This document shows positions 1 to 37,656 of a DNA stretch of 37,656 nucleotides, one piece after another (the stretch's first letter is position 1; each line of letters starts with the position of its first letter). The stretch is from Nitrospirae bacterium GWC2_57_13 (GTDB lineage Bacteria > Nitrospirota > UBA9217): the NCBI GenBank assembly GCA_001805055.1, contig MHDZ01000017.1, positions 13,357 through 51,012 on the forward strand. The letters run 5' to 3'. The notes beneath the pieces were generated by a model. The model worked only from the letters and a program-made list of their open reading frames with translations. It ran no database searches and had not been told where the DNA came from. Position numbers and translations under genes: made by a program.

Positions 1-1
1 G

Positions 2-1306
2 GTGGATGACGTCATAACTGCCTCAGACACAAGGATCGGCTACAGAACGGTCAGCAGTTTGGCGTCAGGCGCGTCGAGCACGGCAGATACCGCAGTGACG
101 ATCCCGACGAGCATCGCAGCAGGCACCTACTACTTGGGCGCGATTGCCGATTGGCAAAATTCAGTTTATGAATTCGACGAGACGAACAATGCTCTGGCCG
201 GCAACCAAATCACGATCGTCGGCCCCGATCTTACGACGACCGAGGTGTCGGCCCCCGAGAGCGTCCGGGTGGGCGACTCCATGACAATGGGCTACACCGT
301 GAAGAACGGAGACGGGGGCGGCAGCGCGGGCTGGTCGTATGTCGGATTGTATCTTTCCACGGACAACGTGATCACGACGTCGGACATCAGGCTCGGCTAT
401 TACTACGTTGCCGCCATGGCGGCAGGCGCCGCGACCACGTCCCAGAACACGGTAACCGTGCCGTCCACCCTGGCGCCGGGCACCTACTACATTGGCGCAA
501 TTGCCGATTATGCGAATAACGTCGCGGAGCCCGACGAGACGAACAATGCCCTGGCCGGGAGCCAGATCACGGTGATCGGCCCGGACCTGACCATCAGCTC
601 CGTGAGCGCACCGGCGGACTTTCCTGCCGGAGGCTCTGTCGCGGTGACCGCCACGGTGACTGCCTCGGCCGACGGCGCCGATGTATCGCAGGGCTTCTCC
701 GTGTGCCTGTATCTCTCGCAGGACACGACCATCACCGAGTCGGACACCTATCTGGGCGAATGGTCAGTGACCTCCCTGGCCGCGGGGCAATCGAGCTCTG
801 CCACCACCACGGTCACTGTTCCCTCATCCCTGACGTTCGGAGCGACATATTATGTCGGAGCCGTCGCCGATTGCCGGTCTAACTACGTGAAGGAGTCGGA
901 CGAGACGAATAATGCCCGCGCGGGAAATGCCGTTACCGTGGTCGGTCCTGACCTGGTGTTGAGCGGGGTGAGCGGTCCCGCGACTGCGGCATTTGGGGAA
1001 CAGGTTGCCGTGACTACGACTGTGACGAATGCGACGGAGGGGGTTGTCCCCGGTACGTTCTACGTTCACATTTTCCTTTCCGATAACAGTACCATCACTT
1101 CGAGCGACACCTATATAGGCAGCCGGGTGATATCGGGTATGGGGCCGGGTGCCTCGAGCACCGAGGCGACCACGGTGACCATTCCCACGACCCTCAAGCG
1201 GGGGACCTACTACATAGGCGCCATCGTGGACTATCTGAATTCCGTCAATGAGTCCGATGAAACGAACAATGCTTTGACCGGAAACACGATTCTGATCAAG
1301 CGGTAA
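2..1306 (+). CDS. CARDB-domain repeat protein, C-terminal part (5' truncated by window edge)
   Basis: About four tandem ~120-aa units, each with 'GPDL...' and ending '(E/S)DETNNAxAGNxITxxGPDL'; pattern of CARDB/Ig-like extracellular repeats. Open at the window start. Confidence 0.8.
   Translation: MDDVITASDTRIGYRTVSSLASGASSTADTAVTIPTSIAAGTYYLGAIADWQNSVYEFDETNNALAGNQITIVGPDLTTTEVSAPESVRVGDSMTMGYTVKNGDGGGSAGWSYVGLYLSTDNVITTSDIRLGYYYVAAMAAGAATTSQNTVTVPSTLAPGTYYIGAIADYANNVAEPDETNNALAGSQITVIGPDLTISSVSAPADFPAGGSVAVTATVTASADGADVSQGFSVCLYLSQDTTITESDTYLGEWSVTSLAAGQSSSATTTVTVPSSLTFGATYYVGAVADCRSNYVKESDETNNARAGNAVTVVGPDLVLSGVSGPATAAFGEQVAVTTTVTNATEGVVPGTFYVHIFLSDNSTITSSDTYIGSRVISGMGPGASSTEATTVTIPTTLKRGTYYIGAIVDYLNSVNESDETNNALTGNTILIKR
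178..1284 (+). repeat. Tandem coding repeat, ~357-366 bp unit
   Basis: 'GA(G/A)ACGAA(C/T)AATGC' recurs at about 178, 536, 902 and 1259 in the same reading frame. Confidence 0.75.
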
Positions 1307-1419
1307 CATTATCGAGGGTCCCTCTGGCAGTCCGGAGGGACCCCTATCTGTGTCAGACGGTCAATAAGTTTAATAAAAAGAGACCGGTAATCAGCATATA
1401 TCGTAATGTAAGCCGTTTC

Positions 1420-1884
1420 TTACTCAGTGATGATCCGGTAGCTGTTCGTGATGGTCCCTGCCTTGGCGAGGGTCGCGCCGACGGAGCAGTACTTCTCCAG
1501 GGAGAGCTTGATGGACCGCTCAACGGCTTGCTGCTCCACGTCCTTGCCTTTCACGACATACTCGATATGCACTTCCGTAAAGATATGCGGGTAGTCGTCC
1601 TGCTGCTCGCCCTTGACGTTCATTTCCAGTCCTGTCACGTTCTGGCGCTTCTTTCGCAGGATCGATATCACGTCCATGCCCGTGCATCCGCCGAATCCCA
1701 CGAGCAGCATCTCCATGGGCCGAAGGCCCGCATTCCTGCCCCCCACGGGCGCGTCTGCGTCCATGGTGATCGTGTGGCCCGTGCCTGATGTTCCCCTGAA
1801 CTCCATGCCGTCAACGAGGGTGACTTTCGCCTTCATCTGATCATTACCTCCGCTTGGTTCATTCGTAATAAAGCTGAAAAGCAA
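1420..1884 (-). CDS. OsmC/Ohr family protein (start probably at the internal Met MKAKVTLVDGMEF)
   Basis: 'GGRNAGLRPMEMLLVGFGGCTGMDVISILRKKRQ' and 'SLEKYCSVGATLAKAGTITNSYRI' are OsmC-family motifs. Confidence 0.85.
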   Translation of the reverse strand: MLFSFITNEPSGGNDQMKAKVTLVDGMEFRGTSGTGHTITMDADAPVGGRNAGLRPMEMLLVGFGGCTGMDVISILRKKRQNVTGLEMNVKGEQQDDYPHIFTEVHIEYVVKGKDVEQQAVERSIKLSLEKYCSVGATLAKAGTITNSYRIITE

Positions 1885-2710
1885 CTGCGTACTTCATTCC
1901 AACAAGCGCACAAAGAAAGCCGTGACAGAAACGAGAGAAAGGCCGCTGGATATGGATGAAAAATGCATGGATCAAGTAATCCTGAAAAAAGCAGTTGGCC
2001 ACGGATTAACACGGATATTATGCGGATCCGCAGAGGGCATGACGCATGCAGCAGAGGGGTATAGACGCTATGCGCTTTGCTCTCTGCTCCATGCGTCTTC
2101 ACGTGTTCATCAGTGGTTACAACTGCCGCTCATAGGTTAAATATATATGCAGGTTGTCATGCTAACAGATGTGCCGCAGGGTGTCAAGAAAACCGGATGG
2201 CGAGATAAGTCAGCGAGCGAAGCTGTTGTCCATCATGCGCTGCTCCCTGACGACTTGCCTGCAGCACCGGAACCGCTCTGCGTCGTTGTTTTAGGGCGCA
2301 TGGTTTCGCAACCATAGAACTGGTTGCATTCCGATACAATCCTGTCGCGGCGATAACCCGTGAATTTTTGGTAAAATTGCCAATCTTTATATTTGATCTG
2401 TTAACTGCTTGAATAACAGCATGATAATTAAGTAATTGCCATTTGGTCGTATTGTTAAGTTGGTAAAAAAGCCAAAATTTATAGCAGACGCTTATCCGGT
2501 CAGAAATGAATTTTTGTTTTAAAAATGGTATGTTAGATCTTTGTAAAGGCGCAATCTGTCATTGGCAGTCAACTTGCATTTTGTAGCGGACGAGTTTGCA
2601 AAATTAAAATTATAATGAGCCGTTCATCCGGAACCTGCTGAACCTCGCCCACTGGTTAGCGACATAAGTATTAAATTTCAGAGTATTATGGCAGGATTAG
2701 TTTTTTTTAT

Positions 2711-2739
2711 TTGACAAAAGAAAGTATATGAAAGATACT
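2711..2739 (+). promoter_or_regulatory. Candidate sigma70-type promoter upstream of dsrA
   Basis: TTGACA (2711-2716), 17-nt spacer, GATACT (2734-2739). It would give a ~400-nt leader before dsrA. Confidence 0.4.
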
Positions 2740-3148
2740 ACGGCTTCTTATCATACTGAATTCCCAAAAAGTACAAGCAAGATTTCGGAAATCCCAATAG
2801 CTATCTGATCAAGTATGACTCTTCGCCGGTGATCTCCTGTTCACGGATTCTTTCCTGAAAGGGCGGGTTGCCGTGCGAGTGCGGCAATCCTGAAGTATCG
2901 ATCCATTCAATCCAGATACGATACTGAGCAGGTATTTCATTGGTAGACGTAGGTCTGTTTCGTCTCGGTTCACAGGATATTGCAAGAAAGGGGGGCGTTC
3001 CAGCAATACATTTTAGGTAGGCGTCGAGCCGTACTTTAGTCCTGCGGATTCTTCGCTGCCGTACGTACGTGAGCGGCGGCGGGGCTGAACGATGAAGGCG
3101 TCGCATTGAACCGGTTGCTGAAAATATTTTTATAAGGAGGGTTTCCGA

Positions 3149-4327
3149 ATGAGCAAAGATGGAAAAACACCGATGCTTGATGAATTGGAAAAAGGCGCAT
3201 GGCCGAGTTTCGTAAAAGAGATCAAGAAGGCCGCTGTCAAGAAGGACTCGGCAAAGGACCTTCTCGGCATTCTCGAAAGATCCTACAAGGACAAGATCGG
3301 CCACTGGAAGCACGGCGGCATCGTGGGCGTGCTCGGCTACGGCGGCGGCGTCATCGGCCGCTACTGCGACCTGCCTGAGGAATTCCCCGGCGTCGCTCAT
3401 TTCCACACCGTTCGTATCAACCAGACCGCCGGCTTCTTCTACACCTCCCAGGCGCTGCGCGAGCTCATGGATATCTGGGATGAGCATGGAAGCGGCCTGA
3501 CCAACTTCCACGGCTCCACGGGAGACATGGTCCTTCTGGGAACCACCACGGACCAGCTCGAGCCCATTTTCGCCAAGACCACGGCGAAGGGTTGGGACCT
3601 CGGCGGTTCCGGTTCCTGCCTCCGCACACCCAGCTGCTGCGTGGGCATGGCCCGCTGCGAATTTTCCAATATCGACGCCATGGACATCTGCGACAATCTT
3701 ACCCATGAGTTCCAGGACGAGCTTCATCGTCCCGCATTCCCCTACAAGTTCAAGATCAAAGTATCCGGCTGCGCCAATGACTGCACGGCTTCCATTGCCC
3801 GCGCCGACCTCTCGATCATCGGCACCTGGAGAGACACGATCCGTATCGACCAGGCCGAAGTGAAGATCGCAGCCAAGGACATGGACATCAAGACCGAAGT
3901 GACCGACATGTGCCCCACCCACTGCATGAGCTGGGACGGCAGCACGCTCAAGATCGCCGACAAGGACTGCAACCGCTGCATGCACTGCATCAACCGCATG
4001 CCCAAGGCCCTGCGTCCCGGCAAGGAAAAAGGCGCGACCATCCTGCTCGGCGGCAAGGCCCCGATCGTGACCGGCGCGCTGATGAGCTGGGTCATCGTTC
4101 CCTTTGTGAAGCTTGAGAAGCCCTATGACAATCTCAAAGACCTCATCCGCAAGCTCTGGGAGTGGTGGGACGATCACGGCAAGAACCGCGAGCGCATCGG
4201 CGAACTCGTTGACCGCATGGGGATGAAGTCCATGCTCGAAGCAACCGGTCTGCCGCCCGTGCCGCAGATGGTGAAAGCTCCGAGAACGAACCCCTATGTG
4301 TTCTGGAATCCTGAAGACGTGAAATAA
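3149..4327 (+). CDS. dsrA: Dissimilatory sulfite reductase alpha subunit
   Basis: '[75 protein letters not shown]' siroheme/[4Fe-4S] motif and ferredoxin motif '[34 protein letters not shown]'; RBS aaggagg. Confidence 0.97.
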
Positions 4328-4354
4328 AAAATTCCTTGAGGAGGAATACCTATA

Positions 4355-5428
4355 ATGGCTGACAAACCGAAAAGAATAACAGACATTGGAGCGCCTCATT
4401 ACAGCAAATTTCTCCCTCCCGTGATCGCCAAGAACTACGGGAAGTGGAAGTATCATGACATGATCAATAAGGGCGTGATGAAGCACGTGTCCGAGACGGG
4501 CGACGAGCTCTACACGGTCCGCATCGCAACGCCGCGCCTTGTGAGCACCGACTACATCCGCGAGATGTGCGACGTGGCCGAGAAGTTCAGCGGCGGGCAC
4601 CTGCGCTGGACAACGCGGCATAACATCGAGTTCTTCCCGGCCAAGGACCAGGTTGATCCGCTCCAGGCCGAGCTGAAGAAGCGCGGCCACATGGTCGGCG
4701 GCATCGGCTACGGCATCAGCAACGTGGTGCATACCCAGGGCTGGATCCACTGCCATACGCCGGCAACGGACGCATCGGGAGTTGTGAAGGCAGTCATGGA
4801 CGAACTGCATGAGTACTTCACGACCAAGTCCCTGCCCGCCCGGGTCAGGATCGCGCTGGCCTGCTGCCTCAATATGTGCGGGGCCGTGCATTGCTCCGAC
4901 ATCGCCATCCTCGGCGTTCACCGCAAGCCGCCCCGGGTTCTCGATGCCACGCTGGCGAACCAGTGCGAGATCCCCACGACGATCGCTTCCTGCCCCACGG
5001 GCGCCATCAGCCCGAACCCGGCAATGAAGTCCGTGAAGATCAAGGAAGAGCGCTGCATGTACTGCGGCAACTGCTACACCATGTGCCCGTCCCTGCCCCT
5101 TGCCGACGCGACGGGCGGCGGCATCTCCATCTGGGTGGGCGGCAAGGTGTCGAACGCCCGCGGCGTGCCCCGGATGTCCAAGCTGGCCATCCCGTTCCTT
5201 CCGAACAATCCGCCCCGGTGGCCCGAGGTCGTTAAGGCCGTGAAGCACCTGGTGGAAGTTTATGCCAAGGATGCGCGCAAGCACGAGCGCATGGGTGAGT
5301 GGATCGAGCGGGTCGGCTGGGAGCGGTTCTTCAAGCTGACCGGACTGCCCTTCACCTATCAGCACATCGACGATTTCACCTTTGCCCGTGAGACGTTCCG
5401 CATGACCCCCACCTTCAAGTGGGAGTAG
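4355..5428 (+). CDS. dsrB: Dissimilatory sulfite reductase beta subunit
   Basis: '[27 protein letters not shown]' and '[37 protein letters not shown]'; directly follows dsrA with RBS gaggag. Confidence 0.97.
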
Positions 5429-5443
5429 GATGCAGTTACTGAT

Positions 5444-5482
5444 GACCGGCCTCCCGGACAGGTGTTCGGGGGGCCGGTTTTT
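5444..5482 (+). terminator. Candidate intrinsic terminator/attenuator between dsrB and dsrD
   Basis: ACCGGCC...GGCCGGT arms with further inner pairing, followed by TTTTT; begins 15 nt after the dsrB stop. Confidence 0.7.
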
Positions 5483-5517
5483 CGAGCATGCTTAGTGAAA
5501 TTCTGAGAGGAGCCCCC

Positions 5518-5748
5518 ATGGACGCTGCGGAACTGCAGAAAAAGATATACGACATGGTAGAAAAGAGCCAGGGCAAAAAGAAGCTGAAGCCCGGGGACAT
5601 CACGAAGGCGATGGAAGCCGAAGGCGCAGAAAAGGCTGATATCAAAGCGGCGCTTCGTGAGCTGATAGACGGAGGCAGGCTGGTGTATTCGTACTTCGGC
5701 GGCACTGCCGTCGAGATCCCCCATAAGGAAGGTTCGGCAAATCCCTGA
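5518..5748 (+). CDS. dsrD: DsrD, dissimilatory sulfite reductase activator (winged helix)
   Basis: ~76 aa 'MDAAELQKKIYDMVEKSQGKKKLKPGDITKAMEAEGAEKADIKAALRELIDGGRLVYSYFGGTAVEIP'; position after dsrAB; RBS gagagg. Confidence 0.9.
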   Translation: MDAAELQKKIYDMVEKSQGKKKLKPGDITKAMEAEGAEKADIKAALRELIDGGRLVYSYFGGTAVEIPHKEGSANP

Positions 5749-7142
5749 TGCGACGGATCCCGAGGGTGGTGTTTTCGGCCGTCCGCGGAGGGTCGGGGAA
5801 GACGATCATTTCCATCGGGGTCGCCGTTGCCTGGCGGAAGCACGGCAGGCGGATCGGCGTTTTCAAAAAAGGTCCTGACTTCATCGATGCCGGGTGGCTC
5901 GGCGCAGCAGCCGGCAGCGACTGTTATAACCTCGATCTCTTTCTGATGGAGCCCAGCGCGATCCTCCGTTCCTTTGCGGAACATACCATGGGGGTCGACG
6001 CAGCAGTGATCGAGGGGAACCGGGGGCTCTTCGATGGGTTGGACGATGCGGGCACGTACAGTACCGCCCGCCTCGCCCGCCTCCTCGCTGCCCCGGTTGT
6101 TCTTATCATAGATTGCACCAAGGTCACGGCGACCGTTGCCGCCCTGGTGCTCGGATGCCGTGATTTCGATCCTGCTGTGAGCCTTCAAGGTGTGATCCTG
6201 AACCGCGTCGCCTCAGGCCGGCAGGAATCGGTGATCCGGAAGGCCGTGGAAGGGGCCACGGGAATACCTGTTGTAGGCGCAGTCCCGCGGCTGCGGCAGG
6301 AGGAGTTCCCGGAACGACACATGGGGCTTACCCCCTTCCAGGAGCATCCTGAAGTCAACCAGGCGATCGCGGCAGCTGGAGCGATGGCGGAAAAATATAT
6401 CGATCTGGACGCTCTTTGGAATATCGCATCAGAAGCGCCTGACGTGGAAGCGCCCGAGGCCCTCATCGGGCAGGGCCCCCGGGGCGATTCGTTCGTAAGG
6501 GTCGGCATCATCCAGGACCGGGCCTTTCAGTTCTATTATCCCGACAACCTGGAAGCGCTCAGAAAGCAGGGCGCCGAACTGGTGCAGCTCAACGCGTTGA
6601 GCGATGCCGCGCTTCCCGGGATCGACGCCCTGTATATCGGCGGCGGTTTTCCTGAAACACAGGCCGCGGAACTGGCTGCGAACGACAAATTCTGCGCGTC
6701 GCTCAGAGCAGCAGTAGAACGCGGGCTTCCGGTCTACGCGGAGTGCGGAGGCCTCATTTACCTCGGCAGAAGCCTGCAGGTCGACGGCAAGACCTATCCC
6801 ATGGCGTCAGTGCTGCCGGCGGATTTTGTGCTCGAAAAGAGACCGCAGGCGCATGGGTATACCGTACTCGAAGCAGGTGAGAATCCCTTCTTCCCTGTTG
6901 GCACCGTGCTGAAGGGTCATGAGTTTCATTATTCCCGGATCGCGAATCATGACGAGCTTTCGGGAATGGGGCTGCGGATGCAGCGCGGCGTTGGCATCGA
7001 CGGCAAAAACGACGGCTTGGTTTATAAGAATGTGCTGGCCGCCTATACCCATCTTCATGCCCTCGGCGCACCGGCCTGGGCAGAGGGTATCGTGCGAAAA
7101 GCGCGGGAGTACAGGAAGAGAGCAGGGCAGGAGGCAGGGTGA
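5748..7142 (+). CDS. dsrN: DsrN, cobyrinic acid a,c-diamide synthase family (siroheme amidation)
   Basis: 'GGSGKTIISIGVAVAWRKHGRRIGVFKKGPDFIDAGW' P-loop and 'LPVYAECGGLIYLGRSL' glutaminase motif (CobB/CbiA-like); TGATG overlap with dsrD. Confidence 0.92.
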   Translation: MRRIPRVVFSAVRGGSGKTIISIGVAVAWRKHGRRIGVFKKGPDFIDAGWLGAAAGSDCYNLDLFLMEPSAILRSFAEHTMGVDAAVIEGNRGLFDGLDDAGTYSTARLARLLAAPVVLIIDCTKVTATVAALVLGCRDFDPAVSLQGVILNRVASGRQESVIRKAVEGATGIPVVGAVPRLRQEEFPERHMGLTPFQEHPEVNQAIAAAGAMAEKYIDLDALWNIASEAPDVEAPEALIGQGPRGDSFVRVGIIQDRAFQFYYPDNLEALRKQGAELVQLNALSDAALPGIDALYIGGGFPETQAAELAANDKFCASLRAAVERGLPVYAECGGLIYLGRSLQVDGKTYPMASVLPADFVLEKRPQAHGYTVLEAGENPFFPVGTVLKGHEFHYSRIANHDELSGMGLRMQRGVGIDGKNDGLVYKNVLAAYTHLHALGAPAWAEGIVRKAREYRKRAGQEAG

Positions 7143-7501
7143 GCACGGAGTCACGGCAAGGCAAAGGAGTCTACTGTCCGTTCTGTTCCAGTCCGCTCGC
7201 GCGGCCCAGGCCGATCCAGGCCGGGGTCGGCGCCACGGTAGACGGCGGCGCGTGCTCCTGCGGGGCGCGTTATCTGACGGATCCCACGGGTAAGAACGTG
7301 GGCGAGTTGATGCTGCAGGCGCTCACCATGATGGGGGAGGCCCTGTCGCGGGGCCCCTTTGATCTGGCTCAGGGTGTTGATTACGATGAGGTCATCTTGA
7401 GCTATGATTGGAGAATGCATCGTTCTCTCGGCGAGCCCGAGGGCTACATGGACGGACACGGCAGGCTCTATATGTTCCGCGAGAGAAAAAATACACCCTG
7501 A
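7139..7501 (+). CDS. Small zinc-ribbon-like protein embedded in the dsr locus
   Basis: GTG start overlapping the dsrN stop (GTGA); 'CPFCSSPL...GACSCGARYLTDPTGKNVGELMLQALTMMGEAL'. Confidence 0.75.
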   Translation: MSTESRQGKGVYCPFCSSPLARPRPIQAGVGATVDGGACSCGARYLTDPTGKNVGELMLQALTMMGEALSRGPFDLAQGVDYDEVILSYDWRMHRSLGEPEGYMDGHGRLYMFRERKNTP

Positions 7502-7615
7502 TCAGAGCGGCGAGGGAAGTCTTCAGAAGCGCTGCGCAGGGAAGACAGATGTTCGGGAAATTGAGACTCGTGAAGAGTGTATCAATTATCAATTCAATGA
7601 AAGGGGTACAAAACA

Positions 7616-7951
7616 ATGGCAATGGTTGATGTCAAAGGGAAGTCAATCGAAGTGGATGAGGACGGCTTTCTGGCCAACCTCGATGACTGGAGCATGGACG
7701 TGGCGAACTATTTCGCCGAGGTCGAGGGGATCGATATGTCCGACCAGCACTGGGAAGTCGTGAATTTTCTGCGCGAGTATTACAAGCAGTACCAGATCGC
7801 GCCGATGATCAAGATCCTGGTGAAGGAGATCGGCAAGAAGCTCGGCCCCGACAAGGGCAACACCAAGTACCTCTATGAGCTGTATCCGGGCGGACCGGCA
7901 AAGCAGGCCTGCAAGATCGCGGGTCTTCCGAAGCCGACAGGCTGCGTGTAA
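7616..7951 (+). CDS. dsrC: DsrC, sulfur-carrier / sulfite reductase substrate protein
   Basis: C-terminal arm 'QACKIAGLPKPTGCV' with two Cys separated by 10 residues; 'LGPDKGNTKYLYELYPGGPAKQACKIAGLP'. Confidence 0.96.
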   Translation: MAMVDVKGKSIEVDEDGFLANLDDWSMDVANYFAEVEGIDMSDQHWEVVNFLREYYKQYQIAPMIKILVKEIGKKLGPDKGNTKYLYELYPGGPAKQACKIAGLPKPTGCV

Positions 7952-8097
7952 GACATCGCACGCCACGGGCCGCATTTTGCCGCCCGGGCGAATTCGCCGC
8001 TGGAGCACTTTTGCAGACCTCCGGTACCGATGGGCGGGGAAGGTTAAGCCGGCATCGGCTTCGGGGCTGCAAGGGCGGCATCCATACAGGGCGAAGG

Positions 8098-8133
8098 CAG
8101 GGGATAGTTGAGAGATTATCCCCTGTTTTTTTA
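8098..8133 (+). terminator. Intrinsic terminator after dsrC
   Basis: CAGGGGATA-gttgagagat-TATCCCCTG-TTTTTTT. Confidence 0.88.
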
Positions 8134-8165
8134 TCTACCAGACATCTCCAGGGAGGTGATTTATT

Positions 8166-8465
8166 ATGAAGCTGGCCGTGTTTCTGAGCGACTGGGATCG
8201 GACCGAAGCGACCCTCGAAAGACTGAAGGCTGATAAGATGGGCGTCATTCTTGTCGGCAACGGCATCTATCATGCCGTGCTGAAGGCCGGGGGCAAGGAC
8301 TCACCGGTGCTCTCCACAGCGGGCGCGAGCTTTTACGCGCTGGCCGACGACCTTGAGACGCGCGGGTTTACCGCGGCGAACGTGAATTCCAAGGTCAAGG
8401 TCGTGAGCTACGGCGATATTGTCGACTTGATCATGAAGGACTACGAAAAGACCGCGTGGCTGTAA
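8166..8465 (+). CDS. DsrH/TusB-like protein
   Basis: ~99 aa; 'FYALADDLETRGFTA' and C-terminal 'TAWL' resemble TusB/DsrH ('..QAWL' type ending). No Cys in the translation. Confidence 0.75.
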   Translation: MKLAVFLSDWDRTEATLERLKADKMGVILVGNGIYHAVLKAGGKDSPVLSTAGASFYALADDLETRGFTAANVNSKVKVVSYGDIVDLIMKDYEKTAWL

Positions 8466-8567
8466 CTGTTCGAAGGATGAGGGACGAGGGAAGAAGATGC
8501 ATCCGTCGTCCGAGCGAGACGCGCGCGACCATCTCTCGTCCATCGATTTTTAAAAAAGGAGGATACC

Positions 8568-8927
8568 ATGGGAGAATTGACCTTAGGTGTTTTCCCCTCG
8601 CTCGTCGGTTCCATGACGCTTGATTTTTCCTTCAGGCTTGCGGATGCGGCGATGGAGAAGGGGCACAAGGTGAACATGTGGCTGTCCGGGAACGCGGTCA
8701 TGATGGCCAAGAAGGGCCAGAAGGCGTTCAAGGATTACTCGCATAATGAAAAAAAGATGAAGGAACTGATGGGCAAGGGGATGGAGATAACCGTGTGTGA
8801 GGCCTGTGCCGAGGCGCGGGGCTACCACAAGGAAGACACGCCGGAGGGAATGAAGCGGGCCAGCATGGACTGGTATCTGGCGAAGACCGTCAAGACCGAC
8901 CGGCTGCTCCATATAGGAGGTGAGTAA
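8568..8927 (+). CDS. DsrE/TusD-like sulfurtransferase
   Basis: 'MEITVCEACAEARGY' at the expected catalytic Cys position and C-terminal 'KTDRLLHIGGE' resembling DsrE '..ADRLVVFGD'. Confidence 0.8.
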   Translation: MGELTLGVFPSLVGSMTLDFSFRLADAAMEKGHKVNMWLSGNAVMMAKKGQKAFKDYSHNEKKMKELMGKGMEITVCEACAEARGYHKEDTPEGMKRASMDWYLAKTVKTDRLLHIGGE

Positions 8928-9340
8928 TGGCTGCTGTTAATCTGCTGTTCGTGGTACAAAGGCCGCCGTATAAGAGCGAGAATGCCCGCCTTGCGCTGAC
9001 CCACGCCATCGCGAGCCAGACGGCCGAGATCTATATGGATGACGGCGATTCCGTGGTGCCCATCGTTGCCTTTGTGGGAGACGGGGTGCTGAACGCCGTG
9101 AAGGGCCAGAAGGCCATGGAGCGCTACGGCGTGACAAGCACGGAAATGCATATCAAGAGCAGCCTGATGATCGATATGCCCATCTGGGTCTGCAAGGAAG
9201 ACATGGAGCGGCTGGGGCTCAAGGAAGATCAGATGATCACCCATGCCGAAGAGCTCGGCGCCGACCTCAAGACGAAGTTCGTGTCTTTCGCCGAGATCCA
9301 GAAGGAGATGGAAGGGACGAACCATCTTCTCTTCTTCTAG
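8927..9340 (+). CDS. DsrF/TusC-like protein
   Basis: DsrE/F-fold; 'WVCKEDMERLGLKEDQMI' and C-terminal 'TNHLLFF'; starts at the stop of the DsrE-like gene. Confidence 0.75.
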   Translation: MAAVNLLFVVQRPPYKSENARLALTHAIASQTAEIYMDDGDSVVPIVAFVGDGVLNAVKGQKAMERYGVTSTEMHIKSSLMIDMPIWVCKEDMERLGLKEDQMITHAEELGADLKTKFVSFAEIQKEMEGTNHLLFF

Positions 9341-9348
9341 AACACCCT

Positions 9349-9378
9349 ACCCTGCAGCAGCGGCTGCAGGGTTTTTCT
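9349..9378 (+). terminator. Intrinsic terminator after the DsrF-like gene
   Basis: Perfect 10-bp stem ACCCTGCAGC-agcg-GCTGCAGGGT followed by TTTTCTTT. Confidence 0.88.
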
Positions 9379-9424
9379 TTGGATGCCGGCCGTAAGCGGC
9401 CGCAGGGAGAGCGCAATTCCGGAT

Positions 9425-9937
9425 ATGGACCTGAACGCATTGCTGAAAGAGAAACAGCCCGCCATCGTCGAAAAATGGTTCGAAACGGTCCTGGCGGCCT
9501 ATCCGGAAAATACCGCCAATATATACCGGAAGTCGGAGGCCCAGTTCACGAACCCCTTGGGCTACAACGCCCGGCAAGGGGTGGAAGGCCTCTTCGATGC
9601 GCTCCTGAAGGGCGTCATGCTTGAGGAAGCTTCGGGCTTTCTCGATAACATCGTGCGGATCCGGGCGATCCAGGAATTCCCGCCCTCCCAGGCCCTTTCA
9701 TTCATCTATGAGCTCAAGAAGATCGTACGCGCTGAGATCGGCAAAGCCGTTGCCGAGCAGGGTCTGACGGAGGATCTCGATTCCTTCCTGTCGACCATTG
9801 ACGACCTGGCCCTCTTTGCGTTCGATCTTTATATGGGATGCCGCGAAAAGCTCTTCGAGATCAAGGTGAATGAAATGAAGAACAGCACCTTCCGGCTGAT
9901 CCAGCAGGCGAACAGGGTCGGCGGAAAGCAGGAATGA
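9425..9937 (+). CDS. RsbRD N-terminal (globin-like sensor) domain protein
   Basis: 'LLKEKQPAIVEKWFETVLAAYPENTANIY...QFTNPLGYNARQGVEGLFDALL...ASGFLDNIVRIRAIQEFPPSQALSFIYELKKIVR'. Confidence 0.75.
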   Translation: MDLNALLKEKQPAIVEKWFETVLAAYPENTANIYRKSEAQFTNPLGYNARQGVEGLFDALLKGVMLEEASGFLDNIVRIRAIQEFPPSQALSFIYELKKIVRAEIGKAVAEQGLTEDLDSFLSTIDDLALFAFDLYMGCREKLFEIKVNEMKNSTFRLIQQANRVGGKQE

Positions 9938-9989
9938 ACGTCTGATCACCAGGATGCTCGTATCTTAATCAAAGAAACGAGGTAGCGAT

Positions 9990-10985
9990 ATGAAAGTTCT
10001 CGTGTCCTTTTTTGCAGTGCTCGTCCTTGCCTTGGTCGCCTACGCAGGAGTGGAGGCGGCAAATCTGCAGTATCTGTTCGGGGTCATCATCCCCTACGCG
10101 GCCTTTGTGACCTTCCTTGCCGGTGTGGTGTTCCGCATCCTGAAGTGGGGGTCATCACCCGTTCCCTTCCGGATCCCGACCACCTGCGGGCAGCAGAAGA
10201 CCCTTCCCTGGATCAAATCAAGCAAGCTCGAAAATCCATCGGGATTGCTCGGCGTGATCGCCAGAATGGCGTTGGAAGTGCTCTTCTTCCGCTCCCTCTT
10301 CCGGAACCTCAGGACGCAGTTGAGCGACGGTCCGCGTCTCGCCTACGGAGAGGCAAAATGGCTCTGGCTAGCGGGTCTGGCCTTTCACTGGTCTTTCCTG
10401 ATCATTCTGCTCCGGCACCTCCGGTTCTTCATGGAAAAGGTCCCCCTGCCGATCACGATGATCGAGGCACTCGACAGCTTTCTCCAGCTCGGCGCGCCGC
10501 TCCTGTACATGACCGATGTGGTGCTTCTGCTGGCCGTCACGTATCTCTTCATCAGGCGGGTCGGCATCCCGCAGCTCCGGTACATATCGCTCATCAATGA
10601 TTACTTCCCGCTCTTCCTGATCCTCGGCATCGCCGTGACAGGCGTACTGATGCGGTATTTCTTCAAGGTGGACGTGGTGGGTGCGAAGATGCTGGCCATG
10701 AGCCTGATCAGCCTGAAGCCCGCGCTTCCTGAGGTCCAGATCGGTGCGCTCTTCTATACCCACCTGTTCCTCCTGAGCGTGCTCTTCGCCTATTTCCCCT
10801 TCAGCAAGCTCACGCACATGGCAGGCGTCTTCCTGAGCCCCACGCGGAACATGGCGAACAACAGCCGTGCGAAGCGGCATGTCAATCCCTGGAACTACCC
10901 GGTCCATGTTCATACGTACCAGGAGTATGAGGACGACTTCAGGGAAAAAATGAAAGGCGCCGGGCTGCCGGTAGAAAAGGAGTAG
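9990..10985 (+). CDS. dsrM: DsrM, NarI-like cytochrome b membrane subunit
   Basis: Multi-TM with His-containing helices ('GLAFHWSFLIILLRHLRFF', 'FYTHLFLLSVLFAYFPFSKLTHMAGVFLSPTRNM'); first gene of dsrMKJOP order. Confidence 0.92.
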   Translation: MKVLVSFFAVLVLALVAYAGVEAANLQYLFGVIIPYAAFVTFLAGVVFRILKWGSSPVPFRIPTTCGQQKTLPWIKSSKLENPSGLLGVIARMALEVLFFRSLFRNLRTQLSDGPRLAYGEAKWLWLAGLAFHWSFLIILLRHLRFFMEKVPLPITMIEALDSFLQLGAPLLYMTDVVLLLAVTYLFIRRVGIPQLRYISLINDYFPLFLILGIAVTGVLMRYFFKVDVVGAKMLAMSLISLKPALPEVQIGALFYTHLFLLSVLFAYFPFSKLTHMAGVFLSPTRNMANNSRAKRHVNPWNYPVHVHTYQEYEDDFREKMKGAGLPVEKE

Positions 10986-10987
10986 AC

Positions 10988-12607
10988 ATGGCTAAACTTC
11001 CGAATCCCGAAGAATTGTCCAAGATTGATTACGCTCCGCCTTCCAAGGGGTGGATGGACACGCCCACGGAGTTCAAGCCGGGCATGTTCTGCCATGGGTC
11101 AAAGCCCAAGAGCCTGGAGACCCTGGAATTCCCGAACCCCCGGGAGTGGCGGCCTGCCGACGTTGACTGGAAACTGCCCGAGAACTGGAAGCAGATCCTG
11201 CTGGAAGGCATTGCCGACCGGCTCAAGAAATACCGCTCATTCCGGCTCTTCATGGATATCTGCGTACGCTGCGGCGCCTGCGCCGATAAGTGCCACTTCT
11301 TCATCGGCACGGGTGATCCCAAGAACATGCCGGTGCTGCGGGCTGAGCTGATCCGCTCCGTCTATCGCAAGGAATTCACCATAGCCGGAAAGATCTTCGG
11401 CAAGATGGCCGGAGCGCGCGAGCTCACCGTTGATGTGCTGAAGGAATGGTGGTACTACTTCTTCCAGTGCACGGAGTGCCGCCGCTGCTCGGTCTTCTGC
11501 CCCTACGGCATCGACCAGGCTGAGATCACGATCATCGGCCGGGAGCTTTTGAACCTGCTCGGGCTGAACATCGAATGGATCGCCGGTCCTGCGGCGAACT
11601 GCTACATGAAGGGGAACCATCTCGGCCTCGAGCCCCACACCATTGTGGGCAACCTCGAATATATTCTTGATGACATCGAAACCGTGACAGGCAAGAAGAT
11701 CAAACCGACCTTCAACCGGAAGGGCGCGGAGATCCTCTTTGTCACCCCCTCGGGCGACCTGTTCGCTGATCCTGGCACCTATACCGCCATGGGCTACCTC
11801 ATGCTGTTCGAAGAGCTGGGCCTCGATTATACCTGGAGCACCTACGCTTCCGAAGGCGGCAACTTCGGTTTCTTCACGACCAATGAACTGGCAAAGCGGC
11901 TGAATTCCAAGATCTATGCCGAAGCAAAGCGGCTGGGCGTAAAATACATCATCGGCGGCGAGTGCGGCCATATGTGGCGCGTCATCCATCAGTACATGGA
12001 CACCTGGAACGGTCCAGCCGACTTCCTCGAAGTGCCCAAATCACCGATCACCGGAACGGTCTTCGAGAATGCAAAGGCCTCGAAGATGATCCATATCGCC
12101 GAATTCACGGCCGACCTGATGAAGAACGGCAAGCTGAAGCTCGATCCGAGCCGGAACGACCATCTTAAGGTGACATGGCACGACTCGTGCAACACTGCGC
12201 GCGGCATGGGTATCCTTGAAGAACCCCGCTATGTGCTGAAGAACGTGGTGAACCACTTCCACGAGATGCCCGAGGACACCATTCGGGAGAAGACCTTCTG
12301 CTGCGGCAGCGGTTCGGGCCTGAATGCCTCGGAGGACATGGACCTCAGAATGAAGGGCGGCTTCCCCCGGGCCAACGCGGTGAAGTTCGTGCACGACCAC
12401 TACGGTGTGAACATGCTCGCCAACATCTGCGCCATCGACCGTGCGTCGCTTCCGCCCCTGATGGACTACTGGGTCCCGGGTGTGAAGGTCGCCGGCCTGC
12501 ATGAGCTGGTGGCGAATGCGCTGATCATGAAGGGAGAAAAGGAACGGACGACGGACCTGCGCGGTGAACCCCTTCCGGGCAAGGAACAGAAGGAGGAATC
12601 GGCATGA
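10988..12607 (+). CDS. dsrK: DsrK, HdrD-like Fe-S protein with CCG motif
   Basis: 'CVRCGACADKCHFF', 'CTECRRCSVFCPYGID', 'FCCGSGSG'. Confidence 0.95.
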   Translation: MAKLPNPEELSKIDYAPPSKGWMDTPTEFKPGMFCHGSKPKSLETLEFPNPREWRPADVDWKLPENWKQILLEGIADRLKKYRSFRLFMDICVRCGACADKCHFFIGTGDPKNMPVLRAELIRSVYRKEFTIAGKIFGKMAGARELTVDVLKEWWYYFFQCTECRRCSVFCPYGIDQAEITIIGRELLNLLGLNIEWIAGPAANCYMKGNHLGLEPHTIVGNLEYILDDIETVTGKKIKPTFNRKGAEILFVTPSGDLFADPGTYTAMGYLMLFEELGLDYTWSTYASEGGNFGFFTTNELAKRLNSKIYAEAKRLGVKYIIGGECGHMWRVIHQYMDTWNGPADFLEVPKSPITGTVFENAKASKMIHIAEFTADLMKNGKLKLDPSRNDHLKVTWHDSCNTARGMGILEEPRYVLKNVVNHFHEMPEDTIREKTFCCGSGSGLNASEDMDLRMKGGFPRANAVKFVHDHYGVNMLANICAIDRASLPPLMDYWVPGVKVAGLHELVANALIMKGEKERTTDLRGEPLPGKEQKEESA

Positions 12608-13029
12608 GATTGTATAACGGAGGCCTGATCATTACGGGGATCGTCGTGTTCCTGGCACTGGCGACATTTCCGTTCTATTACAATATCGGCAAGGCAAATG
12701 CCAAGCCCGATATCAAGCTCGAGCCTGCCATCAAGATGAGCGAGGAGCGCTATGGCAAGAAGCAGTGCGTCGAGCCGAAGGAGTGGATACGCCGGGAGCA
12801 CATGGTGCTTCTGAACCACTGGCGCGACGCTGTGGTTCGCGATGAGAACCGCGGGTACCTCAGCACGGACACCGGCACCCGGTTCAATATGAGCCTGCAG
12901 AACGAGTGCATGCAGTGCCATTCGAGCAAGAAGAACTTCTGCGACCAGTGCCATAATTACATGGCGGTAAAGCCCTTCTGCTGGGACTGCCATATCGCAC
13001 CGACGGAAAAGGAGGAGGCGAGATCATGA
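12604..13029 (+). CDS. dsrJ: DsrJ, triheme cytochrome c
   Basis: Three CXXCH motifs (CMQCH, CDQCH, CWDCH), N-terminal TM helix, conserved 'KKQCVEPKEWIRREHM'. Confidence 0.95.
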   Translation: MRLYNGGLIITGIVVFLALATFPFYYNIGKANAKPDIKLEPAIKMSEERYGKKQCVEPKEWIRREHMVLLNHWRDAVVRDENRGYLSTDTGTRFNMSLQNECMQCHSSKKNFCDQCHNYMAVKPFCWDCHIAPTEKEEARS

Positions 13030-13871
13030 GCATGAAGAGGAGAGACTTTCTGAAGATCGCCGGCATATCCTCCATCCTTAGCGTGGGGGCCAAGATAGCC
13101 GAAGCGACCCATCCTGCCTGGGTCACCGGTCCGGACCCCAAGCAGCTGGTGCCCAACAAGCAGGCGCTGTCTGCAAAGCGGTGGGCCATGATCGTGGATA
13201 TGACAAAGTTCAAGACCGAGGCGGACACGCTGAAGGTCATCGATGCCTGCCACCGGGCGCACAATGTGCCGGATTTCCGGACGCCCGATGGGAAGGTGGA
13301 CAAGAAGCTCGAGGTCAAGTGGATATGGCAGGCCGGGTTCGAGCGCGCCTTCCCGGGCCAGGACAACAAGTACATGAGCGAGCATCTCAAGGATATGCCG
13401 TTCATGGTCCTCTGCAATCACTGCGACAATCCGCCCTGCGTACGTGTCTGCCCCACGCAGGCGACCTACAAGCTGAAGAACGGCATCACGATGCAGGATA
13501 TGCACCGCTGCATCGGCTGCCGATTCTGCATGGCCGGCTGCCCCTATGGCGCCCGGAGCTTCAACTGGGTCGACCCCCGGAAAGCCGCCAATCTGGATGT
13601 CAAGAGGGGCGGCAAGCTGAACAACGAATATCCCCAGCGGACCAAGGGCGTTGTGGAGAAGTGCACCTTCTGCACTGAACGGCTCCAAATCGGAAAGATG
13701 CCGGCATGCGTCGAGGCGGCCCCCAAGGGCGCCCTGCTCTTCGGCGACCTGGAAGACCAGAACTCGGAGATACGCAAGATCATTACGACCAGGTACACCA
13801 TCAGGCGCAAGCCCGATCTGGGCACAGGGCCGGCTATCTACTATCTCATAGGAGGAAGCGACCATGCTTGA
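13026..13871 (+). CDS. dsrO: DsrO, periplasmic ferredoxin-like subunit with Tat signal
   Basis: 'MKRRDFLKIAGISS' twin-Arg; 'CNHCDNPPCVRVCPTQATY', 'CIGCRFCMAGCPYGARSFNW'. Confidence 0.94.
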   Translation: MSMKRRDFLKIAGISSILSVGAKIAEATHPAWVTGPDPKQLVPNKQALSAKRWAMIVDMTKFKTEADTLKVIDACHRAHNVPDFRTPDGKVDKKLEVKWIWQAGFERAFPGQDNKYMSEHLKDMPFMVLCNHCDNPPCVRVCPTQATYKLKNGITMQDMHRCIGCRFCMAGCPYGARSFNWVDPRKAANLDVKRGGKLNNEYPQRTKGVVEKCTFCTERLQIGKMPACVEAAPKGALLFGDLEDQNSEIRKIITTRYTIRRKPDLGTGPAIYYLIGGSDHA

Positions 13872-15030
13872 GAAAGCGCTTGAGGGAAGTAAAAAATACT
13901 GGGCATGGCTCATCCTTCTCAGTGCCCTGGCTTCCGTGGGATTCTACTTCTATCTCCAGCAGTATGCATACGGCCTGGGGCTTACAGGAATGCACCGCGA
14001 CGTTTCCTGGGGGCTCTATATCGGCCAGTTCACGTTCCTTGTCGGCGTTGCCGCCTCGGCCGTGATGCTCGTGATCCCGTACTATCTGCATGATTTCAAA
14101 AAGTTCGGGAAGATCGTGATCCTGGGCGAGTTCCTGGCCATCGCGGCCGTGCTGATGTGCATGCTGTTCATCATGGCCGATATGGGCCAGCCGGGGCGGT
14201 TCATGAACATCATGCTGCATCCCTCGCCGCAATCGGTCATGTTCTGGGACTTTCTCGTGCTCGCGGGCTATCTTGCGCTGAACGCCGTGATCGGCTGGGT
14301 GACCCTCGGCGCGGACCGGAAAGGCATGCCTCCACCCACGTGGATCAAGCCCTTCATCTACCTTTCGATCCCCTGGGCCATCAGCATCCATACGGTCACG
14401 GCTTTCCTGTACGCGGGCCTTCCGGGCCGGCACTTCTGGCTCACCGCCATCATGGCTGCGCGGTTCCTGGCCTCGGCCTTTGCCGGGGGCCCGGCGCTGC
14501 TGCTGATGCTGGCGCTGATCGTGCGGAAGCTGACCAAGTTCGACCCCGGCAAGGAGCCCATCCAGGCCCTGGCAAAGATCGTCACCTATGCCATGTTCGC
14601 CAATGTCTTCTTCCTTGCACTGGAGTTCTTTACGGCCTTCTACAGCCAGATTCCGGGACACATGCATGCCTTTGACCACCTCTATGCGCACAGCGCAACG
14701 CCGCTTGTGCCCATGATGTGGGTTTCCACGGCCTTCGCCCTGATCTCACTGGGGATGCTGTTCTTCCCGGCGATCAGAAAGAACGAGACAACCCTGGTTA
14801 TGGCCTGCATCATGCTGTTCACGTCGCTCTGGATCGATAAGGGCTTCGGCCTGGTGATCGGCGGATTCGTGCCGAATCCTTTCGACGAAGTGCATGAGTA
14901 CTGGCCTACCCTCCCCGAGGGTATAATAACTGTCGGCATCTGGGCCATCGGTTTCCTGGTCCTGACCATGCTCTACAAGGTGGCCATATCGGTGAGGGAG
15001 CAGACAGCAGGGGTCGAGATCGATCACTAA
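13864..15030 (+). CDS. dsrP: DsrP, NrfD-family integral membrane subunit
   Basis: ~10 TM NrfD-like protein, final gene of dsrMKJOP, overlaps dsrO. Confidence 0.93.
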   Translation: MLEKALEGSKKYWAWLILLSALASVGFYFYLQQYAYGLGLTGMHRDVSWGLYIGQFTFLVGVAASAVMLVIPYYLHDFKKFGKIVILGEFLAIAAVLMCMLFIMADMGQPGRFMNIMLHPSPQSVMFWDFLVLAGYLALNAVIGWVTLGADRKGMPPPTWIKPFIYLSIPWAISIHTVTAFLYAGLPGRHFWLTAIMAARFLASAFAGGPALLLMLALIVRKLTKFDPGKEPIQALAKIVTYAMFANVFFLALEFFTAFYSQIPGHMHAFDHLYAHSATPLVPMMWVSTAFALISLGMLFFPAIRKNETTLVMACIMLFTSLWIDKGFGLVIGGFVPNPFDEVHEYWPTLPEGIITVGIWAIGFLVLTMLYKVAISVREQTAGVEIDH

Positions 15031-15056
15031 GGGCTGTCGTACTGTGTACTATCGGC

Positions 15057-15087
15057 ACCCGCCCCTCCCGGGGCGGGTAACCTTTTT
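15057..15087 (+). terminator. Intrinsic terminator after dsrP
   Basis: ACCCGCCCC-tccc-GGGGCGGGT-aaccTTTTT. Confidence 0.8.
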
Positions 15088-15345
15088 CCGGTGCTTTGAG
15101 GCCGGTCTCCGGCCGCGCGATGAAAGAGAACAGTGTTTTGCTTCATCGCAGTGCCGGGAAATTTACTGTTGATTTTGCAGGATTGAGCGAGTAGTATTAC
15201 GACAACCCGCCTCCGCGCTTCCGGCAGGATCCACCGGAAAATACGCTTACCCGAGCAGGCTTCCGAGCAACGGCGAGTGTCCTCTGCGGTGAATTGTGCG
15301 TTGGCTAGAAGAGGCGGAACATTTCAGCAAGGAGGAACAGGAAGC

Positions 15346-15531
15346 ATGTACATGGTAACCATAGACAATGGCAAGTGTGACGGTGACGGAACCTGTGCGA
15401 ACCTTTGCCCGCAGGCCGTTTTCGCAATCGAAGGCGGAAAGGCCGATCCGGTCAACATGTCCGAGTGCATCAATTGTTTGACCTGCGTTGAGAACTGCCC
15501 GCAGAACGCGATCACCATTACCGAGATGTAA
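15346..15531 (+). CDS. 2x[4Fe-4S] ferredoxin
   Basis: 'CDGDGTCANLCPQAVF' and 'CINCLTCVENCPQNAITI'; RBS aaggagg. Confidence 0.9.
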   Translation: MYMVTIDNGKCDGDGTCANLCPQAVFAIEGGKADPVNMSECINCLTCVENCPQNAITITEM

Positions 15532-15561
15532 GTTTCTGCAGGACTGAATCGATATCATACG

Positions 15562-15588
15562 CCGGGGCAGCTGCCCCGGTTTTTTTTG
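15562..15588 (+). terminator. Intrinsic terminator after the ferredoxin gene
   Basis: CCGGGGCAGCTGCCCCGG palindrome followed by T8. Confidence 0.85.
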
Positions 15589-15678
15589 GCCCATCACGGA
15601 TCCCGGTGAGCGAGCCGTCATCCCCGCCCACTTCCTTCTTTACCTCCTTGACCCCTTGTGCTAATATGGCTCGCGAAC

Positions 15679-17100
15679 ATGGCTATTACCCCTGTCATTA
15701 TTCCACGATCCAGGCATCATGTGTCCCGCGCTTCCATCAGCAGGAACGCAGTCCGGGTGCTTTACCGGCTGAAAGAGGCCGGCTACCGGTCCTATCTTGT
15801 CGGCGGCGGCGTGCGGGACCTCCTGCTGGGACGGGAGCCAAAAGACTTCGATATCGCGACGGATGCGACGCCCCGCGATGTCAAGAAGCTTTTCCGCAAC
15901 TGCCGTCTCATCGGCCGGCGCTTTCGCCTCGCCCATATCCACTTTCACGACGAGATCATCGAGGTTGCCACCTTCCGGTCCTCGGCCATGGAGGCTCCGG
16001 AGCCGGAGGAGGCCGCCCAAGAGGTGCTGCCTGTTCCGGAGGCGTTGCCGGCCCCGGCTGAGGGCGCGGCCGAAGCTGTTGCGCCCCGGCCCCGGCCGCC
16101 GCGGATGCTCAAGACCGAGGACGGCATGATCCTGCGCGACAACGTTTTCGGCACGCCCGAGGACGATGCAGTGCGGCGGGATTTCACCGTCAATGCTTTG
16201 TTCTACAACATAGCCGATTTTTCCGTCATCGATTACATCGGAGGCATTGACGACCTGCAGCGGGGGCTGATCCGGCTGATCGGGGACCCCGTGACCCGAT
16301 TCACCGAGGACCCTGTGCGCATGGTCCGAGCCGTACGGTTCACGGCCATGCTAGGCTTCACCATCGAAGAACAGACCGAGCGAGCCCTGATCGAGGTGCG
16401 GGACAAGGTGGCGCTTGCGTCGCCATCCCGACTATATGAAGAGACGCTCAAACTTTTTCTGCTCGGTGCAGGAGAGAAGACCTACCAGCTGCTCAGGAAA
16501 TACGGCCTCTTTGGGGTGCTCTTTCCCCACTTAAACGACTGGTTGGGTGCCGAATCAGATGGATTCCCCCACACTAGGATCGGAAAGGCGCTGGAATGGG
16601 TCGATGCCTGCATACAGGCAGGCAGGGAAGTGCCGCCGACGGTCCTTTTTTCCCTCATCCTTGGCCAGTATCTCGGTGAGCAGGCAGGGAAGCATCAGGC
16701 CGGCGGCGCTTCAGCGCTTCCTGCTCTTGAACTGGCCGTAGCCGGCCTGCTGAGCGAACAGTCCAAGCGGGTGCTGATCCCCAGAAAGATCGGCATCGCT
16801 ATTCGGGACATCCTCTGGAATCAGCACCGGTTCGAGAAGCGGCAGGGCAGGCATCCGCTCTATTTTCTGCGCCGTCCCGGTTTTTTCGAAGCCTTCGAAT
16901 ACCTGCGGTTCACATCGGAAATGTCGGGTGAGAGGCGGGACCTCGTTGCCTGGTGGCAGGATTTCATCAAATCCCATCCTCCCGGGTCAGATGGGGAGCA
17001 GGCTGAGGGCACCAGCGGCAGACCGCCGGACAGGACTCCCCGGAAAAGGCGCAGGAAACGGCGGCCCCGTTCCAAGCCCGAAACGAAGACCACTACGTGA
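15679..17100 (+). CDS. pcnB: Poly(A) polymerase / CCA-adding enzyme family, PcnB-like (start uncertain)
   Basis: 'YLVGGGVRDLLLGREPKDFDIATDATPRDVKKLFRNCRLIGRRFRLAHIHF', 'RRDFTVNALFYNI', 'RLIGDPVTRFTEDPVRMVRAVRFTAMLGF'; basic C-terminus 'RKRRRKRRPRSK'. Confidence 0.88.
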   Translation: MAITPVIIPRSRHHVSRASISRNAVRVLYRLKEAGYRSYLVGGGVRDLLLGREPKDFDIATDATPRDVKKLFRNCRLIGRRFRLAHIHFHDEIIEVATFRSSAMEAPEPEEAAQEVLPVPEALPAPAEGAAEAVAPRPRPPRMLKTEDGMILRDNVFGTPEDDAVRRDFTVNALFYNIADFSVIDYIGGIDDLQRGLIRLIGDPVTRFTEDPVRMVRAVRFTAMLGFTIEEQTERALIEVRDKVALASPSRLYEETLKLFLLGAGEKTYQLLRKYGLFGVLFPHLNDWLGAESDGFPHTRIGKALEWVDACIQAGREVPPTVLFSLILGQYLGEQAGKHQAGGASALPALELAVAGLLSEQSKRVLIPRKIGIAIRDILWNQHRFEKRQGRHPLYFLRRPGFFEAFEYLRFTSEMSGERRDLVAWWQDFIKSHPPGSDGEQAEGTSGRPPDRTPRKRRRKRRPRSKPETKTTT

Positions 17101-17179
17101 TCGAAACTACTCACGCCGGAGCTTTCACTGTAATCCATGCTGAGCCGATATTTCTTTCTCATCAGCCTGAAAAGAGCAT

Positions 17180-17325
17180 TTGGACGCAGATAAAATCTGG
17201 AACAGCGGATAAAGTCGGACAATAAGGCTTTTTTGATGCTGAAAAAGAATCACCTTCGGGGTGAAGGCTCTTTCGGCAGGCATGTCTGGTTTTATCTGCG
17301 ACAATCTGCGTTCATCTGCGTCCAA
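17180..17325. repeat. Palindromic intergenic element upstream of rsmE
   Basis: TTGGACGCAGAT (17180-17191) is the exact reverse complement of ATCTGCGTCCAA (17314-17325); CGCAGATAAAA (17185-17195) pairs with TTTTATCTGCG (17290-17300). Confidence 0.75.
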
Positions 17326-17350
17326 CTCTTGTTTCCAGGATCAACAACCC

Positions 17351-18094
17351 ATGCCCAAACCACCTCGTTTTTTCATAGCCCCCGCTGATGTCCGTGAGCG
17401 CGAGATCACGATTTCGGGAGGCGACGTGCGCCACATCCGCACGGTGCTCAGGAAACAGCCGGGCGATGTGCTCACGCTGCTGGACGGGCGGGGCGCCGAA
17501 TACCAGGCGCGGATCATCCGCCTGGAGCAGGCCCGCATCCTCGCCGTGATCGAGAGTCAGGTCCACAAGGAGCGGCAGGGCCCTCTTATCGTTCTGGGGC
17601 AGGGGGTGGCCAAATCGGACAAGATGGACTGGGTGGTCCAGAAAACGACGGAACTCGGCGTATCCTCCATTGTCCCGCTGATGACAGAGCGGACGATCGT
17701 CAAGGTGAAGGACGAGGCAAAGCGGACGAGCCGATGGCAGACCATCGCGCGTGAGGCAGCCATGCAAAGCAATCGTGTGGACATACCCGCTATCGAACAG
17801 ATCGTTTCTTTCAATGATTTTATCCGAACTCCGAACTCCGAACCCGGAACTCTTTCTCTTCTCCCCTGGGAAGAGGGCACGACGCCGGTCAAGGAGGTTC
17901 TTCGCGCTCATGCCGATGCCCGGAAGATCGTAGTCCTGATCGGCCCTGAAGGCGGGTTCTCGGCCAACGAGGCCCGGCTGGCCGAAGCGCAGGGCTTCCG
18001 CGCCGTGACTCTGGGGCCGAACATCCTGCGTACTGAGACCGCGGCGATCGCGGTGCTGAGCATGATCCTCTATGAAACGGGCGCCACTGCGTGA
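17351..18094 (+). CDS. rsmE: 16S rRNA (uracil1498-N3)-methyltransferase
   Basis: 'GQGVAKSDKMDWVVQKTTELGVSSIVPLMTERTIV' and 'VVLIGPEGGFSANEARLAEAQGFRAVTLGPNILRTETAAIAVLSMI'. Confidence 0.93.
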   Translation: MPKPPRFFIAPADVREREITISGGDVRHIRTVLRKQPGDVLTLLDGRGAEYQARIIRLEQARILAVIESQVHKERQGPLIVLGQGVAKSDKMDWVVQKTTELGVSSIVPLMTERTIVKVKDEAKRTSRWQTIAREAAMQSNRVDIPAIEQIVSFNDFIRTPNSEPGTLSLLPWEEGTTPVKEVLRAHADARKIVVLIGPEGGFSANEARLAEAQGFRAVTLGPNILRTETAAIAVLSMILYETGATA

Positions 18095-18149
18095 TTTGTC
18101 CGCTATTCCGCTCCAAAAGACCAGCCTTCGCTGGTTTCGGGTATTTTTC

Positions 18150-18179
18150 TTGACACCCTCGCAGGCAGGATGTTACTAT
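18150..18179 (+). promoter_or_regulatory. Candidate sigma70 promoter for rpiB-glyA
   Basis: TTGACA (18150-18155), 18-nt spacer, TACTAT (18174-18179); rpiB start at 18215. Confidence 0.5.
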
Positions 18180-18214
18180 AAAAATTTCACGAAGCGAAAG
18201 GCGGGCACTCCCTG

Positions 18215-18664
18215 ATGAAACTTGCTATTGCCGCCGACCACGGCGGCTGGGAGCTGAAAACTGAACTCCTTAAATTTATTGGGAAAATAGCGAATGTCGA
18301 GGTTGCGGACTACGGCACTTCGGGCCCGGACTCCGTTGACTATCCGGACTTCGGCAAAAAGGTGGCCGAGGCCGTTTCGAGCGGTGCTGTCGACCGCGGC
18401 ATCCTGATCTGCGGAACAGGCATCGGTATGTCGATCACGGCCAACCGGTTCCCTAAAATACGCGCCGCGCTGTGCCACGATCACTTCACCGCGCAGATGA
18501 GCAGGCTGCACAACGACGCCAACATCCTGGTGATGGGCGAGCGTGTCATCGGCCGGGGCGTGGCCTGCGAGATCGTGAAGACCTGGCTTGAGACGGAATT
18601 CGAAGGGGGCCGGCATCTGGGCCGGCTTGAGAAGATCGAAGCAATCGGACAAAGGACACGATAA
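18215..18664 (+). CDS. rpiB: Ribose-5-phosphate isomerase B
   Basis: '[16 protein letters not shown]', '[28 protein letters not shown]', '[19 protein letters not shown]'. Confidence 0.95.
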
Positions 18665-18682
18665 AAGGACAGGGACCGCACA

Positions 18683-19936
18683 ATGTCGGACTTGAAAAAT
18701 ATGGACCCCGAGGTATTCAACGCCATCAAAGGGGAGGAGGAGCGCGAACTGAGTAAGGTCGTGCTGATCGCCTCCGAGAACTACGTGAGCAAGCCTGTGC
18801 TCGAAGCGCAGGGTTCGGTCTTCACGAACAAGTATGCCGAGGGATATCCCGGCCGGCGCTACTACGGCGGCTGTGAGTTCGCCGATCAGGTGGAGAACCT
18901 AGCCATCGAGCGGGGGAAGAAGATCTTCGGCGCCGAGCACGTGAATGTGCAGCCCCATTCGGGGTCGCAGGCAAACATGGCCGTCTATTTCAGCGTGCTG
19001 AAGCCCGGGGCTATGATCATGGGCATGGCACTGCCCCACGGCGGGCATCTGACCCACGGGGCCACCGTGAGTTTCTCCGGCACGCTGTATAAGTCAGTTT
19101 CCTACGGCGTTGACCGGAAGACGGAGATGCTCGATTACGATGAAGTGGAGCGTCTGGTCGTCGAGCACAAGCCGAAGATGCTCGTGGTCGGCGCAAGCGC
19201 CTACTCACGGGTCTTTGATTTCGGGCGATTCCGGAAGATCGCCGACCGCGTCGGCGCCTACTTCATGGCCGATATCGCACATATTGCCGGTCTGATCGCG
19301 GCAGGTGTGCATCCGAGTCCCGTGCCGTATGCGGATTTCGTCACCACCACAACGCACAAGACCCTGCGAGGCCCCCGTGGCGGGATGATCATGTGCCGCG
19401 AGAAGTTCGCCAAGGCCGTGGACAAACAGATATTTCCCGGCATTCAGGGCGGCCCGCTCGTGCACGTGATCGCGGCCAAGGCCGTGGCCTTCCTGGAGGC
19501 GCTCCAGCCGGATTTTCGCGATTACCAGCAGCAGGTCGTGAAGAACGCCCGGGCACTCGCTTCGGTCCTGGTGCAGGACGGATTCAGGATCGTTTCGGGC
19601 GGAACGGACAATCACCTCATGCTCGTGGATCTTACTCCCAAGGGCATCACGGGCAAGGAGGCGGACCATGCCCTCGACGCCGCGGGGATCACGGTGAACA
19701 AAAACAGCATTCCCTTCGACGAGAAGCCGCCCATGGTCACGAGCGGCATCCGCCTCGGCACGCCCATCGTGACCACGCGGGGCATGCGTGAACCGGAGAT
19801 GAAGATCATCGGCGACCTGATCTGCGAGGCCCTGGCCAACATCGCCTCGCCTGCCAGGCTTGCCGGGGTCCGCGAAAAGATCAAAGTGCTCTGCAGCCGC
19901 TACCCGATGTTCGCACTGGAGAAGGCAGGCGTTTAA
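18683..19936 (+). CDS. glyA: Serine hydroxymethyltransferase
   Basis: '[37 protein letters not shown]', '[17 protein letters not shown]', '[15 protein letters not shown]'. Confidence 0.97.
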
Positions 19937-20079
19937 GCCCAACCACGGATGAACACGGGTGCGGCCTTGCTGGACATACGGCAAAGATCCCGGGATGTAA
20001 ACCGAGAGCTTCTTATATCCGTGATGCGAAGCGCCGAGTGAGCGACGCGCACGTGGTTTCTTATCGTGTTCAAAGGACT

Positions 20080-20529
20080 ATGAACAGACCCAGTTGGGAC
20101 GAATATTTCATGGAGATCGCGCACCTGGTGAAGAAGCGGGCAACCTGCCTGCGCCGCCAGGTGGGCGCCGTCATCGTGAAGGACAAGAATATCCTCGCCA
20201 CGGGGTACAACGGCGCTCCTTCGGGCATCATGCACTGCGCCGACCGCGGGTGCCTGCGTGAACAGCTCGGCATCCCTTCGGGCGAGCGGCATGAGATCTG
20301 CCGGGGGCTCCATGCGGAGCAGAACGCCATCATCCAGTCGGCGAAGCACGGCACGAGCATCCAGGGCGCCACGCTCTACTGCACGAACCAGCCCTGCGGC
20401 ATCTGTGCTAAGATGGTGATCAATGCGGGCATCGAGCGCATCGTGTACGAGGACGGCTATCCGGACGAGTTGGCATCGGACATGATCGCCGAATCGGGAA
20501 TAACGCTCGTTCATTACACGAGGAAATAA
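20080..20529 (+). CDS. Deoxycytidylate (dCMP) deaminase family (start 20038 GTG or 20080 ATG)
   Basis: '[25 protein letters not shown]', '[12 protein letters not shown]', '[19 protein letters not shown]' (HAE / PCxxC). Confidence 0.9.
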
Positions 20530-20539
20530 GACAGGGGAC

Positions 20540-20690
20540 AAATAACAAAGTTCAAATCCCAAATAACAAAGAATTTCCAATAACCAAGCCTCAAACAGTT
20601 TGGCAATTCAATGGTGAGGCTTATTGATAATTTGATGTGTGCCGATTGGAATTTGGCTGGAATTTGAATCTTGTAACTTGGAGCTTTTTC
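20540..20690. repeat. AT-rich imperfect palindrome between dCMP deaminase and nrdR
   Basis: AAGCCTCA (20586-20593) pairs exactly with TGAGGCTT (20615-20622); outer 'aaagttcaaatcccaaataac' is partly complementary to 'tttggctggaatttgaatctt'. Confidence 0.55.
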
Positions 20691-20694
20691 CGTT

Positions 20695-21189
20695 ATGCAG
20701 TGTCCCTACTGTTCCAGCATCGACAATAAAGTGGTCGACTCCCGGATCGGCAAGGAAGGCGACGCCATTCGGCGCCGGAGGGAGTGCCTCAAGTGTGAGC
20801 GCCGCTTCACCACGTATGAGCGGGTGGAGGATGTGCTGCCCTTCGTCATCAAGAAGGACAGCCGGCGGGAACAGTACGATCGGTTGAAGATCCTGCAGGG
20901 CATCAAGAAGGCCTGCGAAAAGCGTCCCATCAGCGTTGAGGCCCTCGAAAAGGTCGTGGACAATATCGAGAAGTCCATCCAGGACCGGGGCCTCAAGGAG
21001 ATCCCCAGCACCATCATCGGCGAAGAAGTGATGAGCCACCTGCACGGCCTCGACGAGGTCGCCTACGTCCGCTTCGCTTCGGTCTATCGGTCCTTCAAGG
21101 ACATCAATGAGTTCATGGATGAGCTGAAGGACATCCTGAACACCAAGGAGATGCGGGCCTTGAAGAACGGCGTTGGCCGGGATTCCTGA
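20695..21189 (+). CDS. nrdR: Transcriptional repressor NrdR
   Basis: '[45 protein letters not shown]' zinc ribbon followed by ATP-cone. Confidence 0.96.
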
Positions 21190-21500
21190 TGCACCGCAGT
21201 CATCCCTCTGCCCCCACCCTCATCCGGACACCTCGGAACCATCGAAAAGAAAGTTCCCGCAAGGCGAAAGATAGCAAAGAAATGTCTGGTTCCTTGGGTT
21301 TTAAACTCGGGCTTAAGGGTTTTCTCTGCGTACTCTCTCCGTCCCGCGTCCAATAAATATTAGTCACGGAGCGGGGGCGGCTCTGCGAGAGATGCCTTTG
21401 TTTCAAATGTAGAATTCCTGTTTTAAAAACCTGTGCGAGCTTTGCGATAGGCGCGTTTAGTTCCGGTTTGTCCCGAATAGAATGAAGGAACGAATTTCCC

Positions 21501-23672
21501 ATGCCTGACCTCGTCGTAGACATCGCTGTCGGCATCTCCGTGCACAAGACCTTTCACTATCGGGCCCCCGGGGAGATGCAGGACCTGCTTCTGCCGGGCA
21601 CACGCGTGCTCATACCTTTCGGCAGCCGGCGCGTTACAGGTACGGTAATCGGCCTCCTGTCCGGCGTTGCTTCTGACGGGCTGAAGCAGGTGATCGAGGT
21701 GCTCGATGACCACCTGTCTCCCGAACTGCTGGATCTGGCCCGCTGGATGTCGGACTACTACCTCCATCCCCTGGGACTCACGATCGAGACGCTCTTGCCG
21801 AAGGCGCTGGGAAGGGCCGTGCCAAAGATGGAGAAGATGCTTTGTCTCATCGCAGGCGCTGATACGGCCGCGCCCAAGGGGCCGAAGCAGGCGGCTCTTC
21901 TGCATTTGCTGAAAGAGCAGGGTGAGACCGCAGTATCTGCACTCGACGGGTTCTCGCGTTCCACGATCAAGTCCCTTCAGGATGCGGGGCTTCTTGAGAT
22001 CACGGAGCGGGAGCTTTCTCTTGTGCCCGTGACCGAAGCCGGCATCCGGGACAAACCCCCTGAGCTGATGCCCGAGCAGGCCGGAGCAGTAGCCGAGATC
22101 GGGGCATCCTTATTCTCCGGGACCTTCGGCGTCTATTTGCTGCACGGCGTGACCGGCAGCGGCAAGACCGAGGTCTATCTCCATTCCATCGCATTGCTCT
22201 CCGGCACGGGCCGCGGCGCCATTGTACTGGTTCCCGAGATCGCCCTCACTCCGCAGCTTCTCGGCAGGTTCCAGCGCCGCTTTGGCGACCGCGTGGCAGT
22301 GCTGCACAGTGGCCTGACCGACCGGGAGCGGGCAGACGAATACCGCAGGATCCGGTCCGGAGGCGTGGATGTGGCTGTCGGGGCCCGTTCAGCAGTCTTC
22401 GCCCCCTTTGCGAAACTGGGCCTCGTCATCGTCGACGAGGAGCACGAGAATTCCTACAAGCAGGAAGAAGGCCTGCGTTATCAGGCCCGTGATGTGGCGG
22501 TCATGCGAGCCAAGCTCCAGGCGGCCGTGGCCGTGCTCGGCTCGGCAACGCCCTCGCTTGAAAGCTTTTTCAATGCAGCAGCGGGAAAATACCGCCTGCT
22601 CAGACTGTCCGCGCGCGTCGACCACCGGCCCATGCCCGAGGTGGCCGTGATCGATTTGAAGGCACAGCCCGCGGAAGGAGGGTATGCTCCGGCCCTGCAG
22701 GCCGCTATCAGGGAGCGGACCGAAAAGAAGGAGCAGACGCTGCTGCTGTTGAATCGCCGGGGCTTCTCATCGGTCCTCATCTGCCGCGACTGCGGAACTG
22801 CGATCCGGTGCCCGAGCTGCAGCGTGTCGCTCACCTTTCATAAACCCGAAGCGAAGCTCAAGTGCCACTACTGCGATCACGTGACCTTCGCGCCTGACTG
22901 GTGCCCGTCCTGCAGCGGCATCAACCTGAAGCTGCTTGGAACGGGAACGCAGAAGGTGGAAGAGGAGCTGCAGAGGTTATTCCCCGCCGCCGTTGTCGTC
23001 CGGATGGACAGCGACAGCGTGAAGGGGCGGCAGGCCTACGAGACCCTGCTCGGACAAGTTGACCGCGGCGAGGTGGATATTTTGCTCGGTACGCAGATGG
23101 TGGCCAAGGGGCATGATTTTCCCGGCGTCACCCTCGTCGGCGTTGTTGATGCCGACATCGGCCTGAACCTTCCGGACTTCCGGTCCGCTGAACGGACCTT
23201 TCAGCTCATCACCCAGGCAGCAGGCAGGGCAGGGCGGGGGGACCGGCCAGGTCAGGTGATGATCCAGACCATGAATCCCGGGCACTACGCAGTCCGGCAC
23301 AGCACGACCCATGACTATGAAGGGTTCTATGAGGAAGAGATCCAATACCGCCGGGAGCTGGGCTATCCGCCGTTCCGGCGGCTCGTCAAGTTCGAGGTCC
23401 GGAGCGCCCAGGAGCAGATCGCGTCAGACGCTGCGCGCAAGGCCTTCAACCGCATGCGCACCATGATCCGCGGGAATGATCCTGCTGTGCTCGGGCCTGC
23501 GCCGTCGCCTGTTGCGCGGGTGCGCGGCAGGTACCGGTTCCAGATACTGCTGCTGTCGGAGCGTCGGGACCTGCTGAGGCGCGTTGCTCTTGAGGGAAAG
23601 AGCGTTGTGGAGGACGAATACGGCCGGGCCTGCAGGGTCGTCGTGGATGTGGACCCGGTGAATTTGATGTAA
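21501..23672 (+). CDS. priA: Primosomal protein N' (PriA helicase)
   Basis: 'LLHGVTGSGKTEVYLHSIA', 'VIVDEEHENSYKQEEGLRYQARDVAVMRA', Zn motifs 'CRDCGTAIRCPSCSVSLTFHKPEAKLKCHYC', 'QAAGRAGRGDRPGQV'. Confidence 0.95.
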   Translation: MPDLVVDIAVGISVHKTFHYRAPGEMQDLLLPGTRVLIPFGSRRVTGTVIGLLSGVASDGLKQVIEVLDDHLSPELLDLARWMSDYYLHPLGLTIETLLPKALGRAVPKMEKMLCLIAGADTAAPKGPKQAALLHLLKEQGETAVSALDGFSRSTIKSLQDAGLLEITERELSLVPVTEAGIRDKPPELMPEQAGAVAEIGASLFSGTFGVYLLHGVTGSGKTEVYLHSIALLSGTGRGAIVLVPEIALTPQLLGRFQRRFGDRVAVLHSGLTDRERADEYRRIRSGGVDVAVGARSAVFAPFAKLGLVIVDEEHENSYKQEEGLRYQARDVAVMRAKLQAAVAVLGSATPSLESFFNAAAGKYRLLRLSARVDHRPMPEVAVIDLKAQPAEGGYAPALQAAIRERTEKKEQTLLLLNRRGFSSVLICRDCGTAIRCPSCSVSLTFHKPEAKLKCHYCDHVTFAPDWCPSCSGINLKLLGTGTQKVEEELQRLFPAAVVVRMDSDSVKGRQAYETLLGQVDRGEVDILLGTQMVAKGHDFPGVTLVGVVDADIGLNLPDFRSAERTFQLITQAAGRAGRGDRPGQVMIQTMNPGHYAVRHSTTHDYEGFYEEEIQYRRELGYPPFRRLVKFEVRSAQEQIASDAARKAFNRMRTMIRGNDPAVLGPAPSPVARVRGRYRFQILLLSERRDLLRRVALEGKSVVEDEYGRACRVVVDVDPVNLM

Positions 23673-23811
23673 AGGGCGGCATGGCGCAAAAAACAGTAAG
23701 CTGTTCTCAGGGCAGTGATATAGTGTTGCACGTTGAAGAATGAGGGCCCGGCTGGAAACTTTGGAGGGCATTGTTTCTCTCTGATAACTCACCCACAGGA
23801 GCCTTTTTACG

Positions 23812-24150
23812 ATGACTAAATCTATTGAATCGATCCTGGCCTGGCTGGTGATGACGGTCTTCGCCGTTGCCGCGGGTTTCATCGTGTGGTTCCTCGGCGC
23901 GACCTACTCCCGCCACTATGCGGCCAAGACGTGGGTGGAAGTTCCTGCCGCAGTGCGGAGCTTCGACATACGAACGAGCCGTTCGCGCAGCACAGGTTCC
24001 TCAATGCCGACCATCCAAAGCCGCCTGAGCGCCCTGTACACTTATGAATTCGAAGGGACGAGCGACACCGGGGACCGCGTGGATTTCAGCTTCGGCTCCG
24101 ACAACTTCAGCGGCGCGCGGCGCTCCGAGCAGCTTGCCTGGCTGATGTAA
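23812..24150 (+). pseudogene. DUF3592-like membrane-anchored protein, possibly C-terminally truncated
   Basis: N-terminal TM helix then 'TWVEVPAAVRSFDI...LSALYTYEFEGTSDTGDRVDFSFGSDN'; stops where DUF3592-type proteins usually continue. No homologue alignment available. Confidence 0.4.
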
Positions 24151-24258
24151 GGGGAACCAGTGAGCAGAGAGGTCCATGCTCAGCGTCGCATACAGTCGTT
24201 GCGACACGTATATACGAAGTGTCGGACATTGCAGCTTGCGTTGTAAGGAGGGCGTTCG

Positions 24259-24414
24259 ATGGCAGAGGATTCAGTGTTGTGTTCTGCCTGTGGTCTGCCG
24301 CTCAAGGACTGCATCTGTTGTCCTGAATGAGGCCATGTATGCCTCCTGGACCAGGGGGAACTGTACTGTCCTGTCTGTTTTCCCGAGCCGAAGGAGACGG
24401 AGGATGGCCCGTGA
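24259..24414 (+). other. Small Cys-rich zinc-ribbon-like ORF interrupted by one in-frame TGA (candidate UGA/Sec codon or nonsense mutation)
   Basis: RBS AAGGAGG; MAEDSVLCSACGLPLKDCICCPE-[TGA 24328-24330]-GHVCLLDQGELYCPVCFPEPKETEDGP*, same frame throughout. Confidence 0.5.
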
Positions 24415-24503
24415 GCGTCGCGGTCAAGGAACGCTATGCCGTGGGGAGCTTCAAGTCTCGACAAGTCCGTGCAGGTATCCGGCTGAGCGATGCCCAGGTG
24501 ATA

Positions 24504-24532
24504 TTGACATTTTTCTGCCAGCGGAGTAATCT
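24504..24532 (+). promoter_or_regulatory. Candidate sigma70 promoter upstream of the 24579 ORF
   Basis: TTGACA (24504-24509), 17-nt spacer, TAATCT (24527-24532). Confidence 0.4.
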
Positions 24533-24578
24533 ATACATACGACTACCGCGTATTGTTTTTTTCTGAAGGAGGTCTGTC

Positions 24579-24815
24579 ATGAGGTATACGGGCATCCTGT
24601 TGGCGCTTTTTCTGCTGCTCGGTTACGCCCCTGTTTTTGGCAGCGAGGCGGAAAAAACAGCGAAAGAGGGTTTCCGGCAGGTCCATCAGGGTATGAAAAA
24701 GGTAACCAAGTCCGTCCATAAGAAGGCAAAGAAGGACACCCGCATCATCGACAAGAACGCGAAGAAAACCTGGGAAAAAGCGGGCGACGATATCAATAAA
24801 GCGACGAAGGATTGA
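24579..24815 (+). CDS. Small secreted Lys-rich hypothetical protein
   Basis: Signal peptide 'MRYTGILLALFLLLGYAPVFGSEA', Lys-rich mature part; RBS aaggagg. Confidence 0.65.
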   Translation: MRYTGILLALFLLLGYAPVFGSEAEKTAKEGFRQVHQGMKKVTKSVHKKAKKDTRIIDKNAKKTWEKAGDDINKATKD

Positions 24816-24826
24816 TCGCTCACATG

Positions 24827-24866
24827 TGTGGAAGGGGATGAACTGTACAGGCTCATCCCTTTTCTT
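24827..24866 (+). terminator. Candidate terminator after the small secreted protein
   Basis: GGGATGA...TCATCCC followed by TTTTCTTTTT. Confidence 0.6.
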
Positions 24867-24965
24867 TTTAGCGGGCCAGGGCTCGTTGCAACGCGGATCC
24901 CGCCCCTCGGCAGCGCACCGGGAATCGACTTGCATTGAGCATCAGGCATCGTGTATGATTGCACC

Positions 24966-25433
24966 ATGATGGAGCAGAAAAACGAAGCCGCGGCGACCAC
25001 GAACCGCAAGGCGTACCACGATTACTTCATAGAAGAAACCGTTGAGGCCGGCCTGGCGCTCCAGGGCACGGAGGTAAAGTCCCTGCGCCTTGGCCTGGCC
25101 AACCTTTCGGACAGCTACGCCATCGTCAGGAACGACGAGGTCTTCCTGCTGAACGCGAATATCAGCCCCTATCCCCACGGCAACATCATGAACCACGAGC
25201 CGTTGCGCACGCGCAAGCTCCTGCTGCACCGTGAGGAGATCCGGAAGCTGATCGGCAAGATGGCCCTGAAGGGCTATACCATCATCCCCCTCAAGATATA
25301 CTTTGTTCGCGGCAAGGCAAAGGTGCTGCTGGGCCTGGCAAAGGGCAAGAAGTCCTATGACAAGCGCGAGACCATCAAGGCCAAGGAGTCGAAGCGCGAG
25401 GTGGAACGGGTGGTGAAGGAGCGGAACCGGTAG
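24966..25433 (+). CDS. smpB: SsrA-binding protein
   Basis: '[42 protein letters not shown]', '[44 protein letters not shown]'. Confidence 0.96.
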
Positions 25434-25675
25434 CGTCCTTGCGCAAAAAAGGGCGGATATGATATGATCTCGAAGACGGGGTTAAAAGGCTATCTTTTTT
25501 AACAACATCTGGACAAAGATAAGCTCAGATAAATCGAAAACAGTCATCGTGAAATATGGTACACTGATCTCGTGTGTTTTTTCGTAGGTGGTGCGGTTTT
25601 TCTTCCTGCTGTTATCCGTCTTTGTCCGATCTTTCCGCGTCCAAATTGCTCTCACGAAGCTCAAAGGAGGGTGCC

Positions 25676-26476
25676 ATGAAACGTTTGATAGCATTGATCG
25701 CAGTGCTGGCAACGGGGTTGGTCTTTGGGTGCACCAAGCCGCCGCAGATCAAGGGCGAAGAGGTGACCTACTCAAGCGGCGGGGTGACCATGAAGGGTTA
25801 TCTGGCCTTCAATCCCGCCGTGAAGGGAAAGCGGCCGGGCGTCCTGGTGGTGCACGAGTGGTGGGGGCATAACGAATACGCGCGCGAACGGGCCCGCATG
25901 CTGGCGGAGCTGGGTTATACGGCCCTTGCCGTGGACATGTACGGCGAAGGCAAGCAGGCCATGCATCCCACTGATGCGGGGAAGTTCGCAGGAGCGCTGT
26001 TCCAGCAGTTCAATGTTGCCAAGGCGCGGTTCTCTGCCGCCATGGACCTGCTCAAGAAGCACGAGACCGTGAATCCCGGGAAGATCGCGGCTGTCGGATA
26101 CTGTTTCGGCGGAGGCATGGTCCTGAACATGGCCCGGCAGGGCCTGGACCTGAAGGGCGTGGCGAGCTTTCACGGCAGTCTGTCGGCCGTTCAGCCGGCC
26201 AAGCCCGGCGTCGTAAAGGGGAAGGTGCTGGTGCTGCACGGGAGCGAGGATAAGATGACGACGGAGAAGGACGTCGCGGCCTTCAAGAAGGAGATGAAGG
26301 ACGCAGGCGTGGACATGACCTTTATCGCCTATCCTGGAGCGCTGCATGCCTTCACCAACCCCATGGCCGATGAATATGCAAAGAAGTTCGATATACCGCT
26401 GGGCTACAGCGCCGATGCCGACAAGAAGTCGTGGAACGAACTGAAGTACTTTCTCAAGAAGATCTTTGATCAGTGA
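25676..26476 (+). CDS. Dienelactone hydrolase family lipoprotein
   Basis: Lipobox 'LATGLVFGC'; 'VLVVHEWWGHNEYARERARMLAELGYTALAVDMYG', Cys nucleophile 'GYCFGGGM', 'YPGALHAFTNP'. Confidence 0.9.
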   Translation: MKRLIALIAVLATGLVFGCTKPPQIKGEEVTYSSGGVTMKGYLAFNPAVKGKRPGVLVVHEWWGHNEYARERARMLAELGYTALAVDMYGEGKQAMHPTDAGKFAGALFQQFNVAKARFSAAMDLLKKHETVNPGKIAAVGYCFGGGMVLNMARQGLDLKGVASFHGSLSAVQPAKPGVVKGKVLVLHGSEDKMTTEKDVAAFKKEMKDAGVDMTFIAYPGALHAFTNPMADEYAKKFDIPLGYSADADKKSWNELKYFLKKIFDQ

Positions 26477-26804
26477 TCTGCTCTCCTGTCCCGGCCCGGA
26501 GCAGTGGTAGCGCCCCGGGCCGGGGCAAGGTGTGTCATCTGAAGAATTTCCCCAAAAGGGTGATTTTTATCCTAAAAGGGTAAGGAATTTTTTCGCAAAG
26601 ACGCTAAGCTCGCAAAGAAAGACCATAGCAGTTGGCTTCAAAGCCAGGATGTAATGATTTCCTTTGCGCCCTGGCGGTTCAAAATTTTTAATTCCGGTTT
26701 GTCCGGGTTAAGGAAAATTCCTTGCCTTCCCCGTTGCATTCCCCTCCAAGTTGTGATATCACTACAGCATATTCAATGACGACTTTATCGCTAAGGAGGA
26801 TCTC

Positions 26805-28538
26805 ATGAACTCGCTAGTCCTTTCAGGGTTGATGATCGTCGGCTACATTGTTGCCTACCATACGTACGGCAAATATCTCTCACGAAAGATTTTCAAGCTC
26901 GATCCCGCGGCTGTTTGTCCGAGCACCGCACTCAGGGACAACCACGATTACATCCCCACCCGGAAAGAGATCCTCTTTGGCCACCACTTCACCTCCATTG
27001 CCGGACTGGGCCCCATTGTCGGGCCGGCCATCGCCGTTATCTGGGGCTGGGTGCCGGCGGTGCTCTGGGTCTTCTTCGGGTCCATCTTTTTCGGGGGCGT
27101 GCACGATTTCGGCGCCCTCGTCATCTCGCTTCGGAAGGACGGCCGCTCCATCGGCGATCTGGCCGCTGACGTCGTGAATAAACGAGTCCGGACCCTCTTC
27201 CTGCTGATCATCTTCTTCGAGCTCTGGCTCATTATTGCCGTCTTCGCGCTGGTCATCGGCATCCTCTTCACCATGTATCCCATCGCCGTGATCCCCGTGT
27301 GGTTCGAGATCCCGATCGCGCTCTATCTCGGATACCTCATCTACAAAAAAGGAAAGGACGCCTTCTGGCCCAGCATCGTTGCAGTGATCATCATGTACGT
27401 GACCGTGGTCATCGGCGCGTACTATCCCATCGACCTGAGCGCTCTGTTCGGTTTGAGCGCCAAGGCGTCGCTCATCACCTGGATACTTCTCGTCCTGGTG
27501 TTCAATGCCTGGCTCGCCTCAAGCCTTCCCGTCCACGCCCTGCTCCAGCCCCGGGATTACATCAACTCTCACCAGCTCATGGTTGCCATGGTGCTGCTCA
27601 TGATCGGCGTCTTCGTCGCCCACCCGCCCGTGGTCGCGCCGGCCACCAATTTTGCGGTCCAGGGCGCTCCGCCCATATGGCCCTTCATCTTCGTGATCAT
27701 CGCCTGCGGCGCAATCTCCGGCTTTCACAGCGTGGTCAGTTCCGGGACCACGTCCAAGCAGTGTGACGCGGAGAACAGCTCCCTGTTCATCGGCTACGGG
27801 GGCATGCTGATGGAGGCGACCCTGTCGACCCTCGTGATCGTTGCGGTCGTTGCAGGGATCGGCATGGGCATGCCGGGAAAAGGAGGGGAAATCTTCACGG
27901 GAGCCGCCGCCTTCAACCACCACTACGCAAGCTGGGGCGCCGTGGGAGGACTGGCATCGCAGCTCGCGGCCTTTGTGCAGGGCTCGGCGAACCTGATCGA
28001 GAGTTACGGGATCCCGAAGGACATGGCCCTCGCAGTGATGGCCGTTTTCATTGTTTCATTTGCCGGCACGACGGTGGATTCGGCAACCCGCATCCAGCGG
28101 TACGTGGTGAACGAGTTGGCGAGCGCCTATCGCTTTAAGCCCCTCATGGGACGCCAGGTAGCTACGCTGTTCGCGGTCATTACGGCCTTTCTCCTGGCCT
28201 TCTGGGACGGCAGCGGCAAGGGCGCGCTGAAGCTCTGGCCCCTTTTCGGGTCGGTGAACCAGCTCCTGGCCGGCCTGGCCCTGCTCGTGATCACAATCTA
28301 CCTTGCCCGGCGCAAGGTGAACGTGGCGTACACGGGCATCCCCATGGTGTTCATGATCTTCATGACCGGGTGGGCCATGCTGTATAATATTGGGGCATAT
28401 TTCAAGAGCTCGAACTGGCTTCTTCTGGGGATCGGCGTCGCGGTGTTCATTCTCGAGATCTGGATGATCATCGAGAGCGTTGTGGTGCTGCGAAAGGTGT
28501 ATGCCGACAGGTCGGCGGTCCCCGGGGCCGCGGCCTGA
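26805..28538 (+). CDS. cstA: Carbon starvation protein A family peptide transporter
   Basis: 'KEILFGHHFTSIAGLGPIVGPAIAVIWGWVPAVLWVFFGSIFFGGVHDFGALVISLR' and 'GFHSVVSSGTTSKQ'. Confidence 0.93.
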   Translation: MNSLVLSGLMIVGYIVAYHTYGKYLSRKIFKLDPAAVCPSTALRDNHDYIPTRKEILFGHHFTSIAGLGPIVGPAIAVIWGWVPAVLWVFFGSIFFGGVHDFGALVISLRKDGRSIGDLAADVVNKRVRTLFLLIIFFELWLIIAVFALVIGILFTMYPIAVIPVWFEIPIALYLGYLIYKKGKDAFWPSIVAVIIMYVTVVIGAYYPIDLSALFGLSAKASLITWILLVLVFNAWLASSLPVHALLQPRDYINSHQLMVAMVLLMIGVFVAHPPVVAPATNFAVQGAPPIWPFIFVIIACGAISGFHSVVSSGTTSKQCDAENSSLFIGYGGMLMEATLSTLVIVAVVAGIGMGMPGKGGEIFTGAAAFNHHYASWGAVGGLASQLAAFVQGSANLIESYGIPKDMALAVMAVFIVSFAGTTVDSATRIQRYVVNELASAYRFKPLMGRQVATLFAVITAFLLAFWDGSGKGALKLWPLFGSVNQLLAGLALLVITIYLARRKVNVAYTGIPMVFMIFMTGWAMLYNIGAYFKSSNWLLLGIGVAVFILEIWMIIESVVVLRKVYADRSAVPGAAA

Positions 28539-28574
28539 TAGGATTCACGGTGCCGGAACAGACGAACGACTGCA

Positions 28575-28694
28575 GGGCTGAGCCATGACCCCTAGGGTCA
28601 TTGGTTTCGAGCCCCTGGTTCTCCCGAGCGAAGCGAAGGGATGGGCTCCATGGCTCAGCCCCTCATTCCCCCTCGCGGAGCGGGGGGGGGAATG
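28575..28694. repeat. Nested inverted repeats in the cstA / RND-exporter intergenic region
   Basis: GGGCTGAGCCATG (28575-28587) pairs exactly with CATGGCTCAGCCC (28649-28661); ATGACCC-cta-GGGTCAT (28585-28601); CATTCCCCC (28664-28672) pairs with GGGGGAATG (28686-28694). Confidence 0.8.
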
Positions 28695-28701
28695 CGAGCA
28701 T

Positions 28702-31137
28702 ATGACCAACATCAGGCAGCGCATTGAGTACCTCTTTGAGCAGCTGGGGAGGCTGGTATACCGCAATCGGGTGAAGTCCCTGCTGCTCATGGCAGTGTTT
28801 ACAGTTATTCCTGCGGCATTCCTCCCGAAGCTTTCCATAGATACAACGAACGAGAGCTTCTTTCGAAAGGACGACCGGGCCCTTGTCGAGTACAACGCCT
28901 TCAAGGACCAGTTCGGCAAGGACGAGCTGTTCGTCATCGCCGTGCAGGGGCCTGATGTGTTCGATCCGGGTTTCCTCGCTCAGCTGAAGTCCCTCCATGA
29001 TGAGCTGAAGACCCGGGTGCCTTATCTTGACGACATCACGAGTCTGATCAACGCGAGGGACACTCGAGGGAAGGGCGATACCCTGATCGTTGAAGACCTG
29101 CTGGAGCACTGGCCGCGGACGGGCCGGGAACTGCGGGCGCTTCGGGAGCGGGCTCTGTCAAATCCCCTCTACCGTGATCTCCTGGTCTCCGAGGATGCGA
29201 CCTTCACCACTATCATTCTCAAAGCGCAGACCTACCTGGCCGCGGGAGACGTCGATGTGTTTGCAGGATTCGATGAACGGGCCCCCACGGCCCCGGCCGA
29301 ACGAAGCAGACTGTACCTCAGCAACCAGCAGAACCGTGAGATGGTCGACGCGATCCGGGACGTCCTGAAGCACTACGACGGTCCCGGCTTTCGGGTCTAC
29401 CTCGCAGGCACACCGGTGATCGTCGCTGATCTCGAGGCCGGGATTAACAAGACGCTCCAGACCATGATCCCCCTTTCCCTGCTTGCAGTCTTCGTGTTTC
29501 TCTTTGTCATGTTCCGGCGGCTCTCGGGAGTCATCTATCCCCTGCTCACCATGATCCTCTCGCTGCTTGCCTCCTTCGGGATCATGGCCGCCGCGGGACT
29601 GCCTATGACCCATATTACCCAGATCCTGCCCACTTTCCTGCTCGTCGTGGGGGTGGGGGACTCAGTTCATATTCTTGCGATCTTCTATTTCCGCTATGAC
29701 GGGGGGGCAGATAAGGAGGATGCCATTGCTTATGCCCTGGGCCACTCGGCCCTGGCCGTGCTGATGACGAGCCTCACTACGGCAGCAGGACTGCTGTCAT
29801 TCATAGCAGCGGACGTAGCGCCCATCGTTGACATGGGACTGATCGCGCCTGTTGGCGTGATGATCGCACTGCTCTACACGGTCGTCCTGCTTCCCGCGCT
29901 GCTCGCGCTGTTCCCCATACGGAGGGCGGCCCTGCGCCGGGCCGGCACGGCATCAGCGATGGAGCGCCTGCTCGCGGGCATCGCGAAGTTTTCCTGCGAC
30001 AATCCTCTCAAGATCATCTGGATCGCCGCGGTCATTACGCTCCTGTCCATTGCGGGCATGACCAGCCTGCGGTTCTCGCATAACGGGCTGAAGTGGCTTC
30101 CCGACGACTATCCCATCCGGAAGGCCACGGAGGTCATTGATGAGCATCTCAAGGGCGCTGTTGCCCTGGAGGTGATGATCGACACGGGAAGGGAGAACGG
30201 GCTCCATGACCCGGATGTCCTGAACCGCCTTGAGCACTCCGTGGACTTTGCGTCCGGCCTCTCTGTCGGTGAGCTGCAGATCGGCAAGGCCTGGACGATC
30301 ACGGCTATCCTGAAGGAGATCCACCAGGCCCTGAACGAGAACCGGCCGGAGTTCTACGCCATTCCGCAGGACCGAAAGCTGGTCGCCCAGGAGTTCCTGC
30401 TCTTTGAAGGCAGCGGCTCCGATGACCTTGAGGATGTGGTGGACACGACCTTCCGCACGGTCCGGTTCACCATCAAATCGCCCTTCCACGACGCCATGGT
30501 GTACAAGGTCCTTCTTGATATCGTTCACGATCATTTTGTGCAGGTCATCCCGGAAGCGACCGTGACCACAACGGGTGTGATGGCGCTCTTCACCGGCATG
30601 ATCCATAATGTCATTACGACCATGGCAAAGAGCTACCTCATCGCCTTGTCGGTGATCACCGTGCTCATGATCGTTCTGATCGGCAGGGTACGGATCGGGC
30701 TGCTGAGCATGGTGCCCAACCTGATACCCATCATGGCCGTCATGGGCATGATGGGATGGCTGGGCATCTCGCTCGACATGTCGACGATCCTGGTCGGGAG
30801 CATCGCGATCGGGCTTGTGGTGGACGATACTATCCATTTCATGCACAATTTCAGGCGTTATATGGAGCAGACCGGCGACGTCCGGCAGGCGGTGATGAAC
30901 ACCATGCTGACCACGGGCCGGGCAATGCTGATCACGAGCGTGGTGCTTGCGTCGGGATTCTTCATTACCACTGCAGCGGAGATGAAGAATACGATCAATT
31001 TCGGTCTGCTCACGGGCTCCTCCGTGGTCCTGGCGCTGATCGCCGATTACTTCCTGACGCCTGCCCTGATGATCGTCGTCTACGGGCAGCGGAAGGCATC
31101 GGGTTCCCATCAGACGCGCAGCGCGGTCAAGAGTTAG
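28702..31137 (+). CDS. RND/MMPL-family exporter (start 28702 favoured over 28585)
   Basis: Two TM bundles with SSD-like 'FGIMAAAGLPMTHITQILPTFLLVVGVGDSVHILAIFYFRYD' and 'GISLDMSTILVGSIAIGLVVDDTIHFMHNFRRYME'. Confidence 0.9.
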   Translation: MTNIRQRIEYLFEQLGRLVYRNRVKSLLLMAVFTVIPAAFLPKLSIDTTNESFFRKDDRALVEYNAFKDQFGKDELFVIAVQGPDVFDPGFLAQLKSLHDELKTRVPYLDDITSLINARDTRGKGDTLIVEDLLEHWPRTGRELRALRERALSNPLYRDLLVSEDATFTTIILKAQTYLAAGDVDVFAGFDERAPTAPAERSRLYLSNQQNREMVDAIRDVLKHYDGPGFRVYLAGTPVIVADLEAGINKTLQTMIPLSLLAVFVFLFVMFRRLSGVIYPLLTMILSLLASFGIMAAAGLPMTHITQILPTFLLVVGVGDSVHILAIFYFRYDGGADKEDAIAYALGHSALAVLMTSLTTAAGLLSFIAADVAPIVDMGLIAPVGVMIALLYTVVLLPALLALFPIRRAALRRAGTASAMERLLAGIAKFSCDNPLKIIWIAAVITLLSIAGMTSLRFSHNGLKWLPDDYPIRKATEVIDEHLKGAVALEVMIDTGRENGLHDPDVLNRLEHSVDFASGLSVGELQIGKAWTITAILKEIHQALNENRPEFYAIPQDRKLVAQEFLLFEGSGSDDLEDVVDTTFRTVRFTIKSPFHDAMVYKVLLDIVHDHFVQVIPEATVTTTGVMALFTGMIHNVITTMAKSYLIALSVITVLMIVLIGRVRIGLLSMVPNLIPIMAVMGMMGWLGISLDMSTILVGSIAIGLVVDDTIHFMHNFRRYMEQTGDVRQAVMNTMLTTGRAMLITSVVLASGFFITTAAEMKNTINFGLLTGSSVVLALIADYFLTPALMIVVYGQRKASGSHQTRSAVKS

Positions 31138-31159
31138 TACTACTTTTCGGAGGCGGGAG

Positions 31160-32185
31160 TTGAGAAACAGTAAGTATAGTATAATCCTTCTGTGTGTGAT
31201 CACGGGCATGGTGATGCTGCTGGGCAGCGGATGTGCGGCCCCGCGCTGGCAGGAAGCGGCATCGGAAGCCGCGCCGCCCGTGGACCTGCGGAAAACGATC
31301 TCGGTCAACGGCATCGAGCGTTCGTATCTCCTTCACCTCCCTCCGGGACAGGACAGCGCTCATCCCGTGCCCCTGCTGATCCTTCTGCACAGCGGCGGTG
31401 GTAAGGGCGATGACCTGGAGAAGATCTTCGGCATGAACGGCCTGGCAGACCGGGAGGGTTTCGCCGTAGTCTATCCCGACGGCTTTAGCCATCACTGGAA
31501 CGACGGCAGGAACGTGGAGCGATTTCGCGCTCACCGTCAAGACATTGATGATGCGGGATTTATTGCAGCGTTGATCGACCAACTGGTTGAGAGCGCTGGC
31601 GTCGACCGGCATCGGGTCTATGCCGCAGGAGTTGCGGAAGGAGGCATGATGGCCCATCGCCTGGCCTGCGAACTGGCGGACAGGATCGCAGCCGTTGCAC
31701 CGGTCATTGCAGCCATGCCGGAGAGCCTGGCAGGCGGGTGCTTTCCCGCCCGTTCGATCCCCGTGCTGATGATCAACGGGACCGATGATGCCATCGTACC
31801 CTGGGCAGGCGGGGAGGTGAGGGTCGGGTCCCGTGCCCTCGGCCGGGTCATGTCCGTTTCCGGCACGGTCAGTTTCTGGGTGTCTCAGAACGGCTGCTCG
31901 AACACACCGAGCATCACTGACGAGCCGGACCTGGACCCTGACGACGGGACCCGGGTGCGCAAGCAAGTGTACCGCCGGTGCGCGGGCAGTGTCGAGGTCG
32001 TGCTGTACGAAGTGCTGGGGGGCGGCCACGCCTGGCCGTCGGGGAGAAATTCCGCTCTGAGCGGGACTGCACCGGCAGCGGGCAGATCGAACAGGGACGC
32101 TGACACGGCGGCGCTCATGTGGGAGTTTTTCAAGAACTACCGGCTGGAGCGCCTTCCTCCAACCCGCCGGGAGTCTGCGCCATGA
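31160..32185 (+). CDS. PHB depolymerase / LpqC-family lipoprotein with substituted nucleophile
   Basis: Lipobox 'LLGSGC'; 'LLILLHSGGGKGDDLEK', 'VYAAGVAEGGMMAHRLACELADRIAAVAPV', 'INGTDDAIVPWAGGEV', 'GGGHAWP'; TTG start. Confidence 0.8.
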   Translation: MRNSKYSIILLCVITGMVMLLGSGCAAPRWQEAASEAAPPVDLRKTISVNGIERSYLLHLPPGQDSAHPVPLLILLHSGGGKGDDLEKIFGMNGLADREGFAVVYPDGFSHHWNDGRNVERFRAHRQDIDDAGFIAALIDQLVESAGVDRHRVYAAGVAEGGMMAHRLACELADRIAAVAPVIAAMPESLAGGCFPARSIPVLMINGTDDAIVPWAGGEVRVGSRALGRVMSVSGTVSFWVSQNGCSNTPSITDEPDLDPDDGTRVRKQVYRRCAGSVEVVLYEVLGGGHAWPSGRNSALSGTAPAAGRSNRDADTAALMWEFFKNYRLERLPPTRRESAP

Positions 32186-32886
32186 CCTCGCAGGAGATCA
32201 GCGCTGAATTCCGGAAGATGGCGAACCGCACGGATGCGTCGATCCTGCAGCGCTTCTTCAAGACCGGGCCGGGCGAATACGGCGAGGGCGACCGGTTCCT
32301 GGGGGTCCGCGTGCCTGCCATCAGGAACACCGCGAAACAGCATAGGGGAACTTCGCTCACGCACTGCCTGGGGCTGCTCCGCTCCCCTTTCCATGAAGAA
32401 CGGCTGCTCGCCCTGTTCCTGCTGATCGACGCATTTAATCAGGGCGACGATGCAATGAAGAAGAGCGTGTACGGCCTCTATGTCGGCAACACGCGCTTCA
32501 TAAACAACTGGGACCTCGTGGACCTTTCGGCCCATCATATCGTGGGCGCCTGGCTCAGGGAGCGGAGCAGGGCGCCTCTGCAGAAGCTTGCGCGTTCGAA
32601 TCATCTCTGGGAGCGTAGGATCTCCATCCTTGCCACGTTCCACTATATCAAGCGCAGCGAATTTGGCGATGCGCTGCGGATCGCCGCGATGCTGCGAGAT
32701 GATGACGAGGACCTGATCCATAAGGCAGTGGGATGGATGCTTCGGGAAATTGGAAAGCGAGACCAGCGGGCGGAAGAGGCCTTTCTTAAAAAGCACTACC
32801 GCCGCATGCCCCGGACCATGCTGCGTTACGCAATCGAGCGGTTCCCGGAGCCGAGGCGGAAGCAGTACCTGGACGGGAAGGCATGA
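32182..32886 (+). CDS. DNA alkylation repair protein (AlkD-like HEAT repeat)
   Basis: 'FFKTGPGEYGEGDRFLGVRVPAIR', 'INNWDLVDLSAHHIVGAWL', 'DLIHKAVGWMLREIGKRD'; ATGA overlap with the upstream gene. Confidence 0.92.
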   Translation: MTSQEISAEFRKMANRTDASILQRFFKTGPGEYGEGDRFLGVRVPAIRNTAKQHRGTSLTHCLGLLRSPFHEERLLALFLLIDAFNQGDDAMKKSVYGLYVGNTRFINNWDLVDLSAHHIVGAWLRERSRAPLQKLARSNHLWERRISILATFHYIKRSEFGDALRIAAMLRDDDEDLIHKAVGWMLREIGKRDQRAEEAFLKKHYRRMPRTMLRYAIERFPEPRRKQYLDGKA

Positions 32887-33078
32887 GCGCGGCCTCGCGT
32901 GGCAATTGAAAATGGGAAATTGGAAATAGCAAATTGAAAATTTGTCGCAGGGCCCAAAGCCGTGATGTTATACACAGTCGCGTGAACCTGACAGGTGTTG
33001 AAAAGAAATAGCATAGGGATTTCTTGAGGCCCGTTATAGGCCCCGGCATCAAGGATCTTGTCCTGGCAAGGATATCGC

Positions 33079-33564
33079 ATGATAATTTCTCTTATTGCCG
33101 CAGTTGCCGAGAATAGCGTGATCGGGCGCAATGGCGCCCTGCCCTGGCATATCCCCTCGGACCTGAAACGCTTCAATGATATGACCCGCGGCCATACGGT
33201 CATCATGGGCCGGAAGACCTTTGAGAGCATCGGCAGGCCGCTGCCGGGAAGAAGGAACATCGTTCTGACCCGCCGGCGTGGCTATCAGGCTGAAGGCTGC
33301 GATATCGTTCACGATCTTGATTCCGCTTTCGCGGCCTGCGCGGGCGAGGCAGAGGTCTTTATCGGCGGCGGCGGCGAGGTTTATGCCGGGACGATCCATC
33401 TAGCCGACCGGATCTATCTGACATGCGTCAAGGCAGCGGTCGAAGGCGACACGCTGTTCCCTGAGATACCCGGCGATTTCATCGGCGCGGAACAGGGCCG
33501 GGCGGATGACGTGATCCCTACGGTCTATATCCTTCTCACCCGGAAGGTCGGAACTAGCCCATAA
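33079..33564 (+). CDS. folA: Dihydrofolate reductase
   Basis: 'MIISLIAAVAENSVIGRNGALPWHIPSDLKRFNDMTRGHTVIMGRKTFESIGRPLPGRRNIVLTR', 'FIGGGGEVYAGTI'. Confidence 0.95.
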   Translation: MIISLIAAVAENSVIGRNGALPWHIPSDLKRFNDMTRGHTVIMGRKTFESIGRPLPGRRNIVLTRRRGYQAEGCDIVHDLDSAFAACAGEAEVFIGGGGEVYAGTIHLADRIYLTCVKAAVEGDTLFPEIPGDFIGAEQGRADDVIPTVYILLTRKVGTSP

Positions 33565-33607
33565 ACCAGAGCGTTTTCTCAGTAAAGAGCCCATACATAC
33601 ACCCCTG

Positions 33608-33678
33608 AGCCGCTAAAAGGTACAAGAAGCGCAAAAAAAGATAAAATCCTTTTGCGAATTTTGCGCATCTTTGCGGCT
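33608..33678. repeat. Nested inverted repeat of the CGCAAAG type
   Basis: AGCCGCTAA...TTTGCGGCT (one mismatch) enclosing GCGCAAAA (33629-33636) ... TTTTGCGC (33659-33666). Confidence 0.7.
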
Positions 33679-33687
33679 AAAAAAAGC

Positions 33688-34746
33688 ATGAATGGCTGTA
33701 CCATGGGCATGATCCATATCATACTCGTTGCCGCATCGATGAGCTATCATGTCTTCATGAGGCCGGATCGCGCATACATCAAGATGGTTAGGTACGGGGT
33801 GCAGGCCCTGTTCCTGCTGCTTACGGTGCATATCGGCTACCGGTTCTTTGCTTTCCTTCAACACTTCACCACACCCGGGAATCCCTTTGTTGAGCGGCCG
33901 CACGCTGTCGACGCCTTTCTGCCCATTGCAGGGTTCATGTCCTTCAAGTATGCACTCTTCACCGGCATCGTAGAGCCCTTCCATCCTGCGGGGCTCGTGA
34001 TGTTCACGGCCATTGTCGCCGTTTCCGTCCTGGTGAAAAAAGGGTTCTGCGGCTGGATCTGCCCTGTGGGCACGCTGTCGCAGTACGTCTGGATGGCCGG
34101 GGAACGCATCTTCGGCAGGAACTTCCGGATGGAGCGGTTCACGGACGGGTCCTTCCGATCGCTCAAATACATCCTGATGGCCTTCTTTCTCCTGTTCATC
34201 GGGTTCGCCATGGCGCCGAACATGATGCTGCTTTTTTTTATCAGCGATTACTATATGATCGCAGATGTGAAGACCATGCTCTTCTTCACGAATATCTCGA
34301 CCCTCTCCCTCTGGGTGATCGGGGTGATCGGGATACTGTCGCTGCTCTACAAGAACGTCTGGTGCCGCTACCTTTGCCCCTACGGGGCACTCCTGGGGCT
34401 GCTGAGCCGCTGGAGTCCCGCGAGGATCGAGCGAACTGAACAGGCCTGCACTCATTGCGGGGCCTGTTCCCGGAACTGTCCGTCGCTGATCGACGTGGAA
34501 AAGCAGGAGGCAATTCGTTCCGCCGAATGCTTCGGGTGCCTGACCTGCGTCGCATCCTGTCCGGCGCCCGGCGCCCTGGATGTCACCATCACTTCCGGCC
34601 GCCGCCGCAGCATCCTGCACCCCGCCCTTTTTCCGGTCGTCCTGCTGGGCATCTTTTATCTTATCATCGGCGCTGCCATGATGCTCGGCATCTGGCGATC
34701 GCAGATCCCCTACGAAGAATATGTGCGCGTCCTGTCCGGCATGTGA
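33688..34746 (+). CDS. NapH/CcoG-like 4Fe-4S membrane ferredoxin protein (start uncertain; 33652 and 33756 also possible)
   Basis: 'KGFCGWICPVGTLSQYVW', 'VWCRYLCPYGALLGLLS', 'CTHCGACSRNCPSLIDV', 'CFGCLTCVASCPAPGALDV'. Confidence 0.85.
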   Translation: MNGCTMGMIHIILVAASMSYHVFMRPDRAYIKMVRYGVQALFLLLTVHIGYRFFAFLQHFTTPGNPFVERPHAVDAFLPIAGFMSFKYALFTGIVEPFHPAGLVMFTAIVAVSVLVKKGFCGWICPVGTLSQYVWMAGERIFGRNFRMERFTDGSFRSLKYILMAFFLLFIGFAMAPNMMLLFFISDYYMIADVKTMLFFTNISTLSLWVIGVIGILSLLYKNVWCRYLCPYGALLGLLSRWSPARIERTEQACTHCGACSRNCPSLIDVEKQEAIRSAECFGCLTCVASCPAPGALDVTITSGRRRSILHPALFPVVLLGIFYLIIGAAMMLGIWRSQIPYEEYVRVLSGM

Positions 34747-34850
34747 TCCCTGGTAAGGCGGGCGTTAAGCCAAAAGCTAAAGGCGTCTCTCGCAAAGCTC
34801 GCAAAGGACGCAAAGGTTGGAGCAGCGCTCAGCGGTCAGGTGTCAGGAAC

Positions 34851-34878
34851 TGATAGCTCATAGCTGACAGCTGATAGC
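34851..34878. repeat. Four-copy heptanucleotide tandem repeat
   Basis: TGATAGC-TCATAGC-TGACAGC-TGATAGC. Confidence 0.85.
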
Positions 34879-35222
34879 AAGTCCTGCCCCTGGCGCCTTG
34901 GCGAGAAATACCGACTTTTGTTATTCTCTCTGTTCGACCTGGCTCCGTGGTAAAAAGTGCTCCCATTTTTTACGCGCTTTGAGTCTTTCTCCGTTCCGCA
35001 TCATATGCTAATAGATACGCCCGCCCCGGATCAAACAAAAAATAGGAAGCGGGTCCCGCACCTTTGCCAATAGTAGTGGACGCGGGACTCTCGAAACGGA
35101 GCCGGGGGAGCGGAGGCGGCTTTGCGCGAGATGGCATTTCCGGTTCATCCGCTTCCAAATGCTCTTTTCAGGTTGATGTGGTATGCTTATAGTATTCCCA
35201 TCAATGCAAGGAGGGCAAAACA

Positions 35223-36365
35223 ATGGATCGATGTGCTCTCTTCACCATTACAATCCTGCTTCTTTCGGCAAGCGCTTCGGGGGCGGCGGAACCGGCCGAG
35301 AGCGCTCCGTGGCCCAAGGTCACCATAACCCCGCTGGTGCAGGGCCTGGACAAACCCACGCACATCACCCATGCCGGCGATGGGGGCGGCAGGATCTTTG
35401 TAACTGAGCAGCGGGGAAGGATCATGATCCTCAGGGACAACAGCCTGCTCCCGACGGTCTTCCTGGACATCCGCGACCGCGTGGGCTGCTGCGGGGAGCG
35501 GGGCCTTTTGTCAGTTGCCTTTCCGCCTGCCTATGCTTCGAAGAAACACTTCTACGTCAATTATACTGATCGTTCAGGCGACACGGTTGTGGCGCGGTAC
35601 CGGGTGGCCGGGCACCCCGACACTGCGGACCCTGCCAGCGAAGAGGTCCTGCTCACCATCGGGCAGCCCTATGCGAACCACAATGGCGGCCAGCTCGCCT
35701 TTGGCCCTGACGGGTTCCTGTATATCGGCATGGGTGACGGAGGCTCAGGCGGCGATCCGCAGAACAACGGGCAGAAGGCCGGCACGCTGCTCGGCAAGAT
35801 CCTGCGGATCGACGTTGAATCGGGAACAAGCCCCTACCGTCTCCCCCCGGGCAATCCCTTTGTGAACAAAAAAGGCTTTCGGCCAGAGATCTGGGCATTG
35901 GGCCTGCGCAATCCCTGGCGCTTTGCCTTTGACCGGCAGACAGGCGATCTGTTCATCGCCGACGTGGGACAGAACCAATACGAGGAGATCAATGTGCAGC
36001 CGGCAGGGAGCCGGGGCGGCGAGAACTACGGCTGGAGGATCATGGAAGGCAGCCACTGCTTCCGGGCGAAGACCTGCAAAAAACAAGGGCTCGTGCCGCC
36101 GGTAGCCGAGTACGATCATTCAAAAGGATGCTCGGTGACGGGCGGAGCGGTGTACAGGGGCACAAACCATCCTCGTCTGCGCGGCATCTATTTTTATGGT
36201 GATTACTGTTCCGGCCGCGTCTGGGGTCTGCGTCGCACCGGCGGTGTCTGGGAATCAAAAGAGCTGCTGGAGACGGGCTATGCGATAAGCACCTTCGGCG
36301 AGGATGAGGACGGGGCCGTCTATGCGGCGGACCACGGGAAAGGCGGTATCGGCAGACTTGAATAG
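35223..36365 (+). CDS. PQQ-dependent sugar dehydrogenase (glucose/sorbosone dehydrogenase family)
   Basis: Signal peptide; 'GLDKPTHITHAGDGGGRIFVTEQRGRI', 'ERGLLSVAFPPAY', 'NHNGGQLAFGPDGFLYIGMGDGGSGGDPQNNGQ', 'EIWALGLRNPWRFAFD', 'DVGQNQYEEINV'. Confidence 0.93.
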   Translation: MDRCALFTITILLLSASASGAAEPAESAPWPKVTITPLVQGLDKPTHITHAGDGGGRIFVTEQRGRIMILRDNSLLPTVFLDIRDRVGCCGERGLLSVAFPPAYASKKHFYVNYTDRSGDTVVARYRVAGHPDTADPASEEVLLTIGQPYANHNGGQLAFGPDGFLYIGMGDGGSGGDPQNNGQKAGTLLGKILRIDVESGTSPYRLPPGNPFVNKKGFRPEIWALGLRNPWRFAFDRQTGDLFIADVGQNQYEEINVQPAGSRGGENYGWRIMEGSHCFRAKTCKKQGLVPPVAEYDHSKGCSVTGGAVYRGTNHPRLRGIYFYGDYCSGRVWGLRRTGGVWESKELLETGYAISTFGEDEDGAVYAADHGKGGIGRLE

Positions 36366-36420
36366 CACTTGGCGTGGTGAGAGCCGCGGCGGTTGTATGC
36401 GTTTTTATGCGGAAAAATGC

Positions 36421-36449
36421 TTGACAGGTACAGGGCTTTTTGGTATGGT
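36421..36449 (+). promoter_or_regulatory. Candidate sigma70 promoter for the cold-shock gene
   Basis: TTGACA (36421-36426), 17-nt spacer, TATGGT (36444-36449); leaves a ~95-nt leader. Confidence 0.5.
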
Positions 36450-36549
36450 AGTCCCTGTTTCATCGTCATGCAGGAATGTATGGCGTAGATCCCTCAGGGC
36501 AGTATAGTGTGTCTTGAGATTTTGTTTCACATCACAAGGAGGGTTACAC

Positions 36550-36753
36550 GTGGCAAAGGGCAAAGTAAAGTGGTTCAATGATGCAAAGGGCTTTGGTTTC
36601 ATTACTCAGGATTCCGGTGAGGATGTATTCGTGCATTTTTCCGCGATCCAGGGCGACGGCTTCAAGTCTCTCAAAGAGAACGACGAAGTCGAGTTCGACG
36701 TTACCAGTGGTCCCAAGGGGCCGCAGGCGGGCGACGTCACCAAAGCGAACTGA
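36550..36753 (+). CDS. Cold-shock (CspA-family) protein, GTG start
   Basis: '[50 protein letters not shown]'; RBS aaggagg. Confidence 0.96.
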
Positions 36754-36765
36754 ACTCACGCAACT

Positions 36766-36793
36766 GGGGCCGGGATCAGCGATTCCGGCCCCG
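36766..36793 (+). terminator. Candidate terminator hairpin after the cold-shock gene
   Basis: GGGGCCGG...CCGGCCCC; no long T-run. Confidence 0.5.
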
Positions 36794-36820
36794 TCCCTTC
36801 CTCGCACGACGCGCGATCCC

Positions 36821-37255
36821 CTACCGAATCAGCAGCCAAATCATCGGCAGCCACAACTCCCTGGCGTAGGGAACGGGCTTGTTGTCGACCAGCACTTCGC
36901 ACCCCGGCACGGCATGGACCACGTCCCACAAATCCCTCAACCGTGACGGACTCTTGCCTGGAAAGTACGTGGCGAAATGCCGCGCGGTCAACCCCGTGCC
37001 GATGGCTCTGAGATCATCGGCGCCGCGCGCGAGTTCCATCGCCTTCCCGTAACCATCGCCGTCGAACACGGGGAATGAGAGCGTGACGGAAAACGGCAGT
37101 GACTCCGCGCCGAAGAGCGCTTCACGCAACTCCGGATGCAGTGTCTCCAGCTCCTCCTGCGACGGCTGCTCGGGCAAATCCGCGTACGGCCAGAACCGAT
37201 CCAGCGGCCGATTGACCGGCTGGTCGGGCAGAACGCGGCCTGGGATCTTCGGCAT
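36821..37255 (-). CDS. Hypothetical protein adjacent to nuoN
   Basis: 144-aa ORF 'MPKIPGRVLPDQPVNRPLDRFWPYADLPEQPSQEELETLHPELREALFGAESLPFSVTLSFPVFDGDGY', starting just after the nuoN stop on the same strand. Confidence 0.6.
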   Translation of the reverse strand: MPKIPGRVLPDQPVNRPLDRFWPYADLPEQPSQEELETLHPELREALFGAESLPFSVTLSFPVFDGDGYGKAMELARGADDLRAIGTGLTARHFATYFPGKSPSRLRDLWDVVHAVPGCEVLVDNKPVPYARELWLPMIWLLIR

Positions 37256-37264
37256 CTAATCTAC

Positions 37265-37656
37265 TCAGAAAATCGACGCCACCGAGTTGGCGGCGATCGT
37301 CAGCAACCGGCCGGGCAGCACGCCCAAGTAGAACACACCAACCACCGCCACAAGCAAGCCCACGCCCACCATCACCGGCACAGCCGGCCGGCGGCCCTCG
37401 GCGGGCTCGTCAACCATGTACATCATGACGACGATGCGCAGGTAGAAGAACACGGACACGACGCTCGTCAAGACGCCCAATACGGCGAGCGCGACCATGT
37501 GTTCCTGCATGGCGGCGTTGAAGATGTACCACTTCGCCACGAAGCCGACGGTCGGCGGAAATCCGCCGAGCGACAGCAGAAAGACCGTCAGCAGGCCCGC
37601 GAGCCACGGACGATCCTGCCCCAGCCCCGCGAAGTCGCGCATATCGTCATGCGGCC
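37265..37656 (-). CDS. nuoN: NADH-quinone oxidoreductase subunit N, C-terminal part (runs off the window)
   Basis: 'DFAGLGQDRPWLAGLLTVFLLSLGGFPPTVGFVAKWYIFNAAMQ...YLRIVVMMYM' is characteristic of NuoN; the frame stays open to the window edge. Confidence 0.85.
   Translation of the reverse strand, partial: PHDDMRDFAGLGQDRPWLAGLLTVFLLSLGGFPPTVGFVAKWYIFNAAMQEHMVALAVLGVLTSVVSVFFYLRIVVMMYMVDEPAEGRRPAVPVMVGVGLLVAVVGVFYLGVLPGRLLTIAANSVASIF

Follow-up and report, generated by a model that had tools for sequence, protein, structure and literature searches.

DsrEFH of probable type II between dsrC and dsrT in a reductive-type dsr operon of Nitrospirota

Described DsrEFH systems and the dsr locus

DsrEFH type II was described in 2026 as a form typical of organisms with reductive DsrAB, found mainly in Desulfobacterota and Nitrospirota; its subtype 1 is mostly from Nitrospirota, and 73.9% of the genomes carrying type II, which is less than 30% identical to type I, have reductive dsrAB (PMC13293266). 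In that study the active-site cysteine, Cys67 of E. aureum DsrE, corresponded to Cys78 of A. vinosum DsrE, and it was demonstrated in vitro, for the complex of a cable bacterium, that sulfur is transferred from TusA to DsrE Cys67 and on to DsrC. DsrC gave no sulfur to type II DsrEFH, the transfer being one-way towards DsrC (PMC13293266). The related YTD cluster consists of yedE, tusA, dsrE and conserved hypothetical proteins (PMC12998232). The canonical operon of Thermodesulfovibrio and other Nitrospirae runs dsrABDN-C-T-MKJOP, dsrT lying between dsrC and dsrM (PMC5812927).

The window is a stretch of 37,656 nucleotides from Nitrospirae bacterium GWC2_57_13. A preliminary description reported on it dsrD together with a DsrH/E/F-like module on one strand of one locus, in the module order C-H-E-F. 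The co-occurrence is real, and the families, the order and the coordinates were all borne out. The genes run dsrA-B-D-N-orfX-C-H-E-F-T-M-K-J-O-P and thus include all genes of the canonical operon in their order, but H-E-F is inserted between dsrC and dsrT, as is a ferredoxin gene in relatives. The features are as follows.

3149..4327, + strand: dsrA, reductive-type sulfite reductase alpha (TIGR02064 561.7 bits, cut-off 392.85; DsrAB tree)
4355..5428, + strand: dsrB, sulfite reductase beta (TIGR02066 496.1 bits, cut-off 341.5; DsrAB tree)
5518..5748, + strand: dsrD, by position and homology (PF08679 18.0 bits, below the cut-off of 24.2)
5748..7142, + strand: dsrN, cobyrinic acid a,c-diamide synthase family (TIGR00379 415.9 bits; NF002204 424.7 bits)
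7139..7501, + strand: orfX, small protein of unknown function in the dsrN-dsrC gap (homologues only)
7616..7951, + strand: dsrC (TIGR03342 164.7 bits; PF04358 159.1 bits), with the end KQACKIAGLPKPTGCV
8099..8132, + strand: terminator-like hairpin AGGGGATAGTTGAGAGATTATCCCCT and poly-T, ending 33 nt 5' of the H start codon
8166..8465, + strand: dsrH, probable type II (PF04077 42.7 bits, cut-off 24.4; aligned with 2HY5 DsrH)
8568..8927, + strand: dsrE, probable type II, with CxxC (PF02635 50.9 bits)
8927..9340, + strand: dsrF, probable type II (PF02635 33.8 bits; TusC/DsrF TIGR03010 E 9e-7)
9349..9372, + strand: terminator-like hairpin 3' of dsrF, 10 pairs and a T-tract
9383..9937, + strand: dsrT-like gene, RsbRD_N-domain protein (PF14361 66.3 bits; dsrT position)
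9990..10985, + strand: dsrM (NF038037 542.8 bits)
10988..12607, + strand: dsrK (NF045796 731.6 bits)
12604..13029, + strand: dsrJ (NF038038 168.5 bits)
13026..13871, + strand: dsrO (NF045797 278.1 bits)
13864..15030, + strand: dsrP (NF045798 479.3 bits)
15346..15531, + strand: 2[4Fe-4S] ferredoxin (Pfam Fer4, two stretches)

The dsrD gene directly follows dsrB, and its product has matches, at E values of 1e-13 to 1e-38, among proteins encoded at the dsrD position in other loci of Nitrospirota, Desulfobacca and Acidobacteriota. Neither Pfam nor NCBIfam gave a match for orfX, which also lies between dsrN and dsrC in f1 (our label for the Nitrospirota family of the source genome) and in several other Nitrospirota loci; homologues were seen in loci L002-L007, L029, L035, L051 and L190. 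Both C-terminal cysteines of DsrC are there (Cys99 and Cys110), and the dsrE stop and dsrF start codons overlap (TAATG).

The surroundings of the locus are those of a sulfate reducer. In the DsrAB tree the two proteins fall on the reductive side, among Nitrospirota sequences, and such reductive-clade DsrAB with dsrD, the latter by homology and position, mark a reductive dsr operon. The genome also holds the dissimilatory sulfate reduction set of sat, aprAB, qmoABC, dsrC and dsrMKJOP; sat-apr-qmo is on another contig, where models identify sat, aprA and qmoC, and aprB, qmoA and qmoB are assigned from their position only. In the preliminary description dsrL was not visible in the window, and the analysis found it neither there nor in the 95.7%-complete genome. 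Of the genome's three Fer4_20 proteins (a GltD, an FlpD-fused flavoprotein and a GXGXG-GltD), none was accepted as DsrL; all differ from the DsrL of loci from f3, f4 (another Nitrospirota family), f6 and Acidobacteriota.

Type II character of the trio

The three small ORFs belong to the DsrH, DsrE and DsrF families, with profile matches to PF04077, PF02635 and TIGR03010 and with hhalign probabilities against type I subunits of 95.9 for DsrH, 97.2 for DsrE and 96.5 for DsrF. Cys77 and Cys80 of DsrE and Cys89 of DsrF are invariant in 24 of 24 sequences, and DsrE Cys77 aligns with the active-site, sulfur-carrying cysteine of A. vinosum DsrE (2HY5). DsrH contains no cysteine. The AlphaFold model of DsrF had a mean pLDDT of 57 and was set aside for fold comparison.

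By published description and sequence comparison, as opposed to the published type II HMMs (bit score >80), the trio is probably DsrEFH type II, relaying sulfur to DsrC. Three contiguous genes encode homologues of DsrE, DsrF and DsrH, DsrE has the active-site cysteine (Cys77), reductive-type dsrAB is in the same genome, and concatenated identity to two type I sets of f4 is 25.6-27.3%, below the 30% bound, with single subunits at 23-33%. Much closer are the H-E-F-tusA modules of Nitrospirota, with the same gene order; the trio is 55-62% identical to them (52-68% per subunit), and they occur in about 15 Nitrospirota families, often adjoining dsr genes. On sequence grounds, then, the trio shares nearly all the testable traits of DsrEFH type II (YTD cluster), including the tusA partner as seen in sister families. 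Synteny with tusA and yeeE/yedE, typical in bacteria and no requirement, is lacking here: the gene set of the YTD cluster is the same but split, H-E-F standing within the dsr operon, with dsrC before it and dsrT after it, and tusA beside yeeE on another contig. A Nitrospirota DsrE alignment gave no strong matches in the sampled Desulfobulbales, Desulfacinum and Desulforamulus genomes, and the connection to the subtype studied biochemically is drawn from the mostly Nitrospirota membership of subtype 1 (PMC13293266) and from tusA synteny in the sister families.

Could the trio instead be a type I DsrEFH that a sulfate reducer has taken up, giving a mixed or transitional dsr locus as in SAR324, Actinomycetota and f4? 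Genomes that mix dsrD and dsrEFH do exist (PMC11406059), and f4 loci have type I EFH 5' of dsrAB-D-L. Nevertheless, the trio is not close in sequence to this oxidative marker, the f4 identities given above falling far short of those to the H-E-F-tusA modules. Type I of Allochromatium (2HY5) and of oxidative dsr operons has homologous subunits and the DsrE active-site cysteine; against 2HY5, 20 of 72 aligned residues are identical in DsrE and 26 of 79 in DsrH. The order is H-E-F and not E-F-H, H has lost its cysteine, and dsrL was not found, making an acquired type I very unlikely. A second DsrEFH-like set in the genome, on contig C61, was also weighed as a possible type I but not accepted, being a third, divergent set whose DsrE contains a UGA.

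The preliminary description had regarded dsrD beside DsrEFH as a meeting of opposite markers. As the trio is most probably type II, a form for which 73.9% of the carrier genomes have reductive dsrAB (PMC13293266), rather than the type I of sulfur oxidisers, the puzzle dissolves. dsrEFH still serves as a sulfur-oxidiser marker, and dsrD with a DsrEFH-like trio is no contradiction if the trio is type II. Nor is the combination new, since many further Nitrospirota have the H-E-F-tusA module, often next to their dsr operon. It proved routine across the clade (12 of 12 same-family genomes), an outcome that the description itself had named as counting against its reading.

TusB, TusC and TusD belong to the same superfamily, and E. 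coli TusBCD acts with TusA and the DsrC-like TusE. The trio might accordingly serve tRNA 2-thiolation as a TusBCD-like relay whose place in the dsr operon is accidental. However, none of the TusB/C/D equivalog cut-offs was reached (DsrH scored 46.9 bits against TIGR03011 TusB/DsrH, cut-off 49.2), the neighbour is a two-cysteine DsrC and not TusE (TusE model 128.7 bits, cut-off 191), and the module adjoins dsr genes in 12 non-f1 loci too. We consider this explanation very improbable.

Operon position and a proposed relay to DsrC

Among same-family genomes whose contig is intact, all 12 have H-E-F between dsrC and dsrT, without tusA, and the arrangement can therefore be put down neither to chance nor to faulty binning. 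A dsrT-like gene follows F in every f1 locus extending past F, whereas in the modules of sister families the gene after F is tusA in 22 of 23 cases. The nearest tusA relative in the source genome is on contig C12, followed by yeeE. The in-operon position is the sole peculiarity of f1 in the dsrD and trio combination; the new details are this place of the carrier and the conserved hairpin before it, the carrier itself being known from many sulfate reducers.

The gene order ties the proposed donor to the acceptor DsrC and offers independent genomic support for a TusA-DsrE-DsrC relay in sulfate reducers. As a type II sulfur transferase inside a reductive-type dsr operon, H-E-F would be co-expressed with its acceptor. 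By analogy with the in vitro system, sulfur may pass from a TusA persulfide (the module's nearest tusA relative being encoded elsewhere, beside yeeE) to DsrE Cys77 as a persulfide, and then to DsrC Cys110 as a persulfide or trisulfide; the loaded DsrC would enter the DsrAB / DsrMKJOP pool. In this way zero-valent or imported sulfur might enter the pathway of a sulfate reducer, with oxidation or disproportionation when conditions allow. The steps and their direction in the cell are predicted from the homologue, and for the oxidative or disproportionating direction taken by itself the chances are about even. The extra sulfur relay feeding DsrC that the preliminary description proposed thus holds in outline, a type II homologue doing so in vitro (PMC13293266), but it is not new.

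Sulfur might also move the other way, from a DsrC trisulfide or persulfide to TusA, to be stored or used in biosynthesis. The presence of dsrD and a complete sat/apr/qmo set, with no dsrL found, argues for a mainly reductive pathway, but type II transfer in vitro was one-way towards DsrC, which was no donor (PMC13293266), and we regard this direction as improbable.

The hairpin upstream of dsrH

In 12 of 14 family genomes, among them all 12 with an intact contig, the hairpin before H was found, each time as the only copy in the genome and just 5' of H; a reversed-pattern control gave 0 copies. No compensatory changes were seen among 6 sequences, and the case for the hairpin is therefore its conservation and its uniqueness, not covariation. 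The other f1 loci examined showed no counterpart, between F and rsbRD, of the hairpin following dsrF. One promoter-like candidate, at 8139-8167, was discarded: it extends over the start codon of H, and sites of this kind are no more numerous than chance would give.

Operon position and hairpin suggest co-expression of DsrC with its putative donor, plus possible attenuation: the hairpin may tune expression of HEF-T-MKJOP relative to ABDN-C. The fullest form of this proposal is an f1 type II relay integrated into the dsr operon downstream of an attenuator hairpin that is conserved in this family and specific to it, with transcript-level regulation of DsrE loading of DsrC, one operon thereby switching a reductive DsrAB pathway to sulfur oxidation or disproportionation without DsrL; taken as a whole it is speculative and rather unlikely. 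The single-copy conserved hairpin nonetheless offers a testable handle on how the expression of the trio is set.

Another terminator-like hairpin, at 15561-15580, lies 3' of the ferredoxin gene. In other f1 genomes a ferredoxin copy is located between dsrC and H, and some carry both copies.

Position of H-E-F in the dsr operon

The window (G000:C17:13357-51012, from an assembly of 3.32 Mb and 95.7% completeness) has its closest dsr relatives in Nitrospirota MAGs such as GWC2_57_9. Whereas the standard Nitrospirae operon is dsrABDN-C-T-MKJOP (PMC5812927), that of the window's own family (f1) has H-E-F, three small genes of the DsrH, DsrE and DsrF families, between dsrC and dsrT.

Genes of the dsr operon and following ferredoxin
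start 3149, plus: dsrA
start 4355, plus: dsrB
start 5518, plus: dsrD, the weakest assignment (18.0 bits against a cut-off of 24.2), matching proteins at the DsrD position in Desulfobacca, Acidobacteriota and other Nitrospirota loci
start 5748, plus: dsrN
7139-7501, plus: orfX, small protein matching no Pfam or NCBIfam model
start 7616, plus: dsrC
start 8166, plus: H
start 8568, plus: E
start 8927, plus: F
start 9383, plus: RsbRD-domain gene at the dsrT position
start 9990, plus: dsrM
start 10988, plus: dsrK
start 12604, plus: dsrJ
start 13026, plus: dsrO
13864-15030, plus: dsrP
15346-15531, plus: 2[4Fe-4S] ferredoxin

The orfX gene keeps its place between dsrN and dsrC throughout f1 and in some further Nitrospirota loci; Desulfobulbales loci have weaker homologues near dsrN, encoded on the opposite strand. 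The small ferredoxin, possibly an electron carrier tied to the operon, follows dsrP in the window and lies between dsrC and H in the other f1 genomes (L002-L005, L194, L251-L256), some having both copies. An OsmC-family protein is encoded upstream of the operon (1420-1884, minus).

Family membership and sulfur relay

The assignment of the small ORFs to the DsrE/F/H families was borne out, as profile comparison with type I (oxidative-marker) DsrE/F/H of families f4, f6 and f3 gave probabilities of 97.2, 96.5 and 95.9% at 22-25% identity. E carries a CxxC motif, and alignment places its Cys77 at the active cysteine of Allochromatium DsrE; Cys77 and Cys80 of DsrE and Cys89 of DsrF were invariant in 24/24 relatives, and H had no cysteine in the same comparison. 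Concatenated H-E-F shared 25.6-27.3% identity with type I sets of f4 and 55-62% with the modules of other Nitrospirota families. By testable criteria other than tusA/yeeE synteny, H-E-F is a member of DsrEFH type II.

Type II was defined in PMC13293266 (2026), which reports it from 985 genomes; most of these are Desulfobacterota and Nitrospirota that carry reductive dsrAB. In vitro, sulfur passed from TusA to DsrE Cys67 to DsrC, one-way into DsrC. The same genes (the YTD cluster) have been discussed as disproportionation candidates (PMC12998232). Judged by these homologues, H-E-F would have a sulfur-relay function. The preliminary description's proposal of a relay feeding DsrC was thus correct in outline but already known, and a paradox or novelty in dsrD occurring with dsrEFH was not supported. 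Other genomes with both are published (PMC11406059, PMC10591310). The in-operon position, the lost tusA linkage and a hairpin would be additions to the known relay; the figures of PMC13293266 may show the same arrangement.

H-E-F across Nitrospirota and the junction hairpin

In the phylum sample of 396 genomes, DsrH matches were found in 178, a count that also takes in other DsrH relatives, and strong dsrB matches in 178. The order H-E-F was seen in all 23 non-f1 modules with flanking DNA, from about 15 families, and tusA lay directly 3' of F in 22 (the exception being L188). At nine non-f1 loci the unit is convergent with the dsr operon, facing its 3' end; on the operon's own strand, it stands immediately upstream of dsrAB at L187 and L188, and after dsrP and the ferredoxin at L246. 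At L006, L007 and L035 the operon runs from dsrC to dsrT without H-E-F; in the genomes concerned, as in those of L008 and L021, the module is located elsewhere or past dsrP. A strong E homologue was not found in Nbg-4 (L029).

Placement between dsrC and dsrT, without tusA, was confined to f1, in 12/12 genomes with an intact contig (the window, L002-L005, L194, L251-L254, and the truncated L255 and L256). Outside these are G076, whose contig breaks in dsrB, and G080, 74% complete, in which dsrB was not found. In the window's genome, the closest relative of the tusA of this module lies on contig C12, with yeeE following it. At G000:C89:10457-11652, YeeE/YedE-family matches are broken by in-frame stops, possibly a decayed copy beside two open ones.

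A terminator-like hairpin, AGGGGATAGTTGA(n)TCCCCT and then a run of seven T, occupies 8099-8132 of the window. It lies about 25-45 nt upstream of the H start codon in all 12 f1 genomes with an intact contig, and its 5' arm, GGGGATAGTTGA, is invariant. When the 14 f1 genomes were searched with this pattern, each of the 12 had a single copy, always shortly before dsrH, and the reversed-pattern control had no match. Because there is little promoter room between hairpin and H, the simplest reading would be read-through attenuation. A second terminator-like hairpin stands just after F (9349-9372).

Direction markers and other DsrE-like loci

DsrAB is of the reductive type. In a tree of 82 concatenated DsrAB sequences (a quick search, with one long branch) the window grouped with five f1 members at a support of 100. 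They stand within a Nitrospirota group that also holds a Thermodesulfovibrio MAG and Ca. Magnetomicrobium, apart from the dsrL-bearing, dsrD-less f3 and f6 sequences. The genome encodes sat (386.6 bits), aprA (918 bits) and qmoC (427 bits); aprB, qmoA and qmoB, part of the same contig C8 cluster, were assigned by position only. The lack of dsrL noted in the window extended to the three Fer4_20 proteins of this 95.7% complete genome (a glutamate-synthase small subunit, an FlpD-fused flavoprotein and a GXGXG-GltD fusion), which were rejected as DsrL, none being DsrL-like by architecture or similarity.

The window's operon is of a different type from the mixed operon of f4 (L196, L197, L199, L202), in which type I dsrE-F-H stands ahead of dsrAB, with dsrD and dsrL after it. 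One f6 genome (G006; L198 and L201) has two different oxidative-like dsrAB sets, with a dsrL-like gene near each.

A second, divergent DsrEFH-like set is found on contig C61 of the window's genome.

Content of the C61 set
L163:7607-11043, minus: arsR regulator, DsrE, DsrE with UGA, DsrF-like, DsrH-like, FAD oxidoreductase (SQR-like), DrsE_2 protein

The in-frame UGA falls exactly at the active-site Cys (KVYL-U-GGC). It is shared by 6 Nitrospirota genomes, the sequence 3' of it being prone to hairpin formation; tRNA-Sec is also present. DsrE-like UxxC selenoproteins are already known (PMC1088965), and the cluster context may be new.
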